A stretch of DNA of 64,000 nt from positions 62,001-126,000 of the forward strand of contig CP051243.1 of assembly GCA_017795025.1 (NCBI GenBank). The letters are read 5' to 3'. The notes under the pieces are model-generated. The model made no database searches, was not told the DNA's origin, and saw only the letters and a list, made by a program, of their open reading frames with translations. The DNA is from Flavobacteriales bacterium (lineage in GTDB: Bacteria; Bacteroidota; Bacteroidia; Flavobacteriales; Schleiferiaceae). A program made the position numbers and the translations under genes. This document shows, piece by piece, positions 1 to 64,000 of the stretch; within the stretch, counting starts at the first letter, position 1, and each line of letters opens with the position of its first letter.

Positions 1-10
1 TTTGTTTTGC

Positions 11-2113
11 ATGTCAATCTTAAGCACAGCCATAGAATATTTAAAAGGGGTGGGTCCCGCTAAGGCTGATCTTTTGAAAAAGGAGCTGAAGATTTTTCGC
101 TATGCTGATCTGGTGCAACTTTACCCTTATCGCTATGTAGACCGCAGCCGCTTTTACCGCATCAATGAGATTGGTGGTACTTCCACCGAGGTCCAGGTAA
201 AAGGGAAAATCACTCATCTAGAAACAGTTGCGGGCAAGGGCAGAAGTAAGCGACTGCGTGCTATTTTTCAAGATGATACCGGGGAGGTGGAATTGGTTTG
301 GTTTAAAGGCGCACAATGGATTCAGAAATCGCTGAAGCTTCAGCAGCCTTATGTGCTTTATGGTAAGCCTAACTTTTTTAATGGGAGTTTGAGCTTTCCC
401 CATCCCGAACTGGAATTGGAGGCCGACTTCAAGCAAAGTCCCTTAAGAGGTTTGCAGCCGCTCTACCCCAGTACCGAAAAGCTTAATCAAAAGGGTTTAA
501 ACAATCGAGGCTTCGCCAAATTAACCCGAGCCTTATTACCGCAATTAAAAGGACAGTTTCCCGATTTTTTCCCTGCTCATTTTCGGGAGCGCTATCAGCT
601 AATGCCCCGCGAGGAGGCCCTTTTTCAAATTCACTTCCCTAGCAGTTTAGAGTTGGCGGAGGCTGCCCGAAACCGTCTAAAATTTGAGGAGCTCTTTTTC
701 TTTCAAATGGAAATGGCGGCGCAAAAGCGCAAGCATCATCGCGAGTTTAAAAGTTTCGCTTTCGCAGATGTAGGACCTGTTTTTCATCGCTTTTACGATT
801 CGGTTTTGCCTTTTGAATTAACCGGTGCGCAAAAAAGAGTACTGCGGGAGATTCGTCAGGATATGCGCCACGGTAAGCACATGAACCGTTTACTACAGGG
901 CGATGTGGGTTCGGGAAAAACTATGGTTGCCCTTATGGCGATGTTAATGGCCATTGATAATGGCTTTCAGGCCTGTTTAATGGCTCCAACCGAAATTTTG
1001 GCGCAACAGCATTATCAAGGGATTTCCGAATTAGTGGAAAGCCTACCGGTTGAGGTGTCCCTATTAACCGGTTCCGTAAAAACAGCCCAACGCAAGGATA
1101 TCCACGAAAAGCTTCGCGATGGTAGCCTACATATCTTAATAGGTACACATGCGCTGCTGGAAGATAAGGTGAAATACAAAAACCTCGGCTTGGCTGTGGT
1201 AGATGAACAACATCGGTTTGGAGTGGCCCAAAGAGCGAAACTTTGGAAGAAGAACACCCTGCCTCCGCATATTTTGGTGATGACCGCCACTCCTATACCT
1301 CGCACCTTAGCAATGAGTATTTATGGAAACCTCGACCTTTCGGTGATTGATGAATTGCCTCCAGGAAGGAAGCCAATTTCTACTCGGCACGCTTTCGATA
1401 AGGACCGTAACAGCCTATTCGGTTTCTTGGAAAAAGAAATTGACAAAGGGCGACAAGTCTATATCGTTTATCCGCTTATTGAAGAGTCGGAAAAAATGGA
1501 TTACAAGGATTTAATGGATGGCTACGAGAGTATTTGTCGCGCCTTCCCCCGGCCTAAGTATCAGGTAAGTGTGGTGCACGGAAAAATGAAGCCCGAGGAT
1601 AAAGACTTCGAAATGCAGCGTTTTGCTTCGGGTAAAACCCAAATTATGGTGGCCACCACCGTAATTGAAGTGGGGGTAAATGTTCCCAATGCATCAGTGA
1701 TGGTAATCGAATCAGCAGAGCGCTTTGGGCTGAGTCAGTTGCATCAATTAAGAGGTAGAGTAGGCCGTGGGGCCGAGAAAAGTTACTGTATCCTAATGAC
1801 GGGCTCTAAGCTTAGTCGGGAGGCCAAGATTCGCATGAAAACCATCGTCCGCACTCAGGATGGCTTTGAGATTGCGGATGTGGATTTGAAGTTAAGAGGC
1901 CCTGGCGATTTGATGGGCACCCAGCAAAGTGGAATGCTTAATTTACGTTTAGCCGATTTGCGTAATGATAGCCCTATCATGGATTTATCGCGCCGGGCAC
2001 TTCAAGATTTATTGGATGCAGATCCCTCCTTGGAAAAGCCTGATCATCAGCATATTTTAGCGGAATTTCAAAAACGAAAAGCGGGTAAAATAGACTGGGG
2101 ACGCATTGCCTAA
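11..2113 (+). CDS. recG: ATP-dependent DNA helicase RecG
   Basis: RecG is a monomeric superfamily 2 helicase that remodels stalled replication forks and branch-migrates Holliday junctions. The 700-residue product has the family's usual length. An N-terminal wedge/OB region is followed by a motor with Walker A GDVGSGKT near residue 297, a DEQH Walker B box near 398, and the motif VI region QLRGRVGRG; a C-terminal RecG block follows. I chose ATG at 11 because the product then begins MSILSTAIEYLKGVGP, the usual RecG N-terminus; a TTG three codons earlier would only add three residues. The upstream promoter lies outside the window. The next gene starts 73 bp downstream on the same strand. Confidence 0.96.
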   Translation: MSILSTAIEYLKGVGPAKADLLKKELKIFRYADLVQLYPYRYVDRSRFYRINEIGGTSTEVQVKGKITHLETVAGKGRSKRLRAIFQDDTGEVELVWFKGAQWIQKSLKLQQPYVLYGKPNFFNGSLSFPHPELELEADFKQSPLRGLQPLYPSTEKLNQKGLNNRGFAKLTRALLPQLKGQFPDFFPAHFRERYQLMPREEALFQIHFPSSLELAEAARNRLKFEELFFFQMEMAAQKRKHHREFKSFAFADVGPVFHRFYDSVLPFELTGAQKRVLREIRQDMRHGKHMNRLLQGDVGSGKTMVALMAMLMAIDNGFQACLMAPTEILAQQHYQGISELVESLPVEVSLLTGSVKTAQRKDIHEKLRDGSLHILIGTHALLEDKVKYKNLGLAVVDEQHRFGVAQRAKLWKKNTLPPHILVMTATPIPRTLAMSIYGNLDLSVIDELPPGRKPISTRHAFDKDRNSLFGFLEKEIDKGRQVYIVYPLIEESEKMDYKDLMDGYESICRAFPRPKYQVSVVHGKMKPEDKDFEMQRFASGKTQIMVATTVIEVGVNVPNASVMVIESAERFGLSQLHQLRGRVGRGAEKSYCILMTGSKLSREAKIRMKTIVRTQDGFEIADVDLKLRGPGDLMGTQQSGMLNLRLADLRNDSPIMDLSRRALQDLLDADPSLEKPDHQHILAEFQKRKAGKIDWGRIA

Positions 2114-2186
2114 GCGGCGCAAGAACTACTTTGGCACGATATTTCTAATTCTAAAAGCAAACGAATACGAACTTAAAACCGACATC

Positions 2187-2732
2187 ATGAAAAAATTACT
2201 GTCACTCTTCATCGGCCTTGGCTTAGCATCTTGTACTTACAACAGCGACGTACCAGGCCCTCCCGGACCACAAGGCCCTCCCGGAGCTGGATTAAGTTAT
2301 CGTATCATTGATGCTACTGCTCTCTACGAAAACTGGTTGCCCTTTAACAATGTGGGAGACCCCGATTTTCAATACTACCAAGAGTTTAATGCTCCCGAAA
2401 TTGATCAGTTCACCTTCGACAATGGTATCATTATCGGTTATCAAATAGATAATGGAACCACCTACACTTTACCAAACACCATTAACTTTAATGGTTACAC
2501 CCGCGAGTTTAGCATGTATTACGGAGTAGGTTACGTAGGTTTCATCGTTAAAGACTCAGATCTACAAACCACTCCTCCAGATGTAGATCAGTTTTTTAAA
2601 GTGTACATCATAAACCCGAGTAGCGGCAAACGCGACTTGAGAAGTATGTCTCAAATAGAATTGGAGTTGTACCTTCGTGAAATGAAGGCCGAAGGATCGG
2701 CCCGTGAGATTAAGCTGACTCGAAAAAAATGA
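2187..2732 (+). CDS. Collagen-like small lipoprotein
   Basis: A 181-residue exported protein of unknown function. From ATG 2187 it begins MKKLLSLFIGLGLASC, a typical lipoprotein signal with the acceptor cysteine at residue 16. A short collagen-type Gly-X-Y stretch (GPPGPQGPPGAG) follows directly and then a globular beta-rich domain. Very short collagen-like segments just behind the lipobox are common in Flavobacteriia lipoproteins; they are too short for a stable triple helix and may act as a spacer from the membrane. An in-frame start at 2106 exists but would bury the signal peptide. The stop overlaps the next start (ATGA at 2729), so translation of the two may be coupled. A strong terminator follows at once (2756-2788). 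Confidence 0.8.
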   Translation: MKKLLSLFIGLGLASCTYNSDVPGPPGPQGPPGAGLSYRIIDATALYENWLPFNNVGDPDFQYYQEFNAPEIDQFTFDNGIIIGYQIDNGTTYTLPNTINFNGYTREFSMYYGVGYVGFIVKDSDLQTTPPDVDQFFKVYIINPSSGKRDLRSMSQIELELYLREMKAEGSAREIKLTRKK

Positions 2733-5077
2733 CCTTAAATAAGTGCTCTTTATATAGACCGATGTTTCTAAGCATCGGTCTTTTTTTTGTTTTAAATACT
2801 GGGCAGGCGCAGGATTTCTTGCGCTTAGACCTTAAGGCTCGCTTCGATACCGTAGCGGAAGAGGTGATTGGGGAGGTGCGGCATCAGTTCATCTTTCCTG
2901 ATACGATGGATAGCATAATGCTTAATGCCGTGCGCATTGAAGTAGAGGAATTACTTCTGAACGGCAAGGAGGTGGACTATACTCAAAATGATACGGCCCT
3001 TTTTATCCCGGTGCAATACACGGGAAAGGCTCAGGAACTCTGGATATCCTATCGCGCCAAGCCACGAAAAGGCATCTATTTTATTGGTTGGCAGGACGAA
3101 ACACGTAGAGCCCCGCGCCAAATTTGGACCCAAGGGCAGGGTATTGATCATCGACATTGGATTCCTCATCGTGATGATCAAACGGATAAAGTGTTGTTTT
3201 CGGTCGAGTGGATTTTTAATGAGGACTATCAAGCCATGAGTAATGGTACCTTAGATTCTGTTGTTTCTAAGGATGGAGAAAACCATTGGTTTTACCATAT
3301 GGAAAAGCCTATGAGCTCCTACCTGATTGCTTTAGCCCTTGGCAAGTATGTGGCAAGTTCACAGATGGTTAAAGGAACCCCCCATTTACTCTATCACTAT
3401 CCGGAGCGAATTCAGGATAGCGCATGGTATTACTATCGGCACCACCGCATTGCCCAGTTTTTAGAGGAAGAGATTAACTACGATTATCCCTGGCCCAATT
3501 ACAAGCAAGCTCCGGTTATGGATTTTCGTCACGGGGCAATGGAAAATACCTGCGCCACCATTTTTGGCGACTTCTTTTTAGTGGATTCGGTGGCCTTTAA
3601 TGATCGCAATTACACTTACGTAGATGCGCATGAATTTGCCCACCAATGGTTTGGGAACTTGGTCACGGCTGCGGGTCCTGAGCACCACTGGCTGCATGAA
3701 GGCTTCGCAACGTATTATCAATGGCTTTCTGAACGAGAATTGTACGGACAAGGGCGCTTTGATTGGGAATTGCAAAAGGCGAAGGAATTGGTTTTTGCCG
3801 CTTCCGAACGAGATACTTTTCCCTTGGCTCATCCCAAAGCAGGAGTGGAGCGCTTTTACCAAAAAGGAGGCTGGCTCCTACACATGTTAAGGAATTACGT
3901 GGGCGATTCCATATACCGAAAGGTGATTGATGAGTACTTGAATACCTATGCCTTCAAAGTGGTTAAGAATGAAGACTTAATTCGACTTTTCAAAAAGCAT
4001 AGCGACAAGGATATTGAGGGCTTTTTTGAAGCTTGGCTTTACGGTAATCGAGAACCCGAGCTAACCATCCGACGCAGTCCATTGTCGCCCGAATTGATTA
4101 TTGACATGGATCTAGCATTTCCACAAGCTGTGCAAATAGGCTTCTATATTGGTAAAGGATGGAGTGTTATTCAGGAATTTAAGCTTAAGGAAGGCCGCAA
4201 TCGAATTCCGATGCCCGATTCGGTAGAGGGTTATTTTGTGGCCAATGCCAGTGATTTGCTAATTAAGCTTAATCGAGACTACCGCTTAGAAGAATTAAAG
4301 GTCCTGCTAGAGATTGATCAAAATCCCTGGAACCGAAACCATTACTTTAGGAATTGGCCTAAAGGTGAAGAGGCTGATACCTATTTGCTTTCTCTATTAA
4401 AACGTCCTGCAGGTTTTTACAGTGAACACAATATTGGGCCGGCGCTTGAGGCCTATTCCGAAAGGCATAAGGACGAAAAAGGGGCTCTTACCGATATCTA
4501 CGAGCAGCAATTAAAACGCCAGCCGAGCATTGAGGCGCAAAAATCTATTTTGGGTTTGGCCTTAAAGTATGAGCTCGACTTGGATAAAACCATGCTCGAA
4601 GAACTTAGGGAAAGGGGGATGAGTTATGAACTGCGAGCTTTAGCATTGCAAAACAGCCTTGATCCGCGTAATCCTTCGGAGATGACTTGGTTAAAGGATG
4701 CGCATTGGGAGGCCCAGCCGGGAATTGTGGGGCGCGATGTATACCTACAAACCCTAATCTACAGAACCGCCTTTTTACGCGATCAAGCGGCCAAGGCGCA
4801 GTTAATGGATTTCTGTAGTATTTCTTTCGACTTCCAAACTCGTATGAATGCGATAACTTATCTAGCGCTTCTATCTCCCGATGAGGAGGAGTTTTGGCAG
4901 CAATTATTTATGGGCTTCCAGGATTCAAATTGGAAATTGGTTAAACTCTCCCGGGAAACCCTTCTTGCTATGCGTGAGAAATATCCTAAATCGTTTAAGC
5001 GACAATACAAGAAGGCACAAAGGAATTGGGACGACTTTCAAAAACGCAAAGCAGCGCGTACCTTTGAGGACGACTAA
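2729..5077 (+). CDS. M1 family zinc aminopeptidase, exported
   Basis: A 782-residue exported metallopeptidase of the M1 (aminopeptidase N/leukotriene A4 hydrolase) family. The zinc site HEFAH (about residue 301) is followed by exactly 18 residues and then the third ligand Glu (LHEGFATYY). The exopeptidase motif GAMEN lies near 269. The C-terminal third looks helical, like the HEAT-type tail of the family. The N-terminus from 2729 (MTLNKCSLYRPMFLSIGLFFVLNTGQA) has charged residues before a hydrophobic core, which favours this start over ATG 2762; it also gives a 4-bp overlap with the lipoprotein gene. The oddity is that the upstream gene's intrinsic terminator lies inside codons 10-20, so the U-tract encodes part of the signal peptide. 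Likely role: peptide degradation outside the inner membrane. Confidence 0.9.
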   Translation: MTLNKCSLYRPMFLSIGLFFVLNTGQAQDFLRLDLKARFDTVAEEVIGEVRHQFIFPDTMDSIMLNAVRIEVEELLLNGKEVDYTQNDTALFIPVQYTGKAQELWISYRAKPRKGIYFIGWQDETRRAPRQIWTQGQGIDHRHWIPHRDDQTDKVLFSVEWIFNEDYQAMSNGTLDSVVSKDGENHWFYHMEKPMSSYLIALALGKYVASSQMVKGTPHLLYHYPERIQDSAWYYYRHHRIAQFLEEEINYDYPWPNYKQAPVMDFRHGAMENTCATIFGDFFLVDSVAFNDRNYTYVDAHEFAHQWFGNLVTAAGPEHHWLHEGFATYYQWLSERELYGQGRFDWELQKAKELVFAASERDTFPLAHPKAGVERFYQKGGWLLHMLRNYVGDSIYRKVIDEYLNTYAFKVVKNEDLIRLFKKHSDKDIEGFFEAWLYGNREPELTIRRSPLSPELIIDMDLAFPQAVQIGFYIGKGWSVIQEFKLKEGRNRIPMPDSVEGYFVANASDLLIKLNRDYRLEELKVLLEIDQNPWNRNHYFRNWPKGEEADTYLLSLLKRPAGFYSEHNIGPALEAYSERHKDEKGALTDIYEQQLKRQPSIEAQKSILGLALKYELDLDKTMLEELRERGMSYELRALALQNSLDPRNPSEMTWLKDAHWEAQPGIVGRDVYLQTLIYRTAFLRDQAAKAQLMDFCSISFDFQTRMNAITYLALLSPDEEEFWQQLFMGFQDSNWKLVKLSRETLLAMREKYPKSFKRQYKKAQRNWDDFQKRKAARTFEDD
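2756..2788 (+). terminator. Intrinsic terminator inside the M1 peptidase start
   Basis: A perfect 9-bp stem AGACCGATG (2756-2764) / CATCGGTCT (2773-2781) with an 8-nt loop, running into eight T (2781-2788). It should end transcription of the collagen-like lipoprotein gene, but it lies within the coding frame of the peptidase that starts at 2729. ATG 2762 is part of the hairpin. Confidence 0.85.
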
Positions 5078-5079
5078 GT

Positions 5080-6435
5080 ATGCCGGCCTACCACAACAGA
5101 TTAAGCCAGTTTTTGGTGCTTTTAGGGGACTTATTGCTCCTCAACCTTTCCTTTTTTGGTGCGGCCTGGCAACGTTTCGCCGACCTCCCTTTTTTTAACA
5201 CTCCTTACTACGATTATTACGTTCAGTTGTGGCTCATCCTAAATTTGCTGTGGTTGGTGCTTAGCCTATTATTTCGAACTTACGATTCGGCTTTAAAGCC
5301 CGAACCCCGCCAATCCGTAGCCAAAACCTTAAATGTTTTTAGCAGTCACCTTTTCATTGTTCTCTTATTATTGGTAGCCTTACAAAGAGGGGAGCAGTAC
5401 AGCCGATTATTCTTCATTTATTTCTACAGCGGAGTATTTGTAACCATCATCCCCTGGCATTTTCTGTACTTACGTTTTTTACGTTCCTTCCGCAGAAGAG
5501 CACGACCGCTCCGCAATGTTTTGCTCATTGGTGAAGGTCGTGCCTTCGAAGACTTCATTCAGTTAATTGCTCGAAATCCGGAATTGGGGATAGCCATCGA
5601 ACGAAGCTTTAAACTCGGTAGCGAACACGAAGACCTGAGGCCAGTTGAGGAGTACTTAAAAACAAGTGAGAGCGAGGAGATATTTGTCGCTCTTAATCCA
5701 GATCATCCTCAGTTTAGCGCGCTTTATCGCTTAGCCGATCAATACCTCTTACACTTTAGGGCATTACCCGATTTAGGGATGCCCCCCATGAAAAGTTTGC
5801 AGATTGATTTTTACGAGCAATTACCCGTTCTGAGTTTTCGTCCGGAGCCTTTACAACAATGGCATAATCGCTGGATTAAGCGAGCCAGTGACCTTCTTAT
5901 TTCCGCAAGCTTAATACTAATTTGCCTCCCCACTTTATTTCCTTTAATAGCATTAGGGGTGAAACTATCTGGGAAAGGCCCTATTTTTTTTAAGCAGCGG
6001 CGCAGCGGCTATCGAGGCGAGGAATTTACCATCTACAAGTTTCGCAGTATGGTGCTTAATGAAGCGGCGGATCAGGATCAGGCGAAGGCCAATGACCATC
6101 GGATTACCCCATTTGGAAAATGGATTCGCAGCTGGCATCTGGATGAGCTTCCCCAATTATTCCAGGTTCTTAATGGCGAAATGTCCTTGGTGGGTCCCCG
6201 TCCACATATGCTGGCCCATACCGAAGAATATCGAGATTTAGTGGATCGCTATATGCTCCGTCACTTAGTGAAGCCCGGACTCACCGGTTTGGCGCAGGTG
6301 CAAGGATATAAAGGGGCACACGATTTAGCTGCTATGGAAGCCCGCGTTCGCGCAGATGTTTATTACCTCCAAAATTGGAGCTTGATTTTTGACTTGAGCA
6401 TAATCTTGCGCACGCTGGCTAGCTGGCGAAGCTAG
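5080..6435 (+). CDS. Undecaprenyl-phosphate sugar-1-phosphate transferase (WcaJ type)
   Basis: A polyprenyl glycosylphosphotransferase of 451 residues that would start repeat-unit synthesis of an exopolysaccharide by moving a hexose-1-phosphate from a nucleotide sugar to undecaprenyl phosphate in the inner membrane. The N-terminal half has four hydrophobic segments (about 10-130) and a CoA-binding-like cytoplasmic domain. The C-terminal bacterial sugar transferase domain (about 260-451) shows the family signatures KRASDLL, GPIFFKQ.R.G, FTIYKFRSM, LDELPQL.QVLNGEMSLVGPRP and KPGLTGLAQV. It starts two bases after the peptidase stop with no promoter between, so it is probably co-transcribed. The two glycosyltransferases at 7.4-9.6 kb on the opposite strand may work on the same polymer; the sugar is not predictable. 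Confidence 0.9.
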   Translation: MPAYHNRLSQFLVLLGDLLLLNLSFFGAAWQRFADLPFFNTPYYDYYVQLWLILNLLWLVLSLLFRTYDSALKPEPRQSVAKTLNVFSSHLFIVLLLLVALQRGEQYSRLFFIYFYSGVFVTIIPWHFLYLRFLRSFRRRARPLRNVLLIGEGRAFEDFIQLIARNPELGIAIERSFKLGSEHEDLRPVEEYLKTSESEEIFVALNPDHPQFSALYRLADQYLLHFRALPDLGMPPMKSLQIDFYEQLPVLSFRPEPLQQWHNRWIKRASDLLISASLILICLPTLFPLIALGVKLSGKGPIFFKQRRSGYRGEEFTIYKFRSMVLNEAADQDQAKANDHRITPFGKWIRSWHLDELPQLFQVLNGEMSLVGPRPHMLAHTEEYRDLVDRYMLRHLVKPGLTGLAQVQGYKGAHDLAAMEARVRADVYYLQNWSLIFDLSIILRTLASWRS

Positions 6436-6439
6436 GGGT

Positions 6440-6469
6440 AAAAAAAAGCCGGACAATAGGTTCCGGCTT
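6440..6469 (-). terminator. Intrinsic terminator of the DUF2892 gene
   Basis: On the minus strand, an 8-bp stem AAGCCGGA/TCCGGCTT (6469-6462 with 6453-6446) runs into a tract of eight T (6447-6440). It lies just downstream of the DUF2892 gene. The T-tract orientation shows that it serves the minus strand and not the sugar transferase. Confidence 0.8.
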
Positions 6470-6492
6470 CGAGTGGGTTTCAAGGATTCTTC

Positions 6493-6696
6493 TTACGAAG
6501 TTTTGCAGGTTTTAATACCAAAAATGGTATACAAGGGACAAAAGCTTACAATGCTGGTGAGTAGGAATACCCCTGCCAATACCAACAATACAATGCCTAG
6601 GGTTCCGGAGATAATTCCGTCGTAATATAAATAAGCTACAACAGCAGCAATTAGAATTCGGATTATGCGGTCGGCGCCGCCCATATTTACTTTCAT
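6493..6696 (-). CDS. DUF2892 (YgaP-like) small membrane protein
   Basis: A 67-residue inner-membrane protein with two hydrophobic helices (about 10-30 and 33-52). It has the DUF2892 pattern: MGGADRIIRILIA at the start, then L..G..LL.S..SFCPLYTIFGI near the end. Family members are often fused or adjacent to rhodanese domains and sit beside Crp/Fnr regulators, as here. The molecular role is not established; a link to sulfur or redox stress is inferred from neighbours elsewhere. A terminator follows at 6440-6469. Confidence 0.85.
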   Translation of the reverse strand: MKVNMGGADRIIRILIAAVVAYLYYDGIISGTLGIVLLVLAGVFLLTSIVSFCPLYTIFGIKTCKTS

Positions 6697-6766
6697 GTTA
6701 TTATCGGTTTATGATTGATACTTCGAAAGTAAGATGTCCAATTAAGCTATGCAGTAACTCCGGTTA

Positions 6767-7396
6767 CTAGCTTAAAACTTTAATGCCTGCTTTGCCTTGT
6801 TCAATCTTACCCTCGTTTTCCAGTTTCTTAATTACTCGACTCACCACTTCACGTGCCGTGCCAAGGTCTTGCGCGATTTCCCGATGGGTTTTGCGAAAGG
6901 GGTTTCCGGCATGGGCCTGAGCCTTGTCTTTTAAGTATTCGTGTAGCCGCTGGTCCATCTTGCCAAAGAGCAAGGATTCTATGGTTTGCAGTAGCTCGCC
7001 GTAACGCATTTGATATTGATCAAAGAATAGCTTGTTAAACTCTGGGTAATCGTTGGTCCAACGAACTACCGCCTCACTGGGCAGGAGTAGAATCTCACTG
7101 TCCTTTTCGGTGATGGCTTTAATCTTACTGGGGGCATTTTGCAAAATAGCGGAGAAAGACATGGCGCAAGACTGACTGGGTCGGATATGATATAAAAGCA
7201 ATTCGCGATCTTCAAAATCGGCCATCACTTTTACACTTCCCGTGATGACCACAGGAATCACTTTTACGTACTGTCCTTCGCGCAATAATTCGGTTCCTTG
7301 AGCGTAACTGGCAAAAGTTCCGTCATGTGCAAAAGCGGCTATCAATTCGGGATTTAAGCTCGGAAAAGAGCTTTTGAGATGTTGGTGGAGGTTCAT
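6767..7396 (-). CDS. Crp/Fnr family transcriptional regulator
   Basis: A 209-residue regulator with an N-terminal cyclic-nucleotide-binding-like beta barrel (about 25-115), a dimerisation helix and a C-terminal winged helix with the Crp signature THREIAQDLGTAREVVSRVIKKLENEG (two pieces: THREIAQDLG and TAREVVSRVIKKLE). The Fnr-type N-terminal cysteine cluster is absent, so it does not look like an iron-sulfur oxygen sensor. The cAMP-contacting residues of Crp are not clearly conserved, so the ligand is unknown. It is read toward the DUF2892 gene, 70 bp away, and probably controls it and other targets. Confidence 0.88.
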   Translation of the reverse strand: MNLHQHLKSSFPSLNPELIAAFAHDGTFASYAQGTELLREGQYVKVIPVVITGSVKVMADFEDRELLLYHIRPSQSCAMSFSAILQNAPSKIKAITEKDSEILLLPSEAVVRWTNDYPEFNKLFFDQYQMRYGELLQTIESLLFGKMDQRLHEYLKDKAQAHAGNPFRKTHREIAQDLGTAREVVSRVIKKLENEGKIEQGKAGIKVLS

Positions 7397-7445
7397 TGTT
7401 TGGCTTTAATTATAAAGTTAACAAATAGGCCTCAAATAGAAGGAT

Positions 7446-8546
7446 TTAAGTCTTTTTTCGTATCAATCCTTGTTGCAGGGTAATTTCGTATTCTTCCGCG
7501 ATTAATTGCCAGTTGTAGCGCTCTTCAATCTTGTGGCGGTTCTTTTGTTGCCTTTCCAGGTGCACACTGCGCTCCTCCTGGTGATCGATGTGATTGGCCA
7601 CATCAACGGGGTCGTTAAAGTAATAGGCGTTTTCGCCCAATACTTCATAATTAAAGCGATTGCGATGCGCCACAATTGAGCAACCACAAGCCATAGCCTC
7701 CAATAGGCTGGGATTGGTGCCCCCTACGCTATGACCGTGAAAATAAAGTCGAGCGTAGAAGCGAAGGTTATTGATCTTTTCCTTTTTGTAGGTACCGCGC
7801 ACAAAACGTATCCGAGCATCTTTAAATTTCGACTTCAAGTATTCTCCATAAGGGGTGTCGTGGTTCCCGACCACCAACATAATATCTTGTCGCTCACTGT
7901 GCACCACACCATTGAGGATGATTTCAATGTTGTTTTCAGGTTCCAAGCGAGCTACTAGTAAATTATACTTGCCCGCTTCCAGGCCATAGGACTCCAAAAT
8001 ACTGGGGTCTCCTTTCTTAAATGGTTGGGCTCCATAGGGGATAAAAACGGTGTCGGTAGGGTATTGAGCTTCGAGGTACTCTTGAATAACCTTAGAATCG
8101 GCAATCAGGATATCACTCCTTTTGGCCGCCCAAGCTTCGGCGTATTTTAAAAATTTCTGTACCCTCGGTTTATATTTAGATCGGCGCCATTCGAGGCCAT
8201 CCATATTGTTGAGGATGAGTGATTTACTTGGTAGCAATCGTTGCCAAATGCTGCTGCTGGTGTAGCCTAATAAGATAATCGCTTCAAAGTCACGCTTGCG
8301 ACTGTCGATAATACAATTGAGGTCGTAGATAAACTGACCAAAGGTGCCAAAACGATGTTCGGGGTCGTATTTATGGATAATTTCTATTCCCTCAAATTGC
8401 TTTTGCTCATAAGGGTGGCGGTGGGAGCTGTACACAAAAACTTGATGCCCCATACTAACAAGATGGCGGCCTAAATGCTGAGCACACTCTTCAAAGCCCC
8501 CGTATAAGTTGGGGATTCCTCTTGTCCCGATGATGCCAATTTTCAT
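7446..8546 (-). CDS. GT4 glycosyltransferase with DUF1972 N-terminal domain
   Basis: A 366-residue glycosyltransferase of GT-B fold. The N-terminal half matches the DUF1972 family (rhamnosyltransferase WchF/Cps2T-like): MKIGIIGTRGIPNLYGGFEE, with the glycine loop for the nucleotide sugar. The C-terminal half has the GT4 motif GGTNPSLLEAMACG, whose Glu contacts the donor sugar. Cytoplasmic; probably adds a sugar to a lipid-linked exopolysaccharide unit. Its start overlaps the stop of the upstream glycosyltransferase (8543) by four bases, so the two are translationally coupled. The sugar specificity is inferred only from the family. Confidence 0.88.
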   Translation of the reverse strand: MKIGIIGTRGIPNLYGGFEECAQHLGRHLVSMGHQVFVYSSHRHPYEQKQFEGIEIIHKYDPEHRFGTFGQFIYDLNCIIDSRKRDFEAIILLGYTSSSIWQRLLPSKSLILNNMDGLEWRRSKYKPRVQKFLKYAEAWAAKRSDILIADSKVIQEYLEAQYPTDTVFIPYGAQPFKKGDPSILESYGLEAGKYNLLVARLEPENNIEIILNGVVHSERQDIMLVVGNHDTPYGEYLKSKFKDARIRFVRGTYKKEKINNLRFYARLYFHGHSVGGTNPSLLEAMACGCSIVAHRNRFNYEVLGENAYYFNDPVDVANHIDHQEERSVHLERQQKNRHKIEERYNWQLIAEEYEITLQQGLIRKKT

Positions 8547-9610
8547 GCGCGGGAAGTTAAAACCTTTCGGTAGATGGCTAATATCTTATGGGCGGCATCG
8601 GCCCAGCTAAAGTGGTCGTGCAACCATTTACGGTGATCTTCTTGAGCCTCTAGAGCCTTTTGGATAGCTTCCCGAATGGAGTCCGCCTTTTCTACATTCG
8701 CGTAAAAAGCCTTGTCGCCAAACAACTCCCTTGCAATAGGGTGATTATTAACGACTATTTGGCAACCAAAATGAAGGGCCTCTAGGCTAGCGAGGCCGGT
8801 GCTTTCGTAATGGCTCGGTAAAACGTGGACCTTAGCTTTGTTGTACATAGAGGCACATTCTTCGTGATTGCGATCGGCGTGAAACAACACCTTAGGTCCG
8901 GCCAAGGATTTACAGTGCTTAAGGTAGCCTTGATGGGCAGGTGCCGCATCTCCCACTAAATGAAGTTTCCAGCTACTGCCGGTTTGGGCCTCAATGAGCT
9001 TGGCTTGATTTTTAAGGGGTTCGATACGTGCTACACAGAGGACATCCTTCTTTTCTTGCGCAGGGTTTAAAGGCGGTAGATGTTCGGTACCCAGTCGAAT
9101 CACTTTATGGTTTCCGGCAAAAGGATATTCTTTAACAATAAGTCCTAGCTCACTTTCAGACGCAGTGATGAGGTAATCACAACGATCCAAAATTTTGCGG
9201 ATGCTGCCGCTCTGACCTTCTAGGAGGTAGGAAATTCCTGGCCAGGCATCGCGCCCCTTTAAAGCTCGGGCAATTAGCTTGAGGTATTCGAGGCCGTTTT
9301 GACCGATGAGTTGCTGCAGTCGGGCTCTTAAACGAGAGGCCTTGCGATCGGCAATGGAATAATCTACGTAAATGCTCGAAACAATAATCGGAAGCTCCGA
9401 TTTTAAAAGGGGAATCAGCGCGGCCGGGCGGGTGAGGCCATAAAAATGAATAAGGTCGAATTCTGCTAAATCCTGGCTGCCGTCCCATAAACTGGTGCTC
9501 ACCCCGTTCTTTTGCAGGTAAACCCGGTTTTGCTGCAGGTGTAGGGTGTCTCCCCCTGGCTGACTTATCAGGTTTGGGCGAGAAACAAATAGAACTCTGG
9601 GACCTTTCAT
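8543..9610 (-). CDS. GT4 family glycosyltransferase
   Basis: A 355-residue GT-B glycosyltransferase. From ATG 9610 it opens MKGPRVLFVSRPNLISQPGGDT, the usual beta1-loop of a GT4 N-terminal domain; an in-frame start at 9676 would add 22 residues not typical of the family and is rejected. The C-terminal domain has LCVARIEPLKNQ and the donor-site block HYESTGLASLEALHFG. The stop overlaps the next gene's start by four bases. Likely function: one sugar transfer in polysaccharide or glycolipid assembly together with its neighbour. Confidence 0.86.
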   Translation of the reverse strand: MKGPRVLFVSRPNLISQPGGDTLHLQQNRVYLQKNGVSTSLWDGSQDLAEFDLIHFYGLTRPAALIPLLKSELPIIVSSIYVDYSIADRKASRLRARLQQLIGQNGLEYLKLIARALKGRDAWPGISYLLEGQSGSIRKILDRCDYLITASESELGLIVKEYPFAGNHKVIRLGTEHLPPLNPAQEKKDVLCVARIEPLKNQAKLIEAQTGSSWKLHLVGDAAPAHQGYLKHCKSLAGPKVLFHADRNHEECASMYNKAKVHVLPSHYESTGLASLEALHFGCQIVVNNHPIARELFGDKAFYANVEKADSIREAIQKALEAQEDHRKWLHDHFSWADAAHKILAIYRKVLTSRA

Positions 9611-9635
9611 TATAAAGTCTAATCTAATCAAAGAA

Positions 9636-10154
9636 TCAGGAACCGGGAACCAGCTTGGCCCGAATTTGTGCGGCAATAATGCCTCCCAGGATACTTTTGA
9701 TGATTAAACCCGGAATAAGGTGGACCAAGGTGCTCCAAAGCTTGGCCCCTGGCAATTGGAAATAGAGCACTAGAAAACCGGGAATCAAAAGGATTAAATG
9801 AGCACGAAGGAAGATAAGCATGCCTCGAAAAAAGTTTAATTCCTCTTTTTCAATGGCATAGGAAACATAGGCGGCGCAAATAACAAAACCCCAAAGGAAG
9901 CCGGCGGTAGCGCCAATAAGTTTTTCCCAACCGTAACTGTGATGACCAAAAACGGGTAAGCCCAATGCGCCTAAAGCCAAATAAATTAGAACAACCCCCA
10001 CAGACCAGCGCCAAGGAAGTAAGCTCGCCCCAATGAAGATCACGAAGGTTTGCAAGGTGAGGGGAATGGGGCCAAGGTCTATGCTCCATGGGGCAAGTAA
10101 AAGAATGGCAATTAAAACGCCTAGACTAATTTTTAGTGGGGATGCTTGCTCCAT
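9636..10154 (-). CDS. bioY: Biotin transporter BioY
   Basis: The substrate-binding S component of an energy-coupling-factor biotin importer. The 172-residue product has five to six hydrophobic segments and the BioY signatures GPIPLTLQTFVIFIGASLL (about 29-47), a P.FG glycine turn near 68, and GATAGFLWGFV near 82, which line the biotin pocket. It starts inside the end of the MATE gene (29-bp overlap). No biotin synthesis genes are in the window, and ECF ATPase components are not nearby, which is normal for group II or solitary BioY. Confidence 0.9.
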   Translation of the reverse strand: MEQASPLKISLGVLIAILLLAPWSIDLGPIPLTLQTFVIFIGASLLPWRWSVGVVLIYLALGALGLPVFGHHSYGWEKLIGATAGFLWGFVICAAYVSYAIEKEELNFFRGMLIFLRAHLILLIPGFLVLYFQLPGAKLWSTLVHLIPGLIIKSILGGIIAAQIRAKLVPGS

Positions 10155-11493
10155 CGTGGTATAGTTTGAGTAGTTGCTTGGTTTTTACTTCGAAGCGCCA
10201 AGTTAGTAAGCAAGAAGCAACTATAAGCCCTAATGCTAAACCGTACCAGATTCCTAAAGCGCCATAAGCCAATTTGAAACCAAAGAAATAGGAACTTCCT
10301 AGGGCGATTATCCAGTAGGAGATGAGCACAATTAGGGTGGGGATGCGCGTTTCGGAAAGTCCGCGTAAGGCGGCCAATACGGCGACTTGCATACCGTCAA
10401 AAAGTTGAAAGGCAACCGCCACAATCAAAAGTTTGGAGGCTAAGTTTAAAACCCTTGGGTCCTCACTGTAAAAAGTAGGTAGGTAATCGCGGCCAAAGTA
10501 GAAAACCAAACCAGAGACAGCCATTAAACCCAACATTAGAACGAAGTTGGTATGGGCTGCCATTCTTAGGGCAGGAATATTACCAGCCCCTAATTGGTTG
10601 CTTACCCGAACATTCGCAGCTGCTCCAATGCCGCTAGCAGCCATATAACTTACCGATGCCAGCGAAATCGCAATTTGATGTGCAGCTAATGATTCGGCAT
10701 CAATCCAACCCGCCATTACGGCCGCCAGGGCAAAAGCCGACACTTCAAAGATGAATTGTAAACCAGAGGGAACACCAATATCCAGGAGTTTTTTGAAGTG
10801 CTTCCATTGGGTTTCAGCCCATTTAATGCCCTCCGTATAAATGCGAAAAGCTGGTTTTCTGAAAACGTAAATCGCCATTACAACGGCCATGATGATTCGA
10901 GCGATTAAGGTGGCAATTCCAGCACCTTCTAAGCCTAAAGCGGGGAAGCCCCAATTTCCGTAGATCAGTAAATAGTTAAGGCCAATATTTAAGAGATTGG
11001 CCCCAATACTCACGAGCATAGCCACGCGGGTGTCACTCAAACCCTCTGCAAATTGCTTAAAGGTTAAAAAGACCAATAAAGGAACCAAACTAAATGAAAT
11101 GATTTGGTAGTATCCCTTCGCGGTAGCGAGCACCTCAGGTTCCTGCCCCATCACATCTAAAAATTGTTCGAGGATAAGCAAGAGCACGAATATCAAAAGG
11201 GCGAAAGCAGTGTTAAGGTAAATTCCGTGTTTTAGAAAGCTTCGTGCTTTTTCGGGTTTGTTCTCACCATCGGCATTAGCTACTGGGGTGGTTAATCCAA
11301 AGGCCAAACCAATACCAAAAACCATAGGTACTACAAAAACCGAATTGGCAAAGGCGCCGGCCGCTAGGGGAATCGTTCCCAAGGCACCAATCATGATGCT
11401 ATCTGCCAAGCCTACCATTACATGACCAATTTGACCGAGCATCACTGGCCAGGCCAAACTTATATTTTTTCGGAAATGCTCTTTGCGGGTCAT
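10126..11493 (-). CDS. MATE family multidrug/Na+ exporter
   Basis: A 455-residue inner-membrane antiporter with about twelve hydrophobic segments in two homologous halves, as in NorM/MATE proteins. The start of each half is recognisable: SLAWPVMLGQIGHVMVGLADSIMIG near residue 13 (two short motifs PVMLGQ and VGLADSIMIG), and PSGLQFIFEVSAFALAAVMAG in the second. I prefer ATG 11493 (MTRKEHFRKN) over 11568 because the longer form adds 25 atypical residues and a TACTTTTG promoter box ends 20 bp upstream of 11493. The gene overlaps bioY by 29 bp, so they are likely one transcript. The substrate is unknown. Confidence 0.9.
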   Translation of the reverse strand: MTRKEHFRKNISLAWPVMLGQIGHVMVGLADSIMIGALGTIPLAAGAFANSVFVVPMVFGIGLAFGLTTPVANADGENKPEKARSFLKHGIYLNTAFALLIFVLLLILEQFLDVMGQEPEVLATAKGYYQIISFSLVPLLVFLTFKQFAEGLSDTRVAMLVSIGANLLNIGLNYLLIYGNWGFPALGLEGAGIATLIARIIMAVVMAIYVFRKPAFRIYTEGIKWAETQWKHFKKLLDIGVPSGLQFIFEVSAFALAAVMAGWIDAESLAAHQIAISLASVSYMAASGIGAAANVRVSNQLGAGNIPALRMAAHTNFVLMLGLMAVSGLVFYFGRDYLPTFYSEDPRVLNLASKLLIVAVAFQLFDGMQVAVLAALRGLSETRIPTLIVLISYWIIALGSSYFFGFKLAYGALGIWYGLALGLIVASCLLTWRFEVKTKQLLKLYHDGASIPTKN

Positions 11494-11513
11494 GGAATAG
11501 GGATAAAGGCGGG

Positions 11514-11521
11514 CAAAAGTA
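11514..11521 (-). promoter_or_regulatory. -7 promoter box of the MATE gene
   Basis: TACTTTTG on the minus strand matches the Bacteroidota -7 consensus TAnnTTTG exactly. The expected transcript start lies about 15 bp before ATG 11493. The -33 position at the standard spacing reads TTC rather than TTG, so only half of the promoter is well supported. Confidence 0.5.
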
Positions 11522-11655
11522 GCAAATCCGTCAAGCTTCGGAATTTGAATTCCCAGTGAGATGAGCACACAAAATTCCCAGATGCGTTTTTTAGAGCACC
11601 TCCGACCGATAAGCTAAGATTGCTGAGGAGGGGGAAAAGTTCTGAATCGAACAAT

Positions 11656-11663
11656 TATATTTG
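11656..11663 (+). promoter_or_regulatory. -7 promoter box of the MNT gene
   Basis: TATATTTG matches TAnnTTTG exactly. The expected start site lies at about 11668, essentially on ATG 11667, which predicts a leaderless or near-leaderless mRNA. I see no TTG at the normal -33 distance. Confidence 0.45.
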
Positions 11664-11666
11664 TGT

Positions 11667-11969
11667 ATGATCCTTTCCAAAGAATACATCTTGGATAATT
11701 TGAGAGCAAGAATGCCTGAAATACAACAGCGCTTTCATGTTCAGAACATGGCTCTGTTTGGATCTTATGCACGGGATGAAGCTACGGAGGAAAGCGATCT
11801 TGATTTTTTGGTGGAGTTCGATGTTCCTTTGGAGCAATACATTCAAAACCATCAGGCACTTCGCGAGTTTTTGCAAAATGAATTCAATCGTTCCGTGGAT
11901 TTAGCTAACCCCAAATCCCTAAAGGAGTTTTATCGTCAGAAAATTTTAAGTCAAGCGATAAATGTTTGA
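11667..11969 (+). CDS. Orphan MNT-type nucleotidyltransferase domain protein
   Basis: A 100-residue minimal nucleotidyltransferase. The catalytic signature GSYARDEATEESDLDFLVEF (about 31-50) has the GSxxR helix and the paired aspartates SDLDFL; the third acidic residue probably lies in RSVDLANP near 78. In MNT/HEPN toxin-antitoxin pairs the MNT protein is the antitoxin and modifies or blocks a HEPN (DUF86) RNase toxin. No HEPN gene is found on either side; the next 288 bp hold only a repeat/hairpin element. It is therefore an orphan MNT, either a remnant or acting on a partner elsewhere. ATG 11667 is chosen over TTG 11661. Confidence 0.8.
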   Translation: MILSKEYILDNLRARMPEIQQRFHVQNMALFGSYARDEATEESDLDFLVEFDVPLEQYIQNHQALREFLQNEFNRSVDLANPKSLKEFYRQKILSQAINV

Positions 11970-12058
11970 AAAGGATTCAGTAGCCCCAAATCAAAAAGAA
12001 GATTAAAGCACTTCTTTAAAGGCTAGCTCTTATTCGTACAAGACTTCCAATAAAAACA

Positions 12059-12124
12059 TGCGGAAGAACGACACCAATCATGCGGAAGAAAGTGGTCGTT
12101 CTTGCGGAAGAAACACCGCAAACA
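12059..12124. repeat. Three 22-bp-phased repeats with 10-bp identical cores
   Basis: The core TGCGGAAGAA occurs at 12059, 12081 and 12103, exactly 22 bp apart; the 12 bp between cores differ. Two DNA turns of spacing place the cores on one face of the helix. A 9-bp perfect inverted repeat (AAGAACGAC 12064-12072 / GTCGTTCTT 12095-12103) joins cores 1 and 3 around core 2. The element lies in the 288-bp gap after the MNT gene. It could be a protein-binding array or a structured RNA. Confidence 0.65.
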
Positions 12125-12140
12125 TGCTGATGTTTTTTTT
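12120..12140 (+). terminator. Probable intrinsic terminator after the repeat element
   Basis: AAACAT (12120-12125) / ATGTTT (12130-12135) with a 4-nt loop, ending in eight T (12133-12140). The stem is short and AT-rich, but the tetraloop and T-tract fit a terminator for the MNT transcript or for a small RNA made from the repeat element. Confidence 0.5.
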
Positions 12141-12257
12141 GATAGTAGGGGGCGCTGAAATTCAGAAAATTAGCAGAGCCCTTTTTAAGCTAGGAAAATA
12201 ATATTGGTCAGGAATAAAAACCCGAGTGCTGGGTCATTAGAGGATGGGCCTAAGCGC

Positions 12258-12488
12258 CTAAGCTTCCGCTTCCAAGCGTTGCATTTCTCTTTCGTAGAAG
12301 GCCTCAGCCGTTTCCATTAAGGAGGCAATTTCATTCACCAATTCCTCTTCTTCTCCTTCGAGTTCGTCCATCCATTCTACATCATCGCCCTGAATGTCCC
12401 AAACAAAACGGGGGTATTGAGTATGTACAATAAAGAGACTATTGGGATGGTCGGTATTATCGGCTAATAAAAAATGAGGTAGTTCCAT
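12258..12488 (-). CDS. Small acidic conserved hypothetical protein
   Basis: A 76-residue protein with no recognised domain. The first half is beta-like with aromatic residues (SLFIVHTQYPRFVWDIQ, about 17-33). The second half is a strongly acidic helix (DELEGEEEELVNEIASLMETAE). There are no membrane segments or cysteines. ATG 12488 is the only plausible start. It lies downstream of the sigma54 activator on the same strand with a 48-bp gap, so it may be the last gene of that operon. Coding is supported by length, composition and position, not by a known family. Confidence 0.6.
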   Translation of the reverse strand: MELPHFLLADNTDHPNSLFIVHTQYPRFVWDIQGDDVEWMDELEGEEEELVNEIASLMETAEAFYEREMQRLEAEA

Positions 12489-12536
12489 GACTTAGTAGGT
12501 TGATAATGAAAGATATAAAAAATACCTTGACTAGAT

Positions 12537-13700
12537 TTATTTACGAGCAAATTTTTCCACGGCCTCCGCGCTTACTTCTTCGCCACCTAAAATTATAAGG
12601 CGTTCCACCACATTGCGTAATTCGCGAATATTCCCGGTCCAGTCTAAAGCTTGCAGTGCTTTATAGGCTTCAGCCGAAAATTTCTTAGGTGCCGTGCCTT
12701 GTTCTTTCGCAATTTCTGCGGCAAAATGCTCGGTTAGTAAAGGAATATCTTCTTTGCGATCGTTTAAGGCAGGGACCTTAATTAAGATTACACTGAGGCG
12801 GTGATAAAGGTCTTCGCGGAAATTCCCATCGGCAATTTCCTTTTGGAGGTCTTTATTGGTAGCCGCTAAAACGCGGACATCTACTTTAACTTCTTTATCG
12901 CTACCTACTGGACTTACCTTACCTTCTTGCAGGGCACGCAGCACTTTGGCTTGGGCCGAGAGGCTCATGTCGCCAATTTCATCTAAAAAAATAGTTCCGC
13001 CATTAGCTTGCTCGAACTTGCCCGCACGGTCCTTTACGGCCGAGGTAAAGGCACCTTTTTTATGTCCAAAAAGTTCGCTTTCGATAAGCTCCGAGGGGAT
13101 GGCTGCACAGTTTACTTCGATCATAGGACCTTTGCTGCGCTCACTTTTTTGATGAATCCAATGGGCCACCAACTCTTTACCCGTGCCATTGGGTCCGGTA
13201 ATTAAGACCCGAGCCTCGGTGGGAGCTACCTTTTCGATGAGCTCCTTAATTTCGTTAAGCGCGGCACTTTCCCCAATCATCCGGTATTTGCGACTTACCT
13301 TTTTTCGTAGGGTTTTATTTTCCTTCTCTAAGGTATTGCGATCGAGGGCATTGCGAACCGTGTTGAGGAGGCGGTTTAAATCAGGGGGTTTGGAGATGTA
13401 GTCGTAGGCCCCTTTACGCATGGTATCCACCGCTGTTTCCAAATCACCATGACCGGAAATCATCACGACGGTAGTTTCGGGATGCTTTTCACGGATGTGC
13501 TCCAGTACCTCAATGCCATCCATGCCAGGCATTTTGATATCACATAAAACCAAGTCATGCTCCTCGGCAGCTAGGATATCAATCGCCGCCTTGCCATGCT
13601 CAGCTTCTGAAATTTGATAGGATTTATTTTCGTCTTGCAAGATGTTACGCAAGACATTGCGGATTGCTTTTTCGTCTTCTACAAGGAGGATTTTTGCCAT
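12537..13700 (-). CDS. Sigma54-type response regulator without DNA-binding domain
   Basis: An NtrC-family activator of 387 residues. The receiver domain (1-120) has the acidic pocket ED at 9-10, the phosphoacceptor Asp54 in LCDIKMPG, and the switch lysine in ISKPP. The AAA+ domain (about 140-370) has Walker A GPNGTGKE, Walker B TIFLDEIGDM and the sigma54-contact loop GAFTSA (usually GAFTGA). The protein ends at EKFARK just after the AAA+ lid, so the Fis-type helix-turn-helix of NtrC is missing. Such activators may act from solution or through a partner. No histidine kinase is adjacent. Its start overlaps the ppx gene by 22 bp, which makes it a distal gene of the grpE operon. Confidence 0.9.
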   Translation of the reverse strand: MAKILLVEDEKAIRNVLRNILQDENKSYQISEAEHGKAAIDILAAEEHDLVLCDIKMPGMDGIEVLEHIREKHPETTVVMISGHGDLETAVDTMRKGAYDYISKPPDLNRLLNTVRNALDRNTLEKENKTLRKKVSRKYRMIGESAALNEIKELIEKVAPTEARVLITGPNGTGKELVAHWIHQKSERSKGPMIEVNCAAIPSELIESELFGHKKGAFTSAVKDRAGKFEQANGGTIFLDEIGDMSLSAQAKVLRALQEGKVSPVGSDKEVKVDVRVLAATNKDLQKEIADGNFREDLYHRLSVILIKVPALNDRKEDIPLLTEHFAAEIAKEQGTAPKKFSAEAYKALQALDWTGNIRELRNVVERLIILGGEEVSAEAVEKFARK

Positions 13701-14623
13701 TGCTCCGAATCGTTTTCGAGGCTGTAATATAAGCCTTCTTTTAGAGCGTAATTACATTGCTGTAAAAGCCTTATCCCAAATCTTTTAATAATGTAATTGA
13801 TTTCTATGCAGGCCATAACAATCATGTCGGCGCGCATTGGAATCATCCCCGGTGTATTTAGGCGCTCCTCGAAAGTCGATTTTAACATTCTGTTCGCTAC
13901 GTTCATGTACTCATGCATAGAAAAAGTGTAGCTGGTTTCGTCTTCCTCAAAACGGGAGGTGCGGAATATTTCGGCACACATTTGAGCCAAGGTGTCAAAG
14001 CTCCCGCTGCTACCAATTAGTACGCGCGGAAACTCTTTACCGGCAGCTTCCTTTAATGGCGCTAACACTTCATCGAGATAATCTTCGATGGCTTCAATTT
14101 CTTCGGGTAGGATTGGGTCGGCGGGCCTAAAGCGATTAAGCATCACACTACTTCCTAAGGCGAAGGAGGCTTGCCAAACCGGCTTTTTATCGCGGAGCAA
14201 AATAAACTCTGTGGATCCGCCACCGATATCCATTATTAAGCTTCCCGCATCCTTAAATTCAATACCCTGCTTAACGCCTTCATAAATCAATTGCGCTTCG
14301 GTATTGCCATCAATCACATTGATTTTAATGCCCAAATCCTTTTCAGCCGCTTGAACCAAATCAGTGCCATTAGGAGCAGTGCGAACCGCAGCGGTTGCTA
14401 CGGCATAAAGGGCATCCACTTCCCAGTCTAGAGCGGTTTGCTTATGCTGAGCCAAAGCGTCCAAGGCTCTAGTTTGGGCCGCCTCGCTAATTAGTAAATC
14501 TTCACCGGCACCTTCGGCTAGGCGAACCGGAATTTTGGTGTTAAACAAGGTGCGGTTTTCGGCCTGTGAGCGGATCAACAAATTAAAAGTGTTGGTACCG
14601 CAATCAATAATGGCTATTTTCAT
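13679..14623 (-). CDS. Ppx/GppA family phosphatase (exopolyphosphatase-like)
   Basis: A 314-residue ASKHA-fold phosphatase that hydrolyses terminal phosphates of polyphosphate and/or pppGpp. Visible motifs are the phosphate-1 loop IDCGTNTFNLLI at the N-terminus, the acidic YEGVKQG segment, and the phosphate-2 loop MDIGGGSTEFIL near 140. It has only the two-lobed core and lacks the C-terminal HD-like domains of E. coli Ppx (about 510 residues). Cytoplasmic. It overlaps mscS by four bases and the response regulator by 22 bp. Polyphosphate versus pppGpp preference cannot be read from sequence. Confidence 0.88.
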   Translation of the reverse strand: MKIAIIDCGTNTFNLLIRSQAENRTLFNTKIPVRLAEGAGEDLLISEAAQTRALDALAQHKQTALDWEVDALYAVATAAVRTAPNGTDLVQAAEKDLGIKINVIDGNTEAQLIYEGVKQGIEFKDAGSLIMDIGGGSTEFILLRDKKPVWQASFALGSSVMLNRFRPADPILPEEIEAIEDYLDEVLAPLKEAAGKEFPRVLIGSSGSFDTLAQMCAEIFRTSRFEEDETSYTFSMHEYMNVANRMLKSTFEERLNTPGMIPMRADMIVMACIEINYIIKRFGIRLLQQCNYALKEGLYYSLENDSEQWQKSSL

Positions 14624-15468
14624 TCAGAGTCCTGCTTAGGAGAATTTCGAAACCAAACATCTCTTTGAGGGAAAGGAATGGTAATGTTGTTTTCGCGGAA
14701 TTTTTGGTCAATCGCAAAGCGCAACTGGCTCTTAGTAACCTCAATTCGAAATAAGTTGTGGGAATGGAAGTACACCGAAAAATCTAAGGAGCTATTGCCA
14801 AAATCCTTAAAAAGAACCATCGGCTCGGGCTTCTTTAAAACATCTTTATGCTCCTTTACCACTTCCAATAATATCTTTTTAACTAAAGCCGTATCGCTTC
14901 CATAGGCCACCCCTACCGAAACATCAAAACGGGTTACGCGGTTATTCTGACTCCAATTAATAACATTATCGGCCGTCAACTTAGCATTGGGTACAATAAT
15001 GATGATATTCTCGCGGGTTAAAAGGGTAGTGGTGCGAATCCCCACTTCTTCCACTTGTCCGATAGTGCCGTTTATTTCTACTATATCGCCAGCTGTTACG
15101 GTGCGTTCACTCAAAATAATGAAGCCCGCCACCATGTCTTTAAACAAGTCTTGCAAGCCTAAACCTAAACCTACCAGTACAGCTGTGGAGGAAGCTAAGA
15201 GTACGGTAATGTTAAAGCCTAGAGAGTCTATCGAGGTAAAGATGGCTACAATGTAAATCACATAGGTGGTAACCTGCTGAATAGCATAGGCTTTACCTTG
15301 GTCTAAACGGTCTTTCCGTTGCAGGCGACGTAGGTATTTTAAGAATAACCACCTAAAGAGTAAGGCAATGGTGAAAATCACCACAATCCAAATGATGTTG
15401 CTTACCCGCAGTTCCTTGTCATTAAGGGTGAGTAGCGTAAGGTTTAGAAATTCTTTTACTTGTTCCAT
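14620..15468 (-). CDS. MscS-family mechanosensitive channel
   Basis: A small-conductance mechanosensitive channel of 282 residues that opens on membrane tension and releases solutes during hypo-osmotic shock. Three hydrophobic segments lie in the first 130 residues. The pore-lining TM3 carries the Gly/Ala-rich stretch VLVGLGLGLQDLFKDMVAGF (about 98-117). The beta domain follows with GDIVEINGTIGQVEEVGIRTT and the family's PNAKL..NVINWS. It starts on the stop of the ABC permease and ends in the ppx start, so it is part of the grpE operon. Confidence 0.92.
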   Translation of the reverse strand: MEQVKEFLNLTLLTLNDKELRVSNIIWIVVIFTIALLFRWLFLKYLRRLQRKDRLDQGKAYAIQQVTTYVIYIVAIFTSIDSLGFNITVLLASSTAVLVGLGLGLQDLFKDMVAGFIILSERTVTAGDIVEINGTIGQVEEVGIRTTTLLTRENIIIIVPNAKLTADNVINWSQNNRVTRFDVSVGVAYGSDTALVKKILLEVVKEHKDVLKKPEPMVLFKDFGNSSLDFSVYFHSHNLFRIEVTKSQLRFAIDQKFRENNITIPFPQRDVWFRNSPKQDSE

Positions 15469-16781
15469 TAATTACGGTAACGGGTCCATCGATAAAGTTC
15501 CTTGAAGGTAGGTTTTTTACCATACATCAATATACCCGTGCGGTAAATTTTTGCCGCCAACCAAACTGCAGCTAGGAAAGTGAGGATGAGTAATACCATC
15601 GATAAAGCCTGCTGCCACAGGGGCACATCGAAGGGTATTCGGGCCACCATTACCAAAGGAGAGGTAAGGGGGATTTGCGACATCCATACCGCTAAAGCGC
15701 CATCAGGATTGTCGAGGGCTCTAAGAATTACCAGTAAGCTTAGAATAAGAGGTATAGTAAGGGGCAGCATAAATTGCTGGGAGTCCGCCTCCTTATCTAC
15801 CGCCGAACCGACTGCCGCAAATAAGGCACCGTAAAGCAGGTAGCCCCCAATAAAATAGAAGAGAAAGCTAAAGAGCACATTACTGAAATTTACGGTTTGT
15901 AAACTGCGGTAAATCTCAAAAGCTGGAGTGTCCTGTAAGGCATTTAACTGCTCTGCGCCAGCTTGGGGGTTACCAGTTGCCATGGCGGGATCAATAAAGG
16001 TGGCAGTAAAGATGGTGAAGATCAAGGCCCCCAATCCAATCCAGATTACAAACTGTAATAAGGCCAAGGCTCCAATGCCGATGATTTTACCCATCATCAG
16101 TTCGAAGGGCTTTACACTGGATACCATGAGCTCCATAATGCGATTCGATTTTTCTTCAATCACCCCACGCATTACTTGGGAACCATAAATAAATATGAAG
16201 AGGTAAATGGCAAAGGCACAAACATAACCAATGCCCATTTTTAATAAAGTAGCATTCTCGGTTTCGAGGCCCGCTTCGGTATTGATGACCCTTAAGTTGA
16301 CATTGGTTTTGGTGCGGGCGATAATTCCAGGGTCTACTCCTTCGGCTTTTAATTTTTCTTTCTGAATGTAAGATTCTAGAATATCCTCAAAAAAGCCTTC
16401 TACGGAAAGGCTTACATCTCCGGCCCGAAATAAGCGAATATTGCGCGCTACAAAATCGGGATCACCGCCTTCACTTTTAGGAACATGTAAAAAGGCATAG
16501 TCTCCCGATGATTCGGAAAGCGCCTTGGCTGTTTCGAAGTTAAACTCCTTAGGGTTGAGGTACTTCAGTTTGATTTCATCGGTTCCCTTATGGAAATCCA
16601 TGATGACCGATTCATCCAAAATGGTAATTACCTTTTCATCACCCGGAAGGGTAGCGAGGTAGGCAGGTAAAAACAAAAGCACGGCCATCAGGACCGGTGC
16701 TAAAAAAGTGAGGATGATAAAGGATTTTTTCCGCACCCGCGTGCTAAACTCCCGCTTAATGATCAATCCTAAATTACTCAT
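15468..16781 (-). CDS. ABC-2 type permease (NatB-like)
   Basis: The membrane subunit of an ABC-2 exporter, 437 residues. One N-terminal transmembrane helix (about 22-44) is followed by a roughly 130-residue extracytoplasmic domain and then five to six helices in the C-terminal half. The block GVIEEKSNRIMELMVSS near 210 is the signature of the NatB/YhaP group and contacts the ATPase. Members export Na+ or small organic compounds; the substrate here is unknown. The ATPase partner is encoded immediately upstream with a four-base overlap. Confidence 0.87.
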   Translation of the reverse strand: MSNLGLIIKREFSTRVRKKSFIILTFLAPVLMAVLLFLPAYLATLPGDEKVITILDESVIMDFHKGTDEIKLKYLNPKEFNFETAKALSESSGDYAFLHVPKSEGGDPDFVARNIRLFRAGDVSLSVEGFFEDILESYIQKEKLKAEGVDPGIIARTKTNVNLRVINTEAGLETENATLLKMGIGYVCAFAIYLFIFIYGSQVMRGVIEEKSNRIMELMVSSVKPFELMMGKIIGIGALALLQFVIWIGLGALIFTIFTATFIDPAMATGNPQAGAEQLNALQDTPAFEIYRSLQTVNFSNVLFSFLFYFIGGYLLYGALFAAVGSAVDKEADSQQFMLPLTIPLILSLLVILRALDNPDGALAVWMSQIPLTSPLVMVARIPFDVPLWQQALSMVLLILTFLAAVWLAAKIYRTGILMYGKKPTFKELYRWTRYRN

Positions 16782-17671
16782 GCGTCCTGGGTGCTTTGGA
16801 TGAATATTTCATTGAGCGAGGGGATTTCTTCTTTAAAGCTGATTAATCCGCTGTTCAATAGGGATTGAATCAATTCCTCTTTCGCGTCATCTCCAATATT
16901 GATGCGATAGCTAAAGTCTCCTTGACCTTTTGACCTTAATGATTCGCTTTCCCAGCTAGGCTTAGCAGCTTGCCAGGCTTGGGCCGTTTCGGCTATAAAC
17001 CAACCACTTTTGTACTCACTTTTAACCGTATGTAACTTTCCTCCAAGTAAGCGACTGCCTTTATTGATAAGCACAATATCCTCGCAAAGCTCTTCTACCG
17101 ATTCCATGCGGTGGGTCGAAAAAATGATGGTGGCACCACGCTCATTCAAGCCCAAGATTTCATTTTTAATGACCTCAGTATTTACCGGGTCAAAGCCGGT
17201 AAAGGGCTCATCTAATATGAGTAATTCAGGCTCGTGAATCACACTGGCTACAAACTGAACTTTTTGCGCCAGACCTTTAGATAGGGACTCGACCTTGGCG
17301 TCTTTTCGGTCCCAAAGTTCAAAGCGGTTGAGCCATTCCTTAATCCGCTTTTGCGCAGTGGACTTACTTAATCCTTTAAGCTGAGCTAGATAGAGCAGTT
17401 GTTCCCCAATTTTCATTTTGGGGTATAAACCGCGCTCCTCAGGGAGGTAGCCAATTTGCTTAATGTGTTCGGCCTTTAAGGCTTGGCCTTTGAAATACAC
17501 TTCGCCTTCATCGGCGGCTAAAATTTGATTTAAGATGCGAATAAAGCTGGTTTTGCCAGCGCCATTAGGTCCTAATAAACCAAATATGCTGCCTTCCTTT
17601 ATGCTCAAGTCCAAGCCTTTTAGGGCTTGATGGTCGCCATAGGATTTTACAATACCCTTCGCTTCAATCAT
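16778..17671 (-). CDS. ABC transporter ATPase (NatA-like)
   Basis: The ATP-binding subunit of 297 residues partnering the ABC-2 permease. Walker A GPNGAGKTS lies near 34, the Q-loop at YLPEERGLY near 77, the signature ESLSKGLAQKVQ near 128 (LSKGLAQ in place of LSGGQ, typical of this subfamily), Walker B LLILDEPFTGFD near 150, and the H-loop FSTHRM near 184. A C-terminal extension of about 80 residues is usual for NatA-like proteins. It starts two bases after the dnaJ stop, so the heat-shock cochaperones and this exporter are on one message. Confidence 0.9.
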   Translation of the reverse strand: MIEAKGIVKSYGDHQALKGLDLSIKEGSIFGLLGPNGAGKTSFIRILNQILAADEGEVYFKGQALKAEHIKQIGYLPEERGLYPKMKIGEQLLYLAQLKGLSKSTAQKRIKEWLNRFELWDRKDAKVESLSKGLAQKVQFVASVIHEPELLILDEPFTGFDPVNTEVIKNEILGLNERGATIIFSTHRMESVEELCEDIVLINKGSRLLGGKLHTVKSEYKSGWFIAETAQAWQAAKPSWESESLRSKGQGDFSYRINIGDDAKEELIQSLLNSGLISFKEEIPSLNEIFIQSTQDA

Positions 17672-17672
17672 T

Positions 17673-18815
17673 TTAGCTAAACATTTCTTTTACCTTATCG
17701 AAGAAGGATTTGTCGCTGCGATCGGGATTTGGGGTAAAGGCTTCATCGGCCTGCATCTCTTCGAACATCTTGCGATGTCTGCTATCCACATTTTTAGGGG
17801 TCCAAACATTAACATGAACCAATAAATCACCGGTACCATAGCTTTCTACGCTGGGTAAACCTTTGTTTCGAAGACGTAAAATCTTTCCACTTTGGGTTCC
17901 GGAATCGAGTTTTACTCGCGCTTTACCATTTAGGGTGGGGATATCCACCTTGGTTCCTAAAACGGCATCGGGAATACTGATGTAAAGTTCGTAATGCAAG
18001 TTGTTGCCATCTCTTTGCAGGTCGTCGTGAGGCAGTTCTTCAATTTGAACCAAGAGGTCGCCATTCACGCCATCCAAGGGACCGGCGTTACCTTTTCCGG
18101 CAACTTTTAGCTGCATACCTTCTGCGACTCCAGCCGGAATTTTCACCTCTACTACATCCTCTTTACGAATCATCCCGTGCTCATCGGCTCCGGCAGGTTT
18201 CTTATCAATGGTTTTTCCGAGGCCATTACAATTAGGACAGGTACTGGCGGTTTGCATTTGTCCTAGGATGGTATTGGTTACGCGACTTACTTGACCACGC
18301 CCTCCGCAGGTATTACAAGTGCTAAAGCTCACCCCATCGGCCGGAACGAGTCGTTTGATGCGAAGTTTTTTAGTTGCGCCATTGGCGATTTCTTCCAAAC
18401 TCAGTTTTACGCGCACCCTAAGGTTTGATCCTTTAAAAACGCGACGACCGCCGCCACCGCGACCGCCAAATCCACCAAAGCCTCCGCCTTGGCCACCAAA
18501 AGCTCCGCCGAAGATATCTCCGAATTGCTCGAAAATATCGTCCATGCTCATGCCCCCGCCAAAACCGCCGCGGCCACCACCAGCAGCGCCACCTACACCG
18601 GCATGCCCAAATTGGTCGTAACGCTGACGTTTCTCTTTGTTGCTCAGGATTTCATAAGCTTCAGCCGCTTCCTTAAACTTGGTTTCTGCCTCGCTGTCAT
18701 TGGGGTTTTTATCAGGATGGTACTTAATGGCCAATTTGCGATACGCCTTTTTGATTTCGGCTTCGCTAGCACTTTTAGATACTCCTAATACCTCGTAATA
18801 ATCTCGTTTTGCCAT
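17673..18815 (-). CDS. dnaJ: Chaperone DnaJ with half of the zinc domain
   Basis: The Hsp40 cochaperone that delivers substrates to DnaK and stimulates its ATPase. The 380-residue protein has a J domain with HPD at 33-35, a Gly/Phe-rich linker (71-125) and the two-part C-terminal peptide-binding domain. Canonical DnaJ has four CxxCxGxG motifs; this one has two, CNTCGGRG (167-174) and CPNCNGLG (193-200), which correspond to motifs 2 and 3 forming zinc centre II. Motifs 1 and 4 (centre I) are replaced by non-cysteine sequence. Overall length is normal, and related flavobacteria may share this. It follows grpE by eight bases. Confidence 0.95.
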
Positions 18816-18823
18816 GCTAATGC

Positions 18824-19405
18824 TTATTCGCCTACTACCACGCGAGCGTAGCGTAGAATCTTTTTACCTAATAGGAATCCCTGTTCGATTTCATCCACCA
18901 CTTTACCTTTCATATCCTCGCTTGGTGCGGGAATGCGGGTAATGGCTTCCATGGTATCAACATCAAAGTCTTTTCCCACCGTGCTTTCCATCGGCTCTAA
19001 GCCTTTTTGCTTTAAGGTGTTTTCGAATTTCCCGTAAATGAGCTGAATACCTTCTTTGGATTCCTCGTCTTTCAGGTTTTGCAGGGCCCGCTTAAAATCG
19101 TCGACAATTGGCAGTAAAGCTGACATTAGTTCTTGATTAGCACTGCCAAAGAGTTCTACTCTTTCTTTCGCCGTCCGCTTGCGGTGGTTCTCAAAATCTG
19201 CGTACAAACGTAGCTTTTGATCTTTCTCGGCCTTAAGAGCTTCTTCGAGCTCTGCAATACGATCTTCCGGACTGGGCTCTTTGTTTTCTTCCTTATCTTC
19301 TTTAGTAGCTTCTTTTTCAGAGGCTTCTGATTGGTTTTTGAGCTCTTTTTCTTCGCTCATCTCCGCACTTTTATCTTGTTCTTGTACTTTTTCCTTAGTA
19401 CTCAT
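18824..19405 (-). CDS. grpE: Nucleotide exchange factor GrpE
   Basis: The nucleotide exchange factor for DnaK, 193 residues from ATG 19405. The first 60 residues are highly charged (Lys/Glu-rich) and probably disordered. A long dimerisation helix follows ([20 protein letters not shown]), with the GrpE signature [17 protein letters not shown], and then the beta domain ending in [16 protein letters not shown]. An in-frame start at 19471 would add 22 residues and run across the palindromic element at 19430, so it is rejected. It is the first gene of a seven-gene minus-strand operon ending at 12537. Confidence 0.93.
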
Positions 19406-19429
19406 CTCGGTCGAATTTGTGCCATAAAA

Positions 19430-19445
19430 GGCAAATTGTTTGCCA
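19430..19445 (-). promoter_or_regulatory. Palindromic, sigma54-like element upstream of grpE
   Basis: On the minus strand the sequence TGGCAAACAATTTGCC contains the perfect inverted repeat GGCAAA-3 nt-TTTGCC. It also fits the sigma54 -24/-12 rule: GG, ten bases, GC (consensus TGGCAC-N5-TTGC; one mismatch, A for C). It ends 24 bp before ATG 19405, so a start site about 12 bp downstream would leave a short leader. It is either an operator for a dimeric regulator or a sigma54 promoter. No CIRCE element is seen. Confidence 0.4.
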
Positions 19446-19534
19446 TTGCCAAGATGGTGACAGCATGACACTCAAAAAAAAGCAGGGCTAGTCTACCTTA
19501 AGTTAGAAGGACGGCGCGGTGTTTTTAAGCCTGA

Positions 19535-21361
19535 TTATTGATAGCCCGCCGCTTGTAAACGAAACAGTTCTGCATAGAGTTCGTCGTTCGCCATAAGTTC
19601 ATCATGGCTTCCCAGCTCCAATACTTTCCCGTCCTTAAGCACCAAGATTCGATCGGCAATGCGCACTGTACTAAAGCGATGCGAAATAATGACTGCGGTT
19701 TTGCCATCACTCAGCTTGATAAAACGGTCAAAGGCCTCCGATTCGGCTCGTGCGTCGAGGGCCGAGGTTGGCTCGTCTAAAATCATCACAGGAGCATCCT
19801 TCATATATGCTCGGGCCATCGCTACTTTTTGCCATTGTCCGCCCGAGAGATCCTTACCACTCTTAAAGCGCTTTCCAAGTTGCTGATTAATGCCTTCGGG
19901 CAAATCGGCAATGACTTGCTTGGCTAAACTGCGATCGGCGGCATCTAATATGCGCAGTTCATTTTCGATTTCCTCGATTGAGCCTACCGCAATATTCTCC
20001 TTAAGGGTTAATTCGAAGCGCACGAAATCTTGGAAGATTACCCCAAAGTAAGCTTGATAAGCCTCGGGGTCGTATTCCTGAATGGGAGTACCATCTAGTT
20101 TAATTTCCCCTTCGGTGGGTTCATAGAAGCCTAAAAGCAGTTTGATGAGGGTTGTTTTTCCGGCTCCATTTTCTCCTACAAAGGCCAGTTTTTCGCCCGC
20201 CTTTAATTGAAAACTCATATTGCGAACTACCCATTTATCGGTATTGGGATATTGGAAGCCCACCTGATTAAACTCAAAGCCGTGCTTAATTTCTGTAGGC
20301 ATGGGATGATAGTTTTCCTTGCGGTTCCTTTGGAACTTTAAATCGAGAAAGTCGAAATAATCTTGGAGGTAAAGCGCTCGTTCGGTGATGGAAGTAAAGC
20401 GGGTGAAAAAGCCTTGCAATCTGCCCCGGAGTCGATTAAAAGAGCCAGAAAGAAAGGTGAGATCTCCCAGACTTAGGATTCCCAAGGCGGTGCGGTACAC
20501 TATGTAAACATAGGCGCCATAGTAAGTGCCGGTGCCAAGGATATTAAAGAAGGAGCCCCAGCGCGCACGTTGTCCTGCTAACTTCTTACTGGCTTGGTAA
20601 TAGACTTCCGAAAGCTTTTGGAAGCGATCAGCGATATATCCTGATAAGCCAAAGAGCTTCACTTCCTTAGCGGTGATGTCGCTAGCCCCAGCATATCGTA
20701 AATAGTCGAGTTCCCTTCGTTCTTGGGTCCAACTGCGGGCTAAGGAGTAGCCTGTTCCGCTAAACTTGATTTCGTTTAGGATAGTGGGGATTACGGATAA
20801 AATCAAAAGCAGGATTAACCAAGGCTCAAAGGCAACCACCCCCGCCAGAAGAGAGATAATAACGATAACATCTTCACCTTGAGAAAGAACGTTAGACATT
20901 AAAGCTACCCGACCCGTAGTTTGCCTGCGCGCCCTTTCCATTTTATCGTAAAATTCGGCGTCTTCTAAGTTGGCCAAACGAATTTCGCTGGTTTTTCGGA
21001 TGATGGCCACCGATGATTGAATGGCGTATTGATCGCCCAGTAAAGCATCGGTATAAGTTATGGACCGCCTCAACAAATCAGAACTTATGGCCAAGGTAAA
21101 CTCCAAGCCCACAAGGATCCACAATTCCTGAAAGTCCTTGTGCTCCAAGTCGATTTGAAAAAGGACTTCATCTACAATTAGCTTCCCAACATACAATAAG
21201 GCTAAGGGAAGAAAGGCGCTTATTATACGAGCAAGGAGGTTTCCATAAAACAGCAAGGGGTTAACCTGGCGGATTTCGCGGAAGAAGCGTGGAATAGTGC
21301 CCAGGGAGGCGAAGCTTTCGCGGAGGTTTACTTTTTGGGGTTCTAAGGTGGGTCGAGCCAT
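19535..21361 (-). CDS. ABC exporter, fused membrane and ATPase domains
   Basis: A 608-residue half-transporter that should work as a homodimer. Six transmembrane helices lie in residues 1-330. The ATPase domain (about 350-600) has Walker A GENGAGKTTL, signature LSGGQWQKVAMARA, Walker B PVMILDEPTSALD and H-loop ISHR. LSGGQWQ and the loose membrane-domain match resemble exporters of peptides, lipids or drugs; there is no peptidase domain and no neighbouring precursor gene. ATG 21361 (MARPTLEPQ) is taken; an ATG three codons upstream lies in the 3' arm of the hairpin at 21366-21384. The substrate is unknown. Confidence 0.88.
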   Translation of the reverse strand: MARPTLEPQKVNLRESFASLGTIPRFFREIRQVNPLLFYGNLLARIISAFLPLALLYVGKLIVDEVLFQIDLEHKDFQELWILVGLEFTLAISSDLLRRSITYTDALLGDQYAIQSSVAIIRKTSEIRLANLEDAEFYDKMERARRQTTGRVALMSNVLSQGEDVIVIISLLAGVVAFEPWLILLLILSVIPTILNEIKFSGTGYSLARSWTQERRELDYLRYAGASDITAKEVKLFGLSGYIADRFQKLSEVYYQASKKLAGQRARWGSFFNILGTGTYYGAYVYIVYRTALGILSLGDLTFLSGSFNRLRGRLQGFFTRFTSITERALYLQDYFDFLDLKFQRNRKENYHPMPTEIKHGFEFNQVGFQYPNTDKWVVRNMSFQLKAGEKLAFVGENGAGKTTLIKLLLGFYEPTEGEIKLDGTPIQEYDPEAYQAYFGVIFQDFVRFELTLKENIAVGSIEEIENELRILDAADRSLAKQVIADLPEGINQQLGKRFKSGKDLSGGQWQKVAMARAYMKDAPVMILDEPTSALDARAESEAFDRFIKLSDGKTAVIISHRFSTVRIADRILVLKDGKVLELGSHDELMANDELYAELFRLQAAGYQ

Positions 21362-21365
21362 AAAA

Positions 21366-21384
21366 GGCATTAATCAAATATGCC
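21366..21384 (-). terminator. Weak hairpin abutting the ABC exporter start
   Basis: On the minus strand, GGCAT/ATGCC (5 bp, 9-nt loop) is followed by TTTT and then directly by ATG 21361. It could be a weak terminator for the GNAT gene. The T-tract is short, so termination would be partial. Confidence 0.35.
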
Positions 21385-21420
21385 ACCAAGAACAATCCGC
21401 TGCCATTGCGTCATTAAGCT

Positions 21421-21915
21421 TTAAAGATCTTTAAGGTACCAAAGGCTACAACCCGGGTGACTTGTGCTAAGAGGCTGATTAATTTGGCGAAAGCCTTGTT
21501 TTTGGTAAATGCTTACCGCCTTGCTAAATACGGGTAGACTTTCGATATACAATTGTTGATAGCCCTTATTTATAGCCCAAGTGGTGCTCTTCTCCATCAA
21601 GCTTCTGCCAATCCCTTGGCCGCGCGCTTCCTTGGCGAGATAAAACTTCACTAACTCGGCACAGCCCTCGGGTAAGCCTTCGGTTGGATAAATTCCACAG
21701 GAGCCTAAAACCCGATCTTCATCTACCACAAGGTAAAAGACCGAGGCTGAGTTTTGGAAAAGCTCAAAGAGGGTATCGGTGGTGGGATCAGAGAAAACCG
21801 TTCCCTTTTGTTCGGCACCAAACTCTAAGAAAACCTGGCGAATCATTTGGGCAACCTTGGCATTATCCCTTGCTTCGATTTCACGAAACTTCAGATTTTT
21901 TATTTGTTTACTCAA
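21421..21915 (-). CDS. GNAT family N-acetyltransferase
   Basis: A 164-residue acetyl-CoA-dependent N-acetyltransferase. The acetyl-CoA pyrophosphate loop is at LAKEARGQGIGRSLME (about 93-108), after a beta strand AELVKFYL, and a C-terminal FRQINQPLSTSHPGCSLWYL follows. The only start upstream of the fold is TTG 21915, since the frame is closed by TGA 18 bp before it; the product then begins MSKQIKNLKFREIEARD. A tiny ORF (ATG 21934, eight codons) overlaps this TTG in another frame. The substrate is unknown. Confidence 0.82.
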   Translation of the reverse strand: MSKQIKNLKFREIEARDNAKVAQMIRQVFLEFGAEQKGTVFSDPTTDTLFELFQNSASVFYLVVDEDRVLGSCGIYPTEGLPEGCAELVKFYLAKEARGQGIGRSLMEKSTTWAINKGYQQLYIESLPVFSKAVSIYQKQGFRQINQPLSTSHPGCSLWYLKDL

Positions 21916-21972
21916 AGTCAGTAGATTTAATCATCTCATTTTCTGAAGCTCTCAGGTCTTAGAGGTCTTATA

Positions 21973-21987
21973 TTGTATTCGATACAA
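21973..21987. repeat. Short palindrome upstream of the GNAT gene
   Basis: TTGTAT-TCG-ATACAA, a perfect 6-bp inverted repeat with a 3-bp centre, lies 58 bp upstream of the GNAT start and close to the end of the next gene (21995). It could be an operator. There is no T-tract, so it is unlikely to be a terminator. Confidence 0.3.
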
Positions 21988-21994
21988 AGTATAG

Positions 21995-22813
21995 TTAATC
22001 CCAAAGGATTTGAACTGAATTCGAGCTGAGTTCATATTTAAATTGAATGCCTAGGGCGGAGCTAAAAACCGAGAAACCATCGATGTGCGGATGATAGGGG
22101 GCGTAAAGTCGGTAAGTACAGATGTCTGTGGCACTGATATAAGGACTGCTTTTAACATGAGAGTGCATTAGCATGCTTACCTTTAGGTCTGGCCTGCCAG
22201 GAACGGTGGTTTCCCCTGGTATCATCCGGGTATGAAACTTCATCTGGTCGAGCACCTCACCCTCGGCATCGATGAGGTAATAATAGTCATTACCAAAGGG
22301 GATAGGAGTCTTTTCCGAATGTCCCATAACAATGTACACCACAAAATTCTCGGCCGCTTTGGAGACGATGAAATTAGGATCATAATTGGGGGAGTAGGTG
22401 AAGTCGTAGGCCCCTTCTTGAAGGCCTTCAATAAAGCTTTTTTTAGCCTGCCAAAGGGATTGCTCTGCCTCGCTTAAGCGTAAATCTTCGTCTTGTATGG
22501 TATAATTTCCTTCGGCGAGGGGGAGGGGGAAGTAATAGCGTTGCAGGAGTTCCTCTTTCTTCTTGGATAGGATGCACACCACCATAGTATCTTGTGTAGC
22601 ATACACGATATAGCCACCCGATTTGCGCCGAAGTTTCCGACTTTCACGAACGAGGTCGGAGGCCCACCAAGCGGCCTTTTCATGATTATAAAGCCGATTG
22701 GCCTCTTGAACAATCGAATCGACCTTCGCTTGAATACTGAGGGTGTCTAACCCAGTTTGCCCGGAGGCTTGGCTTAAGAGGAGTAATAAAATTGCGCCAC
22801 AGATAATTTTCAT
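21995..22813 (-). CDS. Exported protein with JAMM-like metal-site motif
   Basis: A 272-residue protein that I do not recognise by family. It begins with a signal peptide (MKIICGAILLLLLSQASGQ) and has no other membrane segment, so it is probably periplasmic or secreted. Residues 217-230 fit the JAMM/MPN+ zinc motif H-x-H-x7-S-x2-D exactly: His217, His219, Ser227, Asp230 (HSHVKSSPYISATD). The motif comes after a beta-rich stretch (VYIVMGH, YYYLIDAEGEV, VSMLMHSH) and before a helix (ICTYRLYAP), in the order of a JAMM fold; the upstream Glu could lie in GHSEKTP near 170. If real it would be a metal-dependent hydrolase, perhaps an isopeptidase-like enzyme. The assignment is tentative. Confidence 0.6.
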   Translation of the reverse strand: MKIICGAILLLLLSQASGQTGLDTLSIQAKVDSIVQEANRLYNHEKAAWWASDLVRESRKLRRKSGGYIVYATQDTMVVCILSKKKEELLQRYYFPLPLAEGNYTIQDEDLRLSEAEQSLWQAKKSFIEGLQEGAYDFTYSPNYDPNFIVSKAAENFVVYIVMGHSEKTPIPFGNDYYYLIDAEGEVLDQMKFHTRMIPGETTVPGRPDLKVSMLMHSHVKSSPYISATDICTYRLYAPYHPHIDGFSVFSSALGIQFKYELSSNSVQILWD

Positions 22814-22864
22814 GCTAAGCGGTTAAAAGTTTACGGGCTAAGCTAAGGAATCAGATTCTTTTAA

Positions 22865-23335
22865 TTAAGATTTTAGGGCGCTCTGCAATTGCTGCAGGAA
22901 TTGCGCTTTTTGTTTTTTAGAGCCAAAAACCGCGATGGAGTAAGCTTCTTCTTGCTTGGTTCTTATGCCGATGGTTAGCGGTCCGCTTTGACCCCTAAAA
23001 AGACCGGTCATATTGATTAGGTCAAGCAGTAGAAAGGAACGATCGAAGTGCTTACTAAAGACTTTTATTTCTTGGATATCCTTAAGAGGGATGCTGCGCT
23101 TTTCAAATAAGATAGGATAGATACAGCGGTCTTCGAAGTAGAGTTCAGCGTGATCGATCTTCAAGGTTTTGAATCGAACCAATAAGGTTCCGCCTGCTGC
23201 CGCAAGGGCCATAAAAATAAAAAGCCTATGAAGGAGGAAACCAGCAAGTAAAGCAGCAAAGAAGAGCAGTAAAAGGAACCCCAAACTGATGTACCGCAGT
23301 AGATGCCGATTGCGAATTTCTAAGGGCATTTTCAT
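22865..23335 (-). CDS. Membrane protein with PH-like cytoplasmic domain, hypothetical
   Basis: A 156-residue protein with two adjacent hydrophobic segments (about 13-32 and 34-50). A soluble beta-rich region follows (FKTLKIDHAELYFEDRCIYP to the C-terminus) and ends in a helix (KKQKAQFLQQLQSALK). This layout resembles small bacterial PH-domain membrane proteins (bPH/YdbT-like), where the motif is a strand pair followed by 'IPLKDIQEIKVF', which is present near 80. The function is unknown. It is monocistronic or follows the JAMM-like gene by 51 bp in the reverse order. Confidence 0.6.
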   Translation of the reverse strand: MKMPLEIRNRHLLRYISLGFLLLLFFAALLAGFLLHRLFIFMALAAAGGTLLVRFKTLKIDHAELYFEDRCIYPILFEKRSIPLKDIQEIKVFSKHFDRSFLLLDLINMTGLFRGQSGPLTIGIRTKQEEAYSIAVFGSKKQKAQFLQQLQSALKS

Positions 23336-23348
23336 TTGGGTCGAAAAT

Positions 23349-23380
23349 AAAAAAAAGCGCCCCCGTTTCCGAAGGCGCTT
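23349..23380 (-). terminator. Intrinsic terminator of the tlpA gene
   Basis: On the minus strand, the 7-bp GC-rich stem AAGCGCC/GGCGCTT (23380-23374 with 23361-23355) runs into a T-tract of about eight bases. It ends the DUF4290-murA-tlpA transcript 24 bp beyond the tlpA stop. Confidence 0.85.
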
Positions 23381-23403
23381 AAGGTTCTATTACCCCTTAT
23401 ATT

Positions 23404-23952
23404 TTATTTTTTCATTTTCTCGAGGGCATTGCGCAAGGCGCTTCCACGTAAATTGCGCGCTAAGATGGTACCATCACCAGCAATTAAGTAGGTTGCCGGA
23501 ATACCGGTAACGCCATAAGCTTTAGAAGCGGCATTATTCCAACCTTTTAAGTCACTTACATGACTTTCCCATTTTAAGCCATCGGATTCAATAGCATTAA
23601 TCCAATCGTTTTTATTGCGATCTAAGGAAACGCTAAATACTTCAAAGCCGCTACCATTTTTAAATTCGGCGTCTTTATAGGCGTTATAAGTTGCTACTAC
23701 ATTTGGGTTTTCAGCCCGACAAGGACGACACCAAGCGGCCCAAAAGTCAATCAATACTACTTTACCTTTTAAGTCGGAAAGCTTACGTACTTCTCCATTG
23801 GGATCCTTCATCTCAATTTCCGGAGCCTTTTGACCGATGGAAGGGCCACGGTTTTGATCCTCGGCATTGGTCATGCCTTCAACAAAGCCTAAGCCAATAA
23901 AGCTTAAGGTGGCTAATCCAAGTATGAAAAGAGGTTTCTTAAATAAGTTCAT
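23404..23952 (-). CDS. TlpA/ResA-like thiol-disulfide oxidoreductase
   Basis: A 182-residue exported thioredoxin-fold protein. A signal peptide or N-terminal anchor covers residues 1-26 (LFILGLATLSFIGLGF). The thioredoxin domain carries the redox pair in FWAAWCRPCRAENPNV (WCRPC near 74-78) and the cis-proline segment TGIPATYLI near 151. Members of this family reduce periplasmic disulfides, for example in cytochrome c maturation, or act in oxidative stress. It is encoded ten bases after murA and shares its transcript. Confidence 0.88.
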   Translation of the reverse strand: MNLFKKPLFILGLATLSFIGLGFVEGMTNAEDQNRGPSIGQKAPEIEMKDPNGEVRKLSDLKGKVVLIDFWAAWCRPCRAENPNVVATYNAYKDAEFKNGSGFEVFSVSLDRNKNDWINAIESDGLKWESHVSDLKGWNNAASKAYGVTGIPATYLIAGDGTILARNLRGSALRNALEKMKK

Positions 23953-23961
23953 GACAGTGTT

Positions 23962-25269
23962 TTAATTAACTCTTACAATTTGTGCGCCAATTGCCCGGAG
24001 GCGTTCGTCAATATTCTCATATCCACGATCAATTTGCTCGATATTGTGGATGGTACTGGTGCCGTCGGCGCTTAAGGCGGCAATCAGTAGAGAGATACCC
24101 GCGCGAATATCTGGACTGGTCATGGTGGTTGCCTTTAAGGGTGTCGCTTTATCCATACCAATTACAGTAGCGCGGTGCGGGTCGCAAAGAATAATTTGCG
24201 CGCCCATATCTATCAATTTATCTACAAAGAACAAGCGGCTTTCAAACATCTTTTGATGAATTAAGACCGAGCCGCGGGCCTGGGTAGCGACTACCAAAGC
24301 AATGCTTAATAGGTCGGGGGTAAAGCCCGGCCAAGGGGCATCAGCAATGGTTAAGATGGAGCCGTCAATAAAGGTTTCAATCTCATAATGATCTTGTTGC
24401 GGGACGAGTAAATCGTCGCCTTCCCTTTGCACTTTGATACCCATTTTGGAGAATACGGTTGGTATTACCCCTAGGTCATCGTAGCTCACATCTTTGATTC
24501 GGATTTCAGAGGAGGTCATGGCGGCCATGCCAATCCAAGATCCGATTTCAATCATATCTGGAAGAACGCGGTGTTCGCATCCACCTAATTCTTTTACGCC
24601 TTCAATCTTTAAAAGGTTGGAACCCACACCCGAGATTTTTCCGCCCATGCGGTTAATCATTTTGCAAAGTTGCTGTAGGTAAGGTTCACACGCAGCATTG
24701 TAGATGGTGGTTGTTCCTTCGGCTAAAGCTGCGGCCATCACAATATTGGCAGTACCGGTTACCGAGGCTTCATCTAAAAGCATATAGGTTCCGGTCAGCT
24801 TTTTAGCTTCTACTCCGTAAAAAGATTCCCCAGGCTTATAGCGAAATTTAGCGCCTAATTTCTGGAAGCCAATAAAATGCGTGTCCAAACGTCGACGCCC
24901 AATTTTATCACCTCCAGGTTTGGGGATATAGCCTTTCCCGAAGCGCGCCAATAGCGGCCCAACAATCATGATGCTCCCTCTTAAGGAAGCCCCTTTGATT
25001 TTGAACTCTTCGCTTTCGAGGTAATCGAGGTTTAGGTCATCTGCCTGGAAGCTGTAAATACCATGACCTTTGCGCTGCACTTTTACTCCTAAATCGGCTA
25101 GGATGTCAATGAGCTTATTAACATCCACAATATCGGGGATATTGGAGATGGTAATTTTCTCCGGGCTCAAGAGGGTAGCACAAATAATTTGGAGGGCTTC
25201 GTTTTTCGCCCCTTGCGGGGTGATGGATCCGCTTAAACGGTTTCCGCCGGTTATTTGAAAAGTTCCCAA
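23962..25269 (-). CDS. murA: UDP-GlcNAc enolpyruvyl transferase MurA (Asp in place of catalytic Cys)
   Basis: The first committed enzyme of peptidoglycan synthesis; it moves enolpyruvate from PEP to UDP-N-acetylglucosamine in the cytoplasm. The 435-residue protein has the inside-out alpha/beta barrel repeats and the active-site lysine in AKNEAL (Lys22). The mobile loop reads KPGGDKIGRRRLDTH, so the cysteine that corresponds to E. coli Cys115 is Asp121 here. Cys-to-Asp enzymes are active and are not alkylated by fosfomycin, as known for mycobacterial and chlamydial MurA. It follows the DUF4290 gene by four bases. Confidence 0.96.
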   Translation of the reverse strand: MGTFQITGGNRLSGSITPQGAKNEALQIICATLLSPEKITISNIPDIVDVNKLIDILADLGVKVQRKGHGIYSFQADDLNLDYLESEEFKIKGASLRGSIMIVGPLLARFGKGYIPKPGGDKIGRRRLDTHFIGFQKLGAKFRYKPGESFYGVEAKKLTGTYMLLDEASVTGTANIVMAAALAEGTTTIYNAACEPYLQQLCKMINRMGGKISGVGSNLLKIEGVKELGGCEHRVLPDMIEIGSWIGMAAMTSSEIRIKDVSYDDLGVIPTVFSKMGIKVQREGDDLLVPQQDHYEIETFIDGSILTIADAPWPGFTPDLLSIALVVATQARGSVLIHQKMFESRLFFVDKLIDMGAQIILCDPHRATVIGMDKATPLKATTMTSPDIRAGISLLIAALSADGTSTIHNIEQIDRGYENIDERLRAIGAQIVRVN

Positions 25270-25273
25270 GGGC

Positions 25274-25903
25274 TTATTTTTTCTTGTTGGATTTTCGCTT
25301 CGAGCGGTTATTGCGCTTCTTGTTGTACTTGTTGTGATTGGTGTTCTGGCCTTGAACCAGCTCCCGCTTTTCCGAAAGGTTGACCTCCGAAACGTCTAAT
25401 TTGTTATCTGACATTTCCTTGAGGTTGTTTAAAATCACCGCGTCATCTACATTGTCTTTATTCCAAAGCAGGTAATTCTTCTTCATGACATTACCAATGG
25501 CCTCGGTAAGGGCGGTTTTCTCTTCTCCCTCTTCCAAGTCTTTGGCGTAGGAAATCATTTTTAAGGTGATGTTCCCATAATGACGATAACGACGCGTGGT
25601 TTGAGGGTAGTCTACTGGTTGTGGTTTTTCCAATAAACTCTCCGGAGCAGGAGGGGGGTAAGGGGCATCTACATCTAATTTAAAATCAGACATGATATAG
25701 AGGTGGTCCCAAAGTTTGTGCTCAGGGTCATCATCCGTTTCATAAACCTGCGGGTTGAGGTTGGCGATGATGGCTATTAAGTTGCGTGCTTGTTTATTGC
25801 GATCCTCTCGATTTTCGATAGTTAAGAGGTAATCGACCATGCGTTGAACATTTCTCCCGTACTCGGGAATGATCATCCGCGGTCTGCTAGTATTGTACTC
25901 CAT
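25274..25903 (-). CDS. DUF4290 domain protein
   Basis: A 209-residue cytoplasmic protein of the Bacteroidota-restricted DUF4290 family. It opens MEYNTSRPRMIIPEYGRNVQRMVDYL, the usual family start, and is mostly helical to about residue 180. The tail is strongly basic (Asn/Lys/Arg-rich, HNKYNKKRNNRSKRKSNKKK) and could bind nucleic acid or the membrane surface. Function is unknown. Its constant position before murA in this lineage, with only four bases between, suggests a link to the cell envelope. It is the first gene of the murA-tlpA transcript. Confidence 0.85.
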   Translation of the reverse strand: MEYNTSRPRMIIPEYGRNVQRMVDYLLTIENREDRNKQARNLIAIIANLNPQVYETDDDPEHKLWDHLYIMSDFKLDVDAPYPPPAPESLLEKPQPVDYPQTTRRYRHYGNITLKMISYAKDLEEGEEKTALTEAIGNVMKKNYLLWNKDNVDDAVILNNLKEMSDNKLDVSEVNLSEKRELVQGQNTNHNKYNKKRNNRSKRKSNKKK

Positions 25904-25964
25904 AATAATATGCTGGCAATATAAAAAGTGATTGTCAGAGTATTGCCCTAAGTAGAATAAAAAG

Positions 25965-25972
25965 CAAATTTA
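25965..25972 (-). promoter_or_regulatory. -7 promoter box of the DUF4290-murA-tlpA operon
   Basis: TAAATTTG on the minus strand matches TAnnTTTG. It predicts a leader of about 55 nt before ATG 25903. No clear TTG is present at the standard -33 spacing. Confidence 0.4.
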
Positions 25973-26035
25973 ATTATTTGAATTAAAGAGGGCCCACCTC
26001 ACAGCGAGCAACCACATCACCATTCCACCAATCAT

Positions 26036-26067
26036 CCAATCCACGAATTTCCCAATCCACGAATTTC
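26036..26067. repeat. Two tandem 16-bp repeats in a CCA/ATC-rich stretch
   Basis: The unit CCAATCCACGAATTTC occurs twice head to tail (26036-26051, 26052-26067), followed by degenerate CCAAT/CACCA copies up to about 26105. The strand bias (almost no G on the plus strand) marks low-complexity intergenic DNA between two genes of the same strand. Confidence 0.75.
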
Positions 26068-26111
26068 CCAATTCACCACTTCACCAATCAACCACTCCAC
26101 CAATCTCCCAT

Positions 26112-27527
26112 CTACATATACCAAAGACCGAATTTTAGGCCTAATCCTATGCGGCTGTAGTAACCATTGTTAAAGGTGAGGGGGATTATATCAGAGTCTA
26201 CCGATCGATAAGCTTCACCACTAAACATTCCATAAGTATAGGACAGATGCAGATATTGAAACAAGGTAACGCCTACACCAAGGCCATAAAATCGGTTGGA
26301 GTAGTGATCACTAAATACATCTGGGAAGTTATGGCTCTTCTCTAGTTCTAATGCGGAATAGCCGTATTCGAATCCGAGCGATAAATCGTAACCATTATCA
26401 TTATAAAGGATAACATACTCGAGGCCACCAAAAACACTGTAGCCAGTGGGCTTAGTGATTGGGGAGGCGAGATAACTTGGGCTTAAGCCGCCACCAACAA
26501 AGAAGCCAAAATGGCCAAAGCCTAAACCTAGTTCTAAAGTGTTAAAGGCGACGGGGTAACGATCTTCTTCCACGGGATTTTCCAATTGCTCGCGCTGCCG
26601 CAAACTGTAGGCAAGGCGCATATACTCAAAGGATTCCATTTCGAGGAGGCCAATAAGACCGGCCCCAAGCAACTCTCCTCCGGCAGCGGCGGCAGCATCC
26701 ACAGATTCATTGAATTTTCTTTCGCGATCCGCTTCAATAGCCGCTTTGGTTTCACGCCTTAACTGTGCAGCACTTTTACCATCCGTAGAGCTACTGCTCG
26801 AAGAGGAACTGCTGCTCGAACTGGAAGAGCTTGAGCTTGTGCTGGAGGAATTATTCTTGTTTGAACTTCCAGAGCTTCCGGAGTTTGAGCTTTCGGTGCT
26901 GCTTGATGAGCTTTTTATGCTGAGACTTGGGCTATCCCCAATACTGATGCTTAAAGGGCCATTATATTGACGAAGTTCGGCCAATTCATCTTGCAGTTTT
27001 TGAATAGCGTTATTGTAATCAGACAAGGAGAGGTAAGGTTCTTGGAAATTGGCGCGATGTTCGGGTAATCGTGCTCGAAGACTTTGTAAGCTATTATAAA
27101 TTCCGGGCAAGCTTATTGCGTATTTTAGGGCGTTTTCTAAATGGGAAATGGCCTTCAGCTTATCGCCTTCGAAATTGTCGCTTTGGTCGAGACTATGTCT
27201 TATGCTTGTGTATTTATTATAGGCATCATTCTTTTTACCGGTTATGGTAATGAGTTCCCGATCCTTGGCCACTATTTGTTCGATGAGGCTCTCTAATTCT
27301 GATTCGTAAGATTTAATCTCTTTTGACAAGGAGCAAAGACAGCGCTTGTAGGGGGTTGGGTTCTCTGCGGCAATTTGACAAATACTCCTCGTGTCTCCAT
27401 CAATAGTTACACCTCGATCTTCTTCAGATTTAAGGTTTTTACATTTATCCCGGTCAGGGCTTGTCATGCGTTGCGCTTGCGCAGAAAGAAATAGCAGGCT
27501 AAAGGCAATAAGATATACAGTTCTCAT
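26112..27527 (-). CDS. Exported serine-rich protein with predicted C-terminal beta barrel
   Basis: A 471-residue protein of unknown function. A signal peptide (MRTVYLIAFSLLFLSAQAQ) leads to a Cys-containing helical N-terminal domain with coiled-coil character (about 65-200). A low-complexity serine linker follows with 17 consecutive serines encoded by all six serine codons (26787-26837), then an Ala-rich helix. The C-terminal 150 residues alternate Gly/aromatic strands (LGLGFGHFGFFVGGG, YSVFGGLEYV, LSLGFEYGY, FYGLGVGVTLF) and end in LGLKFGLWYM, like an outer-membrane barrel. It may be a surface protein whose helical domain is displayed through a Ser-rich spacer. Confidence 0.75.
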   Translation of the reverse strand: MRTVYLIAFSLLFLSAQAQRMTSPDRDKCKNLKSEEDRGVTIDGDTRSICQIAAENPTPYKRCLCSLSKEIKSYESELESLIEQIVAKDRELITITGKKNDAYNKYTSIRHSLDQSDNFEGDKLKAISHLENALKYAISLPGIYNSLQSLRARLPEHRANFQEPYLSLSDYNNAIQKLQDELAELRQYNGPLSISIGDSPSLSIKSSSSSTESSNSGSSGSSNKNNSSSTSSSSSSSSSSSSSSSSSTDGKSAAQLRRETKAAIEADRERKFNESVDAAAAAGGELLGAGLIGLLEMESFEYMRLAYSLRQREQLENPVEEDRYPVAFNTLELGLGFGHFGFFVGGGLSPSYLASPITKPTGYSVFGGLEYVILYNDNGYDLSLGFEYGYSALELEKSHNFPDVFSDHYSNRFYGLGVGVTLFQYLHLSYTYGMFSGEAYRSVDSDIIPLTFNNGYYSRIGLGLKFGLWYM

Positions 27528-27607
27528 TGTTTAGTGGGATTGGTTGCACCTAAGTTAAGGAAAACTGCAAATGTGTGTTTATGGAGGAAACAAGCCCTTA
27601 ATTCACC

Positions 27608-27645
27608 CATCTCACCTCTCACATCTCACCTCTCACATCTCCTCT
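27608..27645. repeat. 14-bp tandem repeat at the helicase 3' end
   Basis: The unit CATCTCACCTCTCA is present twice exactly (27608-27621, 27622-27635) and then as a 10-bp partial copy that enters the stop codon of the helicase gene (27644-27646). It is purine-free on the plus strand except for A, like the repeat at 26036. Confidence 0.75.
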
Positions 27646-29986
27646 AAAGCTTCTCCAATTTCGCGAATTTCAGCAGCAGCTTCTTTTCGCCTACATTTTG
27701 AAAGTTGATAATGGCTTTTTTATTGGCACCATTGCCTTCCATGGCCTTAATTTCTCCAATACCAAATCGAGGGTGTTTAACGCCTTGGCCAGCGGAAAGG
27801 TCGCTGTGGATTTCGAAATTACCCGAAAGCTCATTTTGAGGGTTTAAGCGTTTCATGCCTGCAGGTGGACGAGCAGGGCTTCGAGGGGCATTGCGCTGTG
27901 GCCGCGGACTGCGCGAATTATCACTGCTTCCAGAAGGACTGCGTGATCCACCACTCGGGCGCTTCTGGCGAAAGCCATGTAGTTCTTCAGGAGATAAGAA
28001 GGGGCTAAATTCTGGAATGCTTTGGTTGAGGTATTTATCGTCGATCTCCTCAATAAAACGAGAAGGTTCACAGTCTACTAGTTTCCCCCAACGGTAACGC
28101 ATCTGCGCAAAGCTCAAAAAGGCCTGCTGTTCCGCACGGGTAAGCGCCACATAAAAGAGTCGTCGTTCTTCTTCAAGGTCGGCGCGACTATTTACGGTCA
28201 TCATGCTGGGGAAGAGGTTTTCCTCTAGCCCTACAATAAAGACCACGGGAAACTCCAAACCTTTGGCAAGGTGAATAGTCATCAGGGAGACCTTATTACG
28301 GTCATTAGGATCGTCTTTATCCTGGTCGGTGAGCAGAGCTACATCCTGCATGAAGGCTTCGAGCTTAGGGTTGCCATCTTCAATTTCGGCCTGACCTTCG
28401 ACAAACTCCTTAACCGAGTTGAGGAGTTCTTCAATATTCTCGACCCGACTAACACCTTCTGGCGTTTTGTCTTCGCCCAAGCTGCGCATCAGGCCTGAAG
28501 TTTTGGAGATGTGGTTAACCACCTCAAAGGCATCTGATTTTTCAGCTAGTATTTGATAGCTATTGATTTTCGTAACAAAGTCTTTGAGTTTATTTACCGC
28601 TCCTCGATTGATGCCCAAGTCGGGGAAGAAATCGATATTTTCCAATACCTCCCAAATGGCGCGATTTTCTTGATTGGCTTTTACGGTTAACTTTTCGACC
28701 GTAGTATCCCCAATTCCGCGCTTAGGATAGTTGATTACTCTGCGAAGGGCCTCTTCGTCTTTAGGGTTGATGGATAGGCGACAATAGGCGAGTAAATCTT
28801 TTACCTCCTTACGTTGGTAAAAAGAGAGGCCGCCGTAAATACGGTAGGGGATATTCTTACGGCGCAGATTATCTTCCATCGCCCTACTTTGGGCATTAGT
28901 CCTATATAATATGGCAAAGTCGGAGTATTCCCTTTGCTCATTCATTTGCTTTTCGAAGATGGTGCGGGCTACCCAGGCACCTTCATCCGAGTCGCTAACC
29001 GTTTTATGAACGGTAATTTGTTCACCGCCATCATTTTCGGTAAAAACGTTTTTGGGGAGTTGGTTTTTGTTTTTCTCAATCAAACTATTGGCGGCGCCTA
29101 CAATGTTCTTGGTACTACGGTAATTTTGCTCCAGTTTATACACTTGAACATTATCGTAATCGCGCTGGAAATTGAGAATATTTTGAATGTTCGCCCCGCG
29201 AAAGGCGTAGATACTTTGAGCATCGTCGCCCACCACACATATGTTTTGAAAGCGGTTGGCTAGGGCTTTAACGATTAAATATTGCGCGTGATTGGTATCC
29301 TGATACTCATCTACTAATATGTAGCGGAAGCGATCCTGATATTTGGCCAATACATCCGGGAAGTTGCGCAAGAGTAAATAGGTATTGAGAAGGATATCAT
29401 CAAAATCCATAGCGCCAGCCCGGAAGTTCTTCTCGTTGTAAGCGTTAAACACATCTCCTAACTGAGGCATACGTGCCGCTGCATCTTGTTCTTGCAAGTC
29501 GGGGCTATTAAAATATTCCCTTGGGGTGATAAGCCCATTTTTAAATGCGGAAATGCGTCGCGCTACATTCCCCGTTTTGTAAATGTCTTTGTCGAGGTTT
29601 AATTCCTTTATAACATTGTTGATGGCCTTTTTACTGTCTTCCGAATCGTAAATGGTAAAGTTGGAAGGATAGCCTAACAGGTGACCTTCTACTCGAAGGA
29701 TGCGCGCAAAAACCGAGTGAAAGGTGCCCATCCAAATGTTTTTCGCTTCCGATGGTCCCACGATTTTACCAATCCGTTCTTTCATTTCCCGAGCGGCCTT
29801 ATTGGTAAAGGTGAGGGAGAGTATATTAAATGGATCCACGGCTTTATTGGCCATTAGGTAAGCAATGCGCATGGTGAGTACTCGCGTTTTGCCGGAGCCG
29901 GCGCCAGCAATAACCATGATTGGTCCTTCGGTAGCTTCAACGGCTGCGCGTTGCGGTGGATTGAGTCCTTCGAGAAAGTCGGTCAC
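27644..29986 (-). CDS. UvrD/PcrA-type superfamily 1 DNA helicase
   Basis: A 780-residue 3'-5' DNA helicase for repair and removal of recombination intermediates. Motif I AGAGSGKTRVL (near 27), motif II YILVDEYQDTNHAQY, motif III VVGDDAQSIYAFRGA, motif IV QNYRST, motif V LMTIHLAKGLEFPVVF and motif VI LFYVALTRAEQ are all visible. An Arg/Ser/Pro-rich linker follows, and then the C-terminal Tudor-like domain GQGVKHPRFGIGEI that binds RNA polymerase in PcrA. I chose GTG 29986 (product begins MTDFLEGLNPPQR) over an upstream TTG at 30010, because the family starts there. Confidence 0.94.
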   Translation of the reverse strand: MTDFLEGLNPPQRAAVEATEGPIMVIAGAGSGKTRVLTMRIAYLMANKAVDPFNILSLTFTNKAAREMKERIGKIVGPSEAKNIWMGTFHSVFARILRVEGHLLGYPSNFTIYDSEDSKKAINNVIKELNLDKDIYKTGNVARRISAFKNGLITPREYFNSPDLQEQDAAARMPQLGDVFNAYNEKNFRAGAMDFDDILLNTYLLLRNFPDVLAKYQDRFRYILVDEYQDTNHAQYLIVKALANRFQNICVVGDDAQSIYAFRGANIQNILNFQRDYDNVQVYKLEQNYRSTKNIVGAANSLIEKNKNQLPKNVFTENDGGEQITVHKTVSDSDEGAWVARTIFEKQMNEQREYSDFAILYRTNAQSRAMEDNLRRKNIPYRIYGGLSFYQRKEVKDLLAYCRLSINPKDEEALRRVINYPKRGIGDTTVEKLTVKANQENRAIWEVLENIDFFPDLGINRGAVNKLKDFVTKINSYQILAEKSDAFEVVNHISKTSGLMRSLGEDKTPEGVSRVENIEELLNSVKEFVEGQAEIEDGNPKLEAFMQDVALLTDQDKDDPNDRNKVSLMTIHLAKGLEFPVVFIVGLEENLFPSMMTVNSRADLEEERRLFYVALTRAEQQAFLSFAQMRYRWGKLVDCEPSRFIEEIDDKYLNQSIPEFSPFLSPEELHGFRQKRPSGGSRSPSGSSDNSRSPRPQRNAPRSPARPPAGMKRLNPQNELSGNFEIHSDLSAGQGVKHPRFGIGEIKAMEGNGANKKAIINFQNVGEKKLLLKFAKLEKL

Positions 29987-30278
29987 GAAATTTATTTTTT
30001 GAAAAGGCAAAGGTGCTTAATCCTAATAAGAACTGAAAGGGGAGAAAGTTTGCCGCTTTGGGTATTTATCAAGAATTGTGGATGACTATTTTGTTTTCGT
30101 TCGGGATGATAGAATCTGGAAATACGCCAGTCAATTGGTGATTAAGGGCTTCAATTCTTATTTGAAATGGGAAGTAAAATAGGATTTTTGTTCTCCTCTC
30201 GCGATCAGGGAGATAGCCGAAAATACAGCACGTTTTAAAGCAGTCTAAAAAAACCCTAAAACATTTTTTATCAGGGGC

Positions 30279-30308
30279 TTGCTACGTTGTTGAATTGTTC
30301 TACATTTG
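30279..30308 (+). promoter_or_regulatory. Promoter of the str-S10-spc-alpha cluster
   Basis: TTG (30279-30281), 19-bp spacer, TACATTTG (30301-30308). Both boxes and the spacing match the Bacteroidota housekeeping promoter (TTG-N19-TAnnTTTG). The start site should fall at about 30313, so the leader before rpsL is about 50 nt. Confidence 0.75.
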
Positions 30309-30312
30309 CAGT

Positions 30313-30328
30313 CCCCAAAAAACTGGGG
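30313..30328 (+). promoter_or_regulatory. Leader hairpin upstream of rpsL
   Basis: CCCCA (30313-30317) / TGGGG (30324-30328) with a 6-nt loop lies at the very 5' end of the predicted mRNA. It may protect the transcript from decay or act in autoregulation. No T-tract directly follows, so it is not a complete terminator. Confidence 0.4.
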
Positions 30329-30365
30329 TAGATAATTTTTGTAAATCGCTTATTAATAAAGGTGT

Positions 30366-30746
30366 ATGCCAACGATTCAACAGTTAGTACGGAAAGGTCG
30401 TACTAAGATTACGAAGAAGAGTAAGTCTGCAGCCTTGCAGTCTTCACCACAGCGTCGTGGAGTATGTACGCGTGTGTATACCACCACTCCAAAGAAGCCT
30501 AACTCAGCCATGCGTAAAGTAGCGCGTGTACGCTTAACCAACGGAAATGAGGTGAATGCCTACATTCCGGGTGAGGGTCACAACCTACAGGAGCACAGCA
30601 TTGTGTTGGTGCGCGGGGGTCGTGTGAAAGACTTGCCAGGTGTGCGTTACCACATTGTGCGCGGTGCTTTAGATACCGCAGGTGTTAATGGTCGAATGCA
30701 GCGTCGTTCTAAGTACGGTGCTAAACGTCCTAAAGACAAGAAATAA
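30366..30746 (+). CDS. rpsL: 30S ribosomal protein S12
   Basis: S12 lies at the decoding centre of the small subunit and controls accuracy. The 126-residue protein has the conserved segment [18 protein letters not shown] near 40-57 and [16 protein letters not shown] near 85-100. The lysines whose mutation gives streptomycin resistance (in TPKKPNS and RVKDLPG) are wild type, as is the aspartate methylthiolated by RimO in other bacteria. It is the first gene of the cluster, behind a strong promoter and short leader hairpin. An ATG at 30366 is the standard start. Confidence 0.98.
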
Positions 30747-30768
30747 TCCTCCAAACAGGTATTAAGAC

Positions 30769-31242
30769 ATGAGAAAGGCAAGAGCTAAAAAAAGACCATT
30801 ATTACCAGATCCCAAATTTGGGGAGCCATTGGTAACTCGTTTTGTAAATATGATGATGCTTGATGGTAAGAAGAGTACTTCTTATCGCATTTTCTATGAT
30901 GCCATTGATATTGTTTCCGAGAAAACCGGAGAAGGTAATGGTTTAGAATTATGGAAAGAAGCCCTTAATAATGTGATGCCTCACGTAGAAGTACGTTCTA
31001 AGCGTGTGGGTGGTGCTACTTTCCAAATCCCGGTTCAGATTCGTCCAGACCGTAAGATTTCGGTAGCTATGAAGTGGTTAATCTCTTATGCTCGTAAGCG
31101 TAATGAGAAAGCTATGGCGAACCGGCTAGCAGCCGAAATTATGGCGGCAGCAAAAGAAGAAGGCGCAGCAGTTAAGAAGCGTCTGGATACGCATAAAATG
31201 GCGGAAGCGAATAAAGCTTTTGCTCACTTTGGTAGATTCTAA
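30769..31242 (+). CDS. rpsG: 30S ribosomal protein S7
   Basis: A primary 16S rRNA binder that organises the head of the 30S subunit. The 157-residue product has the usual bacterial length and the signatures [40 protein letters not shown] and the C-terminal [14 protein letters not shown]. It is 22 bp downstream of rpsL and 25 bp upstream of fusA. In E. coli S7 represses its own str operon; whether that holds here is unknown. Confidence 0.98.
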
Positions 31243-31267
31243 TCCCTATAAATAGGAAAGATAAATC

Positions 31268-33370
31268 ATGGCAAAAAGAGATTTAAAATACACTCGAAAC
31301 ATTGGTATCGCGGCCCACATTGATGCGGGTAAGACGACTACCACTGAGCGTATCCTTTACTACGGTGGTGTGAGCCACAAAATTGGTGAGGTTCACGATG
31401 GAGCCGCAACCATGGACTGGATGGAGCAAGAGCAAGAGCGTGGTATTACCATTACCTCTGCCGCTACCACCCTTAGCTGGCCTTACCGTGGTGATAACTA
31501 CCATATTAATATTATTGACACCCCCGGACACGTTGACTTTACCGTTGAGGTAAACCGTTCATTGCGTGTATTAGACGGTTTGGTGTTTTTATTCTCTGCA
31601 GTTGATGGTGTTGAGCCACAATCAGAAACCAACTGGCGTTTAGCAAATAATTATAACGTTCCCCGTATTGGTTTTGTAAATAAAATGGACCGTCAGGGTG
31701 CCGACTTCCTTAACGTTTGTAACCAGGTGAAGGAAATGTTAGGTAGCCACGCTTTACCTCTTCAGTTGCCAATTGGTGCTGAGGCGGACTTTAAAGGTGT
31801 GGTTGACTTGATCAACTTCCGTGGTATTGTATGGAACGAAGAGGATATGGGAATGACCTTTGAGGAGGTTGAAATTCCAGCCGACATGTTAGACGAGGCT
31901 ACTGAGTACCGCGAGAAATTACTCGAGGCGGTAGCTGAGTTTGACGATACCTTGATGGAGAAGTATTTCGAAGATCCAGAATCTTTGACCGAGCGTGAAA
32001 TCTTAGACGCCTTGCGTGAAGCGACTATCGCTAACAAGGTGATTCCTATGATGGCGGGTTCTGCCTTTAAAAATAAAGGTGTTCAAGCGATGCTCGATAT
32101 GGTAATGGAACTAATGCCTGCTCCAGTTGATATTGAAGCGATTGTAGGTACTAATCCTGATACTGGTGCTGAAGAAAAGCGTAAGCCTTCTTATGATGAG
32201 CCATTCAGTGCACTAGCATTTAAAATTGCTACCGATCCTTTCGTAGGTCGTTTGTGCTTTACTCGTGCTTATTCAGGAGTGCTTCCTTCTGGTTCTTATG
32301 TTAAGAACACTCGTACTGGTAAGAAAGAGCGTATCTCTCGTATCTTCCAGATGCACTCTAACAAGCAAAATCAGATTGATCAATTAGGAGCTGGTGATAT
32401 CGGTGCCTTGGTTGGTTTTAAAGATATTAAGACCGGTGATACCCTTTGTGCTGAAGATTCACCGATCGTATTGGAATCTATGGACTTCCCAGAGCCAGTA
32501 ATTGGTTTAGCGGTTGAGCCTAAATCTAAAGCCGATGTAGATAAGTTGGGTATGGCCCTAGCTAAATTGGCAGAAGAGGATCCAACCTTCCGTGTTCACA
32601 CTGATGAGGATACTGGTCAAACAGTTATCTCCGGAATGGGTGAGCTTCACTTAGACATTATTATCGACCGTTTACGTCGTGAGTTTAAAGTAGAAGTGAA
32701 TCAAGGAGCACCTCAGGTTTCTTACAAAGAAGCAATTGCTGGAACCGTAGATCACCGCGAGGTTTACAAGAAACAAACTGGTGGTCGTGGTAAGTTTGCG
32801 GATATCATCGTAACTATCGAGCCTAGTGATAGTGAAGAGCCAGGTTTAATCTTTGTAAATGAGGTTAAAGGTGGTAACGTTCCTAAAGAATTTATTCCTT
32901 CTGTAGAGAAAGGATTTAAAGATGCCATGGGCACGGGTGTTTTAGCCGGATATCCTATGGATAGCTTAAAGGTTACCCTTAAGGATGGATCTTTCCACCC
33001 TGTGGATTCGGATCAGCTTTCTTTTGAGGTTGCTGCGAAGATGGCTTTCCGTAATGCCGTTCCTAAAGCAAGCCCAGCCTTATTAGAGCCTATTATGAAG
33101 TTGGAGGTACTTACTCCAGAGGAGTATATGGGTGATATCGTAGGTGACTTAAACCGTCGTCGCGGTGTTGTTGAAGGTATGGGTGACCGTAACAATTCAA
33201 AAGCAATCAAAGCTAAAGTGCCTTTATCTGAGATGTTTGGTTACGTAACTGATTTACGTACCAACTCTTCGGGTCGTGCAACTTCTACCATGGAATTCTC
33301 GCATTTCGCAGAAGCTCCTAAGAACATCGCCGAAGAGGTAATTGCAAGCGTTAAGGGTAACAAAGAATAA
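31268..33370 (+). CDS. fusA: Translation elongation factor G
   Basis: The GTPase that drives tRNA-mRNA translocation. The 700-residue protein has G1 [13 protein letters not shown] near 18-30, the G3 box DTPGH near 84-88, and G4 NKMD near 138-141, followed by domains II-V ending in the region GFGYVTDLR-type block ([17 protein letters not shown]). The intact G domain and normal length show the translocating form. tuf does not follow, unlike in Proteobacteria; rpsJ comes next after 11 bp, as usual in Bacteroidota. Confidence 0.98.
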
Positions 33371-33381
33371 GTATTAGTAAG

Positions 33382-33687
33382 ATGAGTCAGAAAATCCGCA
33401 TTAAGCTTAAGTCTTACGACCACAATTTGGTTGACAAGAGTGCTGAGAAAATCGTAAAGACTGTAAAGAGTACCGGTGCGATCGTTAACGGACCTATTCC
33501 GTTACCGACCAACAAGCGTATCTACACAGTATTGCGTTCACCTCACGTGAATAAGAAATCACGTGAGCAGTTCCAGCTTTCTTCATTCAAAAGATTATTG
33601 GATATCTACAGTTCTTCATCCAAGACTATCGATGCCTTGATGAAGTTGGAGTTACCCAGTGGAGTGGAAGTAGAGATTAAAGTCTGA
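33382..33687 (+). CDS. rpsJ: 30S ribosomal protein S10
   Basis: A head protein of the 30S subunit that also serves as NusE in antitermination complexes. The 101-residue protein shows [20 protein letters not shown], the loop [28 protein letters not shown] that inserts into 16S rRNA, and the C-terminal SGVEVEIKV. It is the first gene of the S10 block. Its ATG lies 11 bp after the fusA stop. Confidence 0.98.
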
Positions 33688-33719
33688 GTTTAAAGTATTA
33701 ACTATAAATAGATTGTCAA

Positions 33720-34343
33720 ATGCCTGGAATGATCGGTAAAAAGATCGGGATGACAAGCCTCTTTGACGAAAACGGTAAAAACTTACCGTGTACCGTCATC
33801 GAAGTGGAGCCCAACGTGGTAACCCAGATCAAGACCGCTGAAAAAGACGGTTACGAAGCTGTACAGTTAGCGTATGGCGAGCAAAAAGAAAGTAGAGTGC
33901 CTTCTGCAATGCAGGGTCACTTCAAGAAAGCCGGAGTTAGTCCTCGTAAAAAGGTTAAGGAATTCGAAAACAACTTTAGCATTGAGCTAAAGGAAGGTGT
34001 TTCGGTTGCTGTTAATGACTTTGTTGCCGAAGGACAATTCGTAGATATCTCCGGGGTATCCAAAGGAAAAGGATTTCAGGGTGTTGTAAAGCGTCATGGT
34101 TTCGGTGGTGTAGGTCAAGCTACTCACGGTCAGCATAACCGTTTACGTGCGCCTGGTTCTATTGGTGCCGGTTCAGATCCTTCACGTGTATTCAAGGGAA
34201 TGCGAATGGCCGGCCGTATGGGTGGTGCCATGACCATGGTTGAAAACTTGAAGGTATTGAAGGTGGATGCCGAGAAAAACCTTTTGGTTGTTAAAGGGTC
34301 CGTACCCGGTCCTAAAAACTCAATCCTAATTATCACCAAGTAA
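33720..34343 (+). CDS. rplC: 50S ribosomal protein L3
   Basis: An early-assembly 23S rRNA binder close to the peptidyl transferase centre. The 207-residue protein starts [19 protein letters not shown] and carries the long loop [20 protein letters not shown] plus [17 protein letters not shown] that reaches into the core. The loop contains the glutamine which is methylated in E. coli L3. The stop codon overlaps the rplD start by one base. Confidence 0.97.
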
Positions 34344-34969
34344 TGGAATTAGCAGTATTAAATAAAGAAGGTAAGGATACCGGACGTAAGGTAACATTGG
34401 CTGATGACATTTTTGCGATTGAGCCTAATGACCACGCGGTATATCTTGATGTAAAACAACATCTTGCCAATAAGCGTCAAGGAACCCACAAAGCAAAGGA
34501 GCGTGCGGAGATTTCACGTACGACTAAGAAGTTCTTCCGTCAGAAGGGAACTGGTAATGCACGTGTAGGTTCACTTAAAAGTCCTGTTCAACGTGGTGGT
34601 GGTACTGTATTCGGTCCACGTCCTCGTAACTATGGCTTTAAATTGAATAAAAAGTTAAAGGCTTTAGCTCGCCGTAGCGCCTTAAGTCAGAAAGCTGCAG
34701 ATCAGAATATCGTGGTTTTGGAAACGCTTCAAATGGAGCAGCCAAGTACCAAAAGTTATGTTCAGATTTTGAGTGCTTTAGGCCTCTCCGACAAAAAATC
34801 TTTGTTGGTGCTTGGTGAGTCAAATAAAGCTGTATATTTGTCGTCCCGAAATTTTAAGGGTTCCGAAGTTGTAAGTTCTTCAGAATTAAACACTTACGCT
34901 ATCATGAAGGCGCAAACAGTGATTTTATCTGAGGATTCTTTGGAGAAGCTTGAAACTGTTTTAAGATAG
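34343..34969 (+). CDS. rplD: 50S ribosomal protein L4
   Basis: L4 lines the exit tunnel of the large subunit. The 208-residue protein has the extended tunnel loop FRQKGTGNARVGSLKSPVQRGGGTVFGPRPRNY (residues about 66-98; read as two shorter motifs RQKGTGNARVGS and GGGTVFGPRPRNY). In E. coli L4 represses the S10 operon; no matching leader structure is obvious here. It shares one base with rplC, which points to coupled translation. Confidence 0.97.
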   Translation: MELAVLNKEGKDTGRKVTLADDIFAIEPNDHAVYLDVKQHLANKRQGTHKAKERAEISRTTKKFFRQKGTGNARVGSLKSPVQRGGGTVFGPRPRNYGFKLNKKLKALARRSALSQKAADQNIVVLETLQMEQPSTKSYVQILSALGLSDKKSLLVLGESNKAVYLSSRNFKGSEVVSSSELNTYAIMKAQTVILSEDSLEKLETVLR

Positions 34970-34975
34970 AAGACT

Positions 34976-35266
34976 ATGGGCATTTTGATTAAACCAATCA
35001 TCACAGAAAAGGCGACCGCGGATAGCGAAGAGAGCAACCGTTTTGCCTTTGAAGTAGCTGTGGATGCCAACAAGGTTGATATCCGCAAGGCAGTAGAAGA
35101 GCTCTACGATGTGAATGTAGAAAGTGTACGCACGATGGTAATGCCAGGTAAGCGCAAGTTCCGTTATACCAAACAAGGTATTACTCGTGGTAACACTGGT
35201 AAGTATAAGAAAGCCATTGTGCAGGTTCGCAGTGGTGAAACTATTGACCTCTATAGCGAAATTTAA
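34976..35266 (+). CDS. rplW: 50S ribosomal protein L23
   Basis: A tunnel-exit protein that docks trigger factor and SRP. The 96-residue protein shows the usual [18 protein letters not shown] start and the RAVE-type strand [29 protein letters not shown]; it keeps the solvent-exposed region that contacts trigger factor. It follows rplD by six bases. Confidence 0.97.
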
Positions 35267-35268
35267 TT

Positions 35269-36093
35269 ATGGCTGTACGTAAATTAAATCCGGTAACTCC
35301 CGGACAGCGTTTTAAAGTTGTAGGTCAGTTTGAAACTGTAACCGCCGCAAAGCCTGAGAAATCTCTTGTAAAAGGGAAGACGAAGTCGGGTGGTCGTAAC
35401 AATAGTGGTAAAATGACTATGCGCCAAGTTGGTGGTGGTCATAAGCGTCGTTATCGTGTAATTGATTTCAAACGTGATAAAGATGGTATCCCTGCAACTG
35501 TAAAGTCCATCGAGTATGATCCTAACCGTTCAGCTCGCGTGGCTTTATTATTTTATGCAGATGGTGAAAAGCGTTACATCATTGCTCCTAATGGTTTACA
35601 GGTAGGCCAGCAAGTGATGAGCGGTTCAGAAGCCACTCCAGAGATTGGCAACACCATGTTCCTTTCAGATATTCCGTTAGGTACCGTAATTAGTGGTATT
35701 GAGATGCGTCCTGGACAAGGAGCTATCATTGCTCGCTCGGCTGGTTCTTTTGCGCAATTATCTGCACGTGATGGTAAGTATGCTATCATTAAGATGCCTA
35801 GTGGTGAGAGTCGTATGATTTTAACTACTTGTAAGGCAACCATCGGAGCTATCGGTAATTCTGATCACCAGTTAGAGCGCAGTGGAAAAGCCGGTCGTAG
35901 CCGTTGGTTAGGTCGTCGTCCTCGCGTTCGTGGTGTAGCTATGAACCCTGTGGATCACCCAATGGGTGGTGGTGAAGGTCGCGCGAGCGGTGGTCATCCA
36001 CGTTCACGTACTGGGGTTCCTGCCAAAGGGTACAAAACTCGTACTCCTAAGAAGGCTTCGAATAAGTATATCATTGAAAGACGTAAAAAATAA
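35269..36093 (+). CDS. rplB: 50S ribosomal protein L2
   Basis: A primary 23S rRNA binder needed for subunit joining. The 274-residue protein has the SH3-like core ([19 protein letters not shown]) and the highly conserved C-terminal segment [23 protein letters not shown], including the histidine near the peptidyl transferase centre. Three bases separate it from rplW. Confidence 0.98.
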
Positions 36094-36099
36094 TTAGCT

Positions 36100-36381
36100 A
36101 TGGCGAGATCACTCAAAAAAGGTCCTTTTATTCACCATAAGCTGGAAAAGCGTGTTTTGGCTCAGGCTGATAGCGGTAAGAAATCCGTGATCAAGACCTA
36201 CAGCCGTGCTTCCATGATCTTTCCCGAAGCGGTAGGTCAAACCATAGCGGTGCACAACGGAAGAACCTTTGTTCCTGTTTTTGTAACAGAGAACATGGTA
36301 GGTCACAAGTTCGGTGAATTTGCATTGACGCGTACATTCCGCGGTCACGGAGGTAATAAGAAAGATAAAGGTAAGCGCTAG
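36100..36381 (+). CDS. rpsS: 30S ribosomal protein S19
   Basis: A head protein that contacts the A-site tRNA region and S13. The 93-residue protein starts [19 protein letters not shown] and has the conserved [23 protein letters not shown] and [16 protein letters not shown] tail. It is six bases after rplB. Confidence 0.97.
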
Positions 36382-36387
36382 TAGGTT

Positions 36388-36819
36388 ATGGGATCTAGAA
36401 AAAGACAAAGTGCTGAAGCGAGAAAAGAAGCCCGTAAAAACGTGGCCGTTGCTCAGTTGCGCAATTACCCAACCAGCCCACGCAAAATGCGTTTGGTAGC
36501 TGATTTGGTTAGAGGAATGGATGTTGAAAAGGCACTGTACATTTTAAAGCACAGTCCTAAACATGCCAGTAATCCATTAGAGAAGTTATTGCGTTCTGCA
36601 ATCAGTAACTGGGAGCAGAAAAACGAAGGAGAGCGCATTGAAGATGCAGGTCTTTACGTGTCAAACATCCAAGTGGATTCAGCTCGTATGTTGAAGCGTA
36701 TTCAACCCGCTCCTCAAGGACGTGCACATCGCATCCGTAAGCGCAGTAATCATGTAACTATTGTGGTTGATGCTCGTAACAACGACGCCGCCGCAGAATC
36801 TAACGAAGTAAACGAATAA
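36388..36819 (+). CDS. rplV: 50S ribosomal protein L22
   Basis: L22 binds all domains of 23S rRNA and sends a beta hairpin into the exit tunnel. The 143-residue protein has the family core [19 protein letters not shown] and the tunnel hairpin [32 protein letters not shown] (two motifs: [12 protein letters not shown] and [10 protein letters not shown]). A short Asn/Glu-rich tail follows ([13 protein letters not shown]). It is four bases upstream of rpsC. Confidence 0.97.
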
Positions 36820-36823
36820 CAGC

Positions 36824-37546
36824 ATGGGACAGAAGACTAATCCAATAGGAAATCGATTAGGATTTATCCGCGGCTGGGATAGCAATTGGTACGGTGGCCG
36901 TAACTACGGAGATAAAATTGCGGAAGATGCCAAAGTTCGCAATTACCTGTATGCTCGTTTGAGCAAGGCCAGCGTTAGCCGTATCATTATTGAGCGTACC
37001 TTAAAATTGGTTACCATTACTATTACTACCAGTCGTCCTGGTATTATTATCGGTAAAGGTGGTCAAGAGGTCGACAAATTGAAGGAGGAGCTTAAAAAGC
37101 TTACCAAAAAAGAAGTTCAGATTAACATCTTCGAGATCAAGCGTCCTGAACTAGATGCCAAATTGGTGGCCGATTCTATCGCGCGCCAAATTGAAGGACG
37201 TATCTCTTACCGTAGAGCAGTGAAAATGGCTATTGCTGCATCAATGCGTATGGGAGCTGAAGGAATCAAGATTATGGTTTCTGGACGATTGAACGGTGCG
37301 GAAATGGCGCGTTCCGAAATGTATAAAGACGGACGTACACCCTTGCACACTTTCCGCGCAGACATTGATTATGCTTTGACCGAAGCGCATACCACGTATG
37401 GTCGCTTAGGTATTAAAGTATGGATCATGAAAGGTGAAGTATACGGAAAACGCGACCTAAGTAATCCTTTCGGTTCGGCCAAGAAGAACAATGGCCCAGC
37501 TGGAGCGAATGCTGGTGGCGGACGTAACAGAAGAAAAAGAAAATAA
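36824..37546 (+). CDS. rpsC: 30S ribosomal protein S3
   Basis: A component of the mRNA entry channel with helicase activity. The 240-residue protein starts [20 protein letters not shown] and has the KH domain loop [17 protein letters not shown] near 66-82. The C-terminal domain shows [22 protein letters not shown]. The last 30 residues are Gly/Asn/Arg-rich and basic. Confidence 0.98.
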
Positions 37547-37570
37547 GCAGCTGGCTTAAAATATTGAAAG

Positions 37571-37993
37571 ATGTTACAACCTAAAAAAACAAAACACAGA
37601 AAGGCATTTAAAGGCCGCATGAAGGGTAATGCCCAGCGCGGTGCAGAAATTGCTTTCGGTAGTTTCGGTTTGAAAGCGATGGATTCAGTTTTCATCACTT
37701 CTCGCCAAATTGAGGCAGCGCGTATCGCAGCAACCCGTTACATGAAACGTGAAGGTCAGTTGTGGATCCGTATTTTTCCAGATAAGCCCATTACCAAAAA
37801 ACCAGCCGAAGTACGGATGGGTAAAGGTAAAGGTGCCTTGGATCATTGGGTAGCTGTAGTTCGTCCAGGACGTATCCTTTTTGAACTCGACGGTGTAAAC
37901 CAAGAGATTGCTCAAGAAGCCTTGCGTTTAGCGGCACAAAAGCTACCTGTAAAATGTAAGTTTATCGTTCGCCGGGATTATACCGGTGCCTAA
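37571..37993 (+). CDS. rplP: 50S ribosomal protein L16
   Basis: L16 organises the A-site tRNA elbow contact on the large subunit. The 140-residue protein begins [21 protein letters not shown] and contains [29 protein letters not shown]; the arginine of VRMGKGKG is the hydroxylated residue in E. coli. The last residues ([12 protein letters not shown]) are normal. Confidence 0.97.
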
Positions 37994-38005
37994 TAAGAAT
38001 TTGAG

Positions 38006-38206
38006 ATGAAGGCATCCGTAATAAGAGAAATGACTACGCAGGAGATCTCTGAAGCTATTGCTGAAGAAAAGATCAATTACGACAAGTTGCGTATGGCACA
38101 CCATATTTCTCCTCTAGAGAATCCTGTGGAGTTGAAACAAAAAAGAAAGTTGATCGCCCGACTAAGTACTGAGCTTCGTGCTCGTGCTGAAGTAAGCGCA
38201 TCCTAA
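38006..38206 (+). CDS. rpmC: 50S ribosomal protein L29
   Basis: A two-helix tunnel-exit protein next to L23. The 66-residue product has the N-terminal helix [17 protein letters not shown] and the second helix with [22 protein letters not shown]. It lies between rplP and rpsQ with gaps of 12 and 14 bp. Confidence 0.96.
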
Positions 38207-38220
38207 TAAGACTGTTCAAG

Positions 38221-38481
38221 ATGGAACACAAAAGAAACTTGCGTAAAGAGCGTATCGGGGTTGTTACTAGTAACAAGATGGCAAAGTCTATCGTAGTTGC
38301 AGTAGAGAAAAAGCAAAAACACCCTATGTATGGTAAGTTTATTAAGCTTACCAAGAAGTTTCATGCTCATGATGAGAAAGATGAGTGCAATATCGGTGAT
38401 ACCGTACGCATCATGGAAACTCGTCCTTTGAGCAAAACTAAGAACTGGAGATTAGTAGAAATCATTGAAAGAGCGAAGTAA
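38221..38481 (+). CDS. rpsQ: 30S ribosomal protein S17
   Basis: An OB-fold protein at the body of the 30S subunit. The 86-residue product shows [23 protein letters not shown], the [19 protein letters not shown] loop and [16 protein letters not shown]. It is three bases upstream of rplN. Confidence 0.97.
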
Positions 38482-38484
38482 GCG

Positions 38485-38853
38485 ATGGTACAACAGGAAT
38501 CAAGACTTAAAGTAGCGGATAATACTGGAGCCAAGGAAGTTCTAGTAATTCGTGTGTTAGGTGGTACCGGTCGCCGTTATGCATCTGTTGGTGACCGAAT
38601 TGTGGTTACCATCAAGGAATCTACTCCATCCGGTAACGCGAAAAAAGGCCAAGTGTCAAAAGCAGTAGTGGTTCGCACTAAGAAAGAGGTTCGTCGTCCT
38701 GATGGCTCTTACATCCGCTTTGACGACAATGCCTGTGTATTACTGAACCCACAAAACGAAATGCGTGGTACCCGTGTATTTGGCCCGGTTGCTCGTGAGT
38801 TGCGTGATAAGCAGTATATGAAGATTGTATCACTAGCCCCAGAGGTGCTTTAA
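38485..38853 (+). CDS. rplN: 50S ribosomal protein L14
   Basis: L14 sits at the subunit interface and contacts L19 and 16S rRNA. The 122-residue protein starts [27 protein letters not shown] and ends [23 protein letters not shown]. Length and motifs are canonical. The start overlaps the rpsQ region with only three bases between. Confidence 0.97.
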
Positions 38854-38864
38854 AAGACAGAACA

Positions 38865-39185
38865 ATGGCTAAATTTCATGTGAAAAAAGGTGATAAGGTA
38901 GTTGTTCTCTCCGGTGAACACAAAGGCAAGGAAGGCGTCGTTTTAGAGATGCTTCCTAATAAGTCGAAAGCGATTGTAGAAGGTATAAATGTGGTTAAGA
39001 AGCACAAGAAGCCTAGCGCAACGGATCCTCAAGGTGGAATTGAAGAGACAGAAGCACCTATTTACCTTTCTAAATTAATGCTTGTAGATCCATCTACTGG
39101 AGAGCCTACCCGCATAGGTCGCAAATTAGATGAGAACGGTAAGTTAGTTCGCTATTCTAAGAAAACTCAAGAGATTATTAAGTAA
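38865..39185 (+). CDS. rplX: 50S ribosomal protein L24
   Basis: An assembly initiator near the tunnel exit. The 106-residue protein has the KOW motif [23 protein letters not shown] near residue 8 and the conserved [14 protein letters not shown] and [14 protein letters not shown] blocks. The stop overlaps the first base of rplE. Confidence 0.97.
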
Positions 39186-39733
39186 TGGATTTTTCTACCA
39201 AACTAAAAGATAAATACCAGGAGCAGATTATCGCTGCCCTTACCGAGGAGTTCGGGTATAAAAATCGTATGGAAGTTCCCCGCTTGAAAAAGATTGTTCT
39301 TTCTCAAGGTGTTGGTGAAGCAACCGGCGATAAAAAACTGGTAGAACAGGCAGTAGAACAAATGACGATGATTGCTGGTCAAAAGGCAATTGTAACCTAT
39401 TCTAAGAAAGACATCTCAAACTTTAAGCTTCGTAAAGGAATGCCTATTGGAGCTAAAGTAACCCTTCGTGGAGAGAAGATGTACGAATTCTTAGAGCGTC
39501 TATTATGGTCGGCTTTGCCTCGTATCCGTGATTTTAGCGGAATCAAGAATAATGGTTTTGATGGTCGTGGTAACTATACCTTAGGTATTACCGAGCAGAT
39601 TATCTTCCCAGAAATTAATATTGACCGCGTGCCACGTATCACTGGTATGGACATCACGTTCGTAACTAGCGCTGATACGGATAAGGAAGCTTTGGCATTA
39701 TTGACAAACTTTGGATTACCCTTCAAAAAATAA
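39185..39733 (+). CDS. rplE: 50S ribosomal protein L5
   Basis: A 5S rRNA binder in the central protuberance that contacts P-site tRNA. The 182-residue protein has the family blocks [47 protein letters not shown] and [18 protein letters not shown]. It shares one base with rplX. Confidence 0.97.
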
Positions 39734-39736
39734 GAC

Positions 39737-40006
39737 ATGGCGAAAGAATCAATGAAAGCGCGTGAGCGCAAACGTGAAAAGCTAGTAGCAAAATACGCAC
39801 AAAAGCGTGCTGAGCTAAAGGCGGCAGGTGACTATGAAGCTTTACAAAAGCTTCCAAAAAATGCTTCTCCTGTACGTTTGCACAATCGCTGTAAGCTAAC
39901 TGGTCGTCCACGTGGATATATGCGTCAGTTTGGAATTAATAGGGTAACTTTTAGGGAAATGGCTAACCAAGGCTTAATCCCCGGAGTTAAAAAAGCAAGC
40001 TGGTAA
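39737..40006 (+). CDS. rpsN: 30S ribosomal protein S14 (zinc-free type)
   Basis: S14 binds 16S rRNA helices in the head. The 89-residue form is the long C-minus type: it has one isolated cysteine ([12 protein letters not shown]) and not the CxxC-x12-CxxC zinc finger of the short S14. The C-terminal [23 protein letters not shown] is standard. It is four bases after rplE. Confidence 0.97.
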
Positions 40007-40018
40007 AAAGGTTAAGAA

Positions 40019-40417
40019 ATGGTTACAGATCCAATTGCAGATTATTTGAATCGTGTTCGTAATGCCATGATGGCTGGACACAAAGTAGTGGAAATTCCTG
40101 CTTCCAATTTGAAGGTGGAAATCACGAAGATTCTACAAGACCAAGGTTTTATTTTAAACCACAAGGTATTAGAAGAAGGTCCTCAAGGCACCATTAAGAT
40201 TGCTTTGAAATATGATCGTATGACTAGTGAGCCAGCTATTCGCTCTTTGACGCGTGTTAGTAAGCCTGGTCTTCGTACATACAAAAGCAGTTCTGATATG
40301 CCAAGGGTAATCAATGGCTTAGGAATTGCCATCGTGTCTACCTCTAAAGGGGTAATGACCGATAAGCAAGCCCGTAAAGAAAATGTAGGTGGCGAAGTAC
40401 TTTGCTACGTATACTAA
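40019..40417 (+). CDS. rpsH: 30S ribosomal protein S8
   Basis: A primary binder of the central domain of 16S rRNA; in E. coli it represses the spc operon. The 132-residue protein has TDPIADYLNRVRNAMMAGHKVVEIPAS at the start and the conserved C-terminal GLGIAIVSTSKGVMTDKQARKENVGGEVLCYVY. It lies 12 bp after rpsN. Confidence 0.97.
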   Translation: MVTDPIADYLNRVRNAMMAGHKVVEIPASNLKVEITKILQDQGFILNHKVLEEGPQGTIKIALKYDRMTSEPAIRSLTRVSKPGLRTYKSSSDMPRVINGLGIAIVSTSKGVMTDKQARKENVGGEVLCYVY

Positions 40418-40427
40418 AAATTAAGAG

Positions 40428-40979
40428 ATGTCACGAGTAGGAAAAGCCCCCATTAGTATACCAGCCGGTGTTGAAGTGAAATTCGACAAAGGTGTGGTTA
40501 GTGTAAAGGGAAAGTTAGGCGAGCTTCAGCAGCAAATCTCTGATGTTATCGAGGTGAGCATTGAAGATGGCACCATAAACCTGAATCGCAAGAACGAGGA
40601 GAAGCAATCTCGTGCGGATCATGGTTTATACCGTGCACTTATTAATAACATGGTAATTGGCGTATCAGAAGGCTTCGAGAAGAAGTTAGAATTGGTAGGT
40701 GTAGGTTACCGTGCTTCAAACCAGGGTCAACTGTTAGATCTTTCTTTAGGATACTCTCACAACATTGTTTTGGAAGTACCAAGCGAGATCAAGGTTGAAA
40801 CGGTAACTGAAAAAGGTAAAAACCCGATTGTGATTTTGAAAAGTCACGATAAGCAGTTAGTTGGTATGGTTGCGGCGAAGATTCGCTCCTTCCGCAAGCC
40901 TGAGCCTTACAAAGGAAAAGGTGTGCGCTTTGTTGGAGAGTATATCCGTAGAAAAGCTGGTAAAACTGCTAGTAAATAA
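40428..40979 (+). CDS. rplF: 50S ribosomal protein L6
   Basis: L6 sits near the sarcin-ricin loop, where elongation factors bind. The 183-residue protein has two homologous RRM-like halves, starts MSRVGKAPISIPAGVEV, and has the signature KPEPYKGKGVRFVGEYIRRKAGK near the end. It lies ten bases after rpsH. Confidence 0.97.
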   Translation: MSRVGKAPISIPAGVEVKFDKGVVSVKGKLGELQQQISDVIEVSIEDGTINLNRKNEEKQSRADHGLYRALINNMVIGVSEGFEKKLELVGVGYRASNQGQLLDLSLGYSHNIVLEVPSEIKVETVTEKGKNPIVILKSHDKQLVGMVAAKIRSFRKPEPYKGKGVRFVGEYIRRKAGKTASK

Positions 40980-40986
40980 TTAAGAC

Positions 40987-41340
40987 ATGGCACTGACTAA
41001 AACTCAAAGAAGAACTCGGATTCGCAATCGTATCCGTAAGAAAGTAAGCGGTACTGGCCAAGTACCTCGCTTGTCGGTTTTTCGTTCAAACAAAGAGATT
41101 TACGCCCAATTAATTGATGATGTTAGCGGCAAAACATTAGCTTCTGCTTCATCAATGGACAAGGAAATCAAGAAAGAAGGGAATAAAAGCGAGATCGCAA
41201 AAGCGGTTGGTCTTGAGCTTGGTAAAAAAGCAGTAGAGGCTGGTCATGAAGTATGCGCTTTTGACCGTAGCGGATATTTGTATCACGGACGAGTTAAGGC
41301 TTTGGCCGATGGTGCTCGCGAAGGAGGATTAAAATTTTAA
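40987..41340 (+). CDS. rplR: 50S ribosomal protein L18
   Basis: A 5S rRNA-binding protein of the central protuberance. The 117-residue product has [18 protein letters not shown] near 27 and the C-terminal [28 protein letters not shown]. It is seven bases after rplF and nine before rpsE. Confidence 0.97.
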
Positions 41341-41349
41341 GTAGATCCC

Positions 41350-41874
41350 ATGATTAAAGGACACAAAAATATTCAACGTGTAAAACCGAGTGGTTTGGAG
41401 CTGACAGACCGCGTAGTAGGTATTCAACGGGTAACTAAGGTAACTAAAGGTGGACGTACCTTTGGTTTCTCAGCAATCGTTGTCGTAGGAGACGAGAACG
41501 GTGTTGCCGGTTATGGATTGGGTAAAAGCAAGGAGGTATCTGAAGCAATCCAAAAAGGGATTGAAGATGCTAAGAAGAACTTAGTTCGTATTCCTCTTGT
41601 GAAAAGTACCATTCCGCATGAGCAAAATGGTAAGTTCGGTGGAGCTCGTGTGTTCCTTCGTCCTGCATCCAATGGTACCGGAGTTATCGCCGGTGGTGCA
41701 ATGCGTGCGGTGTTAGAGAGTTTAGGCGTACATGATGTACTGGCAAAATCTAAAGGATCATCTAACCCTCACAATGTGGTAAAAGCTACTTTTGACGCCC
41801 TTTTATCTTTACGTGACGCTGGTGCTATTGCCAAAACTCGTGGTATTACTGTCGATAAAGTATTTAACGGTTAA
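41350..41874 (+). CDS. rpsE: 30S ribosomal protein S5
   Basis: S5 lies at the mRNA entry channel and affects accuracy with S4. The 174-residue protein has [34 protein letters not shown] (as two blocks [12 protein letters not shown] and [11 protein letters not shown]), the dsRBD-like N-domain, and the C-terminal [19 protein letters not shown]. The loop whose mutations give spectinomycin resistance (around KVTKGG) is unaltered. Confidence 0.97.
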
Positions 41875-41885
41875 GAGATTGTCTC

Positions 41886-42068
41886 ATGGCGAAGATCAGA
41901 GTTAAACAAGTACGCAGCAAAATCAATCGTCCGGAAGTTCAAAAGCGAACTTTAGAGGCTTTAGGCTTGCGCAAGATGAATCAAGTGGTAGAGCATGAAG
42001 CAACCCCTCAAATTTTAGGTATGGTGCGCAAAGTAGCTCACCTTTTGGAAGTTGAGGAGTTGAATTAA
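41886..42068 (+). CDS. rpmD: 50S ribosomal protein L30
   Basis: A small 60-residue protein at the 5S side of the large subunit. It opens AKIRVKQVRSKINRPEVQKRTLEALGLRKMNQVVEHEATPQILGMV, which is the L30 fold (two segments KQVRSKINRPEVQKRTLEAL and GLRKMNQVVEHE). It follows rpsE by 11 bp. Confidence 0.96.
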   Translation: MAKIRVKQVRSKINRPEVQKRTLEALGLRKMNQVVEHEATPQILGMVRKVAHLLEVEELN

Positions 42069-42091
42069 GCTAACGCATAGAACGAATTATA

Positions 42092-42541
42092 ATGAGCTTA
42101 AATAAATTAAAACCTGCGGAAGGTTCGGTAAAAAGCACCAAGCGTATTGCGCGCGGTGAAGGTAGCGGACATGGTGGTACTTCTACACGCGGCCATAAAG
42201 GAGCTAAATCACGAAGTGGTTATAAGTCCAAAATTGGTTTCGAAGGTGGTCAGATGCCTTTACAACGTCGTGTACCTAAATTCGGATTCAAGAATCCTAA
42301 CCGCGTAGAGTATAACGGTATTAATCTTGACACCCTTCAAGCTTTAGTAGATAATGGTAAGGTTTCTGAAAACTTAACCGTTGCTGCTTTGATTGAAAAT
42401 GGCTTGATTGCCAAAAGTGATCGCGTTAAGATTTTAGGTCGTGGTGAACTTACGGCTAAATTAAATGTAGAAGCACATGCTTTTTCTGCTAGCGCAAAAG
42501 CGGCTATTGAAGCATTAGGCGGAGAAGCAAAAACTGTTTAA
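42092..42541 (+). CDS. rplO: 50S ribosomal protein L15
   Basis: A late-assembly protein that spans several 23S domains. The 149-residue product has the Gly/Arg-rich N-terminal RIARGEGSGHGGTSTRGHKGAKSRSG (two motifs GRGEGSGHGGT-like and TRGHKGAKSRSG), GFEGGQMPLQRRVPKFGF and a globular C-terminal domain. It is nine bases upstream of secY. Confidence 0.97.
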   Translation: MSLNKLKPAEGSVKSTKRIARGEGSGHGGTSTRGHKGAKSRSGYKSKIGFEGGQMPLQRRVPKFGFKNPNRVEYNGINLDTLQALVDNGKVSENLTVAALIENGLIAKSDRVKILGRGELTAKLNVEAHAFSASAKAAIEALGGEAKTV

Positions 42542-42550
42542 TACCAGAGC

Positions 42551-43894
42551 ATGAAGCGATTTATTGATACAATTAAGAATATCTGGGCAATTCAGGAACT
42601 AAGAGAGAAGATTTTACTTACTCTTGGTTTACTGCTTGTTTATCGCTTGGGTTCCAATGTTGTGCTTCCTGGAATTAATACAGATTCTTTGGGCAACCTA
42701 CAGAGTCAAGCAGAAGGTGGCTTAATTGGTATCTTAAACGCTTTTACAGGTGGTGCCTTTGCTAATGCTTCCATTTTAGCATTAGGTATCATGCCCTACA
42801 TCTCAGCGAGTATTGTGATCCAGCTCTTGGGTATGGCTGTTCCAAGCATCCAAAAGATGCAGAAGGAAGGCGAAAGTGGTCGCCGTAAGCTAAACCAAAT
42901 CACCCGTGTATTAACCATTGGTATTACCATGGCTCAAGCACCTGGATACGTTGCAAACCTAGTAGCTCAGGGTGTGCAGCCTACTGTTGGTCAGGAGACC
43001 TTCTGGCTGCTAAGCGTAATTGTTCTTACGGCCGGAACCATCTTCGCGATGTGGTTAGGAGAACGTATTACAGATAAGGGAATTGGAAATGGTATCTCAC
43101 TACTTATTATGGTTGGTATCATTGCTAGCTTACCACAGGCGTTTTTACAAGAATTAGTTTCTAAGCTTGAAGCAAGTGGCGGTGGATTGGTACTATTTGT
43201 AGTAGAAATCGCTGCGCTAATTATAGTTATCCTCTTAGCAGTGGCTTTGGTTCAGGCGGTGCGTCGTGTACCAGTTCAATATGCAAAGCGTACTACAGGT
43301 GGAAGGACATTTACTGGGAACATGGCTCGCCAGTACATTCCTTTAAAGGTGAATGCCTCTGGTGTAATGCCAATCATTTTTGCTCAGGCTATTATGTTTA
43401 TTCCGGTTACCATCTTAAGTTATACTACTGCTGGTGATGGAGCAAGCGCTGGATGGTTAGTTACTGCATTTAGTGATATTCAAGGTTTTTGGTACAACTT
43501 CGTGTTTGCCATCTTGATTATTTTATTTACATATTTCTACACTGCAATTCAAGTTAACACAAACCAAATGGCTGAGGACTTGAAGCGCAACGGTGGCTTT
43601 ATTCCTGGTATTAAACCAGGTAAGGCGACTGCAGAATTCTTGGATACGGTACTGTCACGTATCACCTTACCGGGATCCATTTTCCTGGCTATTTTGGCCA
43701 TTTTGCCGGCTTTCGCAATGATTGGCGGTGTGAATACCCAGTTTGCCTATTTCTACGGGGGAACTAGCCTACTTATTATGGTAGGAGTTGTTCTAGATAC
43801 CCTGCAGCAAATAGAAAGCTACTTATTGAATCGTCATTACGATGGTTTAATGAAAAACGGAAAATTAAAAGGTAGAGCGGTTAGCGCTTTCTAA
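42551..43894 (+). CDS. secY: Preprotein translocase subunit SecY
   Basis: The channel of the Sec translocon in the inner membrane. The 447-residue protein has about ten transmembrane helices, the plug/TM2 region LNAFTGGAFANASILALGIMPYISASI (two motifs GGAFANAS and LGIMPYISASI), the QMAEDLKRNGGFIPGIKPGK cytoplasmic loop that binds SecA and the ribosome, and the C-terminal LKGRAVSAF. The genes adk and map, often next to it, are absent, so infA follows directly by 11 bp. Confidence 0.98.
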   Translation: MKRFIDTIKNIWAIQELREKILLTLGLLLVYRLGSNVVLPGINTDSLGNLQSQAEGGLIGILNAFTGGAFANASILALGIMPYISASIVIQLLGMAVPSIQKMQKEGESGRRKLNQITRVLTIGITMAQAPGYVANLVAQGVQPTVGQETFWLLSVIVLTAGTIFAMWLGERITDKGIGNGISLLIMVGIIASLPQAFLQELVSKLEASGGGLVLFVVEIAALIIVILLAVALVQAVRRVPVQYAKRTTGGRTFTGNMARQYIPLKVNASGVMPIIFAQAIMFIPVTILSYTTAGDGASAGWLVTAFSDIQGFWYNFVFAILIILFTYFYTAIQVNTNQMAEDLKRNGGFIPGIKPGKATAEFLDTVLSRITLPGSIFLAILAILPAFAMIGGVNTQFAYFYGGTSLLIMVGVVLDTLQQIESYLLNRHYDGLMKNGKLKGRAVSAF

Positions 43895-43905
43895 GAGATT
43901 GAATT

Positions 43906-44121
43906 ATGGCTAAGCAATCAGCTATTGAACAAGACGGTACCATCGTAGAAGCATTAAGCAACGCTATGTTTCGCGTGGAATTGGAAAATGGGCATGTAAT
44001 TACGGCTCACATCTCCGGAAAGATGCGCATGAACTACATTAAACTTTTACCCGGTGACAAAGTGAAATTAGAAATGTCACCTTACGACTTAAGCAAAGGA
44101 CGTATTACTTACCGATACTAA
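43906..44121 (+). CDS. infA: Translation initiation factor IF-1
   Basis: IF-1 blocks the A site during initiation and is a single OB-fold protein. The 71-residue product has [25 protein letters not shown], the basic loop [19 protein letters not shown] and ends [11 protein letters not shown], which is canonical. It lies between secY and rpmJ, with a seven-base gap to the latter. Confidence 0.97.
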
Positions 44122-44128
44122 GATTATT

Positions 44129-44245
44129 ATGAAAGTAAGAGCATCATTGAAAAAAAGAAGTGCAGATTGCAAGATTGTACGTCGCAAAGGCAAGCTGTAC
44201 GTGATCAACAAGAAGAATCCCAAGTTCAAACAAAGACAAGGTTAA
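44129..44245 (+). CDS. rpmJ: 50S ribosomal protein L36 (zinc-free type)
   Basis: A 38-residue protein that I read directly from the sequence: ATG at 44129, TAA at 44243-44245. It begins [11 protein letters not shown] and ends PKFKQRQG, which fixes the family. Zinc-binding L36 has Cys11, Cys14, Cys27 and His33; here these are Ser11, Cys14, Asn27 and Phe33, so no zinc can be held. L36 stabilises the 23S rRNA core near the factor-binding region. It lies in its usual place between infA and rpsM. Confidence 0.96.
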
Positions 44246-44257
44246 CAAAGAGCTGAT

Positions 44258-44635
44258 ATGGCGAGAATTGCTGGTATAGATTTACCAAAAAACAAGCGAG
44301 GCGTAATTGGCCTTACCTATATCTTCGGCATTGGCCGCAGCCGTGCTGAGAAGATCCTTGATGAGGCCGGAATCGACCCAAATATCAAGGTAAGTGAGTG
44401 GAACGATGATCAATTGACTTCTATTCGTGGAATTATCTCTGATAACTACCAGGTAGAAGGTGAGTTGCGTTCTGAAATCCAGTTGAATATTAAACGTCTA
44501 ATGGATATCGGTTGTAACCGTGGGATTCGTCACCGTGCAGGTTTACCCCTTCGTGGTCAGCGCACTAAGAATAACTCACGTACCCGTAAAGGACGTCGTA
44601 AGACTGTTGCCAACAAGAAAAAGGCCACTAAATAA
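44258..44635 (+). CDS. rpsM: 30S ribosomal protein S13
   Basis: A head protein that bridges to the large subunit and contacts P-site tRNA. The 125-residue product has the start [26 protein letters not shown], the helix-two-turn-helix middle and the basic tail [22 protein letters not shown] (two motifs [11 protein letters not shown] and [10 protein letters not shown]). It is 12 bp after rpmJ. Confidence 0.97.
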
Positions 44636-44647
44636 TACTGACGCATC

Positions 44648-45040
44648 ATGGCAAAGAAGCAAGGAAAAGTTACAAAGAAGCGTAATGTTGTGGTTGAGGC
44701 AGCCGGTGAGGCTCATATCAACGCTTCATTCAATAATATCATTATCTCGCTTACCAATACACGCGGTCAAGTTATTTCTTGGTCAAGTGCTGGTAAAATG
44801 GGATTCCGTGGCTCTAAGAAAAACACTCCTTACGCTGCTCAAATGGCAGCAGAGGATTGTGCTACTAAAGCAGCCGAATACGGATTGAAGAAGGTTAAGG
44901 TTTACGTAAAAGGTCCAGGTAATGGTCGTGAATCTGCTATTCGTAGTATCCATAACAGTGGAGTAGAGGTTACTGAAATCGTTGACGTAACACCAATTCC
45001 GCACAATGGATGTCGTCCCCCAAAGAGAAGAAGAGTTTAA
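44648..45040 (+). CDS. rpsK: 30S ribosomal protein S11
   Basis: S11 lies in the platform and helps select tRNA in the E site. The 130-residue protein shows [43 protein letters not shown] (two motifs [14 protein letters not shown] and [20 protein letters not shown]) and the C-terminal [15 protein letters not shown]. It lies 12 bp after rpsM and 22 bp before rpsD. Confidence 0.97.
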
Positions 45041-45062
45041 TCATCATTTAGATTAAAGAGTA

Positions 45063-45668
45063 ATGGCTAGATACAGAGGCCCCGTTTCCAAGATTGCACG
45101 TAAATTCCAAGACCCTATTTTCGGTCCTGACCGTGCCTTAGAAAGAAAAAACTATCCTCCCGGTCAGCACGGTCCTAACCGTCGCCGTGGGAAGAAATCA
45201 GAGTACGCCATCCAGTTGGCAGAAAAGCAAAAAGCGAAGTATACTTACGGTATTTTAGAACGTCAGTTCGCGAATATGTTCGATCGTGCTTCACGTGCTA
45301 AGGGTATTACCGGTGAGGTATTATTACAGTTATGTGAAAGTCGTCTGGATAATATCGTTTACCGATTGGGTATTGCTCCTACTCGTCGTGCTGCACGTCA
45401 GTTAGTAGGACACCGTCACATTACTGTTAATGGTGAGGTGATGAACATCCCTTCTTATCAGGTGAAAGTTGGTGAAGTGATTGCTGTGCGTGAGAAGTCA
45501 AAATCTATGCAAGTAATTAGTGATTCACTATCTACTCGTAAAGAGCCATTAGAATGGTTAGAGTGGAACGAATCTTCACACAGCGGAAAAATGTTAAGTG
45601 TGCCTATGAGAGCTCAAGTTCCTGAGAATATTAAGGAGCAGCTTATCGTAGAATTGTACTCTAAATAA
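45063..45668 (+). CDS. rpsD: 30S ribosomal protein S4
   Basis: A primary 16S rRNA binder that nucleates the 5' domain; in E. coli it represses the alpha operon. The 201-residue protein begins [22 protein letters not shown] and has the S4 RNA-binding motif [34 protein letters not shown] (two motifs [12 protein letters not shown] and [14 protein letters not shown]). The N-terminal zinc-binding cysteines of some S4 proteins are absent. Confidence 0.97.
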
Positions 45669-45691
45669 TTAATAATCTTAATCCTACCCTT

Positions 45692-46684
45692 ATGGCGATT
45701 TTAAATTTCCAGAAGCCTGACCAGGTGATCATGAACCAAGCGACCGATACTGAAGGTCAATTTGAGTTCAGGCCTTTGGAGCCCGGATACGGCTTAACCG
45801 TAGGTAATGCACTTCGTCGGGTTCTTTTGTCATCTCTAGAGGGCTTTGCTATCACTTCTGTTCGAATCGAAGGAGTTGATCACGAGTTCTCAACCATCAA
45901 AGGTGTGGTAGAAGACGTTACTGAAATCATTTTGAACTTAAAGCAAGTTCGTTTTAAGCGTCAAATTGAGGAAAACGAATCTGAAAGCATTAACGTTAAT
46001 ATCAGCGGACAAGAGCGTATCACGGCAGGTGACCTCGGGAAATTCGCCAGCTCTTTCCAAGTTCTAAATCCAGATTTGGTAATCTGTAACTTGGATGCTT
46101 CAGTAAGCATCAATATGGACCTTACTATTGATAAGGGTCGTGGGTATGTTCCAGCTGAAGAGAATAAAAAGAGTGGTGCACCTATTGGTACTATTGCTGT
46201 TGATGCCATCTATACTCCTATTAAAAATGTGAAGTATAGCATCGAGAATTATCGTGTAGAACAAAAAACGGACTACGAAAAATTAATTCTGGATATTACC
46301 ACTGATGGTTCCATTCACCCTAAGAAAGCCTTAACTGAGGCTGCAAAGATTTTAATCCAGCACTTCATGCTTGTTAGCGATGAGAAGATTTCCCTAGAGG
46401 ACAATACTTCTTCCGAAGCTGATAAGTATGATGAGGAAATCTTACATATGCGTCAGTTACTTAAGACCAAGCTTGTAGACATGGATCTTTCGGTTCGTGC
46501 CTTAAATTGCTTGAAAGCTGCCGAAGTAGATACCTTAGGTGACTTAGTGACTTATACCAAGAGCGACTTAATGAAGTTCCGCAACTTTGGTAAGAAGTCA
46601 TTAACCGAGCTTGATGAGTTAGTAGAGAGTAAAGGACTAACCTTCGGTATGGATATTTCGAAATACAAATTAGACAAGGACTAG
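45692..46684 (+). CDS. rpoA: RNA polymerase alpha subunit
   Basis: RpoA forms the dimer on which the polymerase core assembles and reads UP elements and activators through its C-terminal domain. The 330-residue protein has the N-terminal domain signatures [20 protein letters not shown] and [16 protein letters not shown] and the CTD (about 250-325) with [22 protein letters not shown] and [18 protein letters not shown]. Length is normal. It starts 23 bp after rpsD and is followed by rplQ after seven bases. Confidence 0.98.
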
Positions 46685-46691
46685 TTAACCG

Positions 46692-47294
46692 ATGAGACAC
46701 GGAAAGAAAATAAATCATCTTAGCAGAAAATCTGCACACAGAAAAGCTATGTTAGCCAATATGGCCAATAGCTTAATCGAGCACAAACGAATTAATACCA
46801 CCGTTGCTAAAGCAAAGGCATTAAAGTTATTCGTTGAGCCATTAATCACCAAGTCAAAAGATGATACTACACACAATCGTCGTATCGTTTTCTCTTACCT
46901 AAAAAATAAGACTGCCGTTACAGAATTGTTCCGTGAGGTTGCAGCTAAGGTTGGAGACCGTCCCGGTGGTTACACCAGAATTATCAAAACCGGTACTCGT
47001 TTAGGCGATAATGCCGAAATGTGTATGATTGAATTGGTGGACTTCAACGAGCTTTATACCAATGCTAAGAAAGAAGCTACCAAATCTAAGCGTCGTCGTC
47101 GCGGTGGTTCTTCAAAAGCTAAAGCTGAAGCAACTCCAGCTGCCGAAGTGGTTGAAGAAACAAAGTCAGTTGAAGAAACTGCTGAAGCTGCTCCAGCAGA
47201 AGAAGCTCCTGCAAAAGAGGAGGCTCCAAAGGCTGAGGCTAAAGATGCTCCGGCAGAAGATTCATCTAATGAAGAAGAAAAGAAAGGCGAGTAA
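46692..47294 (+). CDS. rplQ: 50S ribosomal protein L17 with acidic C-terminal extension
   Basis: L17 lies at the bottom of the large subunit next to the tunnel exit. Residues 1-about 120 are the canonical domain ([55 protein letters not shown]). After the basic segment KSKRRRRGG the protein continues for about 65 residues of low-complexity Ala/Glu/Pro/Lys sequence, giving 200 residues against 127 in E. coli. The tail shares AEEAPAKEE with the N-terminal extension of S1. It is the last gene of the ribosomal cluster. Confidence 0.97.
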
Positions 47295-47318
47295 TTGAAT
47301 TTCTTGAAAGTATATCGA

Positions 47319-47352
47319 AGGGATAAGGACATTAGTTCTTATCCCTTTTTTT
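47319..47352 (+). terminator. Terminator of the ribosomal cluster
   Basis: A 9-bp stem AGGGATAAG (47319-47327) / CTTATCCCT (47338-47346) with a 10-nt loop is followed by seven T (47346-47352). It closes the rpsL-rplQ transcript. The last T bases are also the start of the carA promoter's -33 box (47351-47353). Confidence 0.88.
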
Positions 47353-47381
47353 GTGCATGAATGCTTTTGGGATTAACTTTG
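47351..47381 (+). promoter_or_regulatory. carA promoter fused to the rplQ terminator
   Basis: TTG (47351-47353), 20-bp spacer, TAACTTTG (47374-47381). Both boxes and the spacing match the Bacteroidota consensus. The TTG is the end of the upstream terminator's T-tract. The expected start is about 12 bp before ATG 47397, so the leader is very short. Confidence 0.7.
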
Positions 47382-47396
47382 AACAGTTTTTAGCGC

Positions 47397-49794
<2,398 letters not shown>

Positions 49795-49806
49795 TAGTAG
49801 TAAGTC

Positions 49807-51111
49807 ATGGAAAATTTAAAAGAGCATTTTTCTACCAAAATTGGTCCGGCGGCAGCTGAAATCAAAGAGTTTTTAGCCGCTCATGGGGATAAAGTGGTAG
49901 GTGAAGTTAAGATTAGTCAATTATACGGTGGTATGCGAGGCGTAAAAGCTTTAATTACCGAAACCTCAAAGCTTGACCCCGCAGAGGGAATTCGCTTCCG
50001 CGGATATTCCATTCCCGAACTACAGGATTTACTACCCAAGGCTCCAGGAGGTAACGAGCCTTTACCAGAAGGCATCTTTTACCTAATGCTCTTTGATGAA
50101 CTTCCAACACCTGAAGCAGTTGCTTCTATCACCAAGGAGTGGCAAAGCCGCGCGGAAGTTCCTCAACACGTTTTTGATGTACTTGATGCTCTGCCAACCG
50201 ATACGCATCCCATGACTCAGTTCGTGAGTGGGATTATGGCGCTTCGTACCGAAAGTGAATTCCATAATGCTTATCGCGATGGCATTAATAAAAAGGACTA
50301 TTGGCAGCCTACCTACGAGGATGTGATGAATCTTATCGCTCGCCTTCCTCGCGTAGCCGCCTATATTTATCGCCGTACTTACCATAATGGCGATCATATT
50401 GCTCCCGATTTAAGTTTAGATTGGGGAGGTAACTTTGCCCATATGCTTGGCTTCAACAACGAAGAGTTCCGTGAGCTGATGCGCATTTACCTTACTATTC
50501 ACTCTGATCATGAAGGTGGGAATGTTTCTGGACACACCATTCATCTTGTTGGCTCGGCCCTAAGCGATGCTTACCAATCCTTTGCCGCTGGAATGAACGG
50601 TTTGGCCGGTCCATTGCATGGATTAGCTAATCAAGAAGTTATTCGCTGGACTTTAGGAATGATTGAGGAGCTTGGCGGTGGTTTGCCATCGAAAGATGCT
50701 ATTGAAGGTTTCGTTCGCAAAACCCTTGATGAAGGAAAAGTTATTCCTGGGTTTGGACACGCCGTATTGCGTAAAACAGACCCACGCTACACAGCTCAAC
50801 GCGAGTTTGCTTTAAAGCATATGCCAGAGGATGAATTGTTCCTAGTGATTAGCCGTATTTATGAGGTAGTTCCTAGTGTGCTTAATGAACTTGGTAAGGT
50901 GAAAAACCCTTGGCCAAATGTTGACGCCCATAGTGGTCAGCTCCTGATGCACTACGGCCTCACCGAGTACGATTTTTATACCGTGTTATTTGGTGTGAGT
51001 CGCTCTCTTGGTACTTTAGCTAGCTTAATTTGGGACCGTGCTTTAGGTATGCCTATTGAAAGACCAGGCTCTACTACCACCAAGCTTTTGAAAGAAGAAT
51101 TTGGGAGTTAA
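49807..51111 (+). CDS. gltA: Citrate synthase, mitochondrial-type
   Basis: This enzyme makes citrate from oxaloacetate and acetyl-CoA at the entrance of the TCA cycle. The 434-residue product resembles eukaryotic (mitochondrial) citrate synthase more than the hexameric E. coli type: note [23 protein letters not shown] and [20 protein letters not shown] (the mitochondrial consensus is nearly identical). Catalytic residues are in HSDHEGG (His), [14 protein letters not shown] (His) and NVDAHSG (Asp). It lies 12 bp after eno and ends at a strong terminator. Likely dimeric and lacking NADH allostery, by family analogy. Confidence 0.95.
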
Positions 51112-51131
51112 AAAACCCAAGCCATAATAAG

Positions 51132-51161
51132 AAAGCCAGCTAATTAAGCTGGCTTTTTTTT
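51132..51161 (+). terminator. Terminator of the carA-eno-gltA operon
   Basis: A perfect 9-bp stem AAAGCCAGC (51132-51140) / GCTGGCTTT (51148-51156) with a 7-nt loop continues into a T-tract through 51161. It lies 21 bp after the gltA stop. Confidence 0.9.
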
Positions 51162-51297
51162 ACCCCAATTTGGTTTAACCAGCTGCAGGTGCTGTAAAAT
51201 GTGTACGACAAAAGTCAAAATCAATTGACATTATAATGCCCTAGTACTTACAGTTTTATGCCTTTTGCATGAGTTTATTTGTGATAAAATCATGCAT

Positions 51298-54200
51298 ATG
51301 AAAACGCTAAAACTACTGCTACTACTCTTTTTGGTTTCCAACTTACAGGCTCAAAATTTGGCTTCTGCTTTTGTAGAAGGAGATTTCAGTTTTGACCAGG
51401 CGGGGCAGTTTAACGGGAAGAACGGATTTAGTCAATCACATCCCGAGGCCTTAGCATCCCATTGCATGTGGTCGACCGATACGGCCATTTACCTGTTTGG
51501 AGGATCTACTAAGGACCCTTCGCAGGGAAATGCCTTAGTACTTAGTAACAGATTGTGGAAATACACCACTAGTGCTGGCTGGGAGCTCATTAAAGGTTCA
51601 ACTGGAACAGTAAGGGTTGACACGACCTCTAGCACCCCCGTTTATAATGGAGTGTCTGATTTGCTTTATGGGAGTCCGGGTGTTGGTTCAGCCGCCAATT
51701 TTCCAGGAGCAAGAGCAGGAGCTGCCTATACCAGTGATGGTAATGGCGGTTTTTTTATGTACGGAGGTTACGGCCTGGGTTATAATGGCAGTGGCAAGGC
51801 CGTGGGAACCTTGGAAGATTTATGGCATTTCGATGGAAGCAATTGGACCTGCTTAATGGATTATCTTTCTGTTGGGCGGAGTCCCGTTTACGGGACTAAA
51901 GGCCAAGCAGATCCAGCAAATACCCCTGGGTCCCGAGCCGCTTCGGCACTTTGGTATAAAGATGGTTCTCTGTATTTGTTTGGGGGAGCGCATACGGTAT
52001 TTACATCTGATAATGCAATAGGGCCAAATCTATTCAGTCTTGGGAATATGACCACGAAAAATGACCTATGGCGCTTTGATTTAAGTACCCATCAATGGAC
52101 TTGGGTGGATGGGGCTACCACTGCTCACAATTTGGCTACTCAAAATGGAGCCACATATACCCATCCTCCAAGCACTGCTGGGGCCAGCTATTGTATAGGG
52201 GCTAATGGAGATTTTTACCTCTATGGCGGGTATGAGTACTGGTTTAAAAATGGAAGTACGGATCATTATGCTCCAGGTGAAGCGCTTTGGAAATACAATG
52301 TTTCTAGCGGCTGGACCTTACTAGGAGGGGTTCCAAATGCCATTAATGGTCCTACTATGTCACCTGGCATTCAGGCCTGGGCACCTTTAATAGAGTTTAA
52401 TGGATCCTTATATATTTTTCCTGGAATATACAGCCATAATGGTATCCAAAACCAAACTAGAATTCAATCCTCGATCTTTAAGTGGGATGGCAGTAATTGG
52501 CAAACGGTAAAAGCCTGCGCCAATGAGGTAGAACCAGGCTTAGCTTTTCAGAACAATGCTTGTCTTGGCAATGCTGGTTCGGGCGCTGTTGTATTATTTA
52601 AAGATGAGATTTTTCATTATGGGGGTGTGGGAGATAGGAATCCCATAAAATATTCGGCGCGTTTGAGCCGATTTAACGGTCAGAATTTCGCAACCGTAAG
52701 TTCTTTGCCCGATAACACTACTTCTTATTTTGATAGCCAAACCATGACGGCCTCACTTCCTGGAAGTTTGTACCAAGCAGCAACTGCTTTTGATGACAGC
52801 ACCAGAACTCTATATGTATACGGTGGGGATAATAGCGAAAATGGTTTGTTCGCCAATTTATGGCAATACAAAGATGGACAGTGGACCTGGTTATTTGGGC
52901 CAGGGTCATCCTCAACCACAAGAGCAGTTTATGGAACGCAAGGTGTCGCATCTTCATCCGTTACTCCCGGCGCTCGAATGTCGGCCGGCATGTGGTGTGC
53001 TAATGGTTATCTCTGGCTTTTTGGGGGTCGAGGTTATGATACCAACGGGAGTTTAGGGCGGATGAGCGATTTGTTTCGCTACGATTTAACTACCGGACAA
53101 TGGACCTGGATAAAAGGTCCCAAAACGATATCTGGGGCAGGGAGCTTCGGAACGAAGGGTCAGGCCAACAGCACCAATAACCCGCCCGGAATAAGTGGGA
53201 TGAAGGTTTGGAAACCCAGTTCATCAGGAAATACCACCTATCTCTATGGAGGCATAGCTAATGGAACCAATAATTACCACGATGCGGTTTGGAAGTTTGA
53301 TGGTGCGGATTGGACTTGGGTAGCGGGATCAAGCTCCCCCAAAGCGGTTCCGGTTTTTGGGACTACCGGTTCCTTTAGTGCTAGCAATACACCAGGGGCG
53401 CGATTAAACTTTGCACTAGCTCAAGCCCCGGACGGGTTTTATGTATATGGTGGCGAGGTTTGTATGCTGCGTTCTGGAGCAAGTACTCCGGTATACAATA
53501 ATCACCTGTGGTTTTTCGATGTTAACCTTGAGCAATGGAAATTTCTAAAAGGCAGTATATCGGCTGTTCAGAATACGCCCTCATATGCAGTAAGCAGCCT
53601 TAACGGAAGCTCCGTTAATCCGGGTTTTGTGCGAGGGGCCAGCGCCTGGTTTTCAAATGGCCATTTGTATGTATTTGGGGGGCAAGTGTACAATGGCAGT
53701 GGATTGTTTGTGTCGAATAATCTTTGGGAATGGGACGGGAGCAATTGGGCTTGGCTTAGTGGTGGCCAAACAATTCCTGCCATTCAACAAACTTCCGTTT
53801 ATTCAGAGACCAAGCATTTCAACTTTAATAATAGTCCCTATCCCAGGTATTACTCCTTAGCTTGGAAAGATGGAGAGGTCTTTTACCTGGCCAAGGGAGC
53901 GAGTACTAGTTCGACTAGCACCATTGTAGCAATGGATGACATTTGGGCCTTTGAAACCGGGAATATTTGGAATGGAACCGCTTGGAGTAAAGGGCTCCCA
54001 AATTCAAAAACGGAGAATGCTCAAATTGTCTCTTCAACGGCAGTAGCCAACGATATTCAAATTAATTCTTTGTTAGTCGATGCGGATGAAGCGCTGAATA
54101 TGGGGACCAACACCTTAAAAATAGCCGGGGATCTGAATAATTACGGAAGCCTAAATAGTACCGGTGAAATACACTTTAATGGCTCCGGAACTCAATCTCT

Positions 54201-55749
54201 TTATGGAAACGATTTGCAGATTAGTGATTTTCTAATCGTAGAATCAGGGAGTGTTTTGCAGGGAAACGGTAAAATAAAGACAAACGCCAGCGGAGCGTCG
54301 AGTTATGGACAGATAGTGAATTGGGGAGAGATTTTAGGGGAAGTGGAATTCGCCTATTATATGCCTCTAGCTAGCGGGGAGAACAATGCACAATACCTGC
54401 ATATCGGCAGCATATTTAGTGGGGCGACCCTCAGTTTAATTACTTCTAGTGCCAGTGGAATAGCCCAAACAGGGAATGGCAATGCTGCGCAAAACACCAT
54501 CTGGAAATGGGATGCTGGAACGGCGGAATGGCAGTCTCCCGCGGGCAGTCAAGCCTTTTCGCCAGGAACTGGGTATTCCGTTTATGCCGGAAATAGTTCT
54601 TACGGGAACTTCCTTTTAGCTTCGGGCCAGGCCGAGAGCTTTAAAATGAAAGGCAATCTAGAGAATAGTAATTCCCTAAATGTTAGCCTCAATTACAATG
54701 ATGGAACCAATAGCTCAGCTTTATTTGTAAATAATGTCCCTGGAGCCATCGAAGGCTGGAATTTTGTGGCTAATCCATTTTCGCACAGCATTAGTGTAGA
54801 GAGCCTACTGGATGGCCTAGACTTTCGGTCGATTTACGTTTGGGATGGAAAAAATAATCGTTATGCATCCGTAAATGTTTCGGACCCTAATAATATCAGC
54901 TACACCAATGGTGGTTCCCTTTTTATTCCTCCTGGTCAGGGCTTCTTTTTTCAGTACAGTGAGCAGGATTGGATAAATTCAAGTGTCTTAACTTTTGATA
55001 GATCGCAATTGTATGCGAACCAAAGCCCCATTTACTTAAAGTCTGCAGGTAACAGTTCCGAAGGGATTCGTTTGCAAATAAGGCATCGAGACTCCATCAG
55101 CGTAAGCGATGACGCTTGGCTCGGGTTTCGGGATCAGGCAAGCTCATTATTTGACCAAAAATATGACGCCTGGAAAATCCGTAGTCACGATAAAGAGCTC
55201 ATTTATATCTACACCAAAGGACAAGAGCACAGTATTTCAAACTTTGATTCGGATTCCATCACCTATGTTGATTTGGGAATAGTAGCTAAACACGGGGATA
55301 GCCTCAATTTCCAAGTAATTTTAAAGGACTTAAGGACATTCAATGAAATAGGCTTAGAAGATTTAAAACTTTCTACCGATCAAGATTTAGTGAAGAATTC
55401 CTCCTATGCCTTTGTTCACGACACCGCCATCGAACATCGTTTACGCTTACACTTTGGTCGACGGAACCTCTCCATCAAAGATTATCAAGCAACAAATGCT
55501 GGCTTTAGCTTCTACAATCAAAATGCCCGAATATTCCTAAGTCATTTAAATCCTGAGTCTAAGACCGCTAGGAAAGTCAAAATATTTAACCTCTCCGGCC
55601 TCCTCGTGGAGACAAAAGATTGGGATACTACCATTGAAGATTTGGAAATATTAGTAAATCAAGCAGCGGGGTTCTATCTGGTGCAACTGGAAGAACCAAT
55701 TTCAAAAAACGTGGAGACCTTAAAAGTTATCAAAACTGGAGGGCAGTAG
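51298..55749 (+). CDS. Kelch-type beta-propeller surface protein with T9SS sorting domain
   Basis: A 1483-residue secreted protein. Its signal peptide is MKTLKLLLLLFLVSNLQAQ; an in-frame start at 51265 adds eleven unlikely residues. Residues about 20-880 hold roughly eleven Kelch/galactose-oxidase-like blades, each with a WxWxxG-type end (QWTWVDGATT, QWTWLFGPG, QWTWIKGP, DWTWVAGS), a YGTxGxxxxxxTPGAR link and a GxxYxFGG strand. A second part (about 890-1150) is Gly/Asn/Ser-rich with LQGNGKI-type repeats. The last 75 residues form a T9SS type A sorting domain (KVKIFNLSGLLVET...AAGFYLVQLE). The protein should be exported through the type IX system to the surface or medium. Substrate or ligand unknown. 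Confidence 0.85.
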   Translation: MKTLKLLLLLFLVSNLQAQNLASAFVEGDFSFDQAGQFNGKNGFSQSHPEALASHCMWSTDTAIYLFGGSTKDPSQGNALVLSNRLWKYTTSAGWELIKGSTGTVRVDTTSSTPVYNGVSDLLYGSPGVGSAANFPGARAGAAYTSDGNGGFFMYGGYGLGYNGSGKAVGTLEDLWHFDGSNWTCLMDYLSVGRSPVYGTKGQADPANTPGSRAASALWYKDGSLYLFGGAHTVFTSDNAIGPNLFSLGNMTTKNDLWRFDLSTHQWTWVDGATTAHNLATQNGATYTHPPSTAGASYCIGANGDFYLYGGYEYWFKNGSTDHYAPGEALWKYNVSSGWTLLGGVPNAINGPTMSPGIQAWAPLIEFNGSLYIFPGIYSHNGIQNQTRIQSSIFKWDGSNWQTVKACANEVEPGLAFQNNACLGNAGSGAVVLFKDEIFHYGGVGDRNPIKYSARLSRFNGQNFATVSSLPDNTTSYFDSQTMTASLPGSLYQAATAFDDSTRTLYVYGGDNSENGLFANLWQYKDGQWTWLFGPGSSSTTRAVYGTQGVASSSVTPGARMSAGMWCANGYLWLFGGRGYDTNGSLGRMSDLFRYDLTTGQWTWIKGPKTISGAGSFGTKGQANSTNNPPGISGMKVWKPSSSGNTTYLYGGIANGTNNYHDAVWKFDGADWTWVAGSSSPKAVPVFGTTGSFSASNTPGARLNFALAQAPDGFYVYGGEVCMLRSGASTPVYNNHLWFFDVNLEQWKFLKGSISAVQNTPSYAVSSLNGSSVNPGFVRGASAWFSNGHLYVFGGQVYNGSGLFVSNNLWEWDGSNWAWLSGGQTIPAIQQTSVYSETKHFNFNNSPYPRYYSLAWKDGEVFYLAKGASTSSTSTIVAMDDIWAFETGNIWNGTAWSKGLPNSKTENAQIVSSTAVANDIQINSLLVDADEALNMGTNTLKIAGDLNNYGSLNSTGEIHFNGSGTQSLYGNDLQISDFLIVESGSVLQGNGKIKTNASGASSYGQIVNWGEILGEVEFAYYMPLASGENNAQYLHIGSIFSGATLSLITSSASGIAQTGNGNAAQNTIWKWDAGTAEWQSPAGSQAFSPGTGYSVYAGNSSYGNFLLASGQAESFKMKGNLENSNSLNVSLNYNDGTNSSALFVNNVPGAIEGWNFVANPFSHSISVESLLDGLDFRSIYVWDGKNNRYASVNVSDPNNISYTNGGSLFIPPGQGFFFQYSEQDWINSSVLTFDRSQLYANQSPIYLKSAGNSSEGIRLQIRHRDSISVSDDAWLGFRDQASSLFDQKYDAWKIRSHDKELIYIYTKGQEHSISNFDSDSITYVDLGIVAKHGDSLNFQVILKDLRTFNEIGLEDLKLSTDQDLVKNSSYAFVHDTAIEHRLRLHFGRRNLSIKDYQATNAGFSFYNQNARIFLSHLNPESKTARKVKIFNLSGLLVETKDWDTTIEDLEILVNQAAGFYLVQLEEPISKNVETLKVIKTGGQ

Positions 55750-55755
55750 TTAGAG

Positions 55756-57117
55756 TTACTTGTTCAATATTAAGCGTATCGTACTTCCAGTTTGCCTTGA
55801 TTTGAGAATGTAGATTCCGTTTGGCCCTTCGATTGAAATTTGGTTAGCCTTGAACGCGAAATCAAAGGCCTGTCCTTGAACATTATAAACCTCCCAATCG
55901 GTTTGGTTATGAATGCCATCAATATGAAAAACTTGACCGGAAGGATTTGGATAAACAGAGACCTTAGACACTTGGTCGTTTTTTAAGCTTAGACCTTTGG
56001 CCTGACCAAGAGCTAAAATTAGGCTTGGCGCCTGATTAAAATCGGATCCGGCGGCAAAGAAGTTGCCTTGATTGTCACAAATGATTCCAGATCCTATGCA
56101 TGTTGGAGAGCTGGAGTGATTGTCTATGAATAATTGGTTCCCTAGGGAGTCGCTTTCCACCACAATCATTTCAGTTTCTCCGTTTTCCGGAGCAATCCGA
56201 TAGCCGGTAAATAGATAGGTGTCGTAAGGGGTAACTGCCATATCAAAACAAGCGTCGTTTTTAGGAACTCCGGGCCTTACGTAAAGATCCTGAAGCAGGT
56301 TTAAGTTGCTATCCAAAATGGTTAAGGTAATGTCGAAGCTTACCGAAAAGGCTGAAGCCCCCTCGCCGCCAATAACGATTTGACCCTTAGAATTAAGCGC
56401 TATGGCATTCCCCCCTCGGGTATAACCATTGGAAACAACTACTCTTTTTTGCAGTTGACCATTACTGCTGATTTTACTGACGAGCATATCAAATCGGCTT
56501 GGTAACTCGTAATCTGAAGTGTACACCCAGGCCCCTTGAGCTAAGCCCACAATTTCGTGAGCAACAAAATCAACCGTATCTGTTTGTAAATGACGAGCGA
56601 GGATATTTAGATTGGTATCGAGGATAAGAACCTGCGCCCCTTGATTCGCACCACTTTGAACCCTTATTTGGTTGAGTAGGGCGACTTGGTTTTGTTGATT
56701 TACGGCGAGATCTTGACCAATTACCACCGTATCTCCAGCGCCAAAAAACTTGTGCTGAATGCTACTGCCACTAGTATCCAATACTTCTATCCAAGCACGA
56801 TCGGTGTCGTTCCAAGAACGTTCTCCCGCTATGTAGAGTTTTTGATTGTGATAAAGAATTTGGGCGGCGCTGTAATTCCCCGTTTGGCCATAAACTTTTT
56901 TCCAGATGATGCTTCCTTGAGGATTTAATTTATACAACTGCCATTTGGTGCCGGGAAAGGAATTGGTATCACCATTGGCTAAAAAGTAGATGTTATTACT
57001 CGAATCTAGGCAAAGTTTAGCGGCGGTTTCCAATCGTTGATTGGGTCCGAAATTTTGCCAATTCGCAGACTGGGCAAGGATATTACAGGTAAGTAGAAGT
57101 AATAGGATTGTTCGCAT
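55756..57117 (-). CDS. Secreted beta-rich protein with T9SS sorting domain
   Basis: A 453-residue protein with a signal peptide (MRTILLLLLTCNILAQS) and a body of repeated short beta strands, with NSKGQIVIGGEG- and DSSNNIYFLANG-type segments that resemble WD/SBBP-like propeller blades (delta-60 repeat style). The C-terminus is a clear T9SS type A sorting domain: VSVYPNPSGQVFHIDGI, then WEVYNVQGQ and NGIYILKSRQTG. Function is unknown; probably a surface protein. It converges on the Kelch gene with only six bases between the two stops and no visible terminator for either. Confidence 0.8.
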   Translation of the reverse strand: MRTILLLLLTCNILAQSANWQNFGPNQRLETAAKLCLDSSNNIYFLANGDTNSFPGTKWQLYKLNPQGSIIWKKVYGQTGNYSAAQILYHNQKLYIAGERSWNDTDRAWIEVLDTSGSSIQHKFFGAGDTVVIGQDLAVNQQNQVALLNQIRVQSGANQGAQVLILDTNLNILARHLQTDTVDFVAHEIVGLAQGAWVYTSDYELPSRFDMLVSKISSNGQLQKRVVVSNGYTRGGNAIALNSKGQIVIGGEGASAFSVSFDITLTILDSNLNLLQDLYVRPGVPKNDACFDMAVTPYDTYLFTGYRIAPENGETEMIVVESDSLGNQLFIDNHSSSPTCIGSGIICDNQGNFFAAGSDFNQAPSLILALGQAKGLSLKNDQVSKVSVYPNPSGQVFHIDGIHNQTDWEVYNVQGQAFDFAFKANQISIEGPNGIYILKSRQTGSTIRLILNK

Positions 57118-57206
57118 AAAACGAAAGTAGTAATTGATTCTATTGACTTTATTTTAAACCGCTGTTTTTGATTCTTTTGGATGACTGATTTTCAAAAAAA
57201 TAGAGT

Positions 57207-57214
57207 TACCTTTG
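57207..57214 (+). promoter_or_regulatory. -7 promoter box of rpsA
   Basis: TACCTTTG matches TAnnTTTG. The base triplet at the standard -33 distance is CTG rather than TTG. The predicted leader before ATG 57338 is about 120 nt, unusually long here, which leaves room for autoregulation by S1. Confidence 0.45.
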
Positions 57215-57337
57215 CCGTCCTTTTTCGGGGGAGTATTATGATCTGGAAAAGGCTTAGTTTCAAAACAATGTAAAATTCTTTCGTCGCAGCTTTCCCCCAA
57301 GCTGATCAAAGCCGCACGGAATACAAATGATTTCTGC

Positions 57338-59263
57338 ATGTCAGAAGAAAACAAAAAAGTAGAAGAGGAAGTAGCAAATACTCCTGAAACTACCCAGGAA
57401 AATGCCACTGAGGCTCCTGCTGAATCCACTCCCGAAAAAGCTGAAGAAGTAGTTGCTGAAGAAGCGCCTGCCAAAGAAGAAGTTGCTCCTGCTGAGGCAG
57501 AAGAAAGCACTGAATTTGACTGGGACGAATTTGAGTACGGTATTGCTTCTAAAGGTAAAGCTCAACGTGAAGAGCTTACTAAGCTTTACGAGGAAAGTTT
57601 AACGAGCATTGACGAACACACTATTACCGAAGGTAAAGTGATTAATATGACGGATCGCGAGGCAATCGTTGATATCGGTTATAAGTCGGAAGGTGTTATT
57701 TCCTTAAATGAGTTCCGTTACAATCCCGATCTTAAAGTTGGTGATCAGGTAGAGGTATTGGTAGACAAAACTGAGGACAAAGAAGGTCAGTTAGTTTTAT
57801 CACACCGTAAAGCCCGCTCTATCAAAGCTTGGGACCGCGTAAACGAAGCTCATGACAACGAGGAAGTTGTTAAAGGTTACATTAAGTGTCGTACCAAAGG
57901 TGGTATGATTGTAGACGTATTTGGTATCGAGGCTTTCTTACCTGGATCTCAAATTGACGTTAAGCCTATCCGCGACTACGACGCCTACGTTGATAAGAAC
58001 ATGGAATTCAAGATCGTTAAGATCAACCACGAATTCAAAAACGTTGTTGTTTCTCATAAAGCGCTTATCGAAGCCGACCTTGAAGAGCAAAAGCGCGAAA
58101 TTATCGGCAAATTGGAGAAAGGTCAAGTACTCGAAGGTGTGGTTAAAAACATCACTTCCTACGGTGTATTTATCGACCTTGGTGGCGTAGATGGATTAAT
58201 CCATATTACCGACCTAAGCTGGAGCCGTATCAATCACCCAAGTGAGGTGGTAGAGCTTGATCAAACCATGAACGTGGTAATTTTGGATTTCGACGAGGAC
58301 AAAACCCGTATCCAACTTGGTTTAAAGCAGCTTGAAGCCCATCCATGGGATAACCTCGACACCGAATTGAAAGAAGGTGATAAAGTGAAAGGTAAAGTAG
58401 TAGTATTAGCTGACTACGGTGCTTTCGTTGAAATTATCCCTGGTGTTGAAGGTCTTATTCACGTTAGTGAAATGAGCTGGTCTACGCACTTGCGTTCGGC
58501 TCAAGACTTTATGAAAGTAGGTGATGAAGTAGAGGCTGTAGTACTTACTCTTGACCGCGAAGAGCGCAAGATGTCTCTAGGTATTAAGCAATTATCTACC
58601 GATCCTTGGACTGATATCACTACCAAATACCCAGTAGGCTCTAAGCACGAAGGTGCTGTTCGTAACTTCACCAACTTCGGTGTATTCGTAGAGCTAGAGG
58701 AAGGTATTGATGGTCTTATCCATATCAGTGACTTAAGCTGGACTAAGAAAATCAAGCACCCAAGTGAATTTACCTCTGTAGGTGCTAAGCTTGAAGTAGT
58801 CGTGCTTGATATCGATGTTGAAAACCGTCGCTTAAGCCTTGGTCATAAACAAGTAGAAGATAATCCATTCGAAACTTACGCTACTCTATTAGAAGAAGGC
58901 AGTGTGATTGAAGGAAAAGTTCTTCGCAAGGTTGACAAGGGTGCCGAGGTGGTATTTGAAAACTTAGGTGTTGAAGCCTTTGTTCCTTCTCGCCACATGG
59001 TAAAAGAAGATGGTTCTGAGCTTGCTGCTGATGAGCATATTGATTTCAAAATCATTGAATTCAATCCAGATGCCCGTCGCGTTGTAGCTTCTCATACCGA
59101 GCTTCACAAGCAAGTTAAAGCAGACAAGCAAAAAGCCGATCGCGCTCAAGCTAAAAAGGCTGTTAAAGTGATTAACTCTAATGTAGAGCGTTCTACTTTA
59201 GGTGATCTTGACGCCCTTAGCAAATTGAAAGAGCAGATGGAAGACGACGAGAATAAGGGATAA
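57338..59263 (+). CDS. rpsA: 30S ribosomal protein S1 with acidic N-terminal extension
   Basis: S1 binds mRNA and brings it to the 30S subunit; it has roles in initiation of structured mRNAs. The 641-residue protein has six S1/OB domains: signatures include GVVKNITSYGVFIDLGGVDGLIHITDLSW and GKVVVLADYGAFVEIIPGVEGLIHVSEMSW (each readable as GxVxxxxxYGxFV-x-GLIHxSxxSW). The first about 65 residues are a low-complexity Ala/Glu/Pro/Val acidic extension with AEEAPAKEE, not seen in E. coli S1. The gene is closed by a strong terminator whose T-tract touches the next start. Confidence 0.96.
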   Translation: MSEENKKVEEEVANTPETTQENATEAPAESTPEKAEEVVAEEAPAKEEVAPAEAEESTEFDWDEFEYGIASKGKAQREELTKLYEESLTSIDEHTITEGKVINMTDREAIVDIGYKSEGVISLNEFRYNPDLKVGDQVEVLVDKTEDKEGQLVLSHRKARSIKAWDRVNEAHDNEEVVKGYIKCRTKGGMIVDVFGIEAFLPGSQIDVKPIRDYDAYVDKNMEFKIVKINHEFKNVVVSHKALIEADLEEQKREIIGKLEKGQVLEGVVKNITSYGVFIDLGGVDGLIHITDLSWSRINHPSEVVELDQTMNVVILDFDEDKTRIQLGLKQLEAHPWDNLDTELKEGDKVKGKVVVLADYGAFVEIIPGVEGLIHVSEMSWSTHLRSAQDFMKVGDEVEAVVLTLDREERKMSLGIKQLSTDPWTDITTKYPVGSKHEGAVRNFTNFGVFVELEEGIDGLIHISDLSWTKKIKHPSEFTSVGAKLEVVVLDIDVENRRLSLGHKQVEDNPFETYATLLEEGSVIEGKVLRKVDKGAEVVFENLGVEAFVPSRHMVKEDGSELAADEHIDFKIIEFNPDARRVVASHTELHKQVKADKQKADRAQAKKAVKVINSNVERSTLGDLDALSKLKEQMEDDENKG

Positions 59264-59286
59264 TCCGAATTCTCCTAAATTATAGA

Positions 59287-59320
59287 CCCCGACTGTTATC
59301 TAATCAGTCGGGGTTTTTTT
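59287..59320 (+). terminator. Terminator of rpsA, abutting the next start codon
   Basis: A perfect 9-bp stem CCCCGACTG (59287-59295) / CAGTCGGGG (59305-59313) with a 9-nt loop and seven T (59314-59320). The next base, 59321, begins the ATG of the histidine kinase frame, so there is no space for a separate leader or Shine-Dalgarno site. Confidence 0.9.
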
Positions 59321-61132
59321 ATGCTTAGAAGCGGTATCTTCGGGTCTTCAAAGCTTAATACCTTGAGAGTACGAGCACAACAGTTGCTAACCTATATCTT
59401 TCTGGCATTATCCTTCTCCCTGGGTGCCCAAGAATCATTCGAGGCGCGAATCGATACTCTTGATGCCTACTTTGCGAGGGGAGAATATGAAGAACTTATT
59501 TATGGAGGGCAAGAACTGTTGGAGGACTGGCGAGGCCAGGATACGCTGAGTCCACCGTATGCGCGCTTATTACTCAATATTGGCCGCGCTTATATACAAG
59601 TAGAGTCATTTCCCGATGCTTTACGCTACAATAATAGGGCCCTGGCTGTTTATAAGGCGATAAACGACTCCATGGGAATTGCCCGGACCTATTCGAATAT
59701 TGCTGGAGTGTACTACTACAGTAAGGATTCCTTGGAGGCCTTCCGAAACCTTAAATTGGCGGGCGAATCCTATCCGGATAGCGCCGATCGGCAACTACAT
59801 ATTTTTATGGAGGCGCTTCTGTATATGGAGTTTGGTACTCCACAGAAAGGGCTGAAGATGGTAGATAGTTTATTGCCTCACTTAGAGGGGAATACGAGAC
59901 TCTACCTTAATGTGAGTGTGTCCAGCATTGAAGAGATGGATTCCATGGAGTTCGTCATTCGCTACCCTCAAATTATTCAGAAATTGGAGCAAGCTAATCT
60001 AGCTGCTGATTTTAATGTGACAGCTTATCTGGAGGTTTTAAAGCGAGCCCTTACTTTTGATCGACTGGATATTGTCCAGCAATTGTACCCGGATCTAGAG
60101 CAACATATGTTAGCCATGGGGCACAATGCTTCCATTTCACATAAGGCCGTTTTTGAATACGTTAAAGCCTGGAATTTTGCCTATCAAAAGGACTACAAGC
60201 AGGCTTTTGAGGCCATGCAAGAATACAGCGATTTAATGGGAGAACGCGACTCTATTCAGGGCCTCGATGAGATTAATAAGCTCAAGACCCAAGTTCGACT
60301 TAAGGAGTCGGAGTTAAATGCTTATGAATTGGAATCGGCCTTAGAAGACAGTCGGCAACAGAGCATCGCCTTGGTTGTTTTAGTCGTCCTTTTCCTGATC
60401 CTCATTGTTCTGATTTATCGGGTGAACCGCAATACGCGTGAGCGAAACAAAGCCATTGAGGAGGTCGCTGCTACAAGAGAAAAAATGCTATCCATCTTAT
60501 CCCATGATATGCGTACCCCTCTTTCGCAACTTGATGCCAGTTTAAGCTTGGTCGATAATGAATCTTTAAACCCCGAAGAACTAGCCGCGCTGATTCCAGA
60601 AATTAGAAAAGGGACTGAGACTACCTTGAAGCTATTAGATCGAACAGTTGCATGGATTAATGTGAACCGCTCCGATTTTAAAATGCACTGGGAAACTGTT
60701 ACGGTGGCCGAGCTCTTCGGAGATTTGGAGGACTTATTAAGCAGCAGAGCGGAGGCCAAAAAAGTACGTTTCGAAATTCACGCACAGGTAGAGCAAGTGG
60801 AGACCGAGCGATTTCTACTGCATACCGCACTTTTTAACCTCCTAAGCAATGCCTTCAAATTTGTTAATGAAGGAGGTTCCGTGTTTCTAAGAGCCTTGGA
60901 AGATGAAGGAAGTGTCATCTTTGAAGTGTCTGATAGTGGTCAAGGAATATCTAAGAGCAATCTTCAAAAGATAAAGCAAGAGATAAGCTTTAGCTCCACT
61001 GGAACCCTATCGGAGCAGGGCAGCGGATTGGGCTTAACCATAGTCCGTGATGCTTGCTTAAAATTAGGGGCTCGATTCGATATTAAAAGTGAACTCGGCG
61101 AAGGAACCGTTTGTCGGATTTATTTTAATTGA
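59321..61132 (+). CDS. Exported-sensor TPR histidine kinase
   Basis: A 603-residue membrane sensor kinase. An N-terminal signal segment (LLTYIFLALSFSLGAQ) is followed by TPR-like helical repeats (about 50-330; ARLLLNIGRAYIQVESFPDALRYNNRAL is a clear TPR), a transmembrane helix near 347-366 (IALVVLVVLFLILIVLIY), and a kinase core. The H-box is ILSHDMRTPLSQ with phosphoacceptor His395; N-box LFNLLSNAFKFVNEGG, G1 VSDSGQGIS and G2 GSGLGLTIV are intact. No response regulator is adjacent. ATG 59321 sits directly on the rpsA terminator; a TTG 39 bp in, before the hydrophobic core, is the alternative. Confidence 0.87.
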   Translation: MLRSGIFGSSKLNTLRVRAQQLLTYIFLALSFSLGAQESFEARIDTLDAYFARGEYEELIYGGQELLEDWRGQDTLSPPYARLLLNIGRAYIQVESFPDALRYNNRALAVYKAINDSMGIARTYSNIAGVYYYSKDSLEAFRNLKLAGESYPDSADRQLHIFMEALLYMEFGTPQKGLKMVDSLLPHLEGNTRLYLNVSVSSIEEMDSMEFVIRYPQIIQKLEQANLAADFNVTAYLEVLKRALTFDRLDIVQQLYPDLEQHMLAMGHNASISHKAVFEYVKAWNFAYQKDYKQAFEAMQEYSDLMGERDSIQGLDEINKLKTQVRLKESELNAYELESALEDSRQQSIALVVLVVLFLILIVLIYRVNRNTRERNKAIEEVAATREKMLSILSHDMRTPLSQLDASLSLVDNESLNPEELAALIPEIRKGTETTLKLLDRTVAWINVNRSDFKMHWETVTVAELFGDLEDLLSSRAEAKKVRFEIHAQVEQVETERFLLHTALFNLLSNAFKFVNEGGSVFLRALEDEGSVIFEVSDSGQGISKSNLQKIKQEISFSSTGTLSEQGSGLGLTIVRDACLKLGARFDIKSELGEGTVCRIYFN

Positions 61133-61149
61133 TAATCAAATAAGAACAG

Positions 61150-62241
61150 ATGAAACTCAAAGAAATTTGTTGGGCACTGGAGTCTTGGGCTCCGCTCGAA
61201 TATCAAGAGTCTTATGATAATAGTCGATTGCTTTATGGCTCCGCCAATAAGGAGATAAGCAAAGCGCTTGTCTCATTGGATGTAACTCAGCCTATTGTCG
61301 AAGAGGCCATTCAGAAAAAAGCAGAACTCATCATAGCTCATCACCCCTTAATTTTTGGGGGCCTTAAAAGCTTAACTGGAAAAAATGACGCGGAACGGGC
61401 GCTAATTTTAGCGATTCAAAACGACATCGCCATCTACGCCCTGCATACTAATTTAGACAATATAAGCTCGGGGGTAAATGCAGAGATTGGCCGACGACTG
61501 GGTATCCAGGATGGGTCCATTTTAGCCCCTAAGAAGGGCCATTTAAAGAAGTTGGTGGTGTTTGTACCTACCGAAGCTTCACAAGATTTGAGTAAGGCCT
61601 TGTGGGCTGCTGGAGCTGGGGAGCTTGGTGCCTACGACCAATGCAGCTTTCGGGTGGAAGGTATCGGCTCCTTTAGAGGGTCGGAAAATAGTAATCCCAC
61701 TATTGGTTCTGTGGGCAAACGAGAAGAAGTTCAAGAGAATCGCTTAGAGTTTTTAGTCGAATCCGCCAAGTTGTCTGGGGTCTTAAAGGCCATGTTTAAG
61801 CATCATCCCTATGAGGAGGTAGCCCATGAAATTTATACCATCGAAAACAAACATCAAGATTTGGGCTCGGGGATGTACGGAAACTTGGCGGCGGCCGTTC
61901 CAGTCGAAGAGTTTTTGGAAAAGGTAAAGAACACCTTTGGAGGAGTGGTGCGCTATACCAAGCCCCATAAGGAAATGGTACAGAAAATAGCCTGGTGTGG
62001 CGGTAGCGGCAGTTTTTTACTAGCTCAGGCTAAATCGCTTGGGGCGGATGTTTTTCTTAGCTCTGACTTTAAGTATCATCATTTTTTTGAGGCTGATAAC
62101 GAGATACTTATCGCCGATATTGGTCATTATGAGAACGAACAGTTCACTATCGACCTGATTGCCGAACATTTGCGAAAAAAATTCCCTAATTTTGCCGTTC
62201 TTTTAACGGAAAACAGTACAAACCCGATCAATTATTTATAG
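61150..62241 (+). CDS. Nif3/YbgI family metal-binding protein
   Basis: A 363-residue member of the Nif3 (DUF34) family, hexameric toroids with a dinuclear metal site, annotated elsewhere as GTP cyclohydrolase I type 2 homologues without firm proof. The metal-site pieces are ELIIAHHPLIFGGL near 57-70, ALHTNLDN near 95, and the C-terminal ADIGHYENEQ near 320. The length (about 250 in the short form) shows the long version with an inserted PII/CutA-like domain in the middle (about 130-230). It starts 17 bp after the kinase stop and is followed by the coiled-coil gene after four bases. Confidence 0.9.
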   Translation: MKLKEICWALESWAPLEYQESYDNSRLLYGSANKEISKALVSLDVTQPIVEEAIQKKAELIIAHHPLIFGGLKSLTGKNDAERALILAIQNDIAIYALHTNLDNISSGVNAEIGRRLGIQDGSILAPKKGHLKKLVVFVPTEASQDLSKALWAAGAGELGAYDQCSFRVEGIGSFRGSENSNPTIGSVGKREEVQENRLEFLVESAKLSGVLKAMFKHHPYEEVAHEIYTIENKHQDLGSGMYGNLAAAVPVEEFLEKVKNTFGGVVRYTKPHKEMVQKIAWCGGSGSFLLAQAKSLGADVFLSSDFKYHHFFEADNEILIADIGHYENEQFTIDLIAEHLRKKFPNFAVLLTENSTNPINYL

Positions 62242-62245
62242 CTCT

Positions 62246-63022
62246 ATGGCTAAAGAAGTTACTGTTGAAGAAAAGTTACGCGCCCTTTACGATCTTCAGC
62301 TCATTGATTCAAGAATAGATAAAATCCGAAGCATCCGCGGTGAACTGCCTCTTGAGGTAGAAGACCTGGAAGATGAAATAAGTGGACTGGAAACTCGAAT
62401 CGAGAAATTGTCAGTCGACATCGATGAACTTGACCAAGAAGTGAAGGCCAAGAAAAACTTGATCAAGGACTCTGAAGAGAAGATCAAGAAATACGAAGCT
62501 CAACAAAAGAACGTGCGTAATAATCGCGAGTTCGATGCCCTTTCTAAAGAGATTGAATTCCAGGAATTGGAAAACCAATTAGCGGAAAAGCGCATTAAGG
62601 AGTTTAAGGCGAAAATCGATACCAAGAAGGAAACTATCGCGGCAGCCCAAGAGAAGTTAGATGAGCGTAAATCTCATTTAGAGTTTAAAAAAGGAGAGCT
62701 GGATAGTATCTTAAAGGAAACCCAAGATGAGGAAGACCTTCTTCTTAAGGAATCCGCAAAACAGCAAAAAGTAATTGAAGAGCGCCTTTTAAAGGCCTAT
62801 ACCCGTCTTCGTAATTCTGCTCGCAACGGCTTGGCCGTGGTAGCGGTAGAGCGTGGAGCATCCGGTGGTTCATTCTTCACCATTCCTCCGCAACGTCAGT
62901 TAGAAATTGCAGCCCGCAAGAAAATTATTACTGATGAGCACAGCGGTAGAATTTTAGTGGATCCAGATTTGGCCACAGAAGAAGAAGAAAAAATGGCGAA
63001 GCTCTTTACTTCAAAAAAGTAA
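62246..63022 (+). CDS. Coiled-coil 'C4 zinc ribbon' protein lacking all four cysteines
   Basis: A 258-residue protein of the zinc-ribbon/DUF164 family (PF02591-type), often found next to Nif3. Residues 20-185 form a long antiparallel coiled coil (heptads rich in Leu/Ile/Lys/Glu). The C-terminal ribbon region keeps its shape (SGGSFFTIPPQRQLEI, HSGRILVDP), but the four zinc ligands of the usual CxxC...CxxC are Ser206, Ser209, Asp230 and Ser233. The scaffold is otherwise intact, so the domain likely folds without zinc. The function is unknown; links to Nif3, ribosome or transcription factors have been suggested in other bacteria. It is four bases after the Nif3 gene. Confidence 0.85.
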   Translation: MAKEVTVEEKLRALYDLQLIDSRIDKIRSIRGELPLEVEDLEDEISGLETRIEKLSVDIDELDQEVKAKKNLIKDSEEKIKKYEAQQKNVRNNREFDALSKEIEFQELENQLAEKRIKEFKAKIDTKKETIAAAQEKLDERKSHLEFKKGELDSILKETQDEEDLLLKESAKQQKVIEERLLKAYTRLRNSARNGLAVVAVERGASGGSFFTIPPQRQLEIAARKKIITDEHSGRILVDPDLATEEEEKMAKLFTSKK

Positions 63023-63039
63023 ATAACATTGCATCTTTG

Positions 63040-63065
63040 AGGGGTCGGAAACGATCCCTTTTTTT
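63040..63065 (+). terminator. Terminator abutting the last gene's start
   Basis: AGGGGTC (63040-63046) / GATCCCT (63053-63059), 7 bp with one G-T pair and a 6-nt loop, followed by T through 63065. ATG 63066 follows without a gap. It serves the Nif3/coiled-coil transcript. Confidence 0.75.
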
Positions 63066-64000
63066 ATGCGTACGCTTATCCTCGTTTTACTTTTAATCGG
63101 TCCTTGGCATATCAATGCCCAGCAGGTGACATTTAATTCCGATATGGATGAAGGTGTCCGAGCCATCGCTGAACTGCGCTTTCGTGATTTAGACCAAATT
63201 CTAAAAACAGAAAGACTGCGCAGCCCTGAGAATCGCGTGCCAGATTATTTGGAAGCCGCAGCCCTCTGCATCAGGATGTTCTTTGCCGAAAATGAAGCTT
63301 ACTTTAATAATAAGCTCTCACGACTCGACTTCCTCTTCGACCGCCTAGAGGATTTACCGGATAGTGAACCCTATAAACGCGTTTTCCTAGCCGAATTAGC
63401 ATTGGCGCGAAGTGGAGTGTATGGTAAGTTTAAGCACAATATCAAAGCGGGATGGGGCTTTTATCAAGCGTATAATCTCTTAGAAAAAAATCTAGAGGAG
63501 CATCCCAATTTCATCCCAACCCTCATTCCCTTTGGGGTATTACAAACTGCAGTGGGCACTTTACCGGATGATTATAAATCGGTTGCTTCCCTTTTTGGCT
63601 TTGAGGGAGACATTGAAGCCGGTCTTAAGATGATTCGCAAGGCCTATTATTACAGCCTCGCGGATCCAAAGCTTAGTTTTCACCGTGATTATTTCGGCTA
63701 TGTTTATGCCTATGCCAATTTCGAACTGAAAACCAGTGAGCAAGTAAGTCTCTTTACCCTGGATATGAAGGTGAAGCAGTCTACCTTTTTCTCCTATCTC
63801 GAAGCGCAAATGCGACTGCAGCAAGGAGATGCCGAGCGTGCACTTGATTTAATGCGGAATCGCCCTAAAGGAAGTGTTTATTTAGAGGTGCCCTTTTTTG
63901 AGTATTATACAGGGAAGCTGGCGCTAATGGTAAAGCCCGACTTGGCGGTTGAACACCTCAATACCTTCTTGGAAACCAGCCGTGATAATGAGCATCGCAA
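63066..64000 (+). CDS. Exported helical-repeat protein, partial (cut by window end)
   Basis: An open frame of at least 311 codons with no stop before the window end. It starts MRTLILVLLLIGPWHINAQQVTF, a signal peptide with probable cleavage after NAQ. The body is helical with repeated EYYxGKLALMVKPDLAVEHLNTFLE-type segments that suggest TPR-like superhelix; EAQMRLQQGDAERALDLMRN fits the same pattern. No enzyme motif is visible. It may be an exported scaffold or adaptor. The start codon directly follows the terminator T-tract (63065), the same layout as at 59320. Confidence 0.75.
   Translation, partial: MRTLILVLLLIGPWHINAQQVTFNSDMDEGVRAIAELRFRDLDQILKTERLRSPENRVPDYLEAAALCIRMFFAENEAYFNNKLSRLDFLFDRLEDLPDSEPYKRVFLAELALARSGVYGKFKHNIKAGWGFYQAYNLLEKNLEEHPNFIPTLIPFGVLQTAVGTLPDDYKSVASLFGFEGDIEAGLKMIRKAYYYSLADPKLSFHRDYFGYVYAYANFELKTSEQVSLFTLDMKVKQSTFFSYLEAQMRLQQGDAERALDLMRNRPKGSVYLEVPFFEYYTGKLALMVKPDLAVEHLNTFLETSRDNEHR

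Follow-up and report, generated by a model that had tools for sequence, protein, structure and literature searches.

A predicted lipoprotein-gene terminator within the signal-peptide codons of an overlapping M1-family peptidase gene in Flavobacteriales

Introduction

What can a transcription terminator do when the next gene has already begun on the stop codon before it? The question is raised by a locus of a Flavobacteriales bacterium (source genome G000), in which the hairpin and T run that follow a collagen-like lipoprotein gene lie inside the first codons of an exported peptidase. The window analysed was the whole stretch of 64,000 nucleotides at G000:C1:62001-126000, and positions are those of the window unless a locus is named. 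The locus was compared with those of six further genomes of the genus (G001-G006), and a second case of the same kind, in lptC, was followed through the order.

Results

Layout of the locus

The genes on the + strand stand in the order recG, lipoprotein gene (lp), M1-family peptidase gene and sugar transferase gene. The features are as follows.

2131..2140, + strand: TTGGCACGAT element, 5' of lp
2187..2732, + strand: collagen-like lipoprotein gene lp, with a GPPGPQGPPGAG stretch and, by inspection, the lipobox LASC
2729..2732, + strand: ATGA stop/start overlap, A-rich immediately 5' of the ATG
2729..5077, + strand: exported M1-family peptidase gene of 782 codons (PF01433, 8.6e-36; PF17900, 2.9e-12)
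2756..2781, + strand: predicted terminator stem-loop, arms 2756-2766 and 2771-2781, in peptidase codons 10-18
2781..2788, + strand: run of eight T, encoding Leu-Phe-Phe of the signal peptide; predicted RNA 3' end
5080..6435, + strand: bacterial sugar transferase gene (PF02397, 5.6e-62), 2 nt past the peptidase stop

The lp product had no match in Pfam or NCBIfam at E 0.001, and an orthologue of lp was found in all seven genus genomes. As the original prediction had it, the peptidase ATG overlaps the lipoprotein stop: ATGA at 2729-2732 comprises the lp stop TGA (2730-2732) and the peptidase ATG (2729-2731). The signal peptide of the peptidase was placed by inspection at about residues 1-28. Since the gap between the peptidase stop and the transferase gene is only 2 nt, the sugar transferase gene also lies downstream of the lp terminator. 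The TTGGCACGAT element, found by eye in the seven genus genomes with small changes, resembles a sigma-54 -24 element, and a clear -12 GC is absent. A plasmid origin of the locus was considered and rejected, as the stretch 2000-3500 gave no plasmid match.

The hairpin within the peptidase codons

The stem-loop reads AGACCGATGTT-TCTA-AGCATCGGTCT (2756-2781). Its predicted stem consists of nine perfect pairs and two weaker inner ones, 11 pairs in all, closed by a loop of four bases. Hairpin and T run together encode residues 10-20, RPMFLSIGLFF, which form the core of the signal peptide. The perfect 9-bp stem and eight T that had been predicted within codons 10-20 were confirmed on recounting, with the T run at 2781-2788 and the codon numbers right. 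With its stable, G+C-containing stem and a T tract directly 3', the site has the make-up of an intrinsic terminator. No separate short ORF precedes it, and the frame across the hairpin is that of the 782-codon peptidase itself.

The 41 nt at 2750-2790 folded with -15.7 kcal/mol, compared with -3.6 ± 1.9 kcal/mol in 200 dinucleotide shuffles (z -6.4), none of which was as stable. The whole fold of a longer piece, 2690-2800, did not stand out (z -1.4, equalled by 18 of 200 shuffles), and longer folds of 111-131 nt from G000, G001 and G005 were no stabler than shuffles, with z of -1.4, -1.0 and -1.8, respectively; the stem was retained in all of them. When residues 7-21 were recoded synonymously 20,000 times, 178 of the resulting sequences reached -15 kcal/mol or better and 245 reached -10 kcal/mol with at least seven T.

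A consensus scan of positions 1-10000 returned 15 terminator-like sites, compared with 12.0 expected by chance. The hairpin at 2756-2781 had the most pairs and was the only such site on the + strand between 2100 and 3500, which agrees with the earlier claim that it is the only strong terminator of lp. When the genome was searched with the stem pattern at up to two mismatches, this site alone was found, while a reversed control pattern gave three matches. A repeated terminator element was ruled out, the stem pattern occurring once in the genome. At the gathering score, Rfam 15 gave no matches in positions 1-8000 of the window or in five lptC loci.

Spacing and rarity of such terminators

The survey of G000 covered 864 kb, made up of the window and 800 kb of samples (L150-L189), with crude, ATG-only ORF calls. 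Thirty-six strict terminators lay within 200 nt past a same-strand stop, at a median distance of 23 nt, and the lp terminator, 23 nt past its stop, stands exactly at this median. The spacing in the same 864 kb peaked at 20-26 nt (21 of 36), an observation that bears on transcription-translation coupling in Bacteroidota.

Altogether 51 strict terminator-like sites were found in the 864 kb: 44 were intergenic, one was antisense to an ORF, three fell within the opening 90 nt of an ORF on the same strand (among 703 crude ORFs) and three lay further in. The early three are the M1 peptidase, lptC and a flavin reductase gene. A 400-kb sample of G005 yielded 49 strict sites, 47 intergenic and two antisense, with none in same-strand ORFs; none of the 317 ORFs of that sample carried a strict terminator in the first 90 nt.

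A looser energy screen was applied to 1,081 ORF starts in the G000 and G005 samples, with 300 recodings for each hairpin at -9 kcal/mol or below. Seven cases had the smallest p, including the M1 peptidase and lptC, and most of the remaining ones had broken stems or poor T tracts. The flavin reductase gene (L152:15966-16619) directly follows an SDR-like gene; in the remaining six genomes of the genus the hairpins at this place were weak or imperfect, and the case was treated as chance. Separately, locus L194 of G005 carries on the - strand (ATG 4523) a signal-peptide hairpin, AAAGCAGATC..GGTCTGCTTT, with no close upstream neighbour called.

Conservation across the genus

A hairpin of -10.3 to -16.8 kcal/mol was present at the same place 3' of lp in all seven genomes, with the stem 10-23 nt from the lp stop. 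In four of them (G000, G001, G005, and G006) the terminator lies in the signal-peptide codons of the peptidase and is accompanied by the ATGA overlap. It is intergenic in the other three, with T7-T9: G002 and G004 have the order lp, terminator, opposite-strand ATP-grasp-like gene and peptidase, and in G003 the terminator sits in a 132-nt gap. The 9-bp stem is identical letter by letter in G001, G005, and G006, whose peptidases share 62, 61, and 45% identity with that of G000, respectively. The loop of G006 is three bases shorter, which keeps the reading frame. The stems of G003 and G004 differ in sequence and use G-U pairs. Since the hairpin follows lp in every arrangement, it belongs to lp, and the peptidase gene has run into it; the original assignment of the hairpin to the lipoprotein gene as its terminator is thus upheld by its retention after lp in seven of seven genomes.

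The codons were then compared at conserved residues within 10-21, Met and Trp excluded. Codons identical to those of G000 numbered 10/11 in G001, 10/11 in G005, and 8/8 in G006, compared with 187/433, 178/424, and 140/318, respectively, elsewhere in the gene (Fisher p 0.0013-0.0017 for each genome), G001 and G005 being near-identical sisters, so that few independent lineages are represented. The corresponding counts in the non-overlapping genomes were 1/4 (G002), 0/3 (G003), and 1/1 (G004). Against synonymous recodings, the hairpin gave p 0.0033-0.010 in the four overlapping peptidase genes. In the peptidase signal peptides of the three non-overlapping genomes it was absent or weak (p 0.86-1), and the seven lp signal peptides gave p 0.096 or more. 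These sequence comparisons indicate that the hairpin codons are conserved beyond the demand of the protein. Absence of the hairpin from relatives had been named beforehand as evidence against the prediction; that objection falls, as hairpin and overlap are conserved jointly, synonymous sites included, in four of seven genomes.

History of the overlap

A concatenated tree was rooted on G013; recG was partial in G002 and missing in G013. The topology was (G006,(G004,((G002,G003),(G000,(G001,G005))))), with a support of 100 at every node, while single-gene trees had weaker support and differed from it in places. On this topology the overlap is present both in the deepest branch (G006) and in the G000 clade, and G004 and G002, which branch between the overlap lineages, share one inserted gene. 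The best fit is either a double, independent origin or a gain that was later lost and regained; the double origin is the likelier history, though not proven. Less probably, the overlap was lost twice and one and the same gene was inserted twice.

The ATP-grasp-like gene (L056:5164-6324 and L058:3547-4695) was found only in G002 and G004 of the seven genus genomes. It falls below NCBIfam cut-offs and is 69% identical between the two. G000, G001, G003, and G005 have only distant paralogues of it, and none was found in G006.

A second case in lptC

L153:3523-4086 (G000:C1:633523), outside the window: lptC (PF06835, TIGR04409)

In G000, lptC starts at a TAATG on the stop of its upstream gene, whose product of about 470 residues had no Pfam or NCBIfam match. 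A terminator-like hairpin begins 27 nt downstream, at a stop-to-stem distance of 26 nt, within the lipoprotein signal peptide, and was found in all seven genus genomes. Of 99 genomes of the order, 96 have lptC, and 70 of these were examined (loci L210-L279). A hairpin of -8 kcal/mol or better ahead of a T-rich tract was present in 55 of the 70, and the hairpin surpassed synonymous recoding in 51 at p ≤ 0.05 and in 44 at p ≤ 0.01. The 15 without it all belong to genomes of at most 2.3 Mb; some hairpin-bearing genomes are equally small. Beyond the order, a hairpin that reached -8 kcal/mol was present in 7 of 20 selected genomes.

For covariation, 26 of the 55 rows (25 distinct) were chosen as alignable. 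Standard pairs made up 97.8% of the pair cells in these rows, and 8 of 11 stem pairs changed on both sides, which was matched in 1 of 500 shuffles. The covariation score was 0.543 compared with 0.263 in shuffles, none of 500 being as high, with the caveat that related rows may exceed shuffles without structure; the recoding test is independent support. The covariation was lost when the partner strand was slid.

The distance from the upstream stop to the stem was 19-36 nt in 47 of 53 cases. Among 46 resolved cases, 37 had their nearest ATG no more than 5 nt from the upstream stop, and 41 had a start-to-stem distance of 22-37 nt. Compared with synonymous codons, the T tract showed no clear enrichment (mean probability 0.32), which speaks against a pure terminator. 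The lptC case is older, stronger, and more widespread than the peptidase case.

Discussion

As judged from sequence, the locus probably, though with some reserve on our part, carries a leaky attenuator between lp and the peptidase gene, with read-through higher when a ribosome starts at 2729. The hairpin is the predicted intrinsic terminator of lp, placed about 23 nt past the stop as is usual in this genome; where the next gene starts on that stop, as in this species and three relatives, the predicted terminator also codes for the peptidase signal peptide. A T run spells Phe and Leu, and a signal peptide can therefore accommodate a terminator. From an arrangement that can be read directly in the DNA, we infer that most lp transcripts would end near 2788 and that a fraction would read into the peptidase and sugar transferase genes. 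The footprint of a ribosome occupying the stop codon would end before the stem, and the lp ribosome, halted at 2732, 23 nt short of the stem, should therefore not melt it. Melting would be expected only from a ribosome that initiates at 2729, provided that it advances four to five codons while the polymerase is still on the T run, and read-through should thus rise with peptidase initiation. Several observations weigh against this reading: such sites are rare in the samples surveyed, few of the lineages that share the overlap are independent, 15 of 70 lptC genes have no such hairpin, the lptC T run shows no clear enrichment, longer folds around the site are no stabler than shuffles, and in E. 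coli translation does little to relieve early-ORF terminators (PMC7858274).

Parts of this scheme have precedents. In frd-ampC of E. coli, the terminator of the upstream operon is the attenuator of the next gene, and nearby ribosome loading is considered to favour read-through; the terminator lies in an untranslated leader and the promoter inside the upstream gene. Here, too, the terminator of an upstream gene lies within the next transcription unit and, as we propose, doubles as the attenuator of the next gene, but it is placed in the signal-peptide codons of an overlapping gene. In leader-peptide attenuation (trp, his, pyrBI), the position of the ribosome on the nascent RNA decides the fate of the terminator, as it would at this locus. 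Unlike those systems, the locus has no separate leader peptide, the translated "leader" being the N-terminus of the regulated protein, and no antiterminator was seen by eye.

Attenuation in trp is also covered in parts of PMC7858274, which state that coupled ribosomes can antiterminate intrinsic terminators. Sections of PMC7815308 and PMC10319736 describe intrinsic terminators and 3' ends within coding regions of E. coli and Borrelia, as here; in contrast to the present case, stop/start overlaps or signal peptides are not described in those sections. According to the available sections of the E. coli study, ends that follow stop codons were dropped, with exceptions, from the list of 5'-UTR and ORF-internal ends (PMC7815308), so terminators embedded in overlaps would mostly have been missed. 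In Flavobacterium psychrophilum, 3'-PT regions represent partial termination after genes (PMC9723704, in part), a likeness in that leaky intrinsic terminators are followed by continued transcription in a flavobacterium; the regions are classed as lying after genes, and the first codons of next genes are not described in that part. Among the open-licence matches listed, judged by title and start of abstract, we recognised no paper that places a terminator within a signal peptide, at a gene overlap or in lptC, and the main text of PMC13323073 contains no word starting with Bacteroid or Flavobacter.

A regulated switch, as first proposed for the locus, in which the translation state of the operon decides the passage of transcription and provides a checkpoint on the exported protease, appears unlikely to us. 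The joint conservation of overlap, spacing and hairpin in four of seven genomes suits it, as does the similar geometry of lptC, with the stem just beyond a ribosome waiting at the stop codon. However, three of seven genomes do not have the arrangement; in these, a gap or a further gene precedes the peptidase gene, which can thus do without gating. No condition or ligand is known, and the sole by-eye candidate for an antiterminator is a 5-bp match further upstream, present in G000, G001, and G005 but not in G006, while the terminator stem persists in the predicted folds of the three genomes folded (G000, G001, and G005). In E. coli, a terminator located within an ORF's first 100 nt reportedly works with nearly 100% efficiency (Li et al., 2015, as presented in part of PMC7858274). 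This weakens the case for a clean translation gate, and for this reason the leaky attenuator is rated likelier than the clean switch.

Retention of the hairpin for an RNA function other than termination, such as mRNA 3'-end stability after processing or ribosome pausing while the nascent signal peptide is exported, we consider quite unlikely. The covariation in lptC supports a paired stem and not termination as such, and the lptC T run, no richer in any clear way than the amino acids alone predict, points in the same direction. Against this, the lp hairpin with T7-T9 is intergenic in three genomes, where a terminator role is natural.

Very unlikely, in our estimate, is a plain, near-complete terminator combined with a peptidase promoter in the AT-rich stretch 2746-2755 and leaderless translation from the ATG at 2762. 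This ATG is in frame and present in all four overlapping genomes, and a TATATA-like stretch lies just 5' of it in the window. However, the product would be without the positive n-region of the signal peptide (by inspection), and the codons before this ATG look used, because residues 1-21 are identical to those of G001 at 20 of 21 positions. No sigma-70-type site was found at 2746-2755 by a scan that does not cover Bacteroidota promoters. A start downstream of the hairpin would, again by inspection, strip the peptidase of its signal peptide.

Chance, by which hydrophobic signal-peptide codons yield T runs next to a random hairpin, is largely refuted: weak hairpins ahead of T-rich codons are common, with dozens at -9 to -13 kcal/mol, but the terminator occurs in seven of seven genomes with the same stem in all four overlaps, and the synonymous-recoding tests oppose it.

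Beyond the leaky attenuator proposed for this locus, we suggest tentatively that signal-peptide-embedded terminators may form a distinct and ancient regulatory class in Flavobacteriales, in which transcription of an export gene would continue only once its own translation has begun. This would be a Rho-free polarity checkpoint that constrains the amino acids of signal peptides. The proposed members are the M1 peptidase gene in this genus and, across much of the order, lptC, whose product belongs to the LPS export machinery. As the lptC stem covaries also at sites where the amino acids differ, the structure of the RNA seems to influence the signal peptide. Studies of 3' ends that discard those following stop codons would not see the arrangement, which offers a natural test of ribosome-polymerase coupling in Bacteroidota. 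The same DNA appears to serve as a stop signal for the polymerase and as an export signal for the protein, both under selection, and this suggests a mode of export-gene control that has drawn little notice.
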